Shown here: in pieces, positions 1 through 64,000 of the stretch
Position numbering within the stretch: position 1 is the first letter of the stretch
How the letters are laid out: the number at the start of each line of letters is the position of its first letter
Source of the DNA: Bacteroidota bacterium
Lineage (GTDB): Bacteria > Bacteroidota > Ignavibacteria > Tepidaquicellales > Tepidaquicellaceae
Assembly (NCBI GenBank): GCA_018266845.1
Contig: JAFDZO010000012.1
Span: 62,001 to 126,000, forward strand
Direction: 5' to 3'
DNA length: 64,000 nucleotides
Position numbers and translations under genes: made by a program
Notes under the pieces: generated by a model
Seen by the model: only the letters and a program-made list of their open reading frames with translations
What the model was told of the DNA's origin: nothing
Database searches by the model: none

Positions 1-25
1 CCATAATTACTGCGTAGTTGTTCAT
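1..25 (-). CDS. 5' end of a gene running off the left edge, possibly a sugar-phosphate nucleotidyltransferase
   Basis: Reading leftward from an ATG at 25-23 gives MNNYAVIM and then the window ends. A start of the form 'yAVIMAGG' is typical of mannose-1-phosphate guanylyltransferase and related sugar nucleotidyltransferases, whose nucleotide-binding loop GGxGxR follows directly. Only eight codons are visible, so this is an inference from a very short match. It would be followed on the same strand, after a 21-base gap on its upstream side, by the large helical protein gene at 47-2167, which would then be transcribed before it. Confidence 0.35.
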
Positions 26-46
26 TTAAAAGATTTAAAATTAAAG

Positions 47-2167
47 TTATTTGTTTTCCTTAGAGAGATAAATTTTAATGGGTTCGTTAAGATACGTGAT
101 AAATAACTCAAGGTCTTCTACGGGTTTATTGAGAATTAAAAGCCTCATCACGTAAACAATATATTTAAAAGTTTCTTTCCAAATCTCTTCGGTTGGATCT
201 TTGCGATAATTCTGCAAATATTTTATCAATATGTATCCGCCTTCAGCAACTTTCGCAAGGGAACCCAACTGAATTGTATTGGCGTAACCTACAAGCTCTT
301 TAAAGTTGTTCAGATTTGCAGTTAAAATATTCAGGGCTTCCATCTGTACGTAGGAACCATCTACGTCATTAAGAGAATTAAAAATTTTATCTATATCGGA
401 AATTTTCTTTCTAATATTATTCGCAATGAAAAGTTTGTGCTCATCAGGATATAAATTTGAAAGGGTATTCTCGGTTGATTTCTCTTCGTTCTGCTTCTGC
501 TCTGCCTGAACTTTTTGCTTTTTTTCTTTCAACAAACTCTTTCGCAGCTTATCGAGGGATTTTATAAGTGTATCATAAGCTAGATAATCATCGCCTTTGA
601 GAAGACTTTCTATAAGAGATAAGCTGTCTATGAAAATATTGAGAGTATCCTCCGATAAATCGTATTTGCCATCCGAAATTTTTTCAAATGAAAGTTTGAA
701 TGTTTCGTAAATATTTGTAATAACTTCAAGAGAAAGCTCGCGTGAGCAGTTTTCAAGGAAAGAGGTTTTATCAATTACATCTTTAATGATAAGATTTCTT
801 TCATCGTAATTTTTGTTCAGTCGCTTGGCAAACTCCATCATTTTTTCAAAATCTAACTTAAGCTCTACGTTTGTTCGTAAAACGTAATTTTCGTATTGAA
901 TAAACTCTTCGTTTGCTTCCTCTATCTTTTCTTCTTCCTGAGCTTTTATTTTTTCCTCGGCAGTTTTTACCTCAAAATAATCATCAGCTATTTTTTTCTC
1001 CTCTATGGGTTCCGTTTTTTGTTCATCAAATATAATCTGCTTTTCGAGAACTTCTTCGGGTTTTTCATCGGTAATTATTTTTTTCTCTGTAAGCTCCGGC
1101 GCATCGAATAAAATTTCAGATTGTATAATTTCTTCTTCTATAGTTACTTCTGAAGTCTCGGTTACTTCCGGTTTTACTTCCTCTTTTTCTTCAGCAATCT
1201 CATCTTCGTGCTTATCTTCGGCAACAATTTCTTCTGTATCTTTCTTTTCTTCAGCTTCGGTCTCTTTCTCTTCAAATACGGTATCAAAGCTTTCTTCCTC
1301 TACGGATTTTTCCTCTGTAATTTCTACGCCCTCTTCGTTATAAACCTCTTCCGTTTTTTCCTCTATAACTTCTTCGTCTGGTATATCCCAGTATGAGCTG
1401 TCTGTCGTATTTACTTTTTCTTTTTCTTCTACAATGCCCGAATCATACTCTGCCGAAATTGTTTCTTCGATAAATTTCTCTGTTTCTGATTTGAATTCAG
1501 ATTCACTTATTACATTATCATCATACTCACTAAAATCACTTTCTACGGAAATATTTTCATGAGATGTTTCAAGAAGCTCATTATCAATCGGATTTTCTTC
1601 TATTGATTTCGTTTCCGGCAGATTGAACACAGCATTTATATCATCATCGCTTCTTTCTACTTCTACAAGCTCAAGATTATTTCTCTTGGAAGCAAAATTT
1701 TCATCTGTAATAATATTATCTGTATCATCATCTGCATGACTGTAAAAATCCGCAATTGTTTCATCTACATACTCATCAACCTTTTCTGTTTCTTTAATCA
1801 CTATCTTCGGCGGCTCTATTCTTCTGGTTTCCTTTTCGGTAATCTTTTTCGGCTCAACGGAGAAATAATTTATTATTTCCTTCTCAAGATATTTTGCATC
1901 TGTATCAATATTGTAAGCAAGATTTGCATAGGTAATTTTTTCTTCTTCTATTTTTTTAAGAATAAAAAGAATGTAGTTAACGAAAGCATCCAGCTTATTT
2001 ACGGACGAAAGCACAAACAGGTCTCGTAAGATGTTATCGGAATTTAAAATGAATTTGAAAGTATTATTAACGAGGTGTAAATCTTTCGAGGCAAGATCGT
2101 AAGACTTAAGCAGCAGATACAGCTTATTAAAAATAATATTTAGATATTCCTTATTCTTCAAGTTCAA
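47..2167 (-). CDS. Large acidic helical protein with Glu-rich linker, function unknown
   Basis: The 706-residue product has no signal peptide or membrane segment. Three alpha-helical blocks can be seen: about residues 1-110, 430-560 and 575-706. Between the first and second lies a very acidic linker (about 115-430) full of Glu-Glu, Glu-Lys and Ser/Thr-Glu runs, which is probably disordered. The last block, with a 'DGSYVQMEALNILTANL' stretch followed by further amphipathic helices, is loosely like a histidine phosphotransfer (Hpt) or CheA-type four-helix bundle, but I see no convincing phospho-accepting His, so this is only a structural impression. It lies just downstream of alr on the same strand (24-base gap) and may be co-transcribed with it. 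No family was recognised with confidence. Confidence 0.8.
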   Translation of the reverse strand: MNLKNKEYLNIIFNKLYLLLKSYDLASKDLHLVNNTFKFILNSDNILRDLFVLSSVNKLDAFVNYILFILKKIEEEKITYANLAYNIDTDAKYLEKEIINYFSVEPKKITEKETRRIEPPKIVIKETEKVDEYVDETIADFYSHADDDTDNIITDENFASKRNNLELVEVERSDDDINAVFNLPETKSIEENPIDNELLETSHENISVESDFSEYDDNVISESEFKSETEKFIEETISAEYDSGIVEEKEKVNTTDSSYWDIPDEEVIEEKTEEVYNEEGVEITEEKSVEEESFDTVFEEKETEAEEKKDTEEIVAEDKHEDEIAEEKEEVKPEVTETSEVTIEEEIIQSEILFDAPELTEKKIITDEKPEEVLEKQIIFDEQKTEPIEEKKIADDYFEVKTAEEKIKAQEEEKIEEANEEFIQYENYVLRTNVELKLDFEKMMEFAKRLNKNYDERNLIIKDVIDKTSFLENCSRELSLEVITNIYETFKLSFEKISDGKYDLSEDTLNIFIDSLSLIESLLKGDDYLAYDTLIKSLDKLRKSLLKEKKQKVQAEQKQNEEKSTENTLSNLYPDEHKLFIANNIRKKISDIDKIFNSLNDVDGSYVQMEALNILTANLNNFKELVGYANTIQLGSLAKVAEGGYILIKYLQNYRKDPTEEIWKETFKYIVYVMRLLILNKPVEDLELFITYLNEPIKIYLSKENK

Positions 2168-2191
2168 AAAGCCATATATAAAATAATAAAA

Positions 2192-3361
2192 TTATCTGCT
2201 TTTGTTAATATAAATTCTCGGAATGCGCGGAGTAATATTGCTTGTGATTTCATAGGGAATCGTGCGCGCCATCTTTGCAAGCTCATACACGGGATACTCC
2301 TTGCCGAACAAAATTACTTCATCATTTATTTTCACTTTCGGCTTTGTACCTATATCAACCATAATCCAGTCCATACACACAGCCCCAACAATATCGTACA
2401 ATTTATTTTTAATGAGAACTTTTCCTTTATTTGTCAGCGAGCGCGGATAGCCGTCTCCATAACCTACTGGAATTGAGGCAATGTAAGTATCTTTTTCGGT
2501 ATAAAATTTTCTTCCGTATGAAATGCTTCTGCCCTTCGGCACTTTTTTTATGAAGCGCACGCGGGATTTAAAATTCATCACAGGATTTAATCCTGTTTTT
2601 ATGTTATAGTATTCATCATCGGGATAATATCCATATAGCGAAATTCCCGGTCTTATAAAGTTAAAGTAATTTTCGTTGTAATTAAACACTCCGCCTGTGT
2701 TTGAAATATGCCTGTACTTAAACTTATGAAGATTTTCCTCAACCTCGTTCACAAATTTTTTAAATTGCTGCACCTGATGAACTGCAAATTTATGCTTTGG
2801 TATTTCGCTGGTTGCAAAGTGAGAATAAATCCCCACGGGATTTAAATTCTTCATCTTCACAATTTTTGCAATTGCTTCATAGGCAGTTTCTATCGGAAAA
2901 CCTATTCTGTTCATACCGGAATCCACCTGTATCTGCACATTCAGCTTTTTATTAAATAACGCAGCAACAGAATTCAGCTTTTTCGCATCCTCTAAATCAA
3001 CAATTGTATAATAGAAATTTTCATTTGCAATAACTTCAAGAAAAGCTTTTGAAGTCGGCAGAGTACCCATACAAAAAACAGGAGTATTTATCTTTTTTGC
3101 CTTTAAATATGCCGTAAGCCGAAGGGATTCTGAATAATCGGCGGTTCCGAGAAAATCTGTTCCGGCTAAGGCAAGTTCTTCCGCGCATCTTAGCATTCCG
3201 TGACCGTAGGCATCGGCTTTTACTATCGAACAGACAAAGTTATTCTCAAAATTTGTTTTTGAAAATAGCTTTTTAATGATAAAGAAGTTATTTTTGAGAG
3301 CTTTTAAATCAATTTCTGCATAAGAATCATTGATTAAAAGAGAGGAGCTTTTCTTACCCAT
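2192..3361 (-). CDS. alr: Alanine racemase
   Basis: A 389-residue PLP-dependent enzyme that interconverts L- and D-alanine in the cytoplasm, supplying D-Ala for peptidoglycan. The PLP lysine is K48 in the hallmark VKADAYGHG. The second catalytic base, a tyrosine, is in SISYG near residue 280, followed by the substrate-pocket stretch PVGYGDGYPR and the C-terminal 'CMDWIMVDIG' segment. MNRIGF near residue 150 and RPGISLYG near 240 are further family landmarks. Length is normal for Alr. A possible -7 element TAAGTTTG lies only a few bases upstream of the ATG (3376-3369 on the minus strand), which would give a very short leader. It diverges from dnaA across the candidate origin. Confidence 0.96.
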   Translation of the reverse strand: MGKKSSSLLINDSYAEIDLKALKNNFFIIKKLFSKTNFENNFVCSIVKADAYGHGMLRCAEELALAGTDFLGTADYSESLRLTAYLKAKKINTPVFCMGTLPTSKAFLEVIANENFYYTIVDLEDAKKLNSVAALFNKKLNVQIQVDSGMNRIGFPIETAYEAIAKIVKMKNLNPVGIYSHFATSEIPKHKFAVHQVQQFKKFVNEVEENLHKFKYRHISNTGGVFNYNENYFNFIRPGISLYGYYPDDEYYNIKTGLNPVMNFKSRVRFIKKVPKGRSISYGRKFYTEKDTYIASIPVGYGDGYPRSLTNKGKVLIKNKLYDIVGAVCMDWIMVDIGTKPKVKINDEVILFGKEYPVYELAKMARTIPYEITSNITPRIPRIYINKSR

Positions 3362-3852
3362 ACGATAACAAACTTACTTAAAGTAAACGTTAAAAAGAAT
3401 TGAATAATTTTTATATTTTATTGGCTGTAAGGAAAAGCAACGAAAAAAATTTTTCCGCAGAAAGTTTTTTCAAAAAATATTTTGCAGATTTTTCATAGGA
3501 GAAAAAATTTATTTTGCAAATACATTAATTTCTTCTTGACAGTATGAACAAGTTTTGGTAATATTAGTATGAAAATTTTAGAGACACTTTTTTGTTAGAA
3601 CTTTGTTAATAACTTTTTCATCACACCTTGTGTTTTTTAAATTCAGTATTAAGAATACATAATTATTAACATTCTTTGTTAATAACTTTTTATTCAAAGA
3701 ACAAAACTATAAAAATCAATATTTTATAATTATAGTTCACTGTTTAAAGTTTTTAGTTGTAAGGGGAAAAATCGAACAGATTTTTAGTTAAGACTTAAAG
3801 TAACTTTTTAAGCAATTTTTAATTGTTAATAATTTTTCTAAAACAGATTTAA
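3362..3852. other. Candidate origin, left arm: TTATTAACA boxes between alr and dnaA
   Basis: A 491-base gap without a credible gene, very AT-rich. It holds four exact copies of TTATTAACA: 3604-3612 (-), 3663-3671 (+), 3677-3685 (-) and 3824-3832 (-). Two of the minus copies sit in the longer shared word CTTTGTTAATAACTTTTT. The 9-mer differs from the classic DnaA box TTATCCACA only at positions 5 and 6. A run of almost pure A/T at about 3700-3740 could be an unwinding element. No perfect TTATCCACA was found. The dnaA promoter must also lie here, but no clear TAnnTTTG element was identified on the plus strand. Confidence 0.6.
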
Positions 3853-5346
3853 ATGAGTATATCCTCTACCCCAGCCTTATTATTAGAAAAACAGAGCGAT
3901 TTAGAAATAAAAAGAGAGTTTTCAGCAGAGCATGAAGCAGTCTGGAACAATTTTTTAGAGCTTCTCAAACTCAATATTCCCGAAAATGAAATAAGAACAT
4001 GGTTTTCAATTATTAAACCGAAAAGTTTCGAGAATAATATTCTTACCATATCCGTTCCAAGTGAAGACTATTATGGAATAATAGAAAAAAGATATAATAA
4101 ATTTATCTCAAATATCATTTCAAGCGGTCTTCTTGGTGAAAACGGGAAACTTCAGTATGAAATAAAAGATGCAGCAAAAGAACCGGTAAAACAGGAAAAT
4201 AATGCCGTTGAAAATGTTTACAGCATTAGACAAAATGTTTATAGAAATGATATTCAACCGGTTTCAGAAGAAACTACTGAAGTATATGAGCATAACTTAA
4301 ATCCTAAATATATTTTTGAACACCTTGTAAAAGGCGAAAGCAATGAGCTTGCAGTGGAAATTGCATACGCCATTACAAATAATCCGGGTAAAGCATACAA
4401 TCCATTCTTTGTTTACGGCGGTGTAGGACTCGGAAAGACTCACCTCATTCATGCCATTGGTAATGAAATAATGAGAAAGTCTCCGGGTAAGAAAATTTTC
4501 TATACAACCACTCCCGATTTTACGAACAGATTTATAGACAGCATCAGCAAGAATCGCGCAGGTATTTCACAAAATGCAAGCAGCGCATCACAACTTGATT
4601 CATTTTATAAATCACTCGATGTATTGATTATTGATGACATTCAAAATCTCAGCGGAAAAGATAAGACGCAGGATTTTATGTACCAGATTTTCAATTCGCT
4701 CTTTGCTGAAGGTAAGCATATAATTTTTTCCAGTGATAAGCCAATAAATCAGATTCAGGGGATTGAAGAAAGATTGATTTCACGTTTTCAATGGGGACTT
4801 ACAATAGATATTCAGCCGCCAAGTTGGGAAATGCGCGTTGCAATCATCAAGAAGAAACTTGATGAATATAACATGACTGCTCCCGACGATGTCATTCATT
4901 ACATTGCTACAAATGTGAAGGATAGCATAAGAACAATTGAAGGCTGTATTATAGGAATTACAAGTGAAAGTGTATTTAGTAAAAAAGGCGAGATAACTTT
5001 AGAGATTGCTGAAAAGGTAATCGGCAGAGTAGTAGGTCATGTGAAGAGAACTAAAAATATCACGATAGAATCAATAATTTCTACCGCAGCTTCATTCTTT
5101 AATGTTTCCGAAAATCAAATACTTTCAAAAAAGAGAACTAAGGAAGTTGCCTATGCAAGACAGGTATCAATGTATCTTGCAAAAGAGCTTACCACATATA
5201 CATTACAGACAATCGGATTGAATTTCGGCGGTAAAGATCATGCGACGGTTCTATATGCTTATAACACAATCTCAGAGCAAAGTAAAACAAATCATAAAAC
5301 GCTGAGTGATATTACTGAACTGAAAGAGAGAATAAGACAGCAGTAA
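3853..5346 (+). CDS. dnaA: Chromosomal replication initiator protein DnaA
   Basis: Binds and opens the origin and loads the helicase. Domain I (about residues 27-100, with NEIRTWF) is preceded by an unusual extension of about 26 residues. A short linker follows, then the AAA+ domain: Walker A GGVGLGKT at 189-196, Walker B DVLIIDD, and sensor and box VII motifs (SRFQWGL). Domain IV at the end has the helix-turn-helix signature FGGKDHATV (458-466). Where E. coli has R432-D433-H434-T435, this protein has K461-D462-H463-A464, two changes in the DNA-reading segment. 497 residues is somewhat longer than usual because of the N-terminal extension. It is flanked by TTATTAACA clusters and followed by a strong terminator, so it is probably monocistronic. 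Confidence 0.97.
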   Translation: MSISSTPALLLEKQSDLEIKREFSAEHEAVWNNFLELLKLNIPENEIRTWFSIIKPKSFENNILTISVPSEDYYGIIEKRYNKFISNIISSGLLGENGKLQYEIKDAAKEPVKQENNAVENVYSIRQNVYRNDIQPVSEETTEVYEHNLNPKYIFEHLVKGESNELAVEIAYAITNNPGKAYNPFFVYGGVGLGKTHLIHAIGNEIMRKSPGKKIFYTTTPDFTNRFIDSISKNRAGISQNASSASQLDSFYKSLDVLIIDDIQNLSGKDKTQDFMYQIFNSLFAEGKHIIFSSDKPINQIQGIEERLISRFQWGLTIDIQPPSWEMRVAIIKKKLDEYNMTAPDDVIHYIATNVKDSIRTIEGCIIGITSESVFSKKGEITLEIAEKVIGRVVGHVKRTKNITIESIISTAASFFNVSENQILSKKRTKEVAYARQVSMYLAKELTTYTLQTIGLNFGGKDHATVLYAYNTISEQSKTNHKTLSDITELKERIRQQ

Positions 5347-5719
5347 TAGTTAATAAATATACACTCATTACCAAGCTCATGCTTTGTGATATAATGAAAA
5401 TTTTAAGGGATACAATTTTTTTGTATCCCTTTTTTATTCTCATTACCTGATAATAAATGTTAATATCTTCTTTATAATTTTTTAGCGGATAATAGTTATT
5501 AAAAAATAAATAGATTTTATTATTAACATTTTTTTAACAATGTAAATTTTGTTCAGAACCGGTGTATTTATTAACAATGTTATCAGCATTATTTCTTTTA
5601 AAATTGATACAAAAAACGGAATTATATACTTTACTGACATTATTAACATCATTACTACTACTATTACTTCTTTTAAATAAATAATATAAAGTAATAAGTG
5701 TTCAGTTGTTAAAATCCTG
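5347..5719. other. Candidate origin, right arm: TTATTAACA boxes between dnaA and recN
   Basis: A 373-base AT-rich gap. Three exact TTATTAACA copies, all on the plus strand, lie at 5520-5528, 5568-5576 and 5640-5648. One-mismatch relatives are AGTTAATAA at 5348-5356, TGTTAATAT at 5458-5466 and TTTTTAACA at 5531-5539. The dnaA terminator (5405-5436) separates these from the gene. The same orientation of all three exact copies contrasts with the mixed orientation of the left arm. An 85-codon open frame on the minus strand crosses this region but looks accidental. The recN promoter should also be here. Confidence 0.55.
5405..5436 (+). terminator. Rho-independent terminator after dnaA
   Basis: An 11-bp perfect stem, AAGGGATACAA (5405-5415) and TTGTATCCCTT (5421-5431), closes a five-T loop and runs into a T tract. 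It lies about 58 bases after the dnaA stop. Confidence 0.85.
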
Positions 5720-7420
5720 ATGATAGAAAAACTCTTCATAAAAAATTATCTGATAATAAAAGAAGCGGAAATTAATTTTTCCGGCGGACTGAATATTCTC
5801 ACGGGAGAAACCGGCGCAGGAAAATCAATTATCCTTGATGCGCTTGGAATGATACTTGGTGAGCGTGCAGATTATTCTCTGATAAGAAAAGATTCGGATA
5901 AAATGATTATTGAAGGGTATTTTGATTTTAAGGATAACAAAAAGGTAATATCATTTCTTAAAGATTTAGAAATAGAAAATGAGAACGGATATATTATTAT
6001 CCGCAGGGATTTACTTAAAAAAGGTATAAGCAGAAATTTTATAAATGATGTTCCCGTAAATATTTCCGACCTGAAAGATCTGGGAAATATTATAATTGAT
6101 ATACATTCTCAGAATGAGCATCAGTCGCTTCTGAATAAAGAAACTCACATAGAAATTCTTGACCAGTATATAAATAATGAAACATTAAAAAATAAATACG
6201 ACGAAAGTTTTTCTGCATTAAAGCAAAGTATAAAACAATACGAAGAACTCGTAAGCAGAAAGGACGAACTTGCCGAAAGAAAAGAGTTTCTTGAGTTTCA
6301 GCTGAAAGAAATAAACGATATAAATCCTCTGGAAAATGAAGATGATGAACTTGAAACCGAACTTAACAAAATGGAAAATTCAGAGGAGATTTCAACTTCG
6401 CTTAATACAACTCTTAATTTTTTATATGAATCTGATGCGAATGTAATAAATGAAATTTCTTCTGCGGTAAAAGAACTGAAGAAATTATTAAAGTATGATG
6501 AATCGCTTGAAGAAAATATAAAGCTGCTTGAAGAGAGTCTTGTTAACGTAAAAGAAGTTTCAAACTTTCTTATTTCTTACAATGAAAATATAAATTTTGA
6601 TGCGGAAAGAATTGAACACATCAGGGAACGCCTGGGCAGTTTGAATTTCTTAAAAAAGAAATACCGTTTGTCTGTAAATGAAATTATTGAAAAAGCGAAA
6701 GAGATAGGAAAAGAACTAAACATAGCTGAAAATTTTGATTACGAAACGGAGCAGGCAGAAAAGAATATAAAAGAAAAGAGAGCCGAAACTTATAAATTAG
6801 CAAAAGAAATTTCAGATGTAAGAAAAAAGAAATCAAAGGAACTTGAAAAAAATATCACGGCAATTTTGAAAGAAGTGGGTTTAGAGTCGGCAGAATTTAA
6901 AGTTAATTTTGATGTGTACAAATATCAGGAAGAAAATCTATTATCCGAAAATAAAATATTACTTACATCCACGGGATTTGATGATATTGAATTTTTTATA
7001 AAAACGAACAAAGGTTCAGATTTTGCGCCGCTGAAAAAATCTGCTTCAGGGGGAGAAATTTCACGGGTTATGCTGGCAATAAAATCAGTTCTTTCGGATT
7101 CCGATGAAATAGAAATTTTAGTTTTTGATGAAATTGATGCAGGAATCAGTGGAAAAACTGCCGATAAAGTCGGAAAAGTACTCAAAAAGCTCTCAAAATC
7201 GCATCAGATTATTTCAATCACTCATCTTCCGCAAATTGCTTCTCAAAGCGATTCTCATTACTTTGTAAGTAAAAAAGATTTCAACAAAGAAACTGTTGCC
7301 GAAATAAAACAGTTAAGCGGAGAAGAGAAGATTCTTGAAATTGCTAAACTCTTGAGCGGTGATAAAGTAACTGATTCAGGTATTGCCAGCGCAAAAGAAT
7401 TAATAGCTTCAGTAATATAA
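5720..7420 (+). CDS. recN: DNA repair protein RecN
   Basis: An SMC-like ATPase for recombinational repair of double-strand breaks. The N-terminal half-site has Walker A GETGAGKS at 29-36. A long Lys/Glu-rich coiled-coil region covers about residues 155-390 with the expected break in the middle. The C-terminal half-site has the ABC signature SASGGEISR and Walker B VFDEIDAGISG at 468-478, followed by SITHLPQIA, a very typical RecN string. 566 residues is normal. It starts directly at the edge of the candidate origin region and is followed 32 bases later by an unrelated gene. Confidence 0.96.
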   Translation: MIEKLFIKNYLIIKEAEINFSGGLNILTGETGAGKSIILDALGMILGERADYSLIRKDSDKMIIEGYFDFKDNKKVISFLKDLEIENENGYIIIRRDLLKKGISRNFINDVPVNISDLKDLGNIIIDIHSQNEHQSLLNKETHIEILDQYINNETLKNKYDESFSALKQSIKQYEELVSRKDELAERKEFLEFQLKEINDINPLENEDDELETELNKMENSEEISTSLNTTLNFLYESDANVINEISSAVKELKKLLKYDESLEENIKLLEESLVNVKEVSNFLISYNENINFDAERIEHIRERLGSLNFLKKKYRLSVNEIIEKAKEIGKELNIAENFDYETEQAEKNIKEKRAETYKLAKEISDVRKKKSKELEKNITAILKEVGLESAEFKVNFDVYKYQEENLLSENKILLTSTGFDDIEFFIKTNKGSDFAPLKKSASGGEISRVMLAIKSVLSDSDEIEILVFDEIDAGISGKTADKVGKVLKKLSKSHQIISITHLPQIASQSDSHYFVSKKDFNKETVAEIKQLSGEEKILEIAKLLSGDKVTDSGIASAKELIASVI

Positions 7421-7452
7421 TTTTATTTTAATAAAACTCAAATTATATAATC

Positions 7453-8211
7453 ATGTCGGAAACACTTTTTGTTGGAATATTGGGAGCTGTTACAACCTTG
7501 GTAGCTGCTTATATAGTCCATTTTTTATCTTTAAAAAGGGATAAAATAGGAAAAAATGAAATTAACAAACTTACAGAGGATAATTCATCCTTAAAAAATG
7601 AAATACAAGAATTAAAAAATGCATCACCAAAAAATTTTCAAATAGTAAAAGATGTAGATGATGTATTACATAAAAGGATACTACCTATTCTTAGAGAACA
7701 AATTAATTTACATGACCAAATCGTCGTACATAATTTGGGACTTGACCTACAATCAGTAATTCCGTGGATTGAAAACCAAATAATCAATAATAGGGAATTT
7801 GACAATATAAAATTAGAAATAAATAGCCTAATTATTGATCCCGATAGCGAGTACACGAAAAATCTTCTTGGTGATGGTAGTAATATACGAGCTGAAAATA
7901 TAAAAACCTCAATTCAAATAGCAAATAATTTTAATACAACATACCCTGACTTGATAAGGTTTTCCCTTAAAATGAAAAAATATAAACTACCTCCAATTTT
8001 TCATGGGTTTCTACTTAATGATGAACATTTATTTATAGGATTCACTGAATTAAAAGAAGGAAAAATTATTGGAGGTATTAAACCTTATATTCACTTATGG
8101 AATGACGGAAAAACTAGATCTGATTTTAATTCTCACTACTTTAATTTTTTCAAAAACTGGTTTGATTATTATTGGAACATATCAACTGAAGTAGCAAATG
8201 TTAAAAAATAA
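7453..8211 (+). CDS. Membrane-anchored protein with coiled coil and PLD-fold-like C-terminal domain
   Basis: 252 residues. A single N-terminal membrane segment (about 5-27) is followed by a charged stretch and a short coiled coil (about 35-57), leaving the bulk in the cytoplasm if the positive-inside rule holds. The remainder has a strand reading 'INSLIIDPDS' near residue 130 and a late block with FHGFLLNDEHLFIGF followed by aromatic-rich FFKNWFDYYW. This order resembles the catalytically empty PLD-like sensory domains attached to some regulators (DUF5919 type). No HxKxxxxD nuclease motif is present. The match is from memory and uncertain. The gene overlaps the following phosphodiesterase gene by 14 bases, so the two are probably translated together. 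The pair looks AT-richer than its neighbours and may be acquired. Confidence 0.85.
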   Translation: MSETLFVGILGAVTTLVAAYIVHFLSLKRDKIGKNEINKLTEDNSSLKNEIQELKNASPKNFQIVKDVDDVLHKRILPILREQINLHDQIVVHNLGLDLQSVIPWIENQIINNREFDNIKLEINSLIIDPDSEYTKNLLGDGSNIRAENIKTSIQIANNFNTTYPDLIRFSLKMKKYKLPPIFHGFLLNDEHLFIGFTELKEGKIIGGIKPYIHLWNDGKTRSDFNSHYFNFFKNWFDYYWNISTEVANVKK

Positions 8212-8887
8212 AGATATTAAAATTATAGGTCATAGAGGCGCCGCTGGTATAATTGCTGAAAATTCCATTGAAAGCATTCTGACGGCTATAAACTTAGGTG
8301 TTGATTGTATAGAAATTGATGTTTGGAAAACAACTGACAACGAAATAATTGTTTTCCACGATGCATATTTGGATAGATTGACAAGTATGGTAGGGTTTGT
8401 AAATCAAATGGATTATTCCACTATAAAAAAAGCAAAGCTCAAAAATAATGAACATATTCCTACATTAAAAGAAGTAATTAAAATAGTTAAAGAAAAAAGG
8501 ATCCAACTACTTATTGAAGTTAAATCTGAAGATGCTTTAGAACTTTCCGTAAAAATATTATTGGAGGAGTTACCAATGTCTGAATTTATTGTCGGTTCTT
8601 TTTTTCATAAAGATATAAAAATTTTAAAAGAACAAAATTCTAAAATTCAAACATCTATAATGTTTGAAAGCGTTCCAATTTTATTAGAAGAGTATTTAAA
8701 CATCGTAAACCCAGATTTTGTAACCATTTCAATTGATACTTATAATAAATATCTTTTAGAAACAATAAAAAAACAAAACAGAAAATTAGTTTTTTATACC
8801 GTAAACTCTGAACCAGAAATAGAACTTGCATTAAATGCTTCCCCTTATGCCATTGTAACAGATTTCCCGAATCTTTTTATCAAATAG
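8198..8887 (+). CDS. Glycerophosphodiester phosphodiesterase family protein
   Basis: 229 residues, cytoplasmic (no signal peptide). Hydrolyses glycerophosphodiesters, the deacylated head groups of phospholipids, to glycerol-3-phosphate and an alcohol. The GDPD signature is complete: GHRG at 11-14 with catalytic H12, EN at 21-22, metal ligands E39 and D41 in EIDV, and the second catalytic His in FHD (54). Later strands (LLIEVKS, then the C-terminal VTDFP) fit the TIM barrel. Length is typical of cytosolic UgpQ-like enzymes. It overlaps the upstream membrane protein gene by 14 bases in another frame, suggesting that the two act together. Confidence 0.93.
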   Translation: MLKNKDIKIIGHRGAAGIIAENSIESILTAINLGVDCIEIDVWKTTDNEIIVFHDAYLDRLTSMVGFVNQMDYSTIKKAKLKNNEHIPTLKEVIKIVKEKRIQLLIEVKSEDALELSVKILLEELPMSEFIVGSFFHKDIKILKEQNSKIQTSIMFESVPILLEEYLNIVNPDFVTISIDTYNKYLLETIKKQNRKLVFYTVNSEPEIELALNASPYAIVTDFPNLFIK

Positions 8888-8976
8888 AATTTTTTTTATA
8901 GATTGATTTCTGTAAATCCAATTTAGGTATAAGAAAGTTATTGGAAAATAAAAAAAATAGAAGTTAATTTCGTAGC

Positions 8977-9696
8977 ATGATAGTTAAAAAAATTGATTGT
9001 GAAGACTGCGAAACAAGAAGCGAGTCTTTATTAAATTTTGCTTTTGCAGATGATTTAGAAGTTATAAACTGCAATAAAGTCTGCAATCATTTTAAAAAGG
9101 GACAAACTATATTTTATGAAGGGAATACTCCCCCCGGCTTGTATTGCGTAAATAAAGGAAAGATAAAGCTGTATAGAACGGGAAAAGACGGTAAAGAACA
9201 AATAATCGGTTTTGGTATTCCGGGAGATTTTCTTGGCTATCGAGCAATAATTGCGGAGGAAGGTTATGCTGCTTCAGCGACGGCGCTTGAAGATACCGTT
9301 GTCTGTTTAATTAGAAAAGAAGATTTTCTGAATATGCTTCAGAAGAACTCATACATCTCTAAGCAGCTTATGGTTAGCTTGTGCAAAGAACTTGGTTTGG
9401 CAATGGAAAAAATACAAAGCCTGTCTCAAAAAAGTGTAAGAGAAAGATTAGCAGAAACACTGTTTTATCTCAGGGATACATTTAAAGGGCATCATGACGA
9501 AGATGAATCAAAAATCGAAATTGTTCTTCCGAGAGAGGATATTGCTAACATTGTAGGCACGACTACAGAAACTGTGATTAGAACACTATCCGATTTTAAA
9601 AATGAAAAATTTATTGAACTTGACGGAAAAAAAATCAGAATTTTAAACGGCGCAAAGCTCCGCGAAATAAGCGGACTAGAAATAAATTATGCTTAA
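8977..9696 (+). CDS. Crp/Fnr-family transcriptional regulator with N-terminal cysteines
   Basis: 239 residues: a cyclic-nucleotide-binding-like beta roll (about 35-150), a dimer helix, and a C-terminal winged helix-turn-helix (about 170-225, with IANIVGTTTETVIRTL). Cysteines at 8, 11, 32 and 36 form a CX2C plus CX3C pattern, with C57 and C110 later. FNR uses four such cysteines for an oxygen-sensitive iron-sulfur cluster, but the spacing here differs, so cluster binding is an inference. The recognition helix has the Glu and Arg expected of proteins reading TGAT half-sites. It stands just upstream of the cbb3 locus, whose promoter carries a TGAT-N4-ATCA palindrome, and is the obvious candidate regulator. 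It overlaps the next small secreted protein gene by 8 bases. Confidence 0.93.
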   Translation: MIVKKIDCEDCETRSESLLNFAFADDLEVINCNKVCNHFKKGQTIFYEGNTPPGLYCVNKGKIKLYRTGKDGKEQIIGFGIPGDFLGYRAIIAEEGYAASATALEDTVVCLIRKEDFLNMLQKNSYISKQLMVSLCKELGLAMEKIQSLSQKSVRERLAETLFYLRDTFKGHHDEDESKIEIVLPREDIANIVGTTTETVIRTLSDFKNEKFIELDGKKIRILNGAKLREISGLEINYA

Positions 9697-10192
9697 ATTT
9701 TTATCTCTTCTTCTTTTTATATTATTCTTTTCGCAGGCGAACTCACAGCAGCTAACCCCGCAAAATATAAATCTAAAATTTTCAATAAAATACCAGATAA
9801 CCAAAAACAATTTTCTTGAAGTGCCGGATAATCCAAATCACAGAATTGGAACTGCTTCAGGCACAGGTATAGCGCTTTTTAATGATTCCATTTCTGTTAC
9901 AGTAAATTCATATTTCATATATGATTATACAGAAGGAAACGGGCAGTTTACTGATTATTACGTCTTTACCTTTGAAAACGGTTCAAGTTTCACAGTTCAG
10001 GCGCAGGGTACTTCACAAGGTTCTGGACCAAATGCTTCAAATCCTTTATTTCAGGCATCTACTATAATTACAGCAGGAACAGGTGATTTTCTCAACTTTA
10101 AGGCATCCGGGGTTATGTCAGGAAACAGGAATACAATGGTTGAAAACAATGCTGTTGTGAAGCTCAGCTTTGATATGAAATCTTCTAACTAA
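9689..10192 (+). CDS. Small secreted protein, function unknown
   Basis: 167 residues with a clear signal peptide (about 1-19, ending in the ANSQQ region). The mature part is rich in Thr, Ser, Asn and Gly and in alternating hydrophobic residues, which suggests a beta-sandwich or barrel; one repeated pattern is 'GTASGTGIALF'. It is not a lipoprotein and has no T9SS sorting domain. The start codon lies inside the last codons of the Crp/Fnr gene (8-base overlap), so it is probably translated by coupling and shares that gene's regulation. No family recognised. Confidence 0.8.
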   Translation: MLKFLSLLLFILFFSQANSQQLTPQNINLKFSIKYQITKNNFLEVPDNPNHRIGTASGTGIALFNDSISVTVNSYFIYDYTEGNGQFTDYYVFTFENGSSFTVQAQGTSQGSGPNASNPLFQASTIITAGTGDFLNFKASGVMSGNRNTMVENNAVVKLSFDMKSSN

Positions 10193-10244
10193 TTCAGCAC
10201 TCTCATCCGGCTTTTATAATCTTATCTTATTAATTATTAATCTT

Positions 10245-10272
10245 TTAAAATATGATTTATATCATATTTTAA
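10245..10272. promoter_or_regulatory. 28-bp perfect palindrome with FNR/CRP-like core upstream of the cbb3 locus
   Basis: Arms TTAAAATATGAT (10245-10256) and ATCATATTTTAA (10261-10272) are exact reverse complements around TTAT. The core TGAT-N4-ATCA is the geometry of FNR (TTGAT-N4-ATCAA) and related regulators. Its centre at 10258.5 lies about 62 bases before the predicted transcription start, the class I activator distance. Confidence 0.7.
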
Positions 10273-10286
10273 CCTGACAGAAATCA

Positions 10287-10317
10287 TTTGGCAGGGTAGT
10301 AAATATTTCTATTTTTG
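10287..10317 (+). promoter_or_regulatory. Bacteroidota-type promoter for the cbb3 locus
   Basis: TTTG at 10287-10290 and TATTTTTG at 10310-10317 match the -33 TTTG and -7 TAnnTTTG elements of the Bacteroidota primary sigma factor, separated by 19 bases. Transcription would start near 10320-10322, about a dozen bases before the ATG at 10334. Confidence 0.6.
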
Positions 10318-10333
10318 TATTGAATATTTACAA

Positions 10334-12745
10334 ATGCCGAAACAGCAGGAAATACTAACAAAACCTATATGTTATCATTGCGGTGAAGACTGCGCAGAAG
10401 AAATTTTCTATGATGAAAAATTATTCTGTTGCGCAGGCTGCAAAGCCGTGTATGAACTGTTGTTTCAGAATAACCTTTGCAGTTATTATTCGCTGGAAAC
10501 CCACCCCGGAATTAATTTAAAAGAATCTGGCGCAGGAATAAAATTCAACTACCTTGATGACAAGGAAACCGCAAGCAGGATAATTGAATTTTCCAACGAT
10601 GAAATTACAAAAGTATCTTTTTATATCCCAACAATACACTGCTCATCATGTATTTATCTTCTTGAACATCTCTACAAAATTGACCATACAGTAGTAAATT
10701 CCAAAACTGATTTTACTCAAAAAAAGGTTTTCATAACATATAAAACGAAAGAAACTTCCCTGCGGAAAGTAGCAGAGCTTTTAAGTAATATAGGTTATGA
10801 ACCTGCAATTAATATTGATGACCTTACCGAAAATGAAAAGCCGAAAATCTTAAAAAAACTTTACTATAAAATCGGCATAGCAGGATTCTGTTTTGGAAAT
10901 ATTATGCTTTTTAGTTTTCCCGAATATCTGTCATTCGGAAATATTGAAACATATTACAAATTTTTATTCGGATATTTAAATATCCTTCTTGCTGTTCCAG
11001 TATTTTTTTACTGCGCATCCGATTATTTCAAATCAGCTTATCTCGGCTTAAAGCAAAAGCACATAAACCTTGACGTTCCGATTTCACTAGGTATAGCTGT
11101 AATTTTTTTAAGAAGCGTATTTGAAGTTGTATCAGGTTTCGGAGCAGGATATTTCGATTCACTTACCGGATTAATATTCTTTTTGCTTATAGGAAAATTA
11201 ATACAAACGAAGACATTTGATTTTTTAAATTTTGAGAGAAATTACAAATCATATTTTCCTATATCGGTTACGGTTTTAAAAAATAAATCAGAGACCACAA
11301 TCCCTATTAATAAGCTTGTAAAAGGCGATAGAATAATTATTAGAAACGGAGAGCTTATACCTGCCGACTCCATCCTGTTCAAAGGCAACGCAAACATAGA
11401 TTACAGCTTTGTTACGGGTGAATCAACACCTGTTGAAAAAGTTTTCGGAGAGATAGTTTACGCTGGGGGAAGGCAGGAAGGGGATGTTCTCGAGCTTGAA
11501 GTAATAAGAGATGTTTCACAAAGTTACCTTACACAGCTATGGAATAATGAAGCGTTTAAAAAAGCGGAAGAACAAAAAAATAAACTGAACGATGTAATTG
11601 CTAAATATTTCACATTCATAACTTTAGCTGTTGCGCTTACAGCAGGGGCGTTTTGGTTAAATAAAGATATAAAAATCGCAGTAAACGTATTCACCGCAGT
11701 ATTGGTTATTGCCTGTCCCTGTGCATTAGCTCTTGCAGGACCTTTTGCTCTTTCAAACACTATGAGAATTTTTGGAAAAAATAATTTCTATCTTAAAAAT
11801 ACCGGAGTTATTGAAAAACTTTCAAAAATAGATTCAATTGTGTTCGATAAGACGGGAACCATTACACAGGTAAAAAATGCCGAGCTGAGTTATTATGGAA
11901 ATCTCTTGAGTAATTCTGAGCTTATGGAAATAAAATCGCTTGTAAAAAATTCAACGCATCCTCTAAGCAGAAGAATTTACGAGTCCATAAAAAGCGATGG
12001 GGAATTTACTCTAGAAAACTACAAGGAGTTTCCCGGTAAAGGTATAAAAGGCATTACGGGTCAAAATGAATACAAAATCGGAACATTAGAGTTTGTATCT
12101 GCGGGCGAAATTAAAAATGATGAAAGTGAAAATAAAGCTTCAAAAGTATATGTAAGCAAAAACGGAAAGCTGAAAGGGTACTTTCTTATTTTGAACTACT
12201 TCAGAAAAGGATTGAACGAGCTTGTAAGCAGCTTGAGGGAGGATAAAACTCTCTCTGTTCTTTCCGGCGATAATGATAACGAAAAGGAGAACCTCAGCCA
12301 GATTTTCGGAGACGAAACTGATATGAGATTTTATCAAAAACCTGAAGATAAACTAGATTACATTAAGGCGTTACAAGAAAAAAGTAAAAAAGTTCTAATG
12401 ATTGGCGACGGGCTAAACGATGCCGGCGCGCTGAAACAAAGCGATGCCGGAATAGCAGTTACTGAAAGCGTTACGTGCTTTTCTCCGTCGTGCGATGCGA
12501 TATTAGGTTCGGAAAAGTTCAGAGATTTAAATACATATCTGAATTTTTCAAAGACAACGATGAACATAATTAAAGCAAGCTTTGCATTTTCAATGCTCTA
12601 TAATTTTGTGGGACTATTTTATGCTGTACAGGGTACGTTATCGCCGATAGTTGCAGCGATATTAATGCCGGTCAGCTCTATATCGGTGGTGTTATTTGCA
12701 ATATTCCTTACCGATTTTTTTGCTAAAAGAAGAAAATTATTATGA
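10334..12745 (+). CDS. ccoI: cbb3 oxidase-associated copper-translocating P-type ATPase CcoI
   Basis: 803 residues. Pumps copper across the inner membrane for assembly of the CuB site of cbb3 oxidase. The N-terminus carries a Cys-rich segment (C13, C16, C20, then CCAGC at 32-36) typical of FixI/CcoI, then a heavy-metal-associated domain with HCSSC (102-106). Eight membrane helices are expected; the metal-binding CPC is at 461-463 in ACPCALALAGP. The phosphorylation motif DKTGT starts at D505 and the hinge motif GDGLND at 691. It is first in the locus behind the predicted promoter and is followed 16 bases later by ccoS. The Cys-rich N-terminus and the neighbours distinguish it from a copper-efflux CopA. 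Confidence 0.95.
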   Translation: MPKQQEILTKPICYHCGEDCAEEIFYDEKLFCCAGCKAVYELLFQNNLCSYYSLETHPGINLKESGAGIKFNYLDDKETASRIIEFSNDEITKVSFYIPTIHCSSCIYLLEHLYKIDHTVVNSKTDFTQKKVFITYKTKETSLRKVAELLSNIGYEPAINIDDLTENEKPKILKKLYYKIGIAGFCFGNIMLFSFPEYLSFGNIETYYKFLFGYLNILLAVPVFFYCASDYFKSAYLGLKQKHINLDVPISLGIAVIFLRSVFEVVSGFGAGYFDSLTGLIFFLLIGKLIQTKTFDFLNFERNYKSYFPISVTVLKNKSETTIPINKLVKGDRIIIRNGELIPADSILFKGNANIDYSFVTGESTPVEKVFGEIVYAGGRQEGDVLELEVIRDVSQSYLTQLWNNEAFKKAEEQKNKLNDVIAKYFTFITLAVALTAGAFWLNKDIKIAVNVFTAVLVIACPCALALAGPFALSNTMRIFGKNNFYLKNTGVIEKLSKIDSIVFDKTGTITQVKNAELSYYGNLLSNSELMEIKSLVKNSTHPLSRRIYESIKSDGEFTLENYKEFPGKGIKGITGQNEYKIGTLEFVSAGEIKNDESENKASKVYVSKNGKLKGYFLILNYFRKGLNELVSSLREDKTLSVLSGDNDNEKENLSQIFGDETDMRFYQKPEDKLDYIKALQEKSKKVLMIGDGLNDAGALKQSDAGIAVTESVTCFSPSCDAILGSEKFRDLNTYLNFSKTTMNIIKASFAFSMLYNFVGLFYAVQGTLSPIVAAILMPVSSISVVLFAIFLTDFFAKRRKLL

Positions 12746-12761
12746 AGCAAACTTTTACAAT

Positions 12762-12932
12762 ATGGAAGTGATGTTTATTCTTATAGGCGCCAGTATTACG
12801 GTTGCTTCTGTTTTTTTGCTTGCCTTTATCTGGGCAGTTAAATCAGGTCAGTATGATGACCGCTATACTCCCTCTGTAAGAATATTATTTGAAGAAAACA
12901 CTCCTGCAAAATCAGAAAATAAAAAATTATGA
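12762..12932 (+). CDS. ccoS: cbb3 oxidase assembly protein CcoS
   Basis: 56 residues: one membrane helix, then the signature FIWAVKSGQYDDRYTPSVR near residues 20-40. CcoS is needed for cofactor insertion into cbb3 oxidase. A longer frame starts at 12696 inside ccoI, but the ATG at 12762 gives the standard CcoS N-terminus (MEVMFIL) and lies after the ccoI stop. The stop overlaps the next ATG by four bases (ATGA), which implies coupled translation. Confidence 0.9.
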   Translation: MEVMFILIGASITVASVFLLAFIWAVKSGQYDDRYTPSVRILFEENTPAKSENKKL

Positions 12933-13315
12933 ATTACTATTTCACAAAAAGGTCAAAATTGCCGTTCGATGAGACAGTTGCGCGAATGACAAATGCATTG
13001 AGCGATGAGGGCTTTGGGATAATTTCCGAAATTGACGTTAAAGATACATTTAAGAAAAAAATTGACGTAGATTTTAGAAATTATAAAATTTTCGGCGCAT
13101 GCAATCCCGGCTTTGCGCATAAAGCCATTTTGCTTGAAGATAAAGTAGGCACTTTATTACCCTGCAATATAATAGTGCAGGAAGAGCCGGATGGCGATGT
13201 TGAGGTTTCAGCCATTAATCCCCTTGAAACAATGGCAGGTATAGACAACATAAAGCTTAAAATACTTGCCTACGAGGTTGGAGAAAAGCTAAAAAAAGTT
13301 TTAAATAATATTTAA
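12929..13315 (+). CDS. DUF302 domain protein within the cbb3 locus
   Basis: 128 residues, no signal peptide. The family pattern is clear: an N-terminal 'FDETVARMTNALSDEGFG', a Lys-rich centre, 'IFGACNPGFAHKA' and 'LLPCNIIVQE'. C58, H64 and C79 are the obvious metal- or thiol-chemistry candidates. The function of DUF302 proteins is not established. It starts inside the ccoS stop codon and ends 18 bases before ccoNO, so it must be co-expressed with the oxidase. This placement suggests an assembly or copper/redox role, which is an inference from context only. Confidence 0.92.
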   Translation: MNYYFTKRSKLPFDETVARMTNALSDEGFGIISEIDVKDTFKKKIDVDFRNYKIFGACNPGFAHKAILLEDKVGTLLPCNIIVQEEPDGDVEVSAINPLETMAGIDNIKLKILAYEVGEKLKKVLNNI

Positions 13316-13319
13316 TACC

Positions 13320-13325
13320 AAGGAG
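13320..13325 (+). promoter_or_regulatory. Strong Shine-Dalgarno before ccoNO
   Basis: AAGGAG lies 8 bases before the ATG at 13334. Most other starts in this window have A-rich leaders without a Shine-Dalgarno sequence, so high expression of the catalytic subunit may be intended. Confidence 0.6.
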
Positions 13326-13333
13326 AAAACAGA

Positions 13334-15454
13334 ATGACTGTTGAAAAATTCAGTTATGATAATAAGATTGTTAGAGATTTTGCGATAGCTTCGGTTATAT
13401 TTGGCGTGGTTGGAATGCTGGTTGGATTACTGGCAGCTCTGCAGTTGGTGCACCCTGTTCATAATCTATCTAATCAGTTTACATCATTCGGCAGGATAAG
13501 ACCTTTGCATACCAATGCAGTTATCTTTGCGTTTGTCGGTAATGCAATATTTATGGGACTCTATTATTCCCTGCAAAGAGTCTGCAAAGCAAGAATGTTT
13601 TCTGATTTGCTAAGCAGAATTCATTTCTGGGGATGGCAGATTATTATTGTCTGCGCAGCCGTTACTTTGCCTCTCGGTATTACAACAGGTAAAGAATATG
13701 CAGAGCTTGAATGGTTTGCAGATATTATGATTGCTCTGGTTTGGGTAGTTTTTGCTATTAATATGTTCGGAACAATTTTTAAGAGAAGAGAAAAGCATAT
13801 TTACGTTGCAATATGGTTTTATATTGCTACAGTTGTTACTGTTGCAGTGCTTCATATAGTAAACTCCATAGAGCTTCCTGTATCGTTATTAAAAAGCTAT
13901 CCGGTTTATGCAGGGGTTCAGGATGCCTTGGTGCAATGGTGGTATGGACACAATGCAGTGGCTTTCTTTTTAACAACTCCATATCTTGGCTTGATGTATT
14001 ACTTCCTTCCTAAAATGGCAGGTCGTCCGGTTTACTCGTATAAGCTTTCCATAGTTCACTTCTGGTCATTGATTTTCATTTACATCTGGGCAGGTCCGCA
14101 CCATTTATTATATACCGCTCTTCCTGACTGGGCGCAGTCGCTTGGAACGGTTTTTTCCGTAATGCTTATTGCTCCGTCTTGGGGAGGTATGATTAACGGA
14201 CTTCTAACATTAAGAGGCGCATGGGATAAAGTTAGAGATGATGTTGTTTTAAAATTCATGGTTGTTGCGGTAACATGTTATGGTATGGCTACTTTTGAAG
14301 GACCGATGCTTTCATTAAAAAATGTTAATGCTATAGCGCACTTTACCGACTGGATTGTAGCGCACGTTCACATAGGAGCATTAGGATGGAACGGCTTCCT
14401 TACTTTCGGAATTTTATATTGGCTAATCCCGAGAATTTATAAAACAAACTTGTTTTCCAAAAAAATGGCTGCCTTCCATTTCTGGATTGGCACGCTCGGT
14501 ATCGTGTTCTATGCTGCGCCGATGTATTGGGCAGGAATAACGCAATCATTAATGTGGAAACAATTCACACCGCTCGGAGTTCTTCAATATCCTAACTTCC
14601 TTGAAACCGTTATTCAGATTATTCCGATGTATATGGTAAGAGCATTGGGCGGAGCCTTGTTTCTGACAGGCGTTCTGGTGATGGTGTATAACTTAGTAAA
14701 GACGATGAAACAAGGGTCGTTGGTAGCAAATGAACCTGCAGAAGCTCCCGCGCTTGAAAAAGGATTTGTGGATAACTCATCGAAGCACAGATGGCTTGAA
14801 ACACGTCCCGGTAAATTTGCAATATTTGCAACCGTAGCAGTATTAATCGGCGGTATTATTGAAATGGTTCCGACATTCATGATTAAATCCAATATCCCTA
14901 CAATTCCTAGTGTCAAGCCTTATACTCCGCTTGAGCTGCAGGGAAGGGATATTTATGTTAGAGAAGGATGCTACACCTGTCACTCGCAGATGATAAGACC
15001 TTTCAGGTCTGAAACTGAAAGATACGGAGAATATTCAAAAGCAGGTGAATATGTTTATGACCATCCGTTCCAATGGGGTTCAAAGAGAATAGGACCTGAC
15101 TTAATGAGAATTGGAAAAAAATATCCGAATCTGTGGCACTATAATCACATGGAAAATCCGCGCAATGTTTCGCCGGGTTCTATTATGCCAAACTACGACT
15201 GGCTGATGAAACAGAATCTTGATAACTCAACTTTAGAGAGCAAGATAAATGCAATGAGAACCCTGGGAGTTCCGTATGCGCCGGGTTACGAAAAACAGGC
15301 GCTGCAAGACTTGATGAAGCAGGCAGATGAAATTACACTCGACTTGCAGAAGAACGGCGCGCCGGCTCAAAATAACAAAGAAATTATTGCTCTTATAGCC
15401 TACCTGCAGAGAATGGGCACGGATATAAAAGCAGATAGTAAAGCTGAAAAATAA
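13334..15454 (+). CDS. ccoNO: Fused cbb3-type cytochrome c oxidase subunits I and II (CcoN-CcoO)
   Basis: 706 residues. The N-terminal part (about 1-475) is CcoN, the catalytic haem-copper subunit with about 12 helices: haem ligand in RPLHTNAV, CuB ligands in QWWYGHNAV and GPHHLLYTALPDW, and the late haem ligands in VAHVHIGALGWNGF. After a linker and one helix (about 490-510) comes CcoO, with one haem c site C546-x-x-C549-H550 (GCYTCHSQMIRPF) and the axial-Met region GSIMPNYDW. In proteobacteria these are two genes; a single fused gene is common in Bacteroidota relatives. It reduces oxygen to water with high affinity and pumps protons. It is preceded by a strong ribosome-binding site. Confidence 0.96.
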   Translation: MTVEKFSYDNKIVRDFAIASVIFGVVGMLVGLLAALQLVHPVHNLSNQFTSFGRIRPLHTNAVIFAFVGNAIFMGLYYSLQRVCKARMFSDLLSRIHFWGWQIIIVCAAVTLPLGITTGKEYAELEWFADIMIALVWVVFAINMFGTIFKRREKHIYVAIWFYIATVVTVAVLHIVNSIELPVSLLKSYPVYAGVQDALVQWWYGHNAVAFFLTTPYLGLMYYFLPKMAGRPVYSYKLSIVHFWSLIFIYIWAGPHHLLYTALPDWAQSLGTVFSVMLIAPSWGGMINGLLTLRGAWDKVRDDVVLKFMVVAVTCYGMATFEGPMLSLKNVNAIAHFTDWIVAHVHIGALGWNGFLTFGILYWLIPRIYKTNLFSKKMAAFHFWIGTLGIVFYAAPMYWAGITQSLMWKQFTPLGVLQYPNFLETVIQIIPMYMVRALGGALFLTGVLVMVYNLVKTMKQGSLVANEPAEAPALEKGFVDNSSKHRWLETRPGKFAIFATVAVLIGGIIEMVPTFMIKSNIPTIPSVKPYTPLELQGRDIYVREGCYTCHSQMIRPFRSETERYGEYSKAGEYVYDHPFQWGSKRIGPDLMRIGKKYPNLWHYNHMENPRNVSPGSIMPNYDWLMKQNLDNSTLESKINAMRTLGVPYAPGYEKQALQDLMKQADEITLDLQKNGAPAQNNKEIIALIAYLQRMGTDIKADSKAEK

Positions 15455-15479
15455 AATTAATAAAAATTAAAGCTCGAAA

Positions 15480-15638
15480 ATGTTTAATGAAATATTAACA
15501 TCAATAGAAGGAATAGAGATTTATCCGGTATTTTCGTTGATTATCTTTTTTGTATTCTTTATTTGTCTTGCTGTTTGGGTTCTGAAAGCCGATAAAAAGT
15601 ATCTTGAAAAGATGAGCGAACTTCCATTTGAAAAATAA
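15480..15638 (+). CDS. ccoQ: cbb3 oxidase subunit CcoQ
   Basis: A 52-residue protein, MFNEILTSIEG at the start and one membrane helix (about 16-37) ending in AVWVLKADKK, then a short charged tail. Size, single helix, and position between ccoNO and ccoP identify it as CcoQ (FixQ), which stabilises the oxidase complex. It begins 25 bases after the ccoNO stop and ends 31 bases before the ccoP ATG. Confidence 0.85.
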   Translation: MFNEILTSIEGIEIYPVFSLIIFFVFFICLAVWVLKADKKYLEKMSELPFEK

Positions 15639-15669
15639 ATTTTGACAAAAAAATTTGAGTAATCAAAAA

Positions 15670-16554
15670 ATGAAACATAAAATAATTTTAATTACAGCTT
15701 TAGCTCTGATGTCATTTTCTTCGGCAGCCTTTGCCCAGACTGCTACAACAACTACGCAGCATCAAAGCGACTACAATTATCTGGCTGCAGCTACTATTGT
15801 CGGAATTGCGTTTATGCTCTTTATGGTTATCTATTTCGGCAATATCGAAGGAATTACAGCGGGCGCTCCTAAGCGGGCAAAGGCATGGTCTAAGCTGAAA
15901 GATATGCTGAACAGGTCTGTTCCGATTGAAAAAGAAAAAGATATTATGATGGACCATGAGTTTGACGGAATCAAAGAGCTTGATAACACTATTCCGCCAT
16001 GGTTTAACATTTTATTCTACGGCACTATAGTTATATCTGTTGTTTATATGCTCAATTATCACGTATTCAAAATAAACGGACTTTCTGCCGAAGAGTATAA
16101 TGATGAAATGAAAGTCGCGACTATGCAGCGGGAAGAACTTATCAGAACGGGAGCATTTATAAACGAAAATACAGTGAAGCTGATGCAGGACGAAGCAACA
16201 CTTAACGAAGGAAAGACAATTTACAGCGCGAACTGCTCTGCCTGTCACGGACCAGCGGGAGGCGGACTTATAGGTCCAAATCTCACCGACGATTTCTGGA
16301 TTCATGGAGGCGGTATTGTTAATGTTTTTAAAACAGTTAAATATGGAGTGCCTATAAAAGGGATGGTTAGCTGGCAGAACCAGTTAAACCCGAAACAGCT
16401 GCAGGCAGTTTCTAATTATGTTTTATCGCTAAAAGGAACTAATCCTCCTAATGCAAAGCAGCCCGAAGGCGATAAATATACAGACAGCACTTCGGTAAAA
16501 ACCGATTCTTTAAAAACAGGTACACAAAAAGCAGATACAACTACTAAGAAATAA
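15670..16554 (+). CDS. ccoP: cbb3-type cytochrome c oxidase subunit III (CcoP), single haem c
   Basis: 294 residues from the ATG at 15670; a TTG at 15655 would add five residues, but the ATG gives a clean N-terminal hydrophobic segment. A second helix (about 35-55) precedes the CcoP N-terminal signature HEFDGIKELDNTIPPWF, then another helix, then a cytochrome c domain with C189-x-x-C192-H193 and axial-Met region GMVSW. Only one CxxCH is present, whereas proteobacterial CcoP has two haems. The tail is Lys/Thr/Ser-rich. It passes electrons from soluble cytochromes to CcoO/CcoN. Confidence 0.93.
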   Translation: MKHKIILITALALMSFSSAAFAQTATTTTQHQSDYNYLAAATIVGIAFMLFMVIYFGNIEGITAGAPKRAKAWSKLKDMLNRSVPIEKEKDIMMDHEFDGIKELDNTIPPWFNILFYGTIVISVVYMLNYHVFKINGLSAEEYNDEMKVATMQREELIRTGAFINENTVKLMQDEATLNEGKTIYSANCSACHGPAGGGLIGPNLTDDFWIHGGGIVNVFKTVKYGVPIKGMVSWQNQLNPKQLQAVSNYVLSLKGTNPPNAKQPEGDKYTDSTSVKTDSLKTGTQKADTTTKK

Positions 16555-16583
16555 TTTTAATGTTGTAATAATTTTATTGTTTG

Positions 16584-16661
16584 CCACGTTATTACTTCCC
16601 CTAGCCCAAGCCCCTTCCCGCCTCGGCGGGATGAGGGGAGGTTTAACGTGGTTAGTTTTTT
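16584..16661. repeat. GC-rich nested hairpin between ccoP and ccoG
   Basis: In otherwise AT-rich DNA, CCACGTTA (16584-16591) pairs with TAACGTGG (16644-16651). Inside, CCCC/GGGG and CCCGCC-TC-GGCGGG (16617-16630) form a strong inner stem. A T6 run follows, so it could act as an attenuator. Base composition and nested symmetry suggest a dispersed repeat element. Confidence 0.6.
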
Positions 16662-16686
16662 ATAAAGCAAATTTTTGAATTATCAA

Positions 16687-18093
16687 ATGACTCAAAAGAA
16701 CGAAACGCAGGAAATATTCAGGGATAAGATATCTATCGTAAATAAAGAAGGAAAAAGAAAATGGGTTTATCCGAGGAAACCGAAGGGGAAATTATATAAT
16801 TTAAGAACACTGTTCAGTATTTTTCTCCTCGCTGTTTTATTCGGAACACCCTTTATAAAATATGACGGACACCCTTTGTTTCTTTTAAATTTTGTTGAAA
16901 GAAAATTTATTTTATTTGGAGTGCCTTTTGTCCCGCAGGATTTTTATCTCTTCGGGATTGCAATGATTTCGATTATAGTTTTTGTTATTCTATTTACGGT
17001 TATTTTCGGAAGACTCTTTTGCGGCTGGGCATGCCCGCAGACCGTTTTCCTTGAAATGGTTTTCAGAAAAATTGAATATTGGATTGAAGGTGATGCTTCA
17101 AAACAACGCAAGCTGAATGCAGAGCCTTGGACAGGAAGCAAGATTTTTAAAAAATTCTCCAAGTGGGGAATTTTCTATGGGATTTCCTTTCTTATCGGTA
17201 ACACTTTCTTAGCGTACATAATAGGTATAGAGGAGTTAAAAAAGATTGTTACCGATAATCCTTCTAATCATTTAACGGGATTATTTTTGATTCTTCTTTT
17301 CTCAAGCGCATTTTATTTCGTGTTTGCTTATTTCCGGGAGTATGCCTGTATTTACGTCTGCCCTTACGGAAGACTACAGGGAGTTCTTTTGGATAAAAAC
17401 TCAATCGTCATTGCCTATGATCATAAACGCGGTGAGCCGAGAGGGAAAATCAGAAAAGCCGAAGAAAGAACAGCCGGCGACTGCATTGACTGCAAAATGT
17501 GTGTTGATGTGTGCCCTACGGGAATTGACATAAGAAACGGTACTCAGCTTGAATGTGTAAACTGCACTGCCTGCGTTGATGCCTGTAATTCGGTAATGGT
17601 AAAAATAGATAAGCCGAAAGGATTAATCAGATATGATTCGGCGATTGGTATAGAAACGGGAAAGAAATTTAAAATTACTCCGAGAGAAATCGGTTACTCG
17701 ATAGTCCTTACTATTTTAATTATTTTGCAAGTAGTCTTATTTTCAAACAGAAGGGAAATTGACGTAAATATTCTCCGCACACCGGGTTTGCTGTTTCAGG
17801 AGCAGCCGGATAACAGAATTACAAATTTATATAATATAAACTTAGCGAATAAAACCTTTAAGGATGTGCCGGTAACTCTGAAGCTGAATAATTTAGACGG
17901 TGAGATAAAATTAATCGGTAATGACTTAGTTCTTCCCCCTGCCGGAGTAACGGAAGGGAAATTTCTGGTGTATGTGCAGAGAGATAAAATTAAAATGATG
18001 AATACGCCGTTTGTTGTTCAGGTATGGGCTGGGGACAAATTAATTAATGAACTTGAAACATCTTTTAACGGACCGGTAAACAGTATAAAATAA
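16687..18093 (+). CDS. ccoG: cbb3 oxidase assembly protein CcoG (iron-sulfur, RdxA/FixG family)
   Basis: 468 residues from the ATG at 16687; a TTG at 16675 is possible but less likely. Membrane helices at about 40-60, 80-105, 155-180, 195-215 and 340-360. Early GRLFCGWACPQTVFLE and YVCPYGRLQG are NapH/FixG-type motifs. A dicluster ferredoxin region with CIDCKMCVDVCP (about 266-277) and CVNCTACVDAC follows. The C-terminal Ig-like domain is periplasmic. CcoG reduces Cu(II) for CcoI-mediated loading of the oxidase. It is separated from ccoP by the GC-rich hairpin and is followed 11 bases later by ccoH. Confidence 0.94.
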   Translation: MTQKNETQEIFRDKISIVNKEGKRKWVYPRKPKGKLYNLRTLFSIFLLAVLFGTPFIKYDGHPLFLLNFVERKFILFGVPFVPQDFYLFGIAMISIIVFVILFTVIFGRLFCGWACPQTVFLEMVFRKIEYWIEGDASKQRKLNAEPWTGSKIFKKFSKWGIFYGISFLIGNTFLAYIIGIEELKKIVTDNPSNHLTGLFLILLFSSAFYFVFAYFREYACIYVCPYGRLQGVLLDKNSIVIAYDHKRGEPRGKIRKAEERTAGDCIDCKMCVDVCPTGIDIRNGTQLECVNCTACVDACNSVMVKIDKPKGLIRYDSAIGIETGKKFKITPREIGYSIVLTILIILQVVLFSNRREIDVNILRTPGLLFQEQPDNRITNLYNINLANKTFKDVPVTLKLNNLDGEIKLIGNDLVLPPAGVTEGKFLVYVQRDKIKMMNTPFVVQVWAGDKLINELETSFNGPVNSIK

Positions 18094-18104
18094 ATTTTTG
18101 AAAA

Positions 18105-18548
18105 ATGAAAATAAGCTGGGGAATAAAAATAATAATTTCATTCATAGTCTTTGCAATTGGTATAGGGGCGATGGTAGGAATTTCCATGACGAAAAACATT
18201 GACCTCGTCTCCGAAAATTATTATGAGAAAGAACTGAAGTTTCAGGATAAGATAGATATGGTTAACAGAACTAATGCGCTGTCTGAAAAAATTTCTATTC
18301 AAAATACCGGCAAAGAAATTAAAATAACTTTTCCGGAAAAATTAGCATCTGAAAAAATTTCAGGAAAGATAAATTTCTACCGCGCAATGGATAAGAGAAA
18401 AGATTTTTCTATAGATATAAACAGAGATGGTAACGGAGTGCAGTTAATGCCTACAGATAAAATGGATAAGGGCAGCTGGAAGATGGAAGTGCTATGGAAA
18501 ATGAACGGCACCGATTACTTAAATCAAACAGATATTTTTATTAACTAA
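18105..18548 (+). CDS. ccoH: CcoH/FixH family protein
   Basis: 147 residues: one N-terminal membrane helix (about 5-27), then the FixH pattern 'LVSENYYEKELKFQDKID' and a beta-rich periplasmic domain ending in QTDIFIN. CcoH is a stably bound assembly partner of cbb3 oxidase. It sits between ccoG and the SafE-like gene with one base before the latter's ATG, so the three are one transcription unit. Confidence 0.92.
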   Translation: MKISWGIKIIISFIVFAIGIGAMVGISMTKNIDLVSENYYEKELKFQDKIDMVNRTNALSEKISIQNTGKEIKITFPEKLASEKISGKINFYRAMDKRKDFSIDINRDGNGVQLMPTDKMDKGSWKMEVLWKMNGTDYLNQTDIFIN

Positions 18549-18549
18549 T

Positions 18550-19260
18550 ATGGAATTAGCGGCTGGGTTTTTACTGGGACTTCTCGGAAGTTTTCATTGC
18601 GCAGTAATGTGCGGACCCATTGCCATATCCCTTCCAGCAGTAAATAAAACAAAACTTAATTTTCTGCTCGAAAGATTTTCATACAACTCGGGCAGAATTT
18701 TTGTTTATACCCTTTTCGGAATGCTCTTCGGATTTTTCGGCGAAAGAATTTACATGGCAGGACTGCAGCAGATTTTATCAATAGTCATCGGCACTGCAAT
18801 TCTTTTCTATCTCATAAAACCTTTCTTCAAAAAAAATAATAATCTTTTCACGATACAAAGCGGCTTAAGCAGCTTTTCATTTTTTAAAAATCTCTTTGCA
18901 AAATTTTATGCTAAAAATTCCAAGCTGTCATTTTTCGGCATCGGAATTTTAAACGGCTTCCTTCCCTGCGGATTTATTTATATCGCTCTCACGGGAGCAG
19001 CAGCGCTTCGCACACCGGTAAGCGGAGCATTGTTTATGATGCTGTTCGGCATCGGCACGCTACCCGTAATGATGGGAATTTCCATGTCCCGCAACTTCAT
19101 AAATGTAAACCTTCGCAAAAAAATAAATAAGCTTTCACCTGCAATTGCATTACTCTTTGCATTAATTTTTATTCTCCGCGGAATGAACCTCGGCATTCCG
19201 TATCTCAGCCCCAAACTTGAGCCGTCCAAAAAAATGACAGAAGAAGTTATCTGTCATTAA
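18550..19260 (+). CDS. Sulfite exporter TauE/SafE-like membrane protein of cbb3 loci
   Basis: 236 residues with about six membrane helices. The first helix carries GSFHCAVMCGP, with HCxxMC, the Cys/His pattern shared by the COG2836 family found at the end of cbb3 operons; a second GFLPCGFIYIAL repeats a Cys in the symmetric half. These buried cysteines suggest copper or thiol handling, although the family name says sulfite export. It ends the cco transcription unit; the next gene starts 124 bases later and is unrelated. Confidence 0.9.
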   Translation: MELAAGFLLGLLGSFHCAVMCGPIAISLPAVNKTKLNFLLERFSYNSGRIFVYTLFGMLFGFFGERIYMAGLQQILSIVIGTAILFYLIKPFFKKNNNLFTIQSGLSSFSFFKNLFAKFYAKNSKLSFFGIGILNGFLPCGFIYIALTGAAALRTPVSGALFMMLFGIGTLPVMMGISMSRNFINVNLRKKINKLSPAIALLFALIFILRGMNLGIPYLSPKLEPSKKMTEEVICH

Positions 19261-19384
19261 TCCAAACAATTTTCCATTTCGGTCACAAAACAGCTATAAT
19301 CAGTAAGTTATTTTTCGGATAATCTTCCAAAAAAATCTTTGCTTAGAAAGCTAAAACAATGTAGTTTTACTAAGAATCATTACA

Positions 19385-21496
19385 ATGAAAAAGATTTTTA
19401 TCATAATTTTCTCTCTTGCAGCCGCCTCTGTTTTTTCTCAGCAGGGGTGGTTTTATTTGAATCCCACTCCGACGGGAAATGCAATTATAGATATAAAGAT
19501 GGTCAATGAAAATTCCGGTATATCTGTCACTTCGAGTGAAATATTGAGAACAACTAATGGTGGTGTTAACTGGAGCAGAGTTTATATGCCCTGGGTATTG
19601 AAAAATATTTGTTTGTATATGGTTGATTCAGCGACGGGATATATTGCGCTTGATTCCGGAAAAATTGTTAAGACAACCAATGGTGGAGTGAATTGGTATT
19701 TTATAAGCAGCATAACAGGTGCAAATATAGCTAAAATGTTTTTTCAAAATCCGACCAGAGGATTTATTATTGCTTCCGGGAAAATCTTCCTAACAACTAA
19801 TGGAGGTGAAAACTGGGAAGAAAAATACTCCAGTTATGATTGCAGCTTTTCTGATATATATTTTGTTGCATCAACGGGATATGCAGTAGCTGATCAATAT
19901 CAATTTATTCATCAATCTATTTACAAAACAAAAATTTTTAAAACAGAAAATAACGGTCTCACATGGGACTCTATTCCAAATAGCCTGTATTTAAAAGACA
20001 ATAGCGTATTCTTTGCAAATTCAAATACAGGACATATCTGCGGCAGGACAAGTATTTACAATACGAATGTCCAACTAATGAAAACAACAGACCGTGGTAT
20101 GAATTGGTTTATAGCCCAAAATTTCGGCGGAATTGGTCAACTATATTTCGCGGGAAATGATACGGGTTACGCTGTATATAATAATACTTTTTTGAAAACT
20201 TATAATGGAGGATTGAACTGGACTTTTAGTAATATAAACAATCTAAACGGAGCATCAGTATATAAAATTTCTGTAATTAATAATCAGAAAATTCTTGCTG
20301 CAGGAGGTACCGGTGAAATAGTTAAAACTGAAAACGCAGGGTTTAGCTGGATTAATTATACAAAATCAACTATAAATGTAAACTTTAATGAGGTTATGTT
20401 TTGTGATAAAAACACCGGCTATATAAGCGGTTACGATGGAAAACTTTACAGAACAACAAACGGCTGTATTAGTTTTGATACCTTAAAACCCTCATTACCT
20501 TACAGTTGGTATTTTTATACAATGTCAGTTGTGAATAAAAATGTTATCTACGGCGCTACAGATAACAATGTTTATAAGACAACAAATGGCGGAGTAAACT
20601 GGAGTGTGTCTCATCCTTCCTCAACAGGATTAAATCTTTTAAAAATAAAATTTATAAATGAAAACACCGGGTTTGGTGTTTCCAAAAGAAATATATTTGT
20701 TAAAACAACAAACGGAGGAGATAGCTGGAGCACACAAAATATATTAAGCTATGAAGAAAACTGGTCAGTTGATTTCTATAACGAGAATATTGGGATAGCA
20801 GGAGGAGTTATGCTGGTACGAACTTCAAATGGCGGGATCACATGGGATACTCTCAGAACCGTTCACAGTGGTACATTTATAAAATATATAAACCGAGATA
20901 TTATTTTTATTGTATCAATTGGAGGAATAAATAAATCAACCGATGGAGGCAATACCTGGAAATTTACACCTTTGCCCGGACCTCAGGTAACTTACAGCTA
21001 CATAGAGTTTCCCAATGAAAAAACGGGATACATAAACTCTTTTAACGCAATGTATAAAACTACTAACCAAGGGGAGAATTGGTTTCAGATTAATCGCGGA
21101 GGAGAAACATTTTCATTTAGTATGATTGATTCTGTTAATGGATATAGCGTAGGTCGTTATAGAGAAATTCTCAAAACCACCGATGGAGGCGGCACGCTTT
21201 CTTCTATTCCGAATTTTCCCGCGTACGTTCCTGATAATTTTTATTTATATCAAAATTACCCCAATCCCTTCAATCCCACTACAAAAATAAAATTTGATTT
21301 GCCTAAAGACGGCAATGTGAAAATAATAATCTTTGATATCCTAGGACGTGAAATAGAAAAATTAACCGATGAAAAATTCGCAGCAGGTGTGCACGAAGTG
21401 CTATGGAATGCATCTCGATATTCGGCAGGTGTTTATTTCTACATGCTTCTTACAGATAACATAAAAGAAACAAGAAAAATGATTTTAATAAAATAG
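19385..21496 (+). CDS. Secreted YCF48-like beta-propeller protein with T9SS sorting domain
   Basis: 703 residues. Signal peptide (about 1-18, ending FSQQ). The body is a chain of about 12 repeats with the consensus 'TTNGGxNW', as in YCF48/BNR propellers, where each repeat is one blade edge. After about residue 615 comes the T9SS type A domain with NYPNPFNPTTKIKFDLP, GNVKIIIFDILGREI, and the final KETRKMILIK. The protein is therefore probably exported and attached to the cell surface. Ligand unknown. It resembles the shorter protein at 35645-36862 in both the repeat and the sorting domain, and the two may be paralogues. Confidence 0.92.
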   Translation: MKKIFIIIFSLAAASVFSQQGWFYLNPTPTGNAIIDIKMVNENSGISVTSSEILRTTNGGVNWSRVYMPWVLKNICLYMVDSATGYIALDSGKIVKTTNGGVNWYFISSITGANIAKMFFQNPTRGFIIASGKIFLTTNGGENWEEKYSSYDCSFSDIYFVASTGYAVADQYQFIHQSIYKTKIFKTENNGLTWDSIPNSLYLKDNSVFFANSNTGHICGRTSIYNTNVQLMKTTDRGMNWFIAQNFGGIGQLYFAGNDTGYAVYNNTFLKTYNGGLNWTFSNINNLNGASVYKISVINNQKILAAGGTGEIVKTENAGFSWINYTKSTINVNFNEVMFCDKNTGYISGYDGKLYRTTNGCISFDTLKPSLPYSWYFYTMSVVNKNVIYGATDNNVYKTTNGGVNWSVSHPSSTGLNLLKIKFINENTGFGVSKRNIFVKTTNGGDSWSTQNILSYEENWSVDFYNENIGIAGGVMLVRTSNGGITWDTLRTVHSGTFIKYINRDIIFIVSIGGINKSTDGGNTWKFTPLPGPQVTYSYIEFPNEKTGYINSFNAMYKTTNQGENWFQINRGGETFSFSMIDSVNGYSVGRYREILKTTDGGGTLSSIPNFPAYVPDNFYLYQNYPNPFNPTTKIKFDLPKDGNVKIIIFDILGREIEKLTDEKFAAGVHEVLWNASRYSAGVYFYMLLTDNIKETRKMILIK

Positions 21497-21512
21497 CTAT
21501 GAAACCGTTTTA

Positions 21513-21538
21513 CGTTACGAAGCAGGAGCTTCGTAACG
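21513..21538. repeat. Short perfect palindrome, possible dispersed repeat
   Basis: CGTTACGAAGC and GCTTCGTAACG form an 11-bp perfect stem around AGGA. The central AAGC(A)GGAGCTT is shared with the palindrome at 28173-28195. It lies 17 bases after a T9SS protein gene. Confidence 0.6.
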
Positions 21539-21580
21539 AGTTTAGTTCAAACCAAAAACCCCCAAAAACTATATAAACAA

Positions 21581-21620
21581 AAAACCCTTTGCGATTTTTT
21601 TCACAAAGGGTTTTCTTTTT
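21581..21620. terminator. Bidirectional terminator between convergent genes
   Basis: AAAACCCTTTG (21581-21591) pairs with CAAAGGGTTTT (21604-21614). T runs follow on the plus strand and, as A runs before the stem, on the minus strand. It serves both the gene ending at 21496 and the one ending at 21639. Confidence 0.85.
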
Positions 21621-21638
21621 TAAAAACTACTTATAAAA

Positions 21639-23102
21639 TTATTTTACTAAAAGCATCTTCTTTGTTTCGCTGAAGTTGTTTGTCGTCAGTTTATAATAAT
21701 ATACTCCGCTGGATAAATTTACGGCGTTAAATTCTCTTGTATAAGTGCCTGAATTCAGGTTTTCGTTATTAACTAAAGTTTGGACAATTTTTCCTGCGTT
21801 ATCGTAAACTACCAGTGTTGCATTTCCTGATTGCGGGAGCGCAAAAGTAATTTTTGTTGCCGGGTTGAAAGGATTCGGATAATTTTGCAATAAATAATAC
21901 TGGTCAGGAACTATATTGCCTAAGTTTTCAACACCAACCCTTGTATCAACAAGTCTGAGTAATTTTCCTGCCGAAGCATAAGTGCACGCATAAACATTAT
22001 TGCTCTTGTCAACTCCCCATGAAGAAATAGCAGAGCTTGCAGTGAGCAATAAAGTTGAAGTTGCCGTTACGCCGTTGTAAGATATAGCAAAAACCTTTTT
22101 TGTTCCATAGTCGCCCAAAACATATTGTCCTTCAAGCTGCGGAAGCTGCGGACTGCTTCTTACAACATAGCCGCCCGTTATAGAGGTGCAATCAGTTCTT
22201 CCGTAATCAACAATCGGTTTTATTTTTCCGCTTGTATCGCATCCTGAAGATGGGCTGTAGCAAATATTTCCTTCCATTACGTTCCATCCGTAGTTGCCTC
22301 CGCTTACAATAATATCAACTTCTTCTCTGGCGCTTTGTCCTACATCTGCGCACCATAATCTTCCTGTTGGAAGGTCAAATGAAAACTTCCAAGGATTTCT
22401 CATGCCATAGCTGAAAATTTCCTGCTTATAAGCTGTGCTTCCAAAATAAGGATTTGTCGGAGGAATGGAGTATAACGGTCCTCCAGGCGATGGAGTATTT
22501 ACATCAATTCTTAAAATTTTCCCTAGAAATGTGGCTCTGTTCTGACCATTTCCCTGCGGGTCGCCGCCGGAACCCCCGTCACCAAAGGAAATATATAGAT
22601 AACCGTCAGGACCAAAAGCAACCTTACCGCCGTTGTGGTTTGAATACGGCTGAGCCTGAGTTAAGAAAATTGTTTCTGTGCTTCTTAATGCTGAATCCGG
22701 GTTTGTCGGGCTAACTTCATATCTTGCAATGTATGAAGTAAGCGAGCCTCCCGAAGGAGTATTGGTGAAATCTACGAAAAAATATCTGTTTGTTGTGTAA
22801 CTCGGGTGAAATGCCAGCCCGAGAAGCCCTACTTCACTTCCTAAACTGGAAGAGGAAACCCTGCTCGAAATATCAAGAAAAACTTTCATCGTAGGAGGGT
22901 TTACATTCATGTTTAAAACATAAATGATTCCTTTTTGGCTGACTACAAATAGTCTGTTTGCTGCATCAGGGGCAGTAACGCACTCTGTAGTAGCATTGAA
23001 AGTAAGGGAAGGATAAACATCCTGAAGCACATACTGCGCTTTTACGCTGCTCCCGCATATAAATACAAGCAAAAGCGTCAGGAAGAAATATTTAGTTTTC
23101 AT
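21639..23102 (-). CDS. Secreted PQQ-type glucose/sorbosone dehydrogenase with T9SS sorting domain
   Basis: 487 residues from the ATG at 23102, which directly begins a signal peptide (MKTKYFFLTLLL... VKAQ); an upstream ATG at 23183 would add 27 poorly fitting residues. The propeller carries the family markers GLLGLAFHPSY, HNGGKVAFGPDGYLYISFGDGG, LGKILRIDVN and YGMRNPWKFSFD, the last three lining the PQQ/calcium site in soluble sugar dehydrogenases. The C-terminal about 80 residues are a T9SS domain (NYPNPFNPATKITFALP). Expected role: oxidation of sugars or related alcohols outside the cell; the substrate cannot be told. Confidence 0.93.
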   Translation of the reverse strand: MKTKYFFLTLLLVFICGSSVKAQYVLQDVYPSLTFNATTECVTAPDAANRLFVVSQKGIIYVLNMNVNPPTMKVFLDISSRVSSSSLGSEVGLLGLAFHPSYTTNRYFFVDFTNTPSGGSLTSYIARYEVSPTNPDSALRSTETIFLTQAQPYSNHNGGKVAFGPDGYLYISFGDGGSGGDPQGNGQNRATFLGKILRIDVNTPSPGGPLYSIPPTNPYFGSTAYKQEIFSYGMRNPWKFSFDLPTGRLWCADVGQSAREEVDIIVSGGNYGWNVMEGNICYSPSSGCDTSGKIKPIVDYGRTDCTSITGGYVVRSSPQLPQLEGQYVLGDYGTKKVFAISYNGVTATSTLLLTASSAISSWGVDKSNNVYACTYASAGKLLRLVDTRVGVENLGNIVPDQYYLLQNYPNPFNPATKITFALPQSGNATLVVYDNAGKIVQTLVNNENLNSGTYTREFNAVNLSSGVYYYKLTTNNFSETKKMLLVK

Positions 23103-23201
23103 TGGTGTATATAGTTTTTTTAAAAAAATCTTTGGTATAGTGAACAGTAAATGTAACCTATTAAAAGCAACAAATAAATACATATAATTGCTCCAAAAAA
23201 T

Positions 23202-24179
23202 TTATTGCATCGCAATAAATCGTATTTTTCTAAGATTTTGTGAGGCTTTTCTGTAAAGATATACTGAAAGCAGAAACGGCACAGGAAATAAAAACGGTCC
23301 CGTTATAAAAAATGAAGAAACAAATGAGAAAATAATCACACTGCTGATAATATAATTCATTCTTGATTCAGTAATTTCTTCAGCATAAAATGCGTATTTG
23401 GTTATTATTGATACTGATAGAATAATAGAGCACAAAGATACGGTACCTGCCACTAAATACCACCGCTCATAAAAAAATATTAAATGTGATATTGCTATAG
23501 GTAAAATTATAAAAAGGTATATTTTTAAAGACTGGAAAATTTTAGCTTTCAAAAATTTTTCCGGAGAAATTCTGTACGCTTCTATATAAAGAATCGGTTC
23601 ATTCTGAATAAAAAACGACGAGAAAATTAAGGTGAGAACAATTATTGCCAGAATTCCCGCAGCAGACGTAAAGCAGAAAATTATTCCGAATAAATAAATT
23701 ATTGCTATGGGAAAAAAATTAACGCGTAACCCGCTTTTCCACTCGAAAGCGTAAGGCGGAAAGAAAGATTTTCCTGTTTTGAAGGTTAACTGCAATCTTC
23801 TGCCGCTTTTTATGTTCACAATTACGGCAAGAACGATAATTATATAACCGGCAAAATAAAAATATTGCGAGGCTAATAATATTATTATAAATGGAATCGA
23901 GTACAAAAAATATTCAAGCGCATACAGCGTTTTTTTCTTTACATCTATCGAAGAAAGAAAAAAATCATCTTTTCTGGATGAATGAACCGAAAAAATCACG
24001 CCGGCGTTAAGTAATATTACTGCAATTATTCCCTGAACAGAATTATTTGCATCCCAAAGATACTTGAATAATGCCGCTGCTGCGCCGATAAGAAAAATTA
24101 TGCGTATGAAACCCAGCTCAGCAATCCAACGTAAAGCGGAAATAATTCTTATCTTTAATATGTAAAGCTCAGTTGCCAT
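23202..24179 (-). CDS. Multi-pass membrane protein, possible ABC transporter permease
   Basis: 325 residues with about eight membrane helices and short loops; no family motif recognised. It lies back to back (52-base gap) with an ABC ATPase gene whose own permease is otherwise missing, so it is the likely membrane partner. Basic residues cluster at the N-terminus (LKIRIISALRW). An alternative is an unrelated membrane protein sharing only the promoter region. Confidence 0.75.
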   Translation of the reverse strand: MATELYILKIRIISALRWIAELGFIRIIFLIGAAAALFKYLWDANNSVQGIIAVILLNAGVIFSVHSSRKDDFFLSSIDVKKKTLYALEYFLYSIPFIIILLASQYFYFAGYIIIVLAVIVNIKSGRRLQLTFKTGKSFFPPYAFEWKSGLRVNFFPIAIIYLFGIIFCFTSAAGILAIIVLTLIFSSFFIQNEPILYIEAYRISPEKFLKAKIFQSLKIYLFIILPIAISHLIFFYERWYLVAGTVSLCSIILSVSIITKYAFYAEEITESRMNYIISSVIIFSFVSSFFITGPFLFPVPFLLSVYLYRKASQNLRKIRFIAMQ

Positions 24180-24231
24180 TTTTATATTATACGAAAAGAA
24201 TTAATTTAGATACACTCACATACAATTCTCT

Positions 24232-24921
24232 ATGCTTAATATTTCCGGGATAACGGTTACATACGATACACACGAAGTTCTGAAAGATTTTTCCCTCCGC
24301 GCAGAGGAAGGAAAAGTTTACGGGCTTATGGGGCTGAACGGTTCCGGCAAGACCACACTGCTAAAGGCTATATGCGGAGTTGTACCCCTTGAAGCCGGCA
24401 GCATTCAATTTCAAAACAGGGAAATTACTCTAAAAGATATAGGCTACCTTGAGACTGCAAATAATTTTTATTCAAAAATTACAGGAAGCGAGTTTCTCAA
24501 TATTATAAAATGGAAACACCCGGATTTTGATATAGAAAAATGGAACAGCATCTTCGAGCTGCCGCTTAATGACCTGATTGAAACTTATTCTTCCGGTATG
24601 CGGAAGAAACTTGCTGCTATGGGAATTTTCGGATTGGAAAGACCGCTGCTGCTGCTCGATGAGCCGTTCAATAATCTTGACCTTGAGACAAATACAATTC
24701 TCTATAACGTACTAAATCTGTTAAAAAAATCAGGGCGGATTATTATCTTAACTTCACACATACTTGAAACACTCACAGGAATTTGTGATGAGATACATTA
24801 TCTTAACGATAAAAAAATCGAGCGGATATTTTTCCCGGATGACTACGAGGAAATTCAGAAAAGTATAATTGATAAAAAACTTCAAAGTAAAATAGAAACC
24901 GTAAAACAAATAATAAAATAA
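24232..24921 (+). CDS. ABC transporter ATP-binding protein
   Basis: 229 residues. Walker A GLNGSGKT at 34-41, signature SSGMRKKLAAM near 122, Walker B LLLLDEPFNNLD near 142, and switch His in TSHILET. The Q-loop position reads IGYLETANNFY, with Glu-Thr where Gln is usual. The overall form is like ATPases of ABC-2-type exporters. It diverges from a membrane protein gene and its TAA stop shares a base with the next ATG. Confidence 0.93.
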   Translation: MLNISGITVTYDTHEVLKDFSLRAEEGKVYGLMGLNGSGKTTLLKAICGVVPLEAGSIQFQNREITLKDIGYLETANNFYSKITGSEFLNIIKWKHPDFDIEKWNSIFELPLNDLIETYSSGMRKKLAAMGIFGLERPLLLLDEPFNNLDLETNTILYNVLNLLKKSGRIIILTSHILETLTGICDEIHYLNDKKIERIFFPDDYEEIQKSIIDKKLQSKIETVKQIIK

Positions 24922-25385
24922 TGGAAGCAGCATACAAAGAAAGAAAAGGATTTAAAGTTGCAGGTTTAAAATATGTCGGCAAAAACCCGCAGCCCGATAT
25001 TGCAAACTTGTGGGACAAGTTTGTTCCGCGAATGAACGAGCCGCAAAACCGAATTAATGAAAACGAATCATACGGCGTTTGCTACGATATGGATGCAGAG
25101 GGAAATATATATTACATAGCCGGAGTAGCAGTGAGCGATTTTGATAATCTTCCCGAGGGATTTGATATTGTGGAAATTCCCGATAATAAGTATGCAGTCT
25201 TTACGCACAAAGGCTCGATTGCAAATTTTTCTCAGACAGTTGCTTATGTGTATGGCGAGTGGGTGAAAAATCCGGCTAACAAGAAAAAATTTGATGCGCC
25301 CGATTTTGAAGTGTATGACGAAAGATTCAAAGGTGATGCCGATGATTCAGAATGCGATTTATATGTTGCGGTAAATAATGATTGA
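24921..25385 (+). CDS. GyrI-like/effector-binding domain protein
   Basis: 154 residues. The pattern ERKGFKVAGLKYVG at the start, YYIAGVAVSDFDNLPEGFD in the middle and 'YAVFTHKGSIANFSQTVAYVYGEW' later is the SOUL/GyrI-like effector-binding fold also found at the C-terminus of AraC-type regulators. There is no DNA-binding domain, so it is a stand-alone small-molecule-binding protein. It overlaps the ABC ATPase by one base (TAATG), suggesting co-translation and possibly a shared substrate. Confidence 0.88.
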   Translation: MEAAYKERKGFKVAGLKYVGKNPQPDIANLWDKFVPRMNEPQNRINENESYGVCYDMDAEGNIYYIAGVAVSDFDNLPEGFDIVEIPDNKYAVFTHKGSIANFSQTVAYVYGEWVKNPANKKKFDAPDFEVYDERFKGDADDSECDLYVAVNND

Positions 25386-25395
25386 ATAAAGCGCA

Positions 25396-26190
25396 ATGAA
25401 TATTAAAGCGTATTTGAAAAGAATAGGAGTTTCAAAAGCAGGGAAATTAAACTGCAGCTTTGATACACTTTCTCTTATTCATTTTGCCCATGTATGCGCA
25501 ATACCTTTTGAAAATCTCGACATTCATCTTGGTAAAAAAATTTCTATAGATACCGGAGATATTTACAAAAAAATTGTAGAGAAAAATAGGGGTGGGTATT
25601 GCTACGAAATGAACGGACTGCTGTACTCCATTCTCAAGGAAATGGGATTTGAAGTTAACTTCCTCCTTGCAAGAATGATGTATGGCTTTAATACCATAAA
25701 ACACAGAAGCCACCAGATAATACTTGTTAAGATAAATGGAAAGAGTTTTATTGCCGATGCCGGATATAGAAACGGTCTTTCGTTTCCAATTGAACTAAAA
25801 GCCGGCAGGATATTCAGGCAGCTGAACGAAGAATTTTTTCTGAAAAAAGATAAGACATTTGGTTACATTTTAAAAAAGAAAGTAAGCAACAACTGGGTTG
25901 ATATTTATTCGTTCACGCTTGAAGGGTATCTTCCAATTGACTTCACCGCATTAAATTTCTACAACTCCACTTCTCCCGATTCTGCGTTCACACAGCGAAT
26001 TGTCTGCTCGATTAAAACGAAAAAGGGAAGCTATAGTATAATAGACAGAAGATTTTTAAAAACAGAAAATCACGAAACAGAAGAAACAAACATTTCCGGC
26101 TCTTTACACCTTAAGAAACTTTTAAAAAATTATTTTGGTCTTAGTGTTCCTAAAAAAGATTGCGAAATACTTTTTAACAAAGTAATATAA
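25396..26190 (+). CDS. nat: Arylamine N-acetyltransferase family protein
   Basis: 264 residues. Transfers an acetyl group from acetyl-CoA to arylamines or related substrates. The catalytic triad is visible: C69 in NRGGYCYEMN, H106 in HRSHQII, and D121 in ADAGYRNG. The N-terminal helical part with IPFENLDIH is also typical. It begins 10 bases after the GyrI-like gene and ends abutting a convergent peptidase gene, with no space for a terminator between them. Confidence 0.93.
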   Translation: MNIKAYLKRIGVSKAGKLNCSFDTLSLIHFAHVCAIPFENLDIHLGKKISIDTGDIYKKIVEKNRGGYCYEMNGLLYSILKEMGFEVNFLLARMMYGFNTIKHRSHQIILVKINGKSFIADAGYRNGLSFPIELKAGRIFRQLNEEFFLKKDKTFGYILKKKVSNNWVDIYSFTLEGYLPIDFTALNFYNSTSPDSAFTQRIVCSIKTKKGSYSIIDRRFLKTENHETEETNISGSLHLKKLLKNYFGLSVPKKDCEILFNKVI

Positions 26191-28155
26191 TTACTTTATC
26201 AGCTGCATAGATTTTGATTCTGAAAAAAGCAGCTCGCCCGATTTAGTATCCGCTGCTGTGAGAGTATAAAAATATGTACCTGAAGCCAGCCCGAACGCGT
26301 CAAACAATATTTTATACCTGCCGTCTTTTTGGTTAGCAAAAAAATAACTTCTTATTTCCTGCCCGAGAGTATTATAGATTTTTAACTTAATATCCGATGA
26401 ACGCAGTACCTGATAGGTAATTGTGGTGGAGGGATTAAACGGGTTCGGATAATTCTGCGAAAGCTCAAAGCTTACGGGAGTTATAGGTTCATCACCTGTT
26501 ATCTTACAAAGGATTTTTTTATTTGGGTCAATTTTAAACGCAGCCGGTTTTTCTTTTAATAAAAAATTAAATGTCTGCGTCTGTGCATTATTAAACACTG
26601 TGAAAGTTGTATCACTGTCAAACAGAAAAAATTTTATATCAACAGGCATTGTGAAGAAAGCGGGATTTGTGTTTATAGCCTGCTCAATTTTTACCGATAC
26701 GTTATACAATCTGTTTCCTGCATCGCTTGCGCTCATACTTACCGAATACTTTGGATAATTTTCTCCGTAAATCCATTCACTAAAAAAGTAATTTAAGCTT
26801 TGTCCGCTTACCTGCTGAACATTTCTCTGAAAGTCTTCCGTTACGGCGCTTTTATATGCAAGTGTTGTGTCTGAAACATATTTTTTAATAGAGGCAAAAT
26901 AGAGAGAATCTCTTATTACATTTCTAAGCATGTGCAGTACCGTCCCGCCTTTTGAATAGCTTCTCGCCGCATCGAAAATTGCCGATACGCTTTCAACGTT
27001 CTGAACATAAATTGAACCAACGGCATTTTTCGCGTTGTTCATTTCGTGCAGCATAAACCCATCGTAAGCGATTTTTCCTCTCGCATATTCTTCATACAAA
27101 GCCTCTCCATAAGTTGCAAAGCCCTCATTAAGCCAGATGTGATGCCAGTCTTTACAGGTAATTTTATCGCCGAACCATTGATGCGTAAGCTCGTGCGCAA
27201 TTATATCTTCGCTCCAGTATCCCATGGAGGAGCAGGTCTGATGCTCCATTCCGCCGAGCTGCCCGAATTCCGCGTGTCCGTATTTTTCTTTTACAAAAGG
27301 ATAAAGCCCGTATGTGTTTGAATAAAATTTCAGCATATCAATTGTCTTATCTAAAAGCGGTTTTATCCGTGTAAGATTTTCAGGATAGATGAAATGATTG
27401 ACGGGCATAGAGTCAGCAGATGAATATTTAAACCATCCGTCATATTGTGAATAATTTGTAACGGCAATAGAGATTAGATAGTTTGCAATAGGATATGAGT
27501 TATGCCATTTATAAGTTTTCGTTCCTACGCCGGGAACAACTTCTTTAAGCAATCCGTTTGATACTGCGGTAAAATTATCTGCGCAGGTAATCCATACATC
27601 GCTTGAGTCTGCTTTATCTGAAGGAACATTTTTACAGGGAAACCAATCGCTTGAACCGAATGGCTCGCTTAATGTCCAAATTGCATTTGTTCCTGCGTGG
27701 CTGCCGAACTCAAAGCTTCCGAATCCCGAGGGGTCAGGTACTCCATGATAATAAATTACGGTGGAAATTAATTCGTTTAAATTAAATACTCTCGGCAGTG
27801 TGATATTTATTTTATCATTTGAGTGAGAGTAGCCTATACTGCCTGAAAAAGAAGTGATTGAGTCAATTGTAAGCGCAGAACTCAAATCATAAAACAACGA
27901 GCTTATCGGAAACAGGGAAGGAACGGAATTAATTGTAACTTTACCTATGAGAAGGTCGGGCGAGTTTTGAACGGCAAGTTCGAGCTTATAGTAATTTACA
28001 TTTATGGTTGTATCGCTTTTATAATCTGTTAAAGCCCGCACTTCGCTTCTAATGTGAAAATTCTTTTCAATTTCCGCAACGGGTTTGCTGCTTTTAAATT
28101 GCGCATGCAAACCGCCGCATACCAGAACTAAAAATATGAAAAGAAATTTTTTCAT
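26191..28155 (-). CDS. Secreted M1-family aminopeptidase-like protein with T9SS sorting domain
   Basis: 654 residues, signal peptide about 1-18. The zinc site is complete: H321-E322-x-x-H325 (HELTHQWFGD) and E344 in WLNEGFATY. The exopeptidase motif usually written GAMEN reads GGMEH (GQLGGMEHQT), so N-terminal specificity may be altered. The T9SS domain fills the last about 80 residues (NYPNPFNPSTTITYQVL). Probably cleaves peptides at the cell surface. It is convergent with nat; the stops abut. Confidence 0.94.
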   Translation of the reverse strand: MKKFLFIFLVLVCGGLHAQFKSSKPVAEIEKNFHIRSEVRALTDYKSDTTINVNYYKLELAVQNSPDLLIGKVTINSVPSLFPISSLFYDLSSALTIDSITSFSGSIGYSHSNDKINITLPRVFNLNELISTVIYYHGVPDPSGFGSFEFGSHAGTNAIWTLSEPFGSSDWFPCKNVPSDKADSSDVWITCADNFTAVSNGLLKEVVPGVGTKTYKWHNSYPIANYLISIAVTNYSQYDGWFKYSSADSMPVNHFIYPENLTRIKPLLDKTIDMLKFYSNTYGLYPFVKEKYGHAEFGQLGGMEHQTCSSMGYWSEDIIAHELTHQWFGDKITCKDWHHIWLNEGFATYGEALYEEYARGKIAYDGFMLHEMNNAKNAVGSIYVQNVESVSAIFDAARSYSKGGTVLHMLRNVIRDSLYFASIKKYVSDTTLAYKSAVTEDFQRNVQQVSGQSLNYFFSEWIYGENYPKYSVSMSASDAGNRLYNVSVKIEQAINTNPAFFTMPVDIKFFLFDSDTTFTVFNNAQTQTFNFLLKEKPAAFKIDPNKKILCKITGDEPITPVSFELSQNYPNPFNPSTTITYQVLRSSDIKLKIYNTLGQEIRSYFFANQKDGRYKILFDAFGLASGTYFYTLTAADTKSGELLFSESKSMQLIK

Positions 28156-28172
28156 AAGGAATTTAAAATAAA

Positions 28173-28195
28173 ATTCCTAAGCGGAGCTTGGGAAT
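28173..28195. repeat. Short palindrome, possible dispersed repeat
   Basis: ATTCCTAAGC and GCTTGGGAAT form a 10-bp stem with one T.G pair around a GGA loop. Its centre resembles that of the palindrome at 21513-21538. It lies between two minus-strand genes. Confidence 0.55.
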
Positions 28196-28216
28196 CAGGG
28201 GAGTTATAATTGTAAA

Positions 28217-28969
28217 TTAATTTAGCTCCTGCGTTTTGTATTTGTTCCATTGTTTCTTTGCATAGTCAAGAAATCCCTTCGGCGCTTTATCAAAAGAAGC
28301 ATCCGCTTTGTATTCTCCGCCTTCTAAAGTTGTCTTTCCATCCACTTTGTATTTTAGTTCAGTCATTCCTCTCAGAGCATATTTATCCTTGCCTTCGTGC
28401 ATCATCAGCTTTAGGTCGTCAGGGCTTACATCTCCTTTGCAGGACATCCTGTAGAGAAACGTTGATTCCCCTATGCCGTTTTCGTTAACATCGGTAATTG
28501 TAAGCGAGTTTAAATTGTAATTCAAAGATAAGTCAAGCGGGCAGTCTTTCACAAAATCGTTTATCTGCCATAGCAGAGTATTTTCGCCCGGCTTTACTAT
28601 ATAGCTGTAAGCAAATAACTCCTTTGAAATTGCATCGTTTCCGTTTTTATCTTTTACGTTTTGAATTTCAGTTTCGGTAATTATTAAAAGATTTTCTCCG
28701 TTAGCATCTTTCCATTTTGCGCCGCCTACAATTTTTCCTTTGTATTTTATATCGGAAGGCACATCCTTTTTATCGAACTTCATCACTTCCAGCTTGCCAG
28801 AACTTTGATTATTTGCTTCAGGAGCTTTTTCATTTTTGGTTTCAGTCTCTTTCTTCGGCTCTTCTTTTTTAGTTTCAGTTGTAGGCTTTGTATCGTTTTC
28901 TTTTTTGCTGCAAGAATATAATGTAAAAGCAATTAACGCCGTAAAAACAAGAAGTGAAAATTTTTTCAT
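28217..28969 (-). CDS. Lipoprotein, function unknown
   Basis: 250 residues. Signal peptide with a lipobox-like end (TLYSCSKKE), so C20 would be lipidated. A low-complexity Lys/Glu/Thr linker (about 21-60) is followed by a beta-rich globular part containing two further cysteines (in KDCPLDLSL and RMSCKGD), which could pair. A segment like 'NGIGESTFLYRM' appears in bacterial lipoproteins of the M949_RS01915 type, but I am not sure. Transcribed on its own between a minus peptidase gene and a divergent lipoprotein gene. Confidence 0.85.
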   Translation of the reverse strand: MKKFSLLVFTALIAFTLYSCSKKENDTKPTTETKKEEPKKETETKNEKAPEANNQSSGKLEVMKFDKKDVPSDIKYKGKIVGGAKWKDANGENLLIITETEIQNVKDKNGNDAISKELFAYSYIVKPGENTLLWQINDFVKDCPLDLSLNYNLNSLTITDVNENGIGESTFLYRMSCKGDVSPDDLKLMMHEGKDKYALRGMTELKYKVDGKTTLEGGEYKADASFDKAPKGFLDYAKKQWNKYKTQELN

Positions 28970-29057
28970 TAAAGCGGGATTTTTAGTTATTAAATTTTTC
29001 TAATTTAATTCAATTTCAGACAACAAGAAATTCAACTTTTATGCGTCTAAGATTAAT

Positions 29058-29465
29058 ATGAAAAAATTTCTGCCGTTAATATTGTTAATTCTCATAATGG
29101 TTTATTCCTGCGGAAAGAAAACGCAGAATGCTTCCATTCCCGATTTATCGCAGGCAAATAACATGAGCATTATGTTCAAAATGGATTTTGATTCAACAGG
29201 CAAGATGAAAATAAAGAACGTTCCTATCACCGAGCCGAAAAAAATGAGCGAGCTTAAGACGCTGCTGAACTCCGAACCGTTTCCATACCTTTACTGCGCA
29301 TCGTCAGGCGCGATGAATTTTTATAAAGACAGCACGCTGCTATACAGCTTTGCATTCAACACAGAAAAAGATTTAAGACACATTGCATATACATATAATA
29401 ATAAGCTAACCGCTGTAACTTTAAGCGAAGAGAATGCAAAGTTTTTAGACAGCTTTAAACAATAA
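29058..29465 (+). CDS. Small lipoprotein, function unknown
   Basis: 135 residues. N-terminal hydrophobic stretch ends in MVYSCGKK, giving lipidated C18. The mature part contains two other cysteine-bearing pieces only at YLYCASSGAM. It lies divergent from another lipoprotein gene across an 88-base AT-rich gap. The pattern 'KMSELKTLLNSEPFPYLYC' resembles the lipoprotein at 53936-54376 in having a helix followed by a Cys-containing strand, but no family was recognised. Confidence 0.8.
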   Translation: MKKFLPLILLILIMVYSCGKKTQNASIPDLSQANNMSIMFKMDFDSTGKMKIKNVPITEPKKMSELKTLLNSEPFPYLYCASSGAMNFYKDSTLLYSFAFNTEKDLRHIAYTYNNKLTAVTLSEENAKFLDSFKQ

Positions 29466-29536
29466 AAAATTCAGCCGCAAGTTTTGAAAATTAATTGCAT
29501 CTAAGTTTATAATTAAAAATAACAAACCCCACGCTT

Positions 29537-30778
29537 ATGAAAAAAATAATTTTATTGCTGATGGTTTTAGTAACAACAGCATCTCAAGCGCAGCCTGTGC
29601 TTTCAACATGGAAGCAAAATACAAACGGCGCCGTCGGCTACAATAATATTCCTGCTGATGTGCAGCAGGTATTTTACTCGGCAAATTTTGTATATGTAAA
29701 ATGCACGGGAATTCCATCATATAATATAGGTCCGTGGGCTATGAACCCTAATGTTCCGACAAACCAAAGCTGGGTGTTTAAAATCACACGCTCGCCCGTG
29801 CAGAATACCGGTACGCTTACAACTGTCGGCGGCGGGCAGATTGGTGTTTTCAAAAATGGAGTTGTAGCTTTCAATGCAGGCGATGCTATGTCTTACAACA
29901 ACCTTGGAATATGGCACAGAAACGCTTACTACTTTGAAGGCACCGGATTCGATACATCGGGCGGGCATCCCGCTCCCGGAGGCGCATATCATTACCATAT
30001 TAATATGACAAGATTGTATTCAGGCAATGCAAGCCAGCACTCGCCGCTGGTAGGATATATGTTTGACGGCTTCCCGATTTACGGCTCTTATGCTTACTCG
30101 AATACAAACGGCACCGGCGGAATCCGCCGAATGAAAAGCGGCTACAGAAAAAGAAATATTACAGCAAGAACAACCTTGCCAGACGGAACTGTGTTGCAGG
30201 CAAGCCAGTACGGTCCTGCGATAAACTCAACATATCCGTTGGGATGTTTTTATGAAGATTGGGAAACTTATTCCGGCGGAGACCTTGATGCGCATAACGG
30301 AAGAATAGCCGTTACGCCTGAATATCCTTCGGGAATTTATGCTTATTACTTAACAATTGACTCTTTAGGAAATCCTGAATACCCTTATCTTATAGGACCT
30401 ACATATTACGGAGTGGTTACCGCGGGAAATGCCGGTCCGGGCGGCGGACACGTTACAATCAGCGAAACCGTTACGCAATATTTTCCCACTTCAGTAACAG
30501 GAAACGAGACACCGGTGAATTTTACTTTGTATCAGAACTATCCGAATCCGTTTAATCCCGAGACAACAATTAAATTCGATTTATCAAAAGCTGAAAATGT
30601 ATCGCTGAAGGTTTTTGATTTGCAGGGAAAAGAAGTTGCGGCGCTTGTAAATGAAAAGATGAATACAGGCTCTTACAGCGTTAAGTTTAACGGGACGAAT
30701 TTATCATCGGGAGTTTATTATTATACATTGAAGACTTCTGAAAGCTCGGTTACAAATAAAATGCTTTTAGTGAAGTAA
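29537..30778 (+). CDS. Secreted YHYH-domain protein with T9SS sorting domain
   Basis: 413 residues, signal peptide about 1-19. The YHYH motif is in PGGAYHYHINM near residue 150, preceded by GIWHRNAYYFEG and followed by GYMFDGFPIYG, all characteristic of the YHYH family (function unknown, His-rich surface possibly metal-binding). The end is a T9SS domain (NYPNPFNPETTIKFDLS, then KVFDLQGKEVAAL). It is followed by two strong terminators. Confidence 0.92.
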   Translation: MKKIILLLMVLVTTASQAQPVLSTWKQNTNGAVGYNNIPADVQQVFYSANFVYVKCTGIPSYNIGPWAMNPNVPTNQSWVFKITRSPVQNTGTLTTVGGGQIGVFKNGVVAFNAGDAMSYNNLGIWHRNAYYFEGTGFDTSGGHPAPGGAYHYHINMTRLYSGNASQHSPLVGYMFDGFPIYGSYAYSNTNGTGGIRRMKSGYRKRNITARTTLPDGTVLQASQYGPAINSTYPLGCFYEDWETYSGGDLDAHNGRIAVTPEYPSGIYAYYLTIDSLGNPEYPYLIGPTYYGVVTAGNAGPGGGHVTISETVTQYFPTSVTGNETPVNFTLYQNYPNPFNPETTIKFDLSKAENVSLKVFDLQGKEVAALVNEKMNTGSYSVKFNGTNLSSGVYYYTLKTSESSVTNKMLLVK

Positions 30779-30808
30779 AATAGATTTGACATTTTTACCC
30801 AAAGAAAG

Positions 30809-30848
30809 AAAATCCCGTTTGCTTTTTTGTGCGGCGGGATTTTTAAAA
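30809..30848 (+). terminator. Rho-independent terminator 1 after YHYH gene
   Basis: AAAATCCCG (30809-30817) pairs with CGGGATTTT (30835-30843), a 9-bp stem with a 17-base loop, and a T-rich end. Confidence 0.75.
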
Positions 30849-30873
30849 CAAAAATTTTTTTACATCCCCCTAT

Positions 30874-30920
30874 AAAATCCCCGCTGAAGAAGTTGAATAG
30901 CGGGGGTTTTCTTTTTTTTC
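30874..30920 (+). terminator. Rho-independent terminator 2 after YHYH gene
   Basis: AAAATCCCCGCT (30874-30885) pairs with AGCGGGGGTTTT (30899-30910), followed by a long T tract. The remaining gap up to 31089 is AT-rich and carries the promoter for the next gene. Confidence 0.8.
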
Positions 30921-31016
30921 TGCAATATTAAAATCTTCTCAAATAATTTATCCGAAATTATTGTATTTATAATTCCGGCAGAGCTTTTACTAAATTAATC
31001 TCTGTATTTTTACTAC

Positions 31017-31048
31017 TTTATTTTCTTTCTTTTAAGGAAATATTTTTG
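31017..31048 (+). promoter_or_regulatory. Bacteroidota-type promoter before the small GIY-YIG-like gene
   Basis: TATTTTTG at 31041-31048 matches the -7 TAnnTTTG element exactly. A TTTA at 31017-31020 is a one-mismatch -33 element at 20-base spacing. Predicted start of transcription near 31055. Confidence 0.45.
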
Positions 31049-31088
31049 CAAATTGTTTTAGCAAGAGAGAGTAAACTAAAAATAAAAT

Positions 31089-31388
31089 ATGGAACCCATT
31101 ATCTTGAACAAACAGTTTCAGGGTCCCTTTTTAGATTACACTCAATTGAAAGATACCCCTGGCGTGTACCTTGTTGTATGTGAATCTAACGGGATGACTC
31201 CGGTGAGAGTGCTTCACGCAGCCGCATCGGATAACGTAAGAGAGAACGTTAACACCGTTAAAAAAAGAAACTTCCTCAGCAAAAGCAAGGTTGAGGAAAT
31301 GAATTACCTTGTCAGGTACGAAGATAACCCTAACGAGCGGTTGCAGCTCGTAAAAGATATAAAAAAATATATTCACCCTGCCATCTAA
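31089..31388 (+). CDS. Small protein with degenerate GIY-YIG-like fold, function unknown
   Basis: 99 residues, cytoplasmic. 'TPGVYLVVCES' followed after a turn by 'PVRVLHAAASDNVRENV' has the order of the GIY-YIG nuclease core (GVY strand, YIG strand, then a helix with the catalytic Arg position NVREN). The YIG is replaced by HAA and I see no clear catalytic Glu late in the protein, so it would be inactive. This is inference. It stands alone between a promoter-like sequence and a very strong terminator, so it may be well expressed. Confidence 0.85.
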   Translation: MEPIILNKQFQGPFLDYTQLKDTPGVYLVVCESNGMTPVRVLHAAASDNVRENVNTVKKRNFLSKSKVEEMNYLVRYEDNPNERLQLVKDIKKYIHPAI

Positions 31389-31395
31389 AACCTTT

Positions 31396-31444
31396 TAAGC
31401 CCTTCTATGTTCTTGAGGCAGAACATGGAAGGGCTTACTTTTTT
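31396..31444 (+). terminator. Strong Rho-independent terminator
   Basis: An 18-base arm (31396-31413) pairs with 31420-31437 with a single mismatch around TGAGGC; T-rich tail follows. Eight bases after the stop of the small gene. Confidence 0.9.
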
Positions 31445-31511
31445 ACAAATCTTATTTAGTATTTTCCTTTTGTGTATTTTGTGTCGTTAGAGCTTTAGTG
31501 TTGAAAAATCC

Positions 31512-32777
31512 CTAATACACTTCTGTATCCTTCACATCAATCGGCGATTGTATCACTCTTGCTCCAGCGCCGAACGTAAGATAGCTCCACATCCATGTAA
31601 GCAAAATCGAAATTTTATTTTTAAATCCAACAAGATAAAATATGTGAAGCCCCAACCACGAGAGCCAACCGAACAATCCTTTGTACTTCACTTTGCCAAG
31701 CTCTGCAACGGCATCTTTTCTGCCAATCGTTGCCATCGAGCCTTTATCAATATAGCGGAACGGAGTCCTTTCTTTTTTCTTTATATCATTCACTATCGTC
31801 CGCGCTGCATATCTTCCCTGCTGCATCGCAACGGGTGAAACCCCCGGCAGCAGCTTTCCTTCATCATCAGTAAAGGCAGCCATATCCCCTATGATAAATA
31901 TCTCCGGGTTACTATCCACCGAGCAGAATTTATTCACAATCACTCTTCCCGCTCTGTCAGTTTGAAAACCAAGCTCGCGTGAGAACGGCACCGGCTCAAC
32001 GCCTGCTGCCCATATAATTGTATTTGCTTCAAACATTCTGCTCTCTGTAAATACTCTTCCCTCTTCGATATTTTTAACCTTAGTATTGAGATATACTTTT
32101 ACTCCGCGCTTTTCAAGACTTTGCTTTGAGTAATCCGATAAGCCGGCATCGAAAGTTGGCAGCAGGCGCGCGCCGCCTTCTATTAAAATTACCTCTGCCT
32201 TCGACGTATCAATTTTTCTGAAATCTTTTCTGATGATGTTATGCGAAAGCTCTGCTATCGAGCCGGCAAGCTCTACGCCCGTCGGTCCGCCGCCGATGAT
32301 AATATACTTCAGAAGCTTCCCGGCATTTTCTGGATAGTTTTCCGCATCTTCAAAAGAGAAAAGAATTTTTTTTCTCAGCTTCAGAGCATCGGTGAGGCTT
32401 TTTAATCCAATTGTATATTTTTCCCATTCCTTGTTTCCGAAGTAGCTTGTCTTCGCTCCCATTGCAAGAATGAGATAGTCGTACTTCAGCGCGCGGTCAT
32501 TGAAAAAAATAATTCTCTTTTCCTTATCAATAGCCGTTACATTAGACATTATCACAGTAACGTTTTTACAATTTTCTGTGAGCGAACGTGAAGGAATGGC
32601 AATATCTGCGGGTGATAGAACAGCCGTTGCTACCTGATAGAGCAGCGGTTGAAAAAGGTGGTGATTGGCGCGGTCGATTAGTGTTATATTCAGGTCTTTC
32701 CGCTTCGCAAGTTTTTTTACTGCCTGCAAGCCTCCGAATCCGGCTCCTACAATTACAACTTCTTTTGTTTCTTTCAT
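31512..32777 (-). CDS. ndh: Type II NADH dehydrogenase (NDH-2)
   Basis: 421 residues. A single-subunit membrane-associated flavoprotein that passes electrons from NADH to quinone without pumping protons. FAD-binding VVIVGAGFGGLQAVKKL is at about 8-24; the NADH-binding Rossmann motif IIIGGGPTGVELAG is near 160; AAGVEPVPFS near 255 and IGDMAAF near 300 are the remaining family landmarks. The C-terminal hydrophobic stretch (about 365-400) anchors it to the membrane. It probably feeds the quinone pool used by the respiratory chain. Confidence 0.95.
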   Translation of the reverse strand: MKETKEVVIVGAGFGGLQAVKKLAKRKDLNITLIDRANHHLFQPLLYQVATAVLSPADIAIPSRSLTENCKNVTVIMSNVTAIDKEKRIIFFNDRALKYDYLILAMGAKTSYFGNKEWEKYTIGLKSLTDALKLRKKILFSFEDAENYPENAGKLLKYIIIGGGPTGVELAGSIAELSHNIIRKDFRKIDTSKAEVILIEGGARLLPTFDAGLSDYSKQSLEKRGVKVYLNTKVKNIEEGRVFTESRMFEANTIIWAAGVEPVPFSRELGFQTDRAGRVIVNKFCSVDSNPEIFIIGDMAAFTDDEGKLLPGVSPVAMQQGRYAARTIVNDIKKKERTPFRYIDKGSMATIGRKDAVAELGKVKYKGLFGWLSWLGLHIFYLVGFKNKISILLTWMWSYLTFGAGARVIQSPIDVKDTEVY

Positions 32778-33156
32778 AAATGTATCATGTAAATATACGA
32801 GAACCGGATAAAAATAGTTAAGATAACCATAAAAAAAGAGGTGTGAAAAATTTTTGGATAGAAAAAGTCAAAAAATATATTTCAACTTGCTTAAGCTTAT
32901 ATTATTTAAACTTAACATTTGGTAGTTAATCATAAACCATGGGTGGCAAATGGAAAATTAAATATCTTGCTATACCTATTAATTTTACAGTTATAATTTC
33001 CCATTTCAAATGCAATTTTTTTGTTGGTCTTCCCAAAATATGCAATTTAAAACTTTCTAATCTCTTTAAAAAATCTATTATGATTCATGCTCCTTAATAA
33101 AGAATAGGAGCTTTCTTTATAAATATTTCCATAATACCCTAATCAAATTTAATATT
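32778..33156. other. AT-rich intergenic region with one terminator-like hairpin
   Basis: 379 bases between divergent genes. The only structure seen is GCTCCT (33089-33094) and AGGAGC (33106-33111) around an 11-base loop, followed by TTTCTTTAT, about 40 bases before the metalloprotease ATG. It could attenuate that gene. No clear TAnnTTTG promoter was found. Confidence 0.45.
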
Positions 33157-35073
33157 ATGAAAACAAAATTGTTAATTTTCTTATTTATCACCTTTTTAGG
33201 GGGACAGGTAAAAAGTCAGGAAAACCCCATGCAATACAGATGTGGTATGCAAGGTGATCCAAACTTAAATCCGTCTCCTTCATCTTTTCGTGGAGGTATG
33301 TGGAAACCTGCCAGAACAGATATAGGTGGTTATAATCCCAACGGTCCTGTTATGAACGTCTTATTAGTTTTTGTTCAATTTCAAAATGAAGCGGCAGGTG
33401 GTAGTGCTGAAGGGTGGATTGCGGGAAACCCGCCAAGCTACATTAATGATATGATAGCTGAGACTTATGATTCCAGGCCGGATTACTGGAATGCATACGC
33501 GGGAAAATCTTTTAGTAGATACTGGTGCGAAGTTTCTAGGGGGTCCTTACACCTTATAGGTAGAGCTATATATGTTCCTTTAGCTCATACAGAGCTTTGG
33601 TACTCCCAGCAATTTTCAGGAAATAATTCTGTATCATATAGAAATGCCATGATAAATAAAGAGATTTATGATTATATAAAACCGATTATTAATATTAATT
33701 GGCCTGATTTCGATCAGTGGACATATTTAAGCGACGGTAATTTTTTACATCAACCGGATGGTAAACTTGATATGCTAATTAAAATTCATAGAACTATAGG
33801 AATAACTGATGGCGATGCCGTGATTGAAACCGCTAATTATGAAGGTTGGGGTGGGTTAGGACCTGTTTTGACTTCATCAGTAGTAGATAACTATGAATTG
33901 TATAGAAATGGTAATGTACAAATTACAGTCAATAAATTTTGGGATCAGACAGGCTCAGGTATTACTTTGAATGGAAGACGTACTCCTGCTAGCAAAGATT
34001 TTGTTTTAGATGTTGCCGCACATGAATACTGTCATTATTTAATGGGAAGTGTCGGGCATATTGAATACGCAAAGATGGGGGGAACCGGTTGGGAGTTTGG
34101 TTTTTCGCCACGCGAAATGATAAAGCTGGATTATATAAGACCTAAATTTGCCGATTATAACTACCCGACAAATTATTTAAGTGATTACTCATCAAGATAT
34201 GGTTCTGCAGGAACTCAGGGAGAAATTTTAAGTGTTCATATAAATCAGTTAAATGAGAATGACGATGAGTATTTCCTGATTGCAAACAGAAGAAAACTCT
34301 CTTTCACTGATTTTAGAATGTATGGAGATACATTACCACACGAAAGAAAGGCTTTAAAACAAGTAAATCCCGAATATGGTAAAGGTGTATATATTTATCA
34401 TAACTATAATGGTCTAATATATCCACCAACTGACGTGAATAACTATGTTGACTTAGAATGTGCTGATGGTTTATGGGAGTGGGGTTATGGCGGGAAAAAC
34501 TTTTTTCCTTTTGGTCATTTGATACCTGCAGGTAAACATGTTAGACCTCTTTATATTCAGGATAATCCGTTTAATCATCTTCAAATATACGGTGATCAGA
34601 TGAGCGGCAAAATAGATTATTTAGGACCAGGTAATTATTACCCTAATTTGTACTCGCCGGGTAAAACAAACACCGCTACATTTCCCGGACTGGATAGAAT
34701 TTATACAAACGAAAAAGATTTTTGGCTTTCGTTTGCATCTTTTGGTGACAGATGGGATGCCTGGAATATTGGATATAATCAGGTTTTTTCTCCTTATTCA
34801 AGTCCAAACACTAATGACTGGGATGACAAACCTACAGGTATTTTTATTTATTATGAAAGTCTTAACACCAATCAAGAAGCTGTGATTAAAGTTTACAGAG
34901 ATGGTGAAGGAGGATATGACGAAACAACAATTCTACAAGCAACTCCACCTTCAAAGCCTATGGGAATTACATCGGATTATTTCCTTGAAACCGAAAATAT
35001 AGCAAGACCTATGATAACGTGGGTTCAAAATAAAGAGCCCGATATGGAAAGAGAAGATGGAACACAGCTTTAA
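33157..35073 (+). CDS. Secreted M6-like metalloprotease, N-terminal part cut off by an in-frame TAA
   Basis: 638 residues. Signal peptide (about 1-20), then 'VMNVLLVFVQFQNEAAGG' and 'SFSRYWCEVSRGSLHLIG', typical openings of M6/immune-inhibitor-A-like proteases. The zinc site is in VAAHEYCHYLMGSVGH near residue 288, HExxH with an extra residue before Gly. The frame reaches TAA at 35071-35073 in the middle of a fibronectin-like segment; the same frame continues directly with KIYRAVQGD and on to a T9SS sorting domain. The original protein was probably about 827 residues. As it stands the product lacks its sorting domain. Confidence 0.88.
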   Translation: MKTKLLIFLFITFLGGQVKSQENPMQYRCGMQGDPNLNPSPSSFRGGMWKPARTDIGGYNPNGPVMNVLLVFVQFQNEAAGGSAEGWIAGNPPSYINDMIAETYDSRPDYWNAYAGKSFSRYWCEVSRGSLHLIGRAIYVPLAHTELWYSQQFSGNNSVSYRNAMINKEIYDYIKPIININWPDFDQWTYLSDGNFLHQPDGKLDMLIKIHRTIGITDGDAVIETANYEGWGGLGPVLTSSVVDNYELYRNGNVQITVNKFWDQTGSGITLNGRRTPASKDFVLDVAAHEYCHYLMGSVGHIEYAKMGGTGWEFGFSPREMIKLDYIRPKFADYNYPTNYLSDYSSRYGSAGTQGEILSVHINQLNENDDEYFLIANRRKLSFTDFRMYGDTLPHERKALKQVNPEYGKGVYIYHNYNGLIYPPTDVNNYVDLECADGLWEWGYGGKNFFPFGHLIPAGKHVRPLYIQDNPFNHLQIYGDQMSGKIDYLGPGNYYPNLYSPGKTNTATFPGLDRIYTNEKDFWLSFASFGDRWDAWNIGYNQVFSPYSSPNTNDWDDKPTGIFIYYESLNTNQEAVIKVYRDGEGGYDETTILQATPPSKPMGITSDYFLETENIARPMITWVQNKEPDMEREDGTQL

Positions 35074-35643
35074 AAAATATATAGAGCTGTACAAGGAGAT
35101 ATGAATAATGTTCCGACAAATTATCAATATATTGATGAAGTTTATTTTCCTCGAAATGAAACACCATATTATATAGATTACAGTGTAATCGGTGAACCAA
35201 GCTATTGGCCCGGTCTGGGTAATGTATCAAGATATCCTATCAGATATTATGTAAAAGCTGTAGATAGGTATGGTACATATTCTGTTCCTTCTGATTTTGG
35301 AGATGCCGTTGGTCTGGTTCCTGATGAAGGTGGCAAAGAAAAAGATGGTTTAGGAAGACCGGGTAGCGTAGAGGTTAATTTAGAATATAAATTAAATCAG
35401 AATTATCCGAACCCTTTTAATCCTGTAACAAACATCGTTTATGAAATAAAAAATGAGGGATTGGTAATTTTAAAAATTTATGATATAGCCGGCAGGGAAA
35501 TCACTACACTTGTGGATCAGATAAAGCAGCCCGGTAGCTATTTAGTTAAATTTGATGGTTCTTTTCTTTCAAGCGGAATATACTTTTATTCATTAAGAAC
35601 TTCTTCGGGAATAATAACTAAGAAAATGTTACTTGCAAAATAA
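35074..35643 (+). pseudogene. C-terminal remainder of the split metalloprotease with T9SS domain
   Basis: Same reading frame as the metalloprotease gene, separated from it only by the TAA at 35071-35073. The first ATG is at 35101, giving 180 residues without any signal peptide. The sequence completes a fibronectin-like domain (IDEVYFPRNETPYYIDY) and ends in the T9SS domain (NYPNPFNPVTNIVYEI, LSSGIYFYSLRTS). Without a signal peptide it cannot be exported alone, which supports a broken gene or a readthrough/sequence-error case rather than two genes. Confidence 0.8.
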
Positions 35644-35644
35644 A

Positions 35645-36862
35645 ATGAAAAATTTTTTATTGATAATATCTTTTTTTCTTGTGTTGCAAAATGGTCATTC
35701 ACAATGGATTCAGCAGCAATCCAATGCAGGAAGTAGTTTATTGAATGATATAAGATTTATTAATAAAAAAACGGGATGGTGTGTAGGCGATTCACCCGGA
35801 GTAATATTGAAAACCACGGATGGGGGAGCTAACTGGATACAGCAAAGCAACCCCCTCCCCGATAGAACACTTACTTGTGTATTTCCTGTTGATTCAGAAT
35901 ATGTCTATGCAGCCGGTTATGGTCAGACTGTTTTAAAAACAACAAACGGCGGAACAAACTGGCTTGTTATACAAAGCGGCACAGCTATTTCATATTATAC
36001 TGGACTGTTTTTTGCGAACAGAGATAGAGGGTGGATAGCAGCAAATGATAGAATCCTGTTAACTGCAAATGGCGGTTTTTCTTTTGATACACTAAGAACG
36101 ACTTATGGGGCTTGGGATATTTACTTTAGAAATGAGTTTGAAGGAGTTGCGAGCGCGGGTTTAAAAATTTATTATACTTCAAACGCTGGTGTTTTCTGGG
36201 ATACTTCTGTAACCCAAAGATTTGGTCCTAACTTTAAGTATTTTTCATTTATAAATCAGGATACGGGATTCGTAAGCACTTATTCAGGAGATATTTTCAG
36301 AACAACAAATTTCGGTTTAACTTGGGATAGTATTCCAAAGCCACCGGAGTCTCTTTCAACTATAAGATTTATAAATAACAAAACGGGTTGGACAGGAGGA
36401 GAGTTCGGACATCTTTACAAAACAACCAATGGCGGGATAAACTGGGTATTCCAGAATTTATCCCAGTTTAATTTATTCAGGATAAATCATATACACGCAT
36501 ATAATGACTCATTGTTATGGATGAGCTGTAATATAGGTAAAATACTAAATACAACAAACGGCGGTACAAGCGGCATAATGAACTTAGGAACGGTTGCAAA
36601 ATCATTTTCACTGTATCAGAATTTTCCTAATCCGTTTAATCCTGTTACAGAAATAAGATTTGATTTACAGAAAACAGGTTTTGTTTTTTTGAAAGTATTT
36701 GATATTCTTGGAAAGGAAATTGGAGTATTGATTAACGAAAAAATGATCGCCGGTTCGTATAGTTACAAATTTAACGGTTCAAATCTTTCCAGTGGAACAT
36801 ATTTTTATAGAATAGAATCCAATGAATTTAGAGAGACCAAAAAGATGACACTAATAAAGTAA
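35645..36862 (+). CDS. Secreted YCF48-like propeller protein with T9SS sorting domain
   Basis: 405 residues from ATG at 35645 (a TTG at 35633 lies inside the previous gene). Signal peptide about 1-21. About seven repeats with TTDGGANW/TTNGGTNW/TTNGGINW, the YCF48-type blade motif, then a T9SS domain from about residue 320 (NFPNPFNPVTEIRFDLQ; KVFDILGKEIGVL). The gene starts one base after the end of the split metalloprotease, so the two share a transcript. It looks like a shorter relative of the propeller at 19385-21496. Confidence 0.92.
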   Translation: MKNFLLIISFFLVLQNGHSQWIQQQSNAGSSLLNDIRFINKKTGWCVGDSPGVILKTTDGGANWIQQSNPLPDRTLTCVFPVDSEYVYAAGYGQTVLKTTNGGTNWLVIQSGTAISYYTGLFFANRDRGWIAANDRILLTANGGFSFDTLRTTYGAWDIYFRNEFEGVASAGLKIYYTSNAGVFWDTSVTQRFGPNFKYFSFINQDTGFVSTYSGDIFRTTNFGLTWDSIPKPPESLSTIRFINNKTGWTGGEFGHLYKTTNGGINWVFQNLSQFNLFRINHIHAYNDSLLWMSCNIGKILNTTNGGTSGIMNLGTVAKSFSLYQNFPNPFNPVTEIRFDLQKTGFVFLKVFDILGKEIGVLINEKMIAGSYSYKFNGSNLSSGTYFYRIESNEFRETKKMTLIK

Positions 36863-36886
36863 AATAGGTAAATATTAATTTGTAAC

Positions 36887-36907
36887 GGGGCTAAACGCCC
36901 CTTTTTT
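36887..36907 (+). terminator. Rho-independent terminator after the propeller gene
   Basis: GGGGC (36887-36891) and GCCCC (36897-36901) around TAAAC, then T6. 24 bases after the stop. Confidence 0.75.
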
Positions 36908-37017
36908 GTTAGTACAAAGAAACATCAACGGGATTTAGCAATTTAATTACCGTTATAACAACACATTAATGTTTTGCTGTGTAATTAAAAACATTGATAT
37001 AACAATAATTTAGCTCA

Positions 37018-37041
37018 AAACTTACGAGGGGGCGTAAGTTT
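37018..37041. repeat. Palindrome between converging genes
   Basis: AAACTTACG (37018-37026) and CGTAAGTTT (37033-37041) form a 9-bp perfect stem around AGGGGG. No T tract follows on the plus strand, so it is not an obvious terminator. Confidence 0.45.
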
Positions 37042-37071
37042 CGCCCTATGATTTTATAGCACTTTAGGCAC

Positions 37072-37098
37072 AAAAAAATCCGGGGAATTTCTTCCCCG
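37072..37098 (-). terminator. Rho-independent terminator for the large T9SS protein gene
   Basis: On the minus strand CGGGGAA (37098-37092) and TTCCCCG (37087-37081) enclose GAAA, followed by a T7 run at 37078-37072. 33 bases after the stop at 37131. Confidence 0.85.
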
Positions 37099-37130
37099 AA
37101 CTTACCATTAAAAAAAAATGTAATTTTAGC

Positions 37131-40085
37131 TTATTTTATAAGCATCATTCGTTTCGTATCTGTGAAACCGTTCGCCTCCAGCTTATAGAAGTACATACCA
37201 CTAGCCAAAGCCGAAGCATTAAAGTCATAATTATAATAGCCTGCCGTCATTTCGTGATTTACTATCGAGGCAACTTCTTTTCCGAGTATATCATAGACCT
37301 TCAGGGAGACAAATCCATTTTTGGGAATTGAAAAGCTTATCTTCGTAGCAGGATTGAATGGGTTCGGATAATTCTGCATTAGTTCAAATTTTTCAGGAGC
37401 CATAGTCAATGTAGAGCCTGTTCCGGTCGGTCCACCCGCAGTTATATCGTCTATAAAAGCATCATTTCCGAAAACACTGTATCCGGTAAATCTCACCATG
37501 TTGGTCCCGTTCGGCATTAAGAAAATTTTTGTTGCCCATTGGGCTGCCGTCGGGGTAAACTGAGTTTGCGATGCCGCGGTCGAAAGATTTGAAGAGGAGT
37601 TTACGCCAAGCTGAGGCGAAGTTGTTGCCTTCAGGGTGATTAACAAGTTCCATGTCGTTCCTCCGTTGGTGGAAGTAAAAATTCCTATTGAGTCTGCTGC
37701 CAAAACTCCGCTTGCCAGATAATACGCGTGAGAATAATTAAATCTCAAATAATTGTTCGGTGCAGACGGGAATACGTTGCTTGTAATTGACTGCGTTGTT
37801 CCTGCTGACGCGTTCCACATATTATATCTAGCAGAACCGGTTCCTGTTCCATATCCGCTTACTGCCTGTCTTGTCCAATATTGAGTGCCTGTATATTGTA
37901 ACGTCCACTGGTCAGGCGGGAAAGTAGTTGAAGCAAAATCCTGATTTAATGCCATCAATGGCGAGCGTCTGAATGTAATTGTTCTTACAGGAGCGGTTGA
38001 CTGCAATGAGTCCGATGAGCTGTATGCTCTTATTGCCCATTGCCCCGTAATAGAATCTCCCGCTGCTACACCAAGCCCTGCAATGTAAGCATCAAGCTGT
38101 GCTGATGTAAGCGAGAAAACGGAATCAAGCCCTGAGTTATTTGCAAGCAGTCTCAATGAAACTGGGTCTGAAAGCGTTCCCGTTTTATATACGAATCTAT
38201 ATGTTGAACCTGCGCCGGAGCGAGTCCAGTTAAATGAGATTACATTTGAACCGTTTGCGCTTGTTAAAATTGTTGTCGGTGAAGATGGTGAAGAAAGAGA
38301 GAATGCTGTTAAAGAGATCGCCTGTCTTCTTAATGTAAGCGCTCTTGGTCCGTTTGCTGCTGAGAGTGAATCTACACCTGTTGCAGAAGGATTTTTAAAA
38401 GCCCAAACATTGTATTGACCGACTGCTGAATCTGTTGCGCTTCCGTTGTTTGTAAATCCGGCTGAAGCAAGCATCACATCCAATTCACCTAGTGTCATTG
38501 TAATGCTGTTCGTGTTGTTCGGAATTGTAATTCTTCTTGTCGAGATTGTCGGGTTTCCGAATATCCATTTGTAAGTTGCGCCTGTTGCAGAAGTATCCCA
38601 GCTAAGAGTTACAGGAGTTGTGCTTCCAGGAACGGTTACAATTCTTGAACCTGCTGCCGGATTTTGTAGATTGAATGCGCTTAATGGATATACTGCAGAT
38701 TGTACTTTTACAGTATAAATCTGGGCAGGACCGCTTCTGTTATCCATCCAGAAGGGCCAGATAACATTATTATGAGACGCGATTGCAATATAGTCGCCAT
38801 AGTAACCGGATGCATAACCGGATAAAGGAGCCGGTCTTTGAGCGCGGTCACTAACTCTGATGTTATCCCAGTTTCCTCCTCCATTATTTGAAACAGCAAT
38901 GTAAGTGTTAACAGAGTCATTATTTGCGCAGTCTCTTTGATCATAAAATACTATCGCCAATCTTCCATTTGACTGGTCAAGTGTCATCCACGGGAAGAAC
39001 TGGTTCTTTCCGTTATTTAAAGCATCGTTATTTACTCTTGATTGAGTGCTCCAGGTTGCGCCGCCATTTGATGAATATGCAAAACATATATCAGCGTCAG
39101 AACCTGCCGGAGCAAGATTTCTTTGGGTCCATGTTACATAAATATATCCGTTTCTCGGACCTCCGCTTCTGTCAACTGCCATTGAAGGGAATGAGTTTAC
39201 CCTTATGTTTGTTGTGAGAATATTTCCTCTGATACCTTTTATTGTTAACGGGGTAGTTGGTGCTGACCATGTTACACCACCGTTAGTTGATTTTGTGAAG
39301 CCTATTAAATCTTCTACGTTAGCCGAACCTGTATTCGGACATGCCCAAATACAATAAACAGTTCCGTCAGGACCAACCTGAATATTACATCCCTGTTCGT
39401 AATGGCTTGCAAGCGGTGAACCGATTTGCTGCTGAGCAGAATATGTTGCTCCGCCATTTGTTGAATAAGAAAGAACAGTCGGATTCGGTGAAACAAATTG
39501 TGTCCATACTACATAAATTCTCCCGTAGTAAGGGCTTGATGGATTATCATCAATTGCCATGTGATTCTTATCAAACGAACCCGAAGTGGGAACAGTTATT
39601 CTTCCCTGCCAATTTGCTCCGCCGTTTGATGATCGGTCTGTAACCATAATATTATCAAAGTAATTGAAGAATAAAGTCCCGGTTCTGCCGAAAACAACTG
39701 CAGGGTCTGAAGAAATTGCTACAGAGTTCGGAAGCAAATCTCCTCCAAGCCAGGTAGTTCCCCCGTTAGTTGTAAAGTAATAACCTTGTCCCGGGTCGCT
39801 GTTAGCTCCAACGAAAACGTAGTTTGGATTTTGTGTCCAGATAGTTGCTGAAAGCTCAGTCTGATTTCCGGAAGTAGATAAAATTCTGATGTTAGGGTCA
39901 ACCATATAGGTGCCGTTCACGGTTGTGATTGTTCTTTTTTCGGTATTTACGGGAACGTATCTTTCGGGTTCGACTTTGATTTTGGACGGATCAAAACCTT
40001 CCGGTTTTGCATTCATCCTTTGCTGCGAGTATCCAGCGCTATAAATAAAAAAGGAAGCGAGGATAATTAGTAAGGCGCTTTTCAT
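37131..40085 (-). CDS. Large secreted BNR/sialidase-like propeller protein with T9SS sorting domain
   Basis: 984 residues. Signal peptide about 1-20. The N-terminal half (about 70-470) carries repeated Asp-box motifs ('TNGGTTW', 'SSNGGANW', 'STNGGATY', 'STNGGVTW') of six-bladed sialidase-like propellers. The sialidase catalytic residues could not be identified, so enzymatic activity is doubtful. Two fibronectin/Ig-like segments (about 480-700) and a jelly-roll-like region with TSTNGGTTWN follow, then the T9SS domain (NYPNPFNPATKISFSIP). Likely surface-exposed. It ends at a strong terminator and is transcribed alone. Confidence 0.92.
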   Translation of the reverse strand: MKSALLIILASFFIYSAGYSQQRMNAKPEGFDPSKIKVEPERYVPVNTEKRTITTVNGTYMVDPNIRILSTSGNQTELSATIWTQNPNYVFVGANSDPGQGYYFTTNGGTTWLGGDLLPNSVAISSDPAVVFGRTGTLFFNYFDNIMVTDRSSNGGANWQGRITVPTSGSFDKNHMAIDDNPSSPYYGRIYVVWTQFVSPNPTVLSYSTNGGATYSAQQQIGSPLASHYEQGCNIQVGPDGTVYCIWACPNTGSANVEDLIGFTKSTNGGVTWSAPTTPLTIKGIRGNILTTNIRVNSFPSMAVDRSGGPRNGYIYVTWTQRNLAPAGSDADICFAYSSNGGATWSTQSRVNNDALNNGKNQFFPWMTLDQSNGRLAIVFYDQRDCANNDSVNTYIAVSNNGGGNWDNIRVSDRAQRPAPLSGYASGYYGDYIAIASHNNVIWPFWMDNRSGPAQIYTVKVQSAVYPLSAFNLQNPAAGSRIVTVPGSTTPVTLSWDTSATGATYKWIFGNPTISTRRITIPNNTNSITMTLGELDVMLASAGFTNNGSATDSAVGQYNVWAFKNPSATGVDSLSAANGPRALTLRRQAISLTAFSLSSPSSPTTILTSANGSNVISFNWTRSGAGSTYRFVYKTGTLSDPVSLRLLANNSGLDSVFSLTSAQLDAYIAGLGVAAGDSITGQWAIRAYSSSDSLQSTAPVRTITFRRSPLMALNQDFASTTFPPDQWTLQYTGTQYWTRQAVSGYGTGTGSARYNMWNASAGTTQSITSNVFPSAPNNYLRFNYSHAYYLASGVLAADSIGIFTSTNGGTTWNLLITLKATTSPQLGVNSSSNLSTAASQTQFTPTAAQWATKIFLMPNGTNMVRFTGYSVFGNDAFIDDITAGGPTGTGSTLTMAPEKFELMQNYPNPFNPATKISFSIPKNGFVSLKVYDILGKEVASIVNHEMTAGYYNYDFNASALASGMYFYKLEANGFTDTKRMMLIK

Positions 40086-40184
40086 CTGAGAGGGTTTAGT
40101 TTTTTAATTGCCTACGAAAAGTAACTAATAATTATTTAAACTTAACCTTAAAAAAAGGTCAATACTTCTTGTGGGAGATAATGA

Positions 40185-43100
40185 TTATAACTTCAGAATA
40201 TTTCCAATTTCTTCAAGTCGTTTTTCATCTTCACTTGAGTCTAATCGAATTTCAATTTCCAGTTGGATTTTATTCGAACTAATATTAAATTTTCTTGTTT
40301 TATCGGAAGAAATAGCAGAGATTATTCCGGTAAAATAATTTGATTGAAACACGGGATGCTCTTTGCTTACCGGAAAATAAATCGAAACATTTTTCCCTCT
40401 GATTGTAATTTTTTCTAAACCTATTTCAGTAGCTTTAATCTTTAGTGAAACAATCTTTATTAAATTTTCAACATCGTCTAAATATTCTCCGAACCTGTCC
40501 TTCAGTTCCATTTTAATTGCATCCAATTCTTCATAGGAATTCGTTTCAAATAATCTTCTGTATATGTTCAATCTTTCAGTATCATTTTTCACATAGTCTT
40601 TAGGTATTAAAGCGTTAATATCATTCTCAATAATTGTGCTCTGAGCTTTTGCTGAAATTTTTAGTTTTTCGAAAAGTGTTTCTTTTTTCTTACCCGTTGT
40701 TTCATCATCGCCTTCTTCTCTTTTCTTTCTTTCCTCTTTGAAAAGTTCTTTAAACTCAGTGTCTTTAAGCTCCGCAACTGCTTCATCAATAATTGTAATG
40801 AATAAATCAAATCCCACCTGATTTATAAATCCACTCTGTTCTTTACCGAGAAGATTCCCGACGCCTCTTATTTCCATATCACGCATTGCAAGATTGAATC
40901 CCGAACCTAAGTCTGTCAGCTCTTCAATTGCCTGTAATCTTCTCAAAGCATTTCGTGTAAGCTTTCCGCCCTTGGAAGTTACAAAATAAGCATAAGCCTG
41001 CTGGTCGCTTCTGCCAACTCTTCCTCTAAGCTGATAAAGTTCTGCAAGCCCGTACATGTTTGCATTGTTAATGATGATAGTATTTACGTTCGTAATATCC
41101 AAACCTGATTCAACAATTTTAGTACAGAGAAGAATATTTAACTTCTTTTCTATAAAATTTACAAGTACGTCTTCAAGCTCGTGAGGAGACATCTGTCCGT
41201 GAGCAATTCCGATTTTTGCAGAAGGAATATGAGATTTTATCGTATCGGCGAGCAATGGAAGATTTTGAATTTTATCGTTAACAAAATAAATTTGTCCGCC
41301 GCGGTTCAATTCATTTTTAATTACTTCAGCAACCTTATTCCAGTCGAGCTTAATTATTTCCGTAACAATCGGTTTTCTGTTCTTTGGCGGAGTGTTAATT
41401 ATAGATAAATCTCTCGCGCCCAGTAAAGAAAAATTTAGCGTTCGCGGAATCGGAGTTGCAGTTAACGTTAAAGTATCTACATTCGGCTTTAAAGCTTTTA
41501 TTTTTTCTTTTGCGGCTACGCCGAATCTCTGCTCTTCATCTATAATCATCAGACCTATATCTTTGAATTTTATATCGCTGGATACAAGTCTATGCGTTCC
41601 AATTAATATGTTTATCTTGCCTTCTTCAAGTTTCCGAACAATCTCCTTCTGTTCCTTTTTTGATTTTAATCTTGAGATACACTCTACGTCCACCGCGAAA
41701 GGATGAAGTCTGTCTCTGAAAGTGTTGTAATGCTGAACAGCAAGAATTGTAGTAGGAACAAGAACTGCAACCTGCTTTCCATCCATAACTGCTTTGAAAG
41801 CTGCCCGGACTGCAACTTCTGTTTTTCCGAAACCTACGTCTCCGCATACAAGCCTATCCATAGGATTTTCATTCTGCATATCTTCTTTAACTTCTTCAGT
41901 TGCTCTGTACTGGTCAGGCGTATCTTCATACATAAAGCTGGCTTCAAGCTCTTTCTGCCAGTGAGTATCGGGAGAGAATGCAAATCCTTTTTCTGATTTT
42001 CTTTTTGCATAAAGTAAAATCAAATCACGGGCAATATCTTTTACGCGCTTCTTAGTACGCTGCTTTATCTTATCCCATTCACCTCCTCCAAGCCTTGTAA
42101 TATCCGGTGCAGTTTCTCCTGAACCTGAATACTTTTTTATTAAGTGAATGTAATTAAGATTTACAAAAAGAGTATCGCCGCCTTTGTACGAAAGCTGCAC
42201 AACTTCCTGCGTATTATTGCCTACGTTAATTTTTTTAAGCCCCGAAAAAATTCCTATGCCAAAATCCCTGTGAACAATATAATCACCGAGCTTTATTTCT
42301 TTAAGCTCTTCAAAGGTAATGCCTTTGAACTTAGCTTTCTTTTTTTTGATTACTTTAAAGTAACGCCCAAAGATTTGGTGTTCGGTATAAACAAGTACTT
42401 TTGCATCGGGGAAAATAAATCCTGATTGAAATGATTCGGGAACTGTATCGAACTTATCCTTTAGGTGAAACAAAACTTTATCCTCAGAACCGGATTCAGA
42501 TATTTTATGAATATTTTCATCACGCGAAGAAACGTTTTCGTCATCGAAGTCTTCTATTAAAGATTTTATTCTTTTGCACTGATATTCATCGGAGCATAAA
42601 ATTGATAACTCAAAATCCTGTAACTTGTACTGCGCGAGATTTGAGTGAAGCAAACGTATATTTGAATAAAAATCAGGCTGCGGCTTTGATTCAAAATTGA
42701 CTGAATCAGGATTATCTGAAGAACTTAAAGCAGAAATTGAAACTGAGCTAAACTTTTCCAATTTTTCAAGGTGCGCTGAATCTTTTCCCTCCTGCCTGAT
42801 CACATCTTCTTCGTCAAAGATTATTAATGTGTCATCGGGGAGATAATCGAGAATTGTTTCTTCTTTATACTGCGGCTTATCTGGCTCATATAAATTTTCG
42901 CTTTCGTTTGAAGTAAGATTTATACCGAGCTTAATATTTTCTATTTCTTTAATCGAACGCTGGTTTGTAATATCAAATTCCCTTATTGATTCTATCGTAT
43001 CTCCAAAAAACTCGATTCGTATCGGAGTTTCATAATTTTCAGGAAAAATATCTATTATGCCGCCTCGAACAGAATACTCACCGACTTCCTGCACAAAATC

Positions 43101-43562
43101 ATTCTGATTGTATTGATACTTATTCAGCTTTGAAATTAGTTCTTCAAAACTGAAATCCACATTCTTCTTTAACTCAATCAGCGAATCCTTGAATGTGTCT
43201 TTTGCAATTATTTTTGAAGAAATCTCGGAAATATGAGAGAGTACTATATACTCCTGATTGTCTGTTATATCTGATAGCGTCCTTGAAAAAGCGTCATCGT
43301 TTGTGCTTGCCTTGGTAGAAAAAATGGAAAGCTTTTCTGTATCCATGAATAAATTCAGGTCTTCGTATATTTTATTTATTCTTTCGTTATCATAAGAAAG
43401 CAAAAATATTTTTTTATTTTTCTTTTCGAAAAGATAGGAAATTATAAATGAAGCCAGTGATCCGTTTACACCGGTCAGATGCGCTTTTTTCTCGATGAGA
43501 TTTAGGAGGAATTTGAATTTTTCGGAATTATATAATTTTTCTTTTATGCGGGAAATGTTCAT
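40185..43562 (-). CDS. mfd: Transcription-repair coupling factor Mfd
   Basis: 1125 residues. Removes RNA polymerase stalled at DNA lesions and recruits UvrA. Domain order: UvrB-homology N-terminal part (about 1-320, SVRGGIIDIFPE), RNA-polymerase-interacting domain (about 440-510, GDYIVHRDFGIGIFSGLKK), translocase with Walker A GDVGFGKT at 574-581 and DEEQ at 675-678, TATPIPRTLNFS after it, and the TRG/helicase C-terminal part (VGRSDQQAYAYF). A TRCF C-terminal domain closes the protein. Length is normal. A possible -7 element TAATTTTG lies 17 bases before the ATG (43586-43579). Confidence 0.96.
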   Translation of the reverse strand: MNISRIKEKLYNSEKFKFLLNLIEKKAHLTGVNGSLASFIISYLFEKKNKKIFLLSYDNERINKIYEDLNLFMDTEKLSIFSTKASTNDDAFSRTLSDITDNQEYIVLSHISEISSKIIAKDTFKDSLIELKKNVDFSFEELISKLNKYQYNQNDFVQEVGEYSVRGGIIDIFPENYETPIRIEFFGDTIESIREFDITNQRSIKEIENIKLGINLTSNESENLYEPDKPQYKEETILDYLPDDTLIIFDEEDVIRQEGKDSAHLEKLEKFSSVSISALSSSDNPDSVNFESKPQPDFYSNIRLLHSNLAQYKLQDFELSILCSDEYQCKRIKSLIEDFDDENVSSRDENIHKISESGSEDKVLFHLKDKFDTVPESFQSGFIFPDAKVLVYTEHQIFGRYFKVIKKKKAKFKGITFEELKEIKLGDYIVHRDFGIGIFSGLKKINVGNNTQEVVQLSYKGGDTLFVNLNYIHLIKKYSGSGETAPDITRLGGGEWDKIKQRTKKRVKDIARDLILLYAKRKSEKGFAFSPDTHWQKELEASFMYEDTPDQYRATEEVKEDMQNENPMDRLVCGDVGFGKTEVAVRAAFKAVMDGKQVAVLVPTTILAVQHYNTFRDRLHPFAVDVECISRLKSKKEQKEIVRKLEEGKINILIGTHRLVSSDIKFKDIGLMIIDEEQRFGVAAKEKIKALKPNVDTLTLTATPIPRTLNFSLLGARDLSIINTPPKNRKPIVTEIIKLDWNKVAEVIKNELNRGGQIYFVNDKIQNLPLLADTIKSHIPSAKIGIAHGQMSPHELEDVLVNFIEKKLNILLCTKIVESGLDITNVNTIIINNANMYGLAELYQLRGRVGRSDQQAYAYFVTSKGGKLTRNALRRLQAIEELTDLGSGFNLAMRDMEIRGVGNLLGKEQSGFINQVGFDLFITIIDEAVAELKDTEFKELFKEERKKREEGDDETTGKKKETLFEKLKISAKAQSTIIENDINALIPKDYVKNDTERLNIYRRLFETNSYEELDAIKMELKDRFGEYLDDVENLIKIVSLKIKATEIGLEKITIRGKNVSIYFPVSKEHPVFQSNYFTGIISAISSDKTRKFNISSNKIQLEIEIRLDSSEDEKRLEEIGNILKL

Positions 43563-43642
43563 CTGAAAAGTATAAACACAAAATTACTGCAATAAATTCA
43601 AGATTGAAATTGAAAAAGAAAAGAATTTTATCTTTCCTTAAA

Positions 43643-43671
43643 TTGTTATTGACTAAGAAAGGGGGTATAAT
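43643..43671 (+). promoter_or_regulatory. Sigma70-like promoter for the DUF433 antitoxin gene
   Basis: TTGTTA (43643-43648), 17 bases, TATAAT (43666-43671). This is the classical bacterial form, unlike the TAnnTTTG form seen elsewhere in the window. The start of transcription would be only about five bases before the ATG at 43683. Confidence 0.5.
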
Positions 43672-43682
43672 TAATTTAATTT

Positions 43683-43913
43683 ATGCATGAAAAAATAATA
43701 AATATAGACCCGGAAATACTTAGCGGAACTCCGGTATTTAATGGAACCAGAATACCTGTGAAAATTCTTTTCGATTATGTTAAAGCAGGAGAATCTTTGG
43801 AAGATTTTCTGGAAAATTATCCTTCAATTACCAAAGAACATATGGAGAAAGTTTTGAATCTTGCGGGTAAAATAGTTTCAAGCGGAAAATATGAGTATGA
43901 AGATTCTATTTGA
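43683..43913 (+). CDS. DUF433-family antitoxin
   Basis: 76 residues. The family signature is clear: 'IDPEILSGTPVFNGTRIPV' at about 8-26, then 'LFDYVKAGESLEDFLENYP' and helices ending near 65. DUF433 proteins pair with DUF5615 PIN-like toxins. The next frame, which encodes that partner, starts 17 bases before this stop but is broken. The 12-base leader after a TATAAT is unusually short. Confidence 0.93.
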   Translation: MHEKIINIDPEILSGTPVFNGTRIPVKILFDYVKAGESLEDFLENYPSITKEHMEKVLNLAGKIVSSGKYEYEDSI

Positions 43914-44220
43914 TGAAAATTTCCCTAAATTACTACGAAGGGAGTTAAAAGGATTCACGATTTTTACCGTTGGTGAAATGGGTTAGAACGGAATTAAAAA
44001 TGGTAAACTGCTAAAACTTATAGTTGAAAATGAATTTGATTGTTTTTTTACGCTTGATAAAAATTTAATTCATCAACAAAATTTAAAAGACCTTCAATTA
44101 AAAATTATAATAATAGATTCATTTGATAATACTTACAAAAATCTATTAAAGTTTGTTCCTAGAATTATTCATACACTCAATAACTTTACATTAGAAAAAA
44201 TATATATTATTTCAGAATAA
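43897..44220 (+). pseudogene. DUF5615 PIN-like toxin interrupted by an amber codon
   Basis: Starting from the ATG at 43897, the frame reads MKILFDENFPKLLRREL and continues to TAA at 44218-44220, 107 codons, with a single TAG at codon 30 (43984-43986) in 'VGEMG-stop-NGIKNGKLL'. Intact family members have a Trp here (EMGWxGxxNG), so TGG to TAG is the simple explanation. The rest is intact, including acidic D6 and 'FTLDKN'. The antitoxin gene overlaps it by 17 bases, and rsmA overlaps the other end by 14 bases in the opposite direction. No downstream ATG soon after the stop gives a plausible restart. Confidence 0.85.
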
Positions 44221-45022
44221 GCTCGTTTAAATTTTCTGCCAACGCTATATACTCATCAATTGTAACACTTTCTGCCCTTCTACTGAAATCAAAATTAATT
44301 TTATCAAAACTTATTTTTTTATCTTCAAAAAACTTTTTTAAGGAGTTTCGCATAGTTTTTCTTCTTTGTCCGAAACTGGCTTTAACTAGTTCTTTAAAGA
44401 GGGAATAATTTTTTATATCATGCTTATTACCGTGAAACACAAACTTAACAACAGTTGAATCAACCCGGGGTTTTGGAAAAAAAGCGGTGGGCGGGACATT
44501 AAATAATAATTTTGGTGAAGTGAAAACCTGTGTTTGTATGGCAAGTATTCCGTAATCTTTTGTGTTCGGCTTTGCGTCTAATCTTTTTGCAACTTCTTTC
44601 TGCATCATTAATACTGCCGAATCCATTATACCTGCATTATCAAACAACTTAAATAAAATCTGCGATGTAATATTATAAGGAATGTTGCCGATAATTTTTA
44701 ATTTTTTATTTTTATCGGTGAAACTCTTTAAATCCTTTTCAAAATCAAGTTCTAGAAAATCTTTATGAATAACTTCTATCTTACCTTCAGTCTTTAATTT
44801 TTCAGCAATGCTTTTATCAAGCTCGACGGCAATAAAATTTTTTGTAAGCTCGGATAAGTACTTGGTAAGAGATGATTGCCCCGGACCGATTTCAATCACA
44901 TAATCATCCGCCTGCACATCCAGAGAAGCTACAATTTTTCTTGCAATGTTTTCATCAACTAAAAAATTTTGCCCTAAAAATTTTTTCGGTCTATATTTTT
45001 CAAATTTATCGGAGTTGTTCAT
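44207..45022 (-). CDS. rsmA: 16S rRNA (adenine(1518)-N(6)/adenine(1519)-N(6))-dimethyltransferase RsmA (KsgA)
   Basis: 271 residues. Dimethylates two adenines of the 16S rRNA 3' helix late in ribosome assembly, using SAM. Motif I EIGPGQSSLT at 44-53, motif II VELD at 66-69, and the catalytic NIPYN at 113-117. The C-terminal helical domain carries 'ASFGQRRKTMRNSLKKFF'. The start overlaps the stop of the penicillin acylase gene by four bases, so it is translated from that transcript. Confidence 0.96.
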   Translation of the reverse strand: MNNSDKFEKYRPKKFLGQNFLVDENIARKIVASLDVQADDYVIEIGPGQSSLTKYLSELTKNFIAVELDKSIAEKLKTEGKIEVIHKDFLELDFEKDLKSFTDKNKKLKIIGNIPYNITSQILFKLFDNAGIMDSAVLMMQKEVAKRLDAKPNTKDYGILAIQTQVFTSPKLLFNVPPTAFFPKPRVDSTVVKFVFHGNKHDIKNYSLFKELVKASFGQRRKTMRNSLKKFFEDKKISFDKINFDFSRRAESVTIDEYIALAENLNELILK

Positions 45023-47562
45023 TCAGGTATAAGCATGATATTTTTATAACCGGCTTCCTTCATTTTTGAAAAATCCGTCATCACAGTTTTATAGTCACCG
45101 TTAAGCCATCTTCTTGCCTGGTCACTGAAATTAGGATGGAGCGGCTGTCCTGATTGTCCTGTAGGAATAATCGTGAAGTAGCTTTTCATATTTGCCAAAT
45201 CAACAATCATCCTCATTGAAGAGCCCAGAAAAACATCGTAGTTGGTTTTTTCCAGCGAGCTGTAAAAATTATATTCGGCACAGGCAATTGTGGTACCGCT
45301 GCCGCCGATTTCAAAAGGACCTATGTTTAAAACTGAACTTAACGCAGGGACACCTCCTAAAGGATGCTTTAATAATACTTCGTGTATGTTTCCCCATCCC
45401 CATTTATTAACATCATCTGTTCCGAATTTTTTCTTCAAGGCATTGATTGCATCTACAAAACTTTTCCTTAAAAGAAAATCACGGGTTAAATTATCGAACA
45501 GCCATGATTTGTTTTCCGCTAGCAGCTTGCTTGTATTTCTTACGGGAATATTTTTAACGAATAAATAATCTCTGAATAAATCTTCGCCAAGCTTATCTCT
45601 GTAAATGTTATTATATAACTCAACTTCAAACTGCGAATATACCGCTGCCATAGGAGAAACATACTTCAGCTCATAATCCCATTTCTTCAGCAAATCAAGA
45701 AAATATGTTTCCTGTTTATCTATTATCTTTACATTTGCATACGCATCAAACAAGTATTTACAGAATTCTTTTGCTTGCAGTGAAAACACATCTCTTTGTA
45801 CAAGCTTTGTTTCCTCCGCAGTAAAATTATTTCTTTGCTTCAATAAATCTTCAATTCTTTGAGCGCGATAATACGGTTCATATAAATTTGAAATATAGTA
45901 CTTATAATTCTTTTCCGGTTTGTTGTTCGCTGTAACAATATAATCTTCTTTGGGATTATAAGAAGAAGGGAGTTCGCTATAAGGAACAAATCCCGTCCAC
46001 TCTATTTCTCCCGAAGAAGGATAAAATGCCAGATTATCATCAGTTAAATTTTTTCTTATGGGAATTTTTCCTGCCGCAGTATATCCAATATTTCCATTAG
46101 TATCAGCATAGGTGAAATTAAGAGCAGGTAGATTGTATAACCTGAAAGCGTTTTTAAACTGCTCCCAGTTTTTTGCTGTGTTTAAATCGTAGAAGCTTTG
46201 AATTTCATCGGACATCTCAAATCCCGTCCATTTGAAAGTAACAATCTGATTTTTTCCTGCAGTGAATTTAAGTTTAGATGAAAATCCTGCTGAACTTAAG
46301 TTAGAAATCACGGGACCGTTTTTTGTTGTATAAACTGTCAGATCATATTCATCATTAATATCTTTTATCTTAATACTTTCAATCAGTGAGTCAATCGGAT
46401 ACGATGCTCCGTTTAAAACATATTTTTTGTTATCAGAAGAATCGCGTTCGAGGATATAAAAATCGGAATCATCATTCATCAAATTTGTAATACCCCACGT
46501 TATAACATCATTGTGGCCAATTACAATAAGCGGACATCCGGGAAGTGAAAATCCCGATACATTTGAGTTATTGCTTTTATTGTATAAATGAATTTCATAC
46601 CACTTTGCCGGAGTGGAGAGCGAGAGATGCGGGTCGTTTGCTAAAATAGGTTTTTTACTCTCGGTCTTTTTGCCGCCTACTACCCATGAATTACTCCCTA
46701 TGTGTGTTCCATCTATTCCAAGGAAATGCTTTGCATCAATTGTTGTTTTATAAAAATCGTTTCCAATCTCAGTAAGATTTCTGAAATTATCCTCAAGTAC
46801 TTCAGCAGTTTTTTTCTTAGATTTATTCTTATCCTGTGAGGGCGGCGGAGTAGTTCTTTTAAGTGTGTCATTCTTTTCCGCTACTTTATCTCTGTCAGAA
46901 ATTATGAACGGCTTATCTTCAGGATAATTCGGGAAAAACTCTTTTGCTTTTTCGTAGCTGAATTTTTTCACAATCTCTCCGAAAAGAAAATCTGTGTACC
47001 AGGAAATATTCAGCTCCCATCCCATCAAACGCACAATCATCAATGAGTGCTCAGGCTTCCATTCGTACGGTTTATAATTCAATATATCAAATTCAAGCGG
47101 AAGCTTTTGTGAATGAGTAGTTATAAAAAAATTTACACCGTTGGCATATTGTTCGAGAATTTCTTTTGACTTAGGGGAGATTTGTTTATAGAGGTCGGCT
47201 GCAATTCTTTTAATACCAATTGTTCTGAAAAGCTTATCATACTCCAGAACATCTTTTCCGAAAATTTCGGAAAGACGTCCTTCGGCAGCGCGGCGGGAAA
47301 TATCCATTTGCCAGAGCCTGTCTTGCGCGTGCATATATCCCATTGTAAAATACATATCGGCTTCGTTTTCGGCAGCGATGTGAGAAACACCAAAATCGTC
47401 TTTATATATATTAACTGCTTTTGAAATTCCTTTTACTTTAAAAGAACCTGTTTCAGAATAGAAAGATTTTTTAGTGAGATTGCTGAATAGAAAAAACAGC
47501 GTAACGCCCGCAGCAATAATTAAAATAAGGTATCCGTAAACTCCGGTAAGAAATTTTTTCAA
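45019..47562 (-). CDS. Penicillin acylase family protein
   Basis: About 847 residues if translation starts at the TTG at 47562, which gives 'KKFLTGVYGYLILII' as a membrane anchor; an ATG at 47688 gives 889 residues but would overlap the divergent P450 gene. An Ntn-hydrolase precursor: an alpha part with MGYMHAQDRLWQMD, a spacer, then the beta part starting at the nucleophile Ser in GSNSWVVGG (residue 290 in the short form), with ILANDPHLSLS and VIGHNDVITWGITN. Autocleaves to a heterodimer that hydrolyses acylated amines such as acyl-homoserine lactones or other amides. The true substrate is unknown. Confidence 0.92.
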   Translation of the reverse strand: MKKFLTGVYGYLILIIAAGVTLFFLFSNLTKKSFYSETGSFKVKGISKAVNIYKDDFGVSHIAAENEADMYFTMGYMHAQDRLWQMDISRRAAEGRLSEIFGKDVLEYDKLFRTIGIKRIAADLYKQISPKSKEILEQYANGVNFFITTHSQKLPLEFDILNYKPYEWKPEHSLMIVRLMGWELNISWYTDFLFGEIVKKFSYEKAKEFFPNYPEDKPFIISDRDKVAEKNDTLKRTTPPPSQDKNKSKKKTAEVLEDNFRNLTEIGNDFYKTTIDAKHFLGIDGTHIGSNSWVVGGKKTESKKPILANDPHLSLSTPAKWYEIHLYNKSNNSNVSGFSLPGCPLIVIGHNDVITWGITNLMNDDSDFYILERDSSDNKKYVLNGASYPIDSLIESIKIKDINDEYDLTVYTTKNGPVISNLSSAGFSSKLKFTAGKNQIVTFKWTGFEMSDEIQSFYDLNTAKNWEQFKNAFRLYNLPALNFTYADTNGNIGYTAAGKIPIRKNLTDDNLAFYPSSGEIEWTGFVPYSELPSSYNPKEDYIVTANNKPEKNYKYYISNLYEPYYRAQRIEDLLKQRNNFTAEETKLVQRDVFSLQAKEFCKYLFDAYANVKIIDKQETYFLDLLKKWDYELKYVSPMAAVYSQFEVELYNNIYRDKLGEDLFRDYLFVKNIPVRNTSKLLAENKSWLFDNLTRDFLLRKSFVDAINALKKKFGTDDVNKWGWGNIHEVLLKHPLGGVPALSSVLNIGPFEIGGSGTTIACAEYNFYSSLEKTNYDVFLGSSMRMIVDLANMKSYFTIIPTGQSGQPLHPNFSDQARRWLNGDYKTVMTDFSKMKEAGYKNIMLIPE

Positions 47563-47626
47563 GTTGAAAACAAAATTTTGTAAAAATACGAAAAAAGCAA
47601 AAGTAATTTGAGGGAAAAAATAACCA

Positions 47627-49042
47627 TTGAATTCTTCCTTTAATCTAAAACATCGCAGGATTAATTTGAATGGTTTACCTTTGGACAATATACCTAAAAA
47701 TATACAGGAACCGCCCGGACCAAAGCATAAATTTTTAGGGGCAAATGCTTATCTTTCATTCCTTACCGATGGTCTTAGTTATCTTTCCAAGCTTCATAAA
47801 GAGTATGGCGATATTGCTATGCTTAAAGCTTCTGGTCATAGAATTTACTTAATTGCAGATTTAAAATACATCGATTATATCTTAGTACGCGATCCCGAAA
47901 ATTTCACTAAGGGACCCGGTTTTCAGCGCGGAAAAATTCTTCTCGGCAATGGCATTCTTACAAGCGAAGGCGAGTTTCATCATTCGCACAGACGAATGAT
48001 AAACCCTGCTTTTACGCGCTCAAGATGGGGACATTATTTTGCCGTCGTTAGAAAATGTGTTAATAATTTGATAAAAGAATGGGAAGAGAGATTTAAGGTA
48101 AACAATGAAATAGAGCTTCATGAAGAGATGATGAGTTTATTTGTTGAGATAATTCTCAATACAATTTTTTCAGATGATAAAAATTCTGCGCTAACAAAAC
48201 ATGCCGGCGAGTTTATGGATTTGTTCCACAAGCTGAACCCTCTTTATCTTTTAAATCCCGAGAAATCTTTAAGGCTTCCTTTTCCTTCAATAAAAAAAAT
48301 AACAAAAGCTAAAGAGAATTTAGATAAAGAGATTCACAAAATTTTGGATAAGAGAATAAATGAAAATATAAAACGAGATGATGTTTTGGGAATAATTCTC
48401 GAGGCAAAAGATGAAGAAGGAAAAAAGATGACAAGGCAAGAGCTATACGATGAAATTTTTACTTTATACATGGCAGGAATAGATACAAGCGCCAAAGTGA
48501 TGACATGGGGATTTTATCTGCTTGAACAAAATAAAACAGAAGCACAGATTTTAAGAAAAGAAGTAGATGAGATTGTGGGAAAAAGAGATATAGAGTTTGA
48601 AGATTTTGAAAAGCTGGTTTATACTAGAATGGTATTAAATGAAACAATGCGGATGTATCCGCCTGTATGGCTGCTGCCGCGCACTGCCGAAAAAGATTTT
48701 TATCTTGACGATTATTTTGTCTTCAAAGGCAGTTCAATTTTTATCACGCCTTACCTGCTTCATAGAAATCCGAAGTATTTTGAAAACCCTGATAAGTTTG
48801 ACCCCGAAAGATTTAATGCAGAAAGAAAGAAGAGTATAAAAAAATTCAGCTTTATTCCTTTTGGAGCAGGACCGCGCGTTTGTATTGGAGAAGGATTTGC
48901 TTTGCTGCACGGAGCAGTGATACTTTCTTTAATCAGCAGGAATTTTAAAATGACTTTGAAGAAGGGGCACAGAATAGCTCTTTCATCTTCTATTACATTA
49001 AGACCAAAGTATGGGATAAAAATGCACCTAGAAAAAATTTAA
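47627..49042 (+). CDS. Cytochrome P450
   Basis: 471 residues. A monooxygenase; the haem-thiolate ligand is C419 in PFGAGPRVCIGEG. The oxygen-activating I-helix reads AGIDTS at 283-288, and ETMR near 338 is the ExxR motif. The N-terminus has no membrane anchor. A TTG at 47666 (giving LNGLPLDNIP) is an alternative start. It ends overlapping the convergent acyltransferase gene by four bases. No ferredoxin or ferredoxin reductase gene is adjacent, so the redox partners are elsewhere. Substrate unknown; the CYP102/CYP4-like spacing of the I-helix and haem loop suggests a fatty-acid-type substrate, which is an inference. Confidence 0.94.
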   Translation: MNSSFNLKHRRINLNGLPLDNIPKNIQEPPGPKHKFLGANAYLSFLTDGLSYLSKLHKEYGDIAMLKASGHRIYLIADLKYIDYILVRDPENFTKGPGFQRGKILLGNGILTSEGEFHHSHRRMINPAFTRSRWGHYFAVVRKCVNNLIKEWEERFKVNNEIELHEEMMSLFVEIILNTIFSDDKNSALTKHAGEFMDLFHKLNPLYLLNPEKSLRLPFPSIKKITKAKENLDKEIHKILDKRINENIKRDDVLGIILEAKDEEGKKMTRQELYDEIFTLYMAGIDTSAKVMTWGFYLLEQNKTEAQILRKEVDEIVGKRDIEFEDFEKLVYTRMVLNETMRMYPPVWLLPRTAEKDFYLDDYFVFKGSSIFITPYLLHRNPKYFENPDKFDPERFNAERKKSIKKFSFIPFGAGPRVCIGEGFALLHGAVILSLISRNFKMTLKKGHRIALSSSITLRPKYGIKMHLEKI

Positions 49043-49857
49043 CTTTCCCGCATAGTATAAGTTTTTTCCCGCAGAAAGTTTATAAGCTCCTGATTGTTAT
49101 CAAATTTTTCCAGTTCACCTGGCTGTACTATCTCGCCAAACTTTATTTTAGTAATTGTTCCTTTTTTGTTCAGCATTTCAGAAGGCAGCTTTGCTAATCT
49201 TATATTATTGGGTAGTTTAGTGAAAATTTGATAAAGAATACTATTTCTGCCAGAGCAATACATAGGTAGCACAGGAACTTTAAGGCGGGCGATAATTTTC
49301 CCCAATACATCACTCCACTGTTTATCTTCTACTTTGCAATTTTTGAAATTGAATTGCGATACATCGCCTGCGGGAAACAATCCTATGCTTCCGCCGTTTT
49401 TAACGTAGGTTAGTAAATCCTTAATGGTTGACGCATTAGATGCAATTTTATTATCGCTGAAGGCATCTACGATAATTAAATGCGGAATTATCTGAGGTAC
49501 GCCAAGAAATAGTTTATCCGCAACAACTTTAAAATCCGGGCGGACTTTTGTAAATACATTTATCATCGTAAAACCGTCTATTACACCAAGCGGATGATTG
49601 CTTGTAACTATGAAGGGACCTTCTTTAGGTATTTTTTCTAAATCGCTTTTGCTTATCTCATATTTAATACCAAGCCGCTCAAATCCCTTTTCAATAAATT
49701 CATTTCCATCAAGCTGCGATACAGGTCCGTAAAATTCATTCATCTTATCCAGCTTTAACAACTTCATCAGTATAGATACAACAATGCTGTTTTCTTTTAC
49801 ATTTAGAAACTGTGCAAAATCTTTTTTGGTTATTAATTGTGTAGGATGCTTAGACAA
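49039..49857 (-). CDS. PlsC-like lysophospholipid acyltransferase (hemolysin-like subfamily)
   Basis: 272 residues. Catalytic His in TSNHPLGVIDG: H88 and D94 are separated by five residues rather than the four of PlsC, as in the COG3176 ('hemolysin', OlsA-like) branch. The acceptor-binding loop is GLFPAGDVS near 177. Expected to acylate a lysolipid at the membrane. It overlaps the P450 stop by four bases in the converging direction and is followed (upstream side) by the toxin-antitoxin pair. Confidence 0.88.
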   Translation of the reverse strand: MSKHPTQLITKKDFAQFLNVKENSIVVSILMKLLKLDKMNEFYGPVSQLDGNEFIEKGFERLGIKYEISKSDLEKIPKEGPFIVTSNHPLGVIDGFTMINVFTKVRPDFKVVADKLFLGVPQIIPHLIIVDAFSDNKIASNASTIKDLLTYVKNGGSIGLFPAGDVSQFNFKNCKVEDKQWSDVLGKIIARLKVPVLPMYCSGRNSILYQIFTKLPNNIRLAKLPSEMLNKKGTITKIKFGEIVQPGELEKFDNNQELINFLREKTYTMRES

Positions 49858-49859
49858 AG

Positions 49860-50198
49860 CTATAAAATTATTTCAACTTCGTTCACTGAAGCTAGAACTA
49901 ACCGGTTATTTTCTATTAAATCTTTGATTAATTTCCAGTTGTTTGAAAAATATTTGTGGAGGTCAGAAAGCTTTTGATTTCCAAGTTTAAAATAAACAAC
50001 TTTTACATGACTTTCTTCCCGAACTGATTTAAAGTAAGAATCTGAGTCTTTAGTAAGAATGATTAAATTGTTTTCTAGGGCATAGTCCCAAATTTTGTCA
50101 TCGCTCATTTGAGGATTAATATCAACCAAAGGGACAAATCCATCGGTATTAAAAAATGAAAAGTTTTTCGGAAGGTTTACATCTACGAGAAATTTCAT
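49860..50198 (-). CDS. DUF5615 PIN-like toxin
   Basis: 112 residues. Starts with MKFLVDVNLPKNF, D6 matching the acidic site of the family, then 'SDDKIWDYALENNLIILTKDSD', another conserved acidic segment. Predicted ribonuclease of a DUF433/DUF5615 toxin-antitoxin module. The antitoxin gene precedes it with a 7-base gap. Unlike the other copy in this window it is uninterrupted. It lies two bases from the acyltransferase gene. Confidence 0.9.
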   Translation of the reverse strand: MKFLVDVNLPKNFSFFNTDGFVPLVDINPQMSDDKIWDYALENNLIILTKDSDSYFKSVREESHVKVVYFKLGNQKLSDLHKYFSNNWKLIKDLIENNRLVLASVNEVEIIL

Positions 50199-50205
50199 TG
50201 CTTAT

Positions 50206-50439
50206 TCAGGCAACTGTTTTGAATGAACCTAATTCCCTATTCATGGATTTGGCTGCAAACTCTAGTGCAGCCTGAATATCTTCTTTTTCTAATACAGGAT
50301 AAGCGTTTAAAATATTTTCAGTGCTTTCTCCTGCGGCTAAATATTCAAGAATAGTTTTTACGGTGATTCTTAAACCCCTGATTGTAGGCTTGCCATTACA
50401 AATTTCAGGCTTTACCGTTATTCGGTTAATCTGTTCCAT
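50206..50439 (-). CDS. DUF433-family antitoxin
   Basis: 77 residues. 'VKPEICNGKPTIRGLRITVKTIL' and 'YLAAGESTENILNAYPVLEKEDI' are the family pattern. First gene of the intact pair. Similar to but clearly diverged from the antitoxin at 43683-43913, with GKPTIRGLRI in place of GTPVFNGTRI. Confidence 0.92.
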   Translation of the reverse strand: MEQINRITVKPEICNGKPTIRGLRITVKTILEYLAAGESTENILNAYPVLEKEDIQAALEFAAKSMNRELGSFKTVA

Positions 50440-50464
50440 ATTAACAAAGATAATGAAATTTTTT

Positions 50465-50932
50465 CTATCTTACTCCCCATTCCCATAACCCGAATTGAAT
50501 CTTCTTATCAACAGGATGTCCCGATTGCTTTAAGGCAAGCATAATCTGTCCCCTATGATGAGAATCGTGTGAAATTAAATATCCGATGAATGCAGTGCAA
50601 TGGGGTTTAAATCCTTTTACTCTGCCGTTGTTATTGTTACAACTCTGTTCAATTAACTTTTCGATTGCGGCACCAGAGGCTTTAAGTTCTTTTTCAAGCA
50701 ACTTTACGCTTATGGGATTTTCTTTTTCTATCTTATTCAATCCCTTTAACAAGTCCGACGCAGAAACTTTTAGCCACATTAGTCTTACATTGTGTATGTG
50801 CGCAAACTGCTCTCCGACATTTCTTCCTTTTCCGCCGGCGGTATCTTTTAGGAATTCATCTTTTAATGAGGAAAGAAGATAAAGATTAATTCTGTTGTTT
50901 ATTGAGAGGGTTTCAATGAGCTGTTCAGTCAT
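50465..50932 (-). CDS. DinB family protein
   Basis: 155 residues, a four-helix bundle. The metal-site histidines are in FAHIHNVRLMW (about 45-55) and SHDSHHRGQ (about 127-133). DinB/YfiT proteins are often thiol-S-transferase-like; the substrate here is unknown. The gene lies 3 bases downstream of a YhcH gene on the same strand and may share its transcript. Confidence 0.9.
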   Translation of the reverse strand: MTEQLIETLSINNRINLYLLSSLKDEFLKDTAGGKGRNVGEQFAHIHNVRLMWLKVSASDLLKGLNKIEKENPISVKLLEKELKASGAAIEKLIEQSCNNNNGRVKGFKPHCTAFIGYLISHDSHHRGQIMLALKQSGHPVDKKIQFGLWEWGVR

Positions 50933-50935
50933 AGA

Positions 50936-51385
50936 TTATATTAAAACTTTTATCACTACTTTTTTTACTTTCGAAACTCCATTAACCTGAATAGAAGGCA
51001 TATGAATATCATCAGGTCCCAATATTAAAAAATCGCCTGTTTTCGCGGTGATAAAATCTCCTTCACCCTCCCACAACATAAAGTCGTTTTCTTCATTATA
51101 TTCTTGTGATAATTTTACTTTGTCTTTGAAGACGTAGCCTATCTTTTCTTCTCCGCTTGCAATATACTGCACATCATAATATTTTAAATGAGATTCCCAT
51201 TTTCCTTCCGAAAGCGGTTTTGTTTCATATTCCGTGATAATTGCGTAAATATTTTTCCCATCAAGTTCGATAATCCCATTTTCAATTAAACTGAAATCAG
51301 TAACCTGCAAAAACTCAAGTGCCTTCTTAAATCTTTCACCATATGAATAATACTGAGGTGCGTTTTTTATGTTATCGACTATCAT
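50936..51385 (-). CDS. YhcH/YjgK/YiaL family protein
   Basis: 149 residues, cupin-like. 'YHQRxR'-type landmarks are represented by 'SHLKYYDVQYIASGEEKIGY' and 'GDFLILGPDDIHMP', the latter with the C-terminal His of the metal site. Members act in sugar or sialic acid catabolism or biofilm. Its ATG abuts the stop of the upstream ABC permease gene (one shared base), so it belongs to the ABC transporter transcript. Confidence 0.92.
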   Translation of the reverse strand: MIVDNIKNAPQYYSYGERFKKALEFLQVTDFSLIENGIIELDGKNIYAIITEYETKPLSEGKWESHLKYYDVQYIASGEEKIGYVFKDKVKLSQEYNEENDFMLWEGEGDFITAKTGDFLILGPDDIHMPSIQVNGVSKVKKVVIKVLI

Positions 51386-52113
51386 TACACTTCCTCTTTG
51401 GTAAATTTTATATACGAAAGTATTGCAAATAAAATAAAATTTAAAGTCAGCGATAAAACGGGAATAAATATATCGTTTTCACCTTGGGGGGTGCATAAAA
51501 GTATTGTTGCAGACCACGGATAATATGGAGTGTATTTACTGCCGACAATAAGCATGCCGGAAATCATGCACATTAAAGAAACAAACAAAGCGAAAAGAAT
51601 ATTTCTAAAAAGCAAAGTTATAAAAAAAGTAAAAGGTATGAAGGAAAGAAGAAGAAATCCTGTTTTTAAATGACTGATGAAATAAGTAAAAAGAACCTCT
51701 CCATTCATTCCCGGGAAGCCTCCAATTAATGAAAGCGGAATGGAAAACAAATATGAAATCATTACAACGCATACTCCAAATAAAAGAGTGAATACTAATT
51801 TTCCCCAAAAGATTTTGTTCTTTGTCAGAGGCGTAAGGAGCAGGGTTTTCAATGTTCCATCCTTGTATTCTTTTAAGAAAAGATATATTCCGATAAACGC
51901 TATGAGCATGGGACCGAAGATAATTGAAAGATACGTTACATTATTGCCCATATAATAATCAATATTAAATATAGGTGAGTCTTTCGCCCGGCTTCTCATA
52001 TTGAGTGTAAGAAGTAAATTGAGCAAAGGGATGAACAATGATATAAAAATTATGAGATAATTTATTTTCTCCCGCTTTATTTTCAAAAGCTCGTTTTTGA
52101 TGATACTATACAT
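51385..52113 (-). CDS. ABC-2-type transporter permease
   Basis: 242 residues with six predicted membrane helices: about 20-40, 60-80, 110-135, 150-170, 175-195 and 220-235. The order and spacing are typical of bacitracin/lantibiotic-type (ABC-2) permeases. The upstream gene encodes the ATPase and the two are directly adjacent (52113/52114). Confidence 0.88.
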   Translation of the reverse strand: MYSIIKNELLKIKREKINYLIIFISLFIPLLNLLLTLNMRSRAKDSPIFNIDYYMGNNVTYLSIIFGPMLIAFIGIYLFLKEYKDGTLKTLLLTPLTKNKIFWGKLVFTLLFGVCVVMISYLFSIPLSLIGGFPGMNGEVLFTYFISHLKTGFLLLSFIPFTFFITLLFRNILFALFVSLMCMISGMLIVGSKYTPYYPWSATILLCTPQGENDIFIPVLSLTLNFILFAILSYIKFTKEEV

Positions 52114-53010
52114 TTACTTTTCACTCGTTAAATTGAAAAATAATTCTTCAAGACTATTGTTATACGTCATTGAGTACACCTCTATTCCGTTATCAAGTAT
52201 CTTCTTAATATATCTGCTTGCTTCATCTTTTGAGCACCTTAGCTTAACTTCGTTTCTTTCTTTGCTTATCTTAACATCAAAGCCGTTAATGCTGCTTAAG
52301 TTTTTAATGTCCGAAACTGAAATTGTATATTCTCTTTTTTCAGAAGAAAAAAGTTCTTCGACCGTACCCTGTTTTATTAAACTTCCTTTATCTATAATCC
52401 CGATATGAGTGGCAATTTGCTGAACTTCGGGAAGAATATGGCTTGAGATAAGAATGGTAATGTTAAGTTCCTGCGAGAATTTTTTTATTAGCTCTCTAAT
52501 TTTTATTATTCCTTCAGGGTCTAATCCGTTCGTCGGCTCATCAAGAATAAGAAGTTTTGGCTTGTTCAACAAAGCAAACGCAATTCCTAATCGCTGCTTC
52601 ATGCCAAGTGAAAACTTTTCGAATGGCTTATTTTCACTGTGAAGTTCTACAATCTCCAGACATTCTTCCACCCGTTTTTTATCTGCTGTTCCATAGTAAG
52701 ACTGGAATAACGCCAAGTTTTCTTTAGCGGTAAGATTTGCATAAAATCCCGGCGACTCAATTATTGCCCCGGTATTTTTTAAAATAAACTCTCTGTCGGT
52801 CTTTATACTCTTGCCAAATACATGACAGCTTCCGCTATCAGAGCGGATAAGTCCGGTGATTATTTTTAAAGTTGTGGTTTTGCCCGCTCCGTTTTTCCCC
52901 AAAAATCCGTAAACAGATTTTTCCGGGACTTCCAGATTTACATTTTGTAAAACCTGCTCTTTTCCGTAAGACTTACAGAGTGATTTTGTTTCTATTGTAT
53001 AATTATCCAT
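52114..53010 (-). CDS. ABC transporter ATP-binding protein
   Basis: 298 residues. Walker A GKNGAGKT at 38-45, signature FSLGMKQRLGIA near 137, Walker B LLILDEPTNGLDPEG near 158, switch His in SSHILPEV. Only the ATPase domain is followed by a C-terminal extension (about 225-298), as in BcrA-type proteins. It is first in the ABC-permease-YhcH-DinB gene row. Confidence 0.95.
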   Translation of the reverse strand: MDNYTIETKSLCKSYGKEQVLQNVNLEVPEKSVYGFLGKNGAGKTTTLKIITGLIRSDSGSCHVFGKSIKTDREFILKNTGAIIESPGFYANLTAKENLALFQSYYGTADKKRVEECLEIVELHSENKPFEKFSLGMKQRLGIAFALLNKPKLLILDEPTNGLDPEGIIKIRELIKKFSQELNITILISSHILPEVQQIATHIGIIDKGSLIKQGTVEELFSSEKREYTISVSDIKNLSSINGFDVKISKERNEVKLRCSKDEASRYIKKILDNGIEVYSMTYNNSLEELFFNLTSEK

Positions 53011-53132
53011 TGTATAAATTCATACGCTTTTAGACTCATTCTGTTACGGAGGGGTTTCAATAATCTACTCCCGTAATTTCTTGAATTAATTGATAAATGA
53101 AAATATATTGGTTAATAATAATAACTATACCC

Positions 53133-53936
53133 ATGAAAAAACTTTCTCTCGCAGTTTTTTTATTTCTTTTCAGCGTTTCTCTGAGCGCGCAGGAAATAGA
53201 CGAAGCGTACTCCGGTGCAAATGACACCGAAAACAAAATTCTTGACATTATGAAAGAGGTGAACAGAAAATATGAACTTACAGATAATATCCTGTCTGAA
53301 GGAGAAGTAAAAATAAAAGCTCCGGGAGGAGTGGATGAATCTGCTTCTATAGAAATAAGAGCAAAGAAAAAAAATGATTTGTGGTTTAAAATTGACGGTC
53401 CGCTTGGAGTAGATGTTGCAACTGCATATTTTGGCAGAACTAACTTCACGTATCTTAATTCTCTCAATGATTATTCAATCACGGGTCCGACAAACTTTGC
53501 TAATATTAGCGCTGTTACACGCATGAGAGCTTACTATGATGACCTTATGAATGCGTTTACGGGAACAGTAAAAATTGTAAAATTTAAGAACGATGCGCTT
53601 GAGCTTCAGGAGCTTGGGGGAACCAATGTCCTCATTTTTAAAACAACGGACGATAAAGGAATTGTCATACAAAGAAAATATTATGTTGACAAAACCACAT
53701 ACGTTGTGAGTAAAGTTGAGTTCTGTAATATTGCGGGGCAGGTGCAGTCGAGCATTTCGTTTTCTAATATTGTAAATAATGGAGATGGCTGGTATGCGAA
53801 AACAGTTGATGCCAGTAATCCGAAAAAAGGGGAATACGTGAAACTTATTATAGAAAAATTTCACACCAATCAGCCGAACCTTAGTTTTTATGTAAATATT
53901 CCGAGCGGAGTAAAGAAGAAAGTCTGGAAAAATTAA
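53133..53936 (+). CDS. DUF4292 family envelope protein
   Basis: 267 residues from the ATG at 53133, which directly begins the signal peptide (MKKLSLAVFLFLFSVSLSAQ); an ATG at 53097 adds 12 residues. After the signal comes a helix and then a beta-rich body ('GEVKIKAPGG', 'KKKNDLWFKIDGPLGVDVA', 'YYVDKTTYVVSKVEF'), the pattern of DUF4292, which resembles periplasmic LolB-type lipid-binding folds. Not a lipoprotein. First of five tightly packed genes (53133-57197) that probably form an envelope operon. Function unproven. Confidence 0.88.
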   Translation: MKKLSLAVFLFLFSVSLSAQEIDEAYSGANDTENKILDIMKEVNRKYELTDNILSEGEVKIKAPGGVDESASIEIRAKKKNDLWFKIDGPLGVDVATAYFGRTNFTYLNSLNDYSITGPTNFANISAVTRMRAYYDDLMNAFTGTVKIVKFKNDALELQELGGTNVLIFKTTDDKGIVIQRKYYVDKTTYVVSKVEFCNIAGQVQSSISFSNIVNNGDGWYAKTVDASNPKKGEYVKLIIEKFHTNQPNLSFYVNIPSGVKKKVWKN

Positions 53937-54376
53937 TGAAAAAATCCTTATACATTTTAATAGTTATTCTTTCATGTGTATTTTTTTCATGTGATGATTC
54001 GATTAAGAACTTACTTGATAAGCAAATTGCAGGAACAGATATGGTAAAGCTTTATTTCTATGATAAGACAGGAAGGCTCACAAACAAAAATAACATCATT
54101 ACGGTACAGGATAAAGAAATAATCGCAAAACTTTTGCAGGCTATTTCGGATGAAACAGCAAAAGATAATAAATGCGGCTACAACGGTTCTATGGAGTATT
54201 TTAAAGAAGGCAAGTCTCTGTTGACCTCCGAGTTTAACTCGCTTCCTGAATGTTCAAACATTATTTTTAGATTAAAAGATAATATGTACTCTAAAAAATT
54301 ATCTGCCGAAAGCACTGTTATTCTTAATAAGTATTACGAAATGATTGAATCACAAAATAAAGCCTCCTTAAAGTAA
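53936..54376 (+). CDS. Small lipoprotein, function unknown
   Basis: 146 residues. Signal peptide ending CVFFSCDDS, lipid-acceptor C19. The mature part contains 'IAKLLQAISDET', two cysteines (in DNKCGYNG and LPECSNI), and a C-terminal helix. Its ATG overlaps the TAA of the DUF4292 gene by one base, so it is coupled to it. Confidence 0.85.
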   Translation: MKKSLYILIVILSCVFFSCDDSIKNLLDKQIAGTDMVKLYFYDKTGRLTNKNNIITVQDKEIIAKLLQAISDETAKDNKCGYNGSMEYFKEGKSLLTSEFNSLPECSNIIFRLKDNMYSKKLSAESTVILNKYYEMIESQNKASLK

Positions 54377-54379
54377 AAA

Positions 54380-55207
54380 ATGAAAAAATTCGTTTTCATA
54401 TTTCTTTTCTTTGCTCTCAAAGTTTTTGCTCAAAACACACCTGATGAATTGATGGATACGGGCAACGAATATTTTGCTAAAGGAAATCCTCAAAAAGCCG
54501 CAGAGTATTACACGCAATATATAAATGTGTTTAAGGACAGTTCAAGAGGTTATACAGCCAGAGGCAACGCTTATTTGCTGCTTCGGGATTTTAAGTCAGC
54601 GCTGGTGGATTTTAAAATGGCGCTCTTTCTTGACTCAAACAATTCAAGAGCATATTCAGGACGCGGCACTTGTTACTTTTTTATAGGCAGCATAACCGAT
54701 GCCGTTAGGGATTTGAATAAATCTATCGCGCTTGACCCAAATGCTATTCTTTCGTATCAGACTCTTGCAAGCATATACACTTCTGAAGGAAAGTTCAGTG
54801 AAGCTCTTTTGGCTGCCGATAATGCTTTAAGAATTAACCCCAACGAAGGTGAGTCTTACAGGATTAAAGGCACTGTGTATTATTATATGAATGATACTTC
54901 TAACGCAATTGCGTATCTTGATAAGGCAGTTGAAACAGCCCCCGATAACCCAAGGATGTACACAACGCGCGGAGCTTTTTTTAAAGATATAGGCAGGCTT
55001 GACTTGGCTATGGCTGATTATGATAAGGCGCTTCAGATTAACCCTGAAAACGCAGAGGCGCTGGCTAGAAAAGGAATAGTTTTTTTGCTTCAAAAAAAAT
55101 ATCAAGAAGCCGTTGACTATATGGAAAAAGGATTAAAACTTGACCCGGGATTAGAAGGCGGGATAAAAAAATATCTTGATGAAGCAAAAAGTAATTTGAA
55201 AAAGTAA
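54380..55207 (+). CDS. Secreted TPR-repeat protein
   Basis: 275 residues. Signal peptide (about 1-18). About seven tetratricopeptide repeats run from about 22 to 270, shown by repeated 'A..YYxxAI..DPN/NPE' patterns such as AVDYMEKGLKLDPG and AYSGRGTCYFF. TPR proteins are protein-binding scaffolds; in envelope operons they often form part of outer-membrane assembly or secretion complexes. Starts 3 bases after the previous stop. Confidence 0.9.
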   Translation: MKKFVFIFLFFALKVFAQNTPDELMDTGNEYFAKGNPQKAAEYYTQYINVFKDSSRGYTARGNAYLLLRDFKSALVDFKMALFLDSNNSRAYSGRGTCYFFIGSITDAVRDLNKSIALDPNAILSYQTLASIYTSEGKFSEALLAADNALRINPNEGESYRIKGTVYYYMNDTSNAIAYLDKAVETAPDNPRMYTTRGAFFKDIGRLDLAMADYDKALQINPENAEALARKGIVFLLQKKYQEAVDYMEKGLKLDPGLEGGIKKYLDEAKSNLKK

Positions 55208-55213
55208 CCCCCT

Positions 55214-55717
55214 ATGAAAAAAATTTATCTTCTCATTTTTTTCGTTATTTTTATTTTTTCCGGCTGCTCGAAAGAAGATAAAGAGCAAAGCGGAGAAATA
55301 AAAATAGAACAGCAAAATAATCCTCCCTCTTCGGAAAAACCGTCAGAAGAACCCAAAAAGGAAGTAAAAGCCGATGAGCTAAAGACAGATGCTAAACAGC
55401 AAACCCAGCAGACACAAAAACAGGAAGCTGTCTCGATAAAAGCAAATCAATCTTCAAAATACATTGGCAAGCATGCTATAGTTACAGGATTTGTTGCAGA
55501 CGTTTTCAGAAATGAAAAAGTATCTTATATGAATTTTGATGCAAAATTTCCTAAAAATACTTTTGCCGCAGTGGTTTTTAAAGATGATTTTGAAAAATTC
55601 GGCGACCTGAACCGTTTTAAAAATAAGACTGTTGAAATAAGCGGAGTAATTTCAGAGTACAACAGAAAGCCGCAGATTATATTAAAAAACTTATCTCAAG
55701 TAAAGATTATAAACTGA
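55214..55717 (+). CDS. Lipoprotein with OB-fold-like domain
   Basis: 167 residues. Signal peptide ending IFSGCSKED (lipid-acceptor C18). A Lys/Glu/Gln-rich linker (about 22-75) is followed by a compact beta-rich domain with 'AIVTGFVADVFRNEKVSYMNF', 'TFAAVVFKDDFEKF', and 'KTVEISGVISEYNRKPQIILK', the order of a nucleic-acid-binding-type OB fold (tRNA_anti-like). An OB-fold domain on a lipoprotein is typical of several small periplasmic proteins; ligand unknown. Confidence 0.85.
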   Translation: MKKIYLLIFFVIFIFSGCSKEDKEQSGEIKIEQQNNPPSSEKPSEEPKKEVKADELKTDAKQQTQQTQKQEAVSIKANQSSKYIGKHAIVTGFVADVFRNEKVSYMNFDAKFPKNTFAAVVFKDDFEKFGDLNRFKNKTVEISGVISEYNRKPQIILKNLSQVKIIN

Positions 55718-55718
55718 T

Positions 55719-57197
55719 TTGTTTAAATCAAAATTTATAGACCTTCTCGCAGCATTTTCACACGATGAAATAAAAGAGTTTGACAGGTTTTTAAACTCGC
55801 CTTTTTTTAATCGTGATAAAATGATTTTGCAAAGTTTCAGGTTTATCAAAAAATTTTATCCTGAATTTAATAATCCAAAATTTACAAAAGAAAATTTTTT
55901 TAAATTTCTCTATCCCGGGAAGCAGTATAATGATTCCAGAGTAAGAAATATTCTTTCTGACTTATTGAAGCACGGGCAGGATTACATTACAATAAAGTTT
56001 ACCAGAAGCAATCCATTTGTTGAAAACACATCTGCGCTTGAAGCATTAAGCGTCAGAATGCTCGATACTCTTTTTATAAAAAAAATAAGCGAGGCGTACG
56101 ATTCTATTGATATAAAAAAACATGACCCTGATGAAATTTTTCTTTATCGCAAGAAACTGGAAGACCTTAAATATGATTTTTTCTTCCGTCGAAGTAAAGA
56201 AGATAAGGGAGTTGATACCACCACAAAAAGAGGCGAAAACCTTGTTTTCTTTTTCATTCTGAAAATGCTGAAGTTGAAAACTTTATTATACACTAATGAG
56301 CATAATTTTAATATAAAACCTAATGCCGGTTTACTTAATGAAGCATTTGAAAACATCAATCTTGAGGCGTTGTTGGAGTATATAAAGAAAAATTATCCCG
56401 AAGAGTATCCTGTTCTTGCTGTGCATTACTATTTTTATATTGCGCAGACGGATTTTTCAAAAACGGATTATTACTTCACTGCCGAAAAAATTTTTTCAAC
56501 TAATCTGGAAAAATTCGGGCTGCGGGAACAATCTGAAATGCTTCATGCTTTTGCATCGTTGTGTATTGATTATATTCATCTTGGAAAGTTTGAATTTAAT
56601 AAATATTTGCTTGAAGTGTATAAAAAGATGGATAAGTACCAGTTGTTTTCTGCTCCTGATAAACCTCAAGTGATAACTCTTCTGGGTTTTAGAAACATCG
56701 TTTTGATTGCTAAAGAGGAAAAAGATTATGACTGGCTGATATGTTTCCTTGAGAGGAATCTTGATAAGCTGCCAAAAGAGTCGCAGGATAACATGAGGGA
56801 TTTTTGTTACGCCTTAATGGAGTACGACAAACAGAACTATCCAAAAGCTCTGGAATACATCAGCAAAGTGAAATACGAATTTTTTTATTTCAGATACGAC
56901 GTGAAAAATCTTCTGCTGAAATGTTTTTACGAACTTGATATGTTCGAGCAGGCGCTATATCTGATTACAAATTATAAATTGTTCTTAAAGCAGAATAAAA
57001 ATATCTCAAAGGATGCAAAAAGAATATATTCGCAGCATATAAGGTCAATCGAAAAAATTACAAAACTTAAAATGAAGTACGATGAATTTGAAGCAGTAAA
57101 ACTGAAAGACGAAATGAAGACAATGGTGCCGCAGTCTGTGAAATGGGCGCAGGAAAAACTTGATGAGCTTACGAAGAAAAACAAAAAGAAAAAATAA
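55719..57197 (+). CDS. Conserved helical protein, function unknown
   Basis: 492 residues, no signal peptide or membrane segment. Starts with TTG one base after the previous stop, which suggests coupled translation. N-terminal 'FSHDEIKEFDRFLNSPFFNR' recurs in uncharacterised Bacteroidota proteins. The rest is helical throughout and ends in a strongly basic tail (TKKNKKKK). The whole-length helical pattern suggests solenoid (TPR-like) repeats without a clear consensus. Last of the five-gene row; its stop abuts the converging ostA-like gene. Confidence 0.85.
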   Translation: MFKSKFIDLLAAFSHDEIKEFDRFLNSPFFNRDKMILQSFRFIKKFYPEFNNPKFTKENFFKFLYPGKQYNDSRVRNILSDLLKHGQDYITIKFTRSNPFVENTSALEALSVRMLDTLFIKKISEAYDSIDIKKHDPDEIFLYRKKLEDLKYDFFFRRSKEDKGVDTTTKRGENLVFFFILKMLKLKTLLYTNEHNFNIKPNAGLLNEAFENINLEALLEYIKKNYPEEYPVLAVHYYFYIAQTDFSKTDYYFTAEKIFSTNLEKFGLREQSEMLHAFASLCIDYIHLGKFEFNKYLLEVYKKMDKYQLFSAPDKPQVITLLGFRNIVLIAKEEKDYDWLICFLERNLDKLPKESQDNMRDFCYALMEYDKQNYPKALEYISKVKYEFFYFRYDVKNLLLKCFYELDMFEQALYLITNYKLFLKQNKNISKDAKRIYSQHIRSIEKITKLKMKYDEFEAVKLKDEMKTMVPQSVKWAQEKLDELTKKNKKKK

Positions 57198-58613
57198 TCA
57201 CCTCCGTACCGGCTTATCGCTGCGCGGAGAAAATCCAGGAAGCATTAGACTTGCCTTTCCGGTTTCAGTTTCCGGTGAGTATGCGCCTTTTACGCTTTTT
57301 TCAATTCTGATTTTACTTACGTTGTTTTCCGTCTTATCAAAATAAATATAAATATTTTCTCCCTCGGAATTATTTACTCCATTAGCTTTTTTCTCTTCAT
57401 AAATAAAATAAACGCTTGAGGCATTTCCCATTGCGCGTATTGAATCAGCTTTGTCATCTGATATGTAAACCGAAATATCACGCGAACGTATCTGGTCATA
57501 TCTATCAATAAAAAGAGAATCTCCCTGCGAAATCATGAACGATGGCTTTGTGTTTGGTATGTTCAGCTTTCTCACAAAAATACTTTGTAGTTTATTACCG
57601 GGAAGCTCGGCGTAAATTGAGTCTCCCGTTATCTGCATTTTATCCTGCCAAACAATCGGCTCTTTTTCCAGCGCAACTTTTGCAGAGTCTTTAAAATAAA
57701 TTCCCCTCCCACACTTGGCATAAAAATTTGTTCTTATTACATCTACGCTGTCTGTTGCAATATAATACTCCGGCTTTGTTCTGAACGCCTCCATAAACGA
57801 ACTATATATATAAAGTGTGTCGGGAGTTTTTTTGTCAATTTGAACGAGTTTGGATTTTCCTGAAAGCTTTGTATAATTTTTCAGCTCATAATTTTCAAGC
57901 GCATTCCCGAATAGAACCGTGTTGTTGTTTATGCTTTCAACCTTCACATTACCTGCGGCATACGACTCTTTTTTATCGGAGTAATGTGTTAACGTATCCG
58001 AATAAATTATCGTCGAATCGCTGTTAATCACAACTTTTTCATAGGCAAAAGTTTTGAACTGTCTTTTATAAAAATCTATGTTCTCAGCAGTAACGACAGC
58101 AGAATCAGTTGTAACGACTACATTGCCCTTTGCAAATGAATCTTCCGTGTTCCTGAGATAAGTTAGATGAGAGGAGGTAATTTTATATTCTGGATTGACT
58201 ATTATCACATCTCCGTGAAACTCAGCCTTAGCTTCATTGAAATAATACACTCCGCTATTAGCTCGCAATGTTGCGTTTGGGTCTTTCAGCGTAACACCGT
58301 TCTCTCCTGTGGCGCGCTTATCATTGCCGTAATAAATTCCCCTTGAAGTAAACAAGGATAATGTATCCTGATACATCTTTACATTGCCGCGAAGCTCAAC
58401 TTTATTCTGGTCTATATATTGTGTAGCTGAGTTACAGTAAACGGTTATGTTTCCCTGCTTGAACTGAACATTGCCGCTTGCAATCCGCACCGTTACTCCA
58501 TTTTCGGTAGAACCGGAAAGAGAATCCGCATGAATAAGTTCTACTTTTTCCTGCGCAAAAATTTTCGTACAGGAAAAAATCAAAAAAACAATCAAGCAAT
58601 ATTTACTTATCAA
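57198..58613 (-). CDS. OstA/LptA-family lipopolysaccharide export protein
   Basis: 471 residues if started at the TTG at 58613, which overlaps lptC by 11 bases and gives a signal peptide (ISKYCLIVFLIFSC... FAQ). An ATG at 58682 inside lptC would add 23 residues. The body is a chain of short beta strands typical of the OstA/LptA/LptD-N jellyroll: 'GNVQFKQGNITVYCNSA', 'LRGNVKMYQD', 'FHGDVIIVNPEYKI', 'AAGNVKVESIN'. It would bridge LPS across the periplasm. Much longer than E. coli LptA, so several jellyroll repeats are fused. Downstream of lptC in the kdsD operon. Confidence 0.88.
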   Translation of the reverse strand: MISKYCLIVFLIFSCTKIFAQEKVELIHADSLSGSTENGVTVRIASGNVQFKQGNITVYCNSATQYIDQNKVELRGNVKMYQDTLSLFTSRGIYYGNDKRATGENGVTLKDPNATLRANSGVYYFNEAKAEFHGDVIIVNPEYKITSSHLTYLRNTEDSFAKGNVVVTTDSAVVTAENIDFYKRQFKTFAYEKVVINSDSTIIYSDTLTHYSDKKESYAAGNVKVESINNNTVLFGNALENYELKNYTKLSGKSKLVQIDKKTPDTLYIYSSFMEAFRTKPEYYIATDSVDVIRTNFYAKCGRGIYFKDSAKVALEKEPIVWQDKMQITGDSIYAELPGNKLQSIFVRKLNIPNTKPSFMISQGDSLFIDRYDQIRSRDISVYISDDKADSIRAMGNASSVYFIYEEKKANGVNNSEGENIYIYFDKTENNVSKIRIEKSVKGAYSPETETGKASLMLPGFSPRSDKPVRR

Positions 58614-59130
58614 ATACACCGCTAACTTTATAAATTTTATAGTTTGATAAATTCTGGTCAGACTCAAACCCGACACCTTCAACTCTTTCTTTAGGGGTCG
58701 TAATTTTCACAAATACATCGGAATAAACTTTTTGTGTTTTATTTTTCCATAGGAGCTTTGATGTCTTTAGCTCGCTTCCGGTTTTGTTCACAACTCTTAC
58801 GCTGTCATATATTTCAATATCTTTACTGTTGTCTTCTACCCGCCCTCTATTGCCGGTCAATGTAGAAACTATCTCACCGTTCTTATAAAAATCAACAACG
58901 GCTCCACTGTCAATAACGGTATATCCTTTATCGCTGTAAGCAGAAATATGTCCTGCCTTTAAAATTGCTTTTACAAATCCCGAGTCGGAAAAAGTTACAA
59001 CGGAGTTCCAGCTTTCCTGAATTGGAACATTATCGGAAGATAAGTCAGACTTCGGCGGTTCAAATTTATTTTCGCAGGATATGAATATTACAGAAAGAAA
59101 AAAAAATACTATGTAAAATATTTTTTGCAA
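58603..59130 (-). CDS. lptC: LPS export ABC transporter periplasmic protein LptC
   Basis: 175 residues. One N-terminal hydrophobic segment ending in a Cys (SVIFISCENK), which could be a lipobox. Then the LptC pattern: 'SGFVKAILKAGHISAYSDKGYT', 'VVDFYKNGEIVSTLTGNRG', 'DIEIYDSVRVVN', 'TSKLLWKNKTQKVYSD'. LptC joins the inner-membrane LptBFG complex to LptA. It starts 1 base after kdsD ends and overlaps the ostA-like gene. Confidence 0.92.
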   Translation of the reverse strand: MQKIFYIVFFFLSVIFISCENKFEPPKSDLSSDNVPIQESWNSVVTFSDSGFVKAILKAGHISAYSDKGYTVIDSGAVVDFYKNGEIVSTLTGNRGRVEDNSKDIEIYDSVRVVNKTGSELKTSKLLWKNKTQKVYSDVFVKITTPKERVEGVGFESDQNLSNYKIYKVSGVFDK

Positions 59131-59131
59131 T

Positions 59132-60127
59132 TTATAGCCCTTCTTCTATCAGTCTGTGCATGTGTAAAATCCCCAGTACCTTTCTCTTCTTATCTGCAAC
59201 AATCAGCTGCGTGATTTTGTTCTCTTCCATAATTTCAAGCGCAGTGCGGGCAAGTATATTCGGCGGAATAATTTTCGGAACGGAATTCATTATATCTTTT
59301 GCTTTTATATTTTGCAGCCCATCCATATTTTTTTCCAGCAGTCTTCTTATATCGCCATCGGTTATTATCCCTGCAACTTTATCTTTTTTCAGTACGCACG
59401 TACATCCCAGTCGCTTTGAAGAAATCTGGTAAATTATATCTTTCAGGTTTGCATCAACACTAACTTTCGGAATATTGTTTTCATCCTGCAGCAAATCACT
59501 CACTTTAAGCAAAAGCTTTTTGCCCAGAATTCCACCCGGATGAAATCTTGCAAAATCTTCCCTCGAAAAATCTCTTTTTTGGAGCAGCGCAATTGCAAGC
59601 GCATCGCCAAGAACAAGAGCAGACGTAGATGATGATGTCGGCGCAAGATTGTGAGGACATGCTTCAACTTTTACAGAAGCATCTAACACAATATCGGATA
59701 ATTTTGCAATCTCTGAATTCATGTTTCCGATGATTGCAATTATTTTGAGCTTGAGAGTTTTTAGCAGCGGAATTATTTGAGTAACATCTGATGAGTCTCC
59801 GCTTTTGGAAATAACAATTACAATATCGCCGTCCCGAAGTATGCCAAGGTCGCCATGTATGCTATCTGCAGAGTGTAAAAAAATGGAATATGTTCCGGTC
59901 GAGTTAAACGTAGCTACAATTTTCTGCGCAATGATTCCTGATTTCCCCACGCCCGTAACAACAACTTTTCCTTTGCATCTGAAAATAAGCTCGACCGCCT
60001 CCGCAAAGTTTTTTGCAAATGCAGTATCGTTAAATCTTTTTTCGAGAGAGTTTATTTCCCTCTTTTCGATTGTAATAACTTTCTTTCCGTTTTTAATGAT
60101 TTCTGCTTCTGATTTTTTTGCGGGCAC
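59132..60127 (-). CDS. kdsD: Arabinose-5-phosphate isomerase KdsD (KpsF/GutQ family)
   Basis: 331 residues. First step of KDO synthesis: ribulose-5-phosphate to arabinose-5-phosphate. SIS domain (about 40-180) with GVGKSGIIAQKIVATFNSTG and the 'SHSGETSE'-like SKSGDSSDV; active-site HGDLGILRDGD. Two CBS domains follow (about 210-265 and 275-328), usual for this family. First gene in the kdsD-lptC-ostA row, divergent from the methyltransferase gene. Confidence 0.95.
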   Translation of the reverse strand: MPAKKSEAEIIKNGKKVITIEKREINSLEKRFNDTAFAKNFAEAVELIFRCKGKVVVTGVGKSGIIAQKIVATFNSTGTYSIFLHSADSIHGDLGILRDGDIVIVISKSGDSSDVTQIIPLLKTLKLKIIAIIGNMNSEIAKLSDIVLDASVKVEACPHNLAPTSSSTSALVLGDALAIALLQKRDFSREDFARFHPGGILGKKLLLKVSDLLQDENNIPKVSVDANLKDIIYQISSKRLGCTCVLKKDKVAGIITDGDIRRLLEKNMDGLQNIKAKDIMNSVPKIIPPNILARTALEIMEENKITQLIVADKKRKVLGILHMHRLIEEGL

Positions 60128-60207
60128 GTTTTCTAAAATTGACTTAAAAATCTTAATTTAATTTGAGAAATTAGCTATAATACTCGTTTAATAAAATAAC
60201 ATTAATA

Positions 60208-61629
60208 ATGAAGAAAGGCGATGAGCTGATACTTGATGTAATTGAGCTAAATTCCGAAGGCAAAGGTGTTTCAAAAACGGAAGAGGGATTTGTAATTTTT
60301 ACAGATAAAGTTCTGCCCGGTGATAAGGTAAAAATTCAGTTAAGGAAAAAGAAATCAAACTACGGCGAAGGAAGATTAATTGAAGTTTTAGAACCTTCTG
60401 ATTACAGAATAGAGCCTCGCTGCCAATACTTTGGAACATGCGGCGGATGCAAAATTCAGAATTATTTTTACGAAAAGCAGCTTGAGTTTAAAACTGAAGC
60501 GGTCAGAACAGCATTTAAAAGAATAGGTGGATTTGAAAATCTTGAAATTCCTCCGGCGCTGCCTAGTGAAAATATTTTTTACTACAGGAATAAAATGGAA
60601 TTTTCTTTTTCCGATGACAGATGGCTGATGGCAGAAGATATAGATAAAGATACGAGAGAAGAAAAAGAATTCGCGTTAGGACTTCACGTGCCGAGATTTC
60701 ATTCAAAAATAATTGATATTAAAGAGTGCTTTTTACAATCAGAGGTATCTAACAGAGTTTTAAATTACACGCGTGAATTTTTAAAAAGCAGAGGAGTTAG
60801 CATTTATACTACAGAAACTCATTCAGGCTTTTTAAGATTTTTAATTATCCGCGAATGCAAAAACTCGGCTGATTTTATGGTCTCATTAATTACTTACGAT
60901 TATAATGAGCCGTTAATAACCAAGTATGCCGAAGGATTAAAGAATATAGCACCGGAAGTAACGACATTCATAAATGCAATATCAAGCAAAAAAGCGCAGG
61001 TAGCGTTCGGTGAGGAAGAGAAAATCGTCTTTGGTAAAGGGTATATAGAGGAAGTTCTCAATAAAGATAGCGGATTAAAGTATAAATTTAAAATTTCTGC
61101 TAACTCATTTTTTCAGACCAATACAAAGCAGGGAGAAAGATTATACGATATTGCTGCAAAGGCAGGGAATTTTGAAAAAACAGATAAAGTATTGGACTTA
61201 TATTGCGGCACAGGTTCTATTTCAATTTTTATTTCCGATGAAGTTGCAGAAGTGAAGGGTGTTGAGCTTGTGGAAGACTCAATCAAAAATGCTTTCCAGA
61301 ATAAAGAGCTGAATAGTATTTCCAATGTAGATTTTGAACTGGGTGATATAAAAGATTTTCTGCTTTCCAATGATGTACGCGAACTTCATAAATATAATAA
61401 AGTAATTCTCGACCCGCCGCGTGCAGGACTGCATCCGAAAATATGCGAGATACTTTCAGAAAGTGATTTTGAAAAAATTGTTTATGTAAGCTGCAATCCC
61501 GTTACACAGGCAAGGGACTTGCAAATCATCTGTTCACAGGGAAAATATAAAATAAATTCCGTCCAGCCTGTTGATATGTTTCCACATACGTACCATATAG
61601 AGAACGTGGTGGATTTAGTAAGAGTGTAA
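60208..61629 (+). CDS. rlmD: TrmA/RlmD-family 23S rRNA (uracil-5-)-methyltransferase
   Basis: 473 residues. N-terminal TRAM domain (about 1-65). A 4Fe-4S site with C72, C78 and C81 (RCQYFGTCGGCK) and a fourth Cys near 174 (KECFLQ). SAM motif DLYCGTGSISIF, 'DPPRAGLHPK', and nucleophile C429 in YVSCNP. RlmD or the related RlmCD methylates specific uracils of 23S rRNA; the exact site cannot be told from sequence alone. It diverges from kdsD across 80 AT-rich bases. Confidence 0.92.
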   Translation: MKKGDELILDVIELNSEGKGVSKTEEGFVIFTDKVLPGDKVKIQLRKKKSNYGEGRLIEVLEPSDYRIEPRCQYFGTCGGCKIQNYFYEKQLEFKTEAVRTAFKRIGGFENLEIPPALPSENIFYYRNKMEFSFSDDRWLMAEDIDKDTREEKEFALGLHVPRFHSKIIDIKECFLQSEVSNRVLNYTREFLKSRGVSIYTTETHSGFLRFLIIRECKNSADFMVSLITYDYNEPLITKYAEGLKNIAPEVTTFINAISSKKAQVAFGEEEKIVFGKGYIEEVLNKDSGLKYKFKISANSFFQTNTKQGERLYDIAAKAGNFEKTDKVLDLYCGTGSISIFISDEVAEVKGVELVEDSIKNAFQNKELNSISNVDFELGDIKDFLLSNDVRELHKYNKVILDPPRAGLHPKICEILSESDFEKIVYVSCNPVTQARDLQIICSQGKYKINSVQPVDMFPHTYHIENVVDLVRV

Positions 61630-61646
61630 ACCATAAAGTAACTTAT

Positions 61647-62846
61647 ATGAAATTATTTTTATTTTTGATTTTAGCTTTGTTAAATATTTCCTGTAGTCAG
61701 ATAATTAGTTCTGTATCTGCTCAAACTCCTGTAATTTATTTTTCAGGAGAATATTCACGAGATGGAAAGAGCATGGATATTAAATTTTTATATACTAAAA
61801 CATTCGTAAAAGATACTTTAATAAATAATTCGGATTTTAAAAAATTCAAATGGGAAAAATTTAAAAACTTTAATGATAAACACGAAGTGTACTATGAATA
61901 CGAAAGGCTAACTCCTGATGAATATACTTTACTTGACGGAAAATTTAAAATGGTTCATAAATTAAAATTAAAACCCGAAGAACACAAGGGTGTTCTTTTC
62001 GGAAATGAGGAAAACATCGGCTATGAGTATATAGATACAAGGTCATATTCTCCTAAGCCTGAATTTGTACCGGATGCACATTCCCCGATAAAATATTTTT
62101 CAACCGCGGATAATAATATTTTTATTTACTGTGAAAATGGAGATGAAAAAAAAATTGAAATAAGTATGAATAAAGAAGAGTTAAAGAAGGCGCTTTCAGA
62201 AAATTATTTTAAAACTGCTGCTGAAATCTTATTGAGGAAAGATTCTGTGGAAGCCGATTACGATGTTCAGCCGGGTGATGAAATACAGATTATTTATGCT
62301 ACTGAGCAGGTGAGTTTTAAAAGCGAAGGAACCCTTGGCGATAAAAATTCAATTAAAGGCGAACAAAAAAAACTTCCTTCTAAAAAAGAAATTACAACTA
62401 TAAAATGTACGGATGTAAAAAATGAAGGAAAGAAGAAATTTATTACTCTGGATATAACTAAGGTAAACTCAAAAACTAATAAAAACGAAAATTCAACATC
62501 CAACGTACAAATAGAGGAAAATGGTGATGTACTTATGGAAAATCAGCTAGTGGGAAAAAAGCAGATGTACAAGCTAGATTTTAAAATTGACAGTCTTGAT
62601 ATCTCAAAAATACCCGAAGAGTACGAACAAAGTAATATGACAAAAAATTTTATTACTTTTACCGGGATAACATATGATACCTTAAGCGGAAAACCATTTC
62701 CCAGAATCGTTTATATAAATTCTGCAAATTACTATCAGATGTATTATTTAACCTATTTTCCCGTTCCTTACATCGAGTACCCGGGAACACAAGCTTCAAT
62801 TACATATGTAAAGCTAAAAGGAAAAGAATATGGGAAAAAAGAATAA
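61647..62846 (+). CDS. Lipoprotein-like secreted protein, function unknown
   Basis: 399 residues. N-terminal hydrophobic stretch ends in ALLNISCSQ, giving a possible lipidated C16; a second possible cleavage is after SVSAQ. The body is charged and beta-rich, with repeated 'EYSRDGKSMDIKFLY' type strands and Lys/Glu-rich loops; it has no T9SS domain. It starts 17 bases after the methyltransferase stop. No family recognised. Confidence 0.85.
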   Translation: MKLFLFLILALLNISCSQIISSVSAQTPVIYFSGEYSRDGKSMDIKFLYTKTFVKDTLINNSDFKKFKWEKFKNFNDKHEVYYEYERLTPDEYTLLDGKFKMVHKLKLKPEEHKGVLFGNEENIGYEYIDTRSYSPKPEFVPDAHSPIKYFSTADNNIFIYCENGDEKKIEISMNKEELKKALSENYFKTAAEILLRKDSVEADYDVQPGDEIQIIYATEQVSFKSEGTLGDKNSIKGEQKKLPSKKEITTIKCTDVKNEGKKKFITLDITKVNSKTNKNENSTSNVQIEENGDVLMENQLVGKKQMYKLDFKIDSLDISKIPEEYEQSNMTKNFITFTGITYDTLSGKPFPRIVYINSANYYQMYYLTYFPVPYIEYPGTQASITYVKLKGKEYGKKE

Positions 62847-62856
62847 CTATTAAAAA

Positions 62857-63276
62857 ATGCAGCCAACCCCTACTGAAAAATTCTATCTTCAAAAAAGTAA
62901 ACTCGACCGAGTATTATTTATTCTTGGAGCTTTATGCTTTATTACAGTTTGCGTTCTTACAATTACTTATGCAGGATTTACAACTCAGCCGCGAGGAGAA
63001 ATTAAAGTTGTTTTAATTCCTGATGCGCAAACTTTATGGATTATAAATATTATACTCGGGATTGCAGGAGGAATTTTAGCTGACTTCAGAAAATTCTTGG
63101 CATCTGCGCCGGCGGGACTTATCACAAGTTTTGCTATTACCGGAGTAACTCTCGCTTACATTTCTTTCCGCGAATCTTTGATTAGTATCGAACTGCTTAT
63201 ACCGCTTTTTATTGGAGCAGTTTGCGGAGCGTTGGTTTATAATCTGTTTCTTCGTTTATTTTACAATAAAAAATAG
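62857..63276 (+). CDS. Small multi-pass membrane protein, function unknown
   Basis: 139 residues with four predicted helices: about 20-40, 60-78, 85-105 and 112-133. The third helix region 'SAPAGLITSFAITGVTLAYISF' is Gly/Ala/Thr-rich. It starts 10 bases after the preceding gene and probably shares its transcript. No family recognised. Confidence 0.85.
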   Translation: MQPTPTEKFYLQKSKLDRVLFILGALCFITVCVLTITYAGFTTQPRGEIKVVLIPDAQTLWIINIILGIAGGILADFRKFLASAPAGLITSFAITGVTLAYISFRESLISIELLIPLFIGAVCGALVYNLFLRLFYNKK

Positions 63277-63767
63277 CGGGGGGAACTTGTCATAAAGCAG
63301 TTGAAAAGCTGAAAGAAACCCAGAAATTTCTGTAAATACAAATAAAAATATTTTTGCCTATTAGCAGTAATAGGTAACTTTTGATTTACTTTGGAATTTA
63401 TTATTTATATTTTGAGAAGTAAGTAGTTCATTTGCTGAATGCTTTGCAAAAATTTACTAAGAGTGAATTAGCGTTCTTTCAAAATGTTACAATAATGTTA
63501 CTTTTTCCGGCAGCTGCCAAAAAAATAGAAATGTTACAAAAATGTTACTATTCAAAAAGCGAAAAGCAAAATATTGAAATAGCATTCGTCCAAAAAGCGC
63601 AAAAATGCCACTTTTTCCAGCAGCTAAAATAGAAATGTTACAATAATGTTACTTTTTTCGGTACAAGAAACCACATAAGAATGTTACAAAAATGTTACTT
63701 TTTAGGCAGCTGAACAAAATCCGAAATTCCGAGTATTAAAAAGAACTAATAATTTAAATCCCGCAGT
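63277..63767. other. Intergenic region carrying a promoter-like element and a repeat array
   Basis: 491 bases without a credible gene. TATTTTTG at 63349-63356 matches the -7 element TAnnTTTG, with a TTTC about 18 bases upstream. The second half contains the ATGTTAC repeat array described separately. A 66-codon frame across the repeats is probably accidental. Confidence 0.5.
63484..63698. repeat. Array of ATGTTAC-N4-ATGTTAC direct repeats
   Basis: Four pairs of ATGTTAC separated by 4 bases (11-base period): 63484-63501, 63531-63548, 63634-63651 and 63681-63698. Copies 1 to 2 and 3 to 4 are each 47 bases apart, and the second pair of copies is 150 bases after the first, so a larger unit was duplicated. 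A decayed copy (ATGCCAC at 63604) lies between. Each copy is followed by a T-rich run and most by a CAGC(A/T)-type word such as CAGCTGCC or CAGCAGCT. Confidence 0.75.
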
Positions 63768-64000
63768 ATGAAAAAACTTTGTCTTTTATTCATTTTAGTC
63801 CTCACTTCTCTCTCCCTTAAAGCTCAAATTCCTTCAAAGGTTAATATTGACGACTATGAAAAGCTCGTAGCCGAAGCAAAAGAGCACCGCAAAACACGGT
63901 TGCTTACGCTTGACCAGTTCAACGAAGAAGCTAAAAAGCAGGGGGTGATCATCCTTGATGCGCGATCTGATAAAATGTATAATGCAAAGCACATTAAAGG
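63768..64000 (+). CDS. Secreted rhodanese-like protein, cut off by the window end
   Basis: Visible 77 codons. Signal peptide (MKKLCLLFILVLTSLSLKAQ) and the beginning of a rhodanese domain, 'GVIILDARSDKMYNAKHIKG', whose 'LDARS...HIKG' is the family signature. The catalytic Cys lies beyond the window. Periplasmic rhodanese-like proteins often take part in sulfur or phage-shock-like stress chemistry. It stands directly downstream of the ATGTTAC repeat array. Confidence 0.85.
   Translation, partial: MKKLCLLFILVLTSLSLKAQIPSKVNIDDYEKLVAEAKEHRKTRLLTLDQFNEEAKKQGVIILDARSDKMYNAKHIK

Follow-up and report, generated by a model that had tools for sequence, protein, structure and literature searches.

In Bacillus subtilis, the basal unwinding system (BUS) of oriC consists of two co-oriented neighbouring DnaA boxes, a short spacer and trios with a central A, among which 3'-GAT-5' is the commonest exact form (PMC8287927, PMC10721633). 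To count as a BUS, a site must have one or more DnaA boxes and three or more trios whose central base is A, with a spacer no longer than 16 nt between them (PMC8287927). Lineage-specific boxes and bipartite origins are already known in Epsilonproteobacteria, where dnaA has a box cluster on either side (oriC1-dnaA-oriC2) and the downstream arm holds the unwinding element and the trios (PMC5043019). Boxes of that group (core TTCAC) have T at position 5 and C at position 6, and the DnaA carries a Lys432-type helix with variable residues 435 and 439 (PMC5043019). In E. coli DnaA, base-specific contacts are made by residues 399, 423, 432-435 and 438-439 (PMC5043019). The 9-mer TTATTAACA was earlier proposed as the DnaA box of Mycoplasma hominis, M. 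mobile and M. arthritidis, with one or two copies upstream of dnaA and, in M. hominis, none between dnaA and dnaN (PMC2751442). In Melioribacter roseus, which is related to the Ignavibacteria, the predicted oriC lies beside dnaA (PMC3534657).

The locus described here resembles each of these systems in part. It shares with the B. subtilis BUS the co-oriented neighbouring boxes, the short spacer and the central-A trios, but its boxes are TTATTAACA rather than the standard TTATCCACA, the spacer from the nearest box is 3 nt, and a second family of the order has one clear box only. It shares with the Epsilonproteobacteria the clusters on both sides of dnaA, the downstream unwinding element with trios, a T in position 5 of a lineage-specific box and the Lys432-type helix; however, position 6 is A, the lineage is unrelated and the sites are read from the sequence rather than from footprints. 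Its boxes are identical to the predicted Mycoplasma ones and more numerous, and the use of TTATTAACA in both groups is likely convergent. The origin proposed here flanks dnaA, whereas that of M. roseus was predicted between dnaA and dnaN.

Locus and genome

The window (the whole stretch of 64,000 nucleotides analysed, contig C3:62001-126000) belongs to a 3.53 Mb genome of the class Ignavibacteria in 46 contigs. The genes around the locus are as follows.

2192-3361, minus strand: alanine-racemase-like ORF (name read off the sequence, without a family search)
3853-5346, plus strand: dnaA, 497 aa (Pfam DnaA_N, Bac_DnaA and Bac_DnaA_C)
5720-7420, plus strand: RecN-like gene

In named records, the closest relatives of the DnaA gene were found in Ignavibacteria MAGs (55-62% identity). 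A genome of the same genus, G001, carries a dnaA with 85% identity to that of the window. The gene that follows dnaA (3853-7420 for the two) is RecN-like, instead of dnaN.

Candidate DnaA boxes beside dnaA

The gaps beside dnaA measure 491 (left) and 373 (right) bases, as previously given. Seven exact copies of TTATTAACA, four in the left gap and three in the right gap, were found where the original prediction had placed them.

3604-3612, minus strand: left-arm box L1, exact TTATTAACA; same in G001
3663-3671, plus strand: left-arm box L2, exact TTATTAACA; G001 has TTGTTAACA
3677-3685, minus strand: left-arm box L3, exact TTATTAACA; same in G001
3824-3832, minus strand: left-arm box L4, exact TTATTAACA; same in G001
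5520-5528, plus strand: right-arm box R1, exact TTATTAACA
5531-5539, plus strand: right-arm weak box TTTTTAACA, one mismatch
5568-5576, plus strand: right-arm box R2, exact TTATTAACA
5640-5648, plus strand: right-arm box R3, exact TTATTAACA; second abutting box of the unwinding module, 3 nt before the trios

One-mismatch copies had been announced too; five were found in the right gap and none in the left. Dinucleotide shuffles of both gaps (n = 5000) contained 0.12 copies of TTATTAACA on average and 3 at most, and 0/5000 reached seven, in agreement with the earlier estimate of well under one copy by chance. Elsewhere in the window, TTATTAACA was found as two lone copies, at 45404 and 48058, isolated occurrences of the kind already mentioned in that prediction. 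Over the genome (3.53 Mb), 124 copies of TTATTAACA were counted vs 153 for the reversed control word, and the signal is therefore local, without global enrichment. With 0.07 copies expected per random 2 kb, the clustering at dnaA has a Poisson P of about 2e-12. The density of the word elsewhere, which had been proposed as a check, spoke for the locus: no second cluster was found among 100 listed places of the 124 copies, with at most two copies in any other 2 kb. DnaA-box-like 9-mers are thus clustered above chance beside dnaA, as in a DnaA-dependent oriC.

Both gaps were searched for TTATCCACA and none was found, so that the locus is not an origin of the canonical TTATCCACA type. The earlier statement that no standard box is present was right for the dnaA gaps and wrong for the window, which has one TTATCCACA, at 14767-14775 (minus strand), within a coding gene. 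The ORF that contains this sole copy (13334-15454, 706 aa) reads like a fusion of the cbb3 oxidase subunits CcoN and CcoO.

Conservation across Ignavibacteria

The dnaA flanks were compared across three sets of genomes: 26 other members of the family (f1), 11 members of a second family of the order (f2) and 14 from other families of the class. All 9-mers in the flanks were counted without a prior motif and ranked by sharing, the window being included in the f1 count. At dnaA, TTATTAACA was shared more widely than any other 9-mer, both in f1 (27/27 genomes, 124 copies) and in f2 (11/11 genomes, 33 copies). In the other families, TTATCCACA ranked first (10/14 genomes), and no TTATCCACA was found in the dnaA flanks of the 27 f1 genomes or of f2. 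The f2 flanks often retain one TTATTCACA. Genome-wide, G001, G014, G029 and G032 each have a single same-strand pair of TTATTAACA spaced by 80 bp or less, and it is located at dnaA. Boxes of f1 are mostly on the minus strand in the left arm (78 vs 16) and on the plus strand in the right arm (27 vs 3), and the arms therefore point outward from dnaA. The two-arm layout and the word TTATTAACA are conserved across both families. In f2, two copies of TTATTAACA were also seen inside dnaA itself, at the 3' end of its coding region (G029:C1:760578-760639 and G032:C1:529595-529656).

Mere compositional drift, by which C5C6 would have become TA in AT-rich genomes with the preference of DnaA unchanged, would fit the AT-rich gaps and an AT-rich genome of the class with Ser435 (G051) that mixes TTATTAACA, TTATCAACA and TTATCCACA. 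Drift should, however, yield many A/T variants, and one exact word dominates in 38/38 genomes. Moreover, G010, whose flanks have 42-47% GC, still uses TTATTAACA, without TTATCCACA, and G053, at 28-30% GC, retains TTATTCACA/TTATCCACA. Drift is thus an unlikely explanation. The family-wide shift from TTATCCACA to TTATTAACA most likely reflects a changed sequence preference of DnaA, tied to altered residues of its DNA-reading helix.

DnaA protein and box specificity

After alignment to 1j1v_A, the recognition helix reads GGKDHATVLY in the window DnaA vs GGRDHTTVLH in E. coli, and the window protein has Q423, K432, A435 and Y439. Threonine 435 reportedly confers sequence-specific binding in DnaA, according to the title of a 1997 paper. 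Ala replaces this E. coli residue in the DnaA of both f1 and f2; the motif is mostly GGKDHATVLY in f1, GGRNHATVIH in f2 and of the D-H-S/T type in the remaining families compared. Among 245 sampled genomes of the class, Ala435-type dnaA matches were restricted to f1 and f2. Outside the order, 15 of the 17 loci that matched the pattern were not dnaA. A box cluster was looked for near dnaA in G276 and G279, two further genomes of the phylum with KDHATVLH, and none was found.

In the DnaA tree, f1 and f2 are neighbours, each on a long stem (1.85 and 1.79 changes per site), and are split from the rest with 99/97 support, a grouping for which the program warns of long-branch joining. A single event may therefore underlie the entire correlation between box and residue.

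Ala435 as sole determinant was considered and found unsupported: a Bacilli DnaA with RDHATV (L271) occurs with mixed TTATCCACA, TTATTCACA and TTATTAACA, and the Ala435-type G276 and G279 lack a cluster near dnaA. Three mollicute-like genomes with TTATTAACA (L287, L290 and L303) have S or A at position 433 and keep Ser435, where the present protein has Ala, and another one with TTATTAACA (L291) retains the D-H-S motif. No single residue thus accounts for TTATTAACA, which often goes with a change within the D-H-S/T motif.

We put forward, tentatively, a broader reading: an order-level clade of Ignavibacteria may have switched its initiator-origin code. Its DnaA would no longer need the C6:G pair and would prefer TTATTAACA via changes in base-reading residues: Ala at 435 in f1 and f2 alike, Lys432 and Tyr439 in f1, and Asn433 in f2. 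Such a DnaA/oriC pair would be orthogonal to the canonical system.

Predicted unwinding module in the right arm

A BUS, missed in the original prediction, was recognisable in the right gap. Besides box R3, it comprises the following elements.

5631-5639, plus strand: first abutting box of the unwinding module, TTACTGACA, two mismatches; identical in G001
5652-5675, minus strand: eight DnaA-trios, bottom strand 3'-AAT GAT GAT GAT AAT GAA GAA AAT-5'; score reached by 0/100 shuffles
5676-5712, no strand: AT-rich stretch adjoining the trios, a putative extension of the unwound region

The order is TTACTGACA-TTATTAACA-TCA, followed by the trios on the bottom strand. The boxes (5631-5648) end 3 nt before the trios, or 12 nt when counted from the first box, for a limit of 16. 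At least three consecutive NAN trios are expected, with 3'-GAT-5' favoured; eight are present, three of them exact GAT. With boxes clustered left and right of dnaA and an unwinding element downstream, the locus has the sequence layout of a bipartite origin.

In the right gap of G001, TTACTGACA and the eight trios are kept, the second box (R3 counterpart) is degraded to ATACTAACA, and the module falls in the most conserved part of the gap. In most f1 genomes, two 9-mers abut and are followed after 3 nt by CTA-type repeats, an arrangement that shuffles rarely match (usually 0/100 as good). Most f2 genomes have a single clear box, 3 nt and CTA CTA CTA, also rarely matched by shuffles. The spacing from box to trios is thus 3 nt in both families. 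Under the criteria used, a clear module was absent in about 9/27 f1 genomes and 3/11 f2 genomes.

According to the proposed mechanism, both arms would be bound by DnaA at their TTATTAACA boxes. A pair of DnaA molecules on the abutting right-arm boxes (5631-5639 and 5640-5648) would nucleate a filament of ATP-DnaA. As in the B. subtilis BUS, this filament would form on the bottom-strand trios at 5652-5675 and open the AT-rich stretch that follows them.

Transcription around dnaA

Two transcription signals were identified around dnaA.

3536-3564, plus strand: putative dnaA promoter TTGACA-N17-TAATAT (10/12 consensus, TG before the -10), upstream of all left-arm boxes
5405-5431, plus strand: strong intrinsic terminator of dnaA (hairpin -16.9 kcal/mol, z -6.35)

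The sequence TTGAC[AT]-N16/17-TAATAT was found about 320-430 nt upstream of dnaA in 24 of the 26 f1 relatives, and the f2 form is TTGACA-N17-TAT[TA]AT. Bacteroidota usually rely on other promoter elements, and a near-perfect sigma-70-type promoter before dnaA is striking for a group near them. The left arm is sited in the leader, between this conserved promoter and dnaA, and DnaA autorepression there is therefore probable; the left arm may also interact with the right arm. The terminator separates dnaA from the right arm and insulates the unwinding module. In G001, a similar hairpin was seen directly behind dnaA.

GC skew and location of the probable origin

The own-genome skew was computed on one 193 kb contig, the genome consisting of 46 unordered contigs. 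On this contig, the cumulative GC-skew minimum lies at C3:65036, i.e. window position ~3036, 0.6 kb to the left of the left-arm boxes. The comparison of skew and locus suggested earlier thus placed the minimum beside the left arm, as expected for an oriC. The sampled skew of G001 passes from negative to positive around dnaA. In G029 and G014, the sign changes near dnaA, with noise. The sampled skew of G025 flips at dnaA also (1.705 Mb) and has a stronger minimum near 1.05 Mb, where no box cluster was found among the matches listed. The additional minimum (1.05-1.60 Mb) is possibly explained by an inverted or rearranged segment.

The clusters could be DnaA sites that regulate only the expression of dnaA and recN, with the origin elsewhere; the position of the left arm between promoter and dnaA and the strongest sampled minimum of G025 would agree with this. 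Such a role leaves aside the conserved unwinding module of the right arm, behind the dnaA terminator, and the skew minima at dnaA in the contig itself and in G001, and no other cluster was present among the listed copies of the genome; we consider it improbable. A regulator other than DnaA that reads the palindrome GTTATTAAC, present in 24/27 f1 genomes, was rejected on flanking bases as a most improbable reader of TTATTAACA, since G precedes just 40/123 copies of the word, which moreover takes the place of the TTATCCACA of sister families and abuts the trios at a fixed spacing.

The region is therefore very probably a chromosome replication origin with two arms around dnaA, TTATTAACA boxes that would be bound by DnaA and a BUS-type opening in the right arm. 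The bipartite origin on a variant box, as first proposed, is supported by the skew, the clustering, the conservation of the word and of the two-arm layout in two families, and the unwinding module.

Significance

In the literature searched, mostly without subscription papers and DoriC, the Mycoplasma paper was the only one found to propose TTATTAACA as a DnaA box (PMC2751442). Three features appear unreported in the same literature: the use of TTATTAACA throughout this clade of Ignavibacteria, its occurrence together with a BUS, and the accompanying DnaA changes. As TTATCCACA is the default word of origin-finding programs and BUS surveys, these may overlook the origins of this clade or misplace them. 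Running from outgroups with TTATCCACA through mixed genomes to TTATTAACA, the clade forms a natural series for testing how an essential initiator changed along with its many sites and which DnaA residues set specificity.
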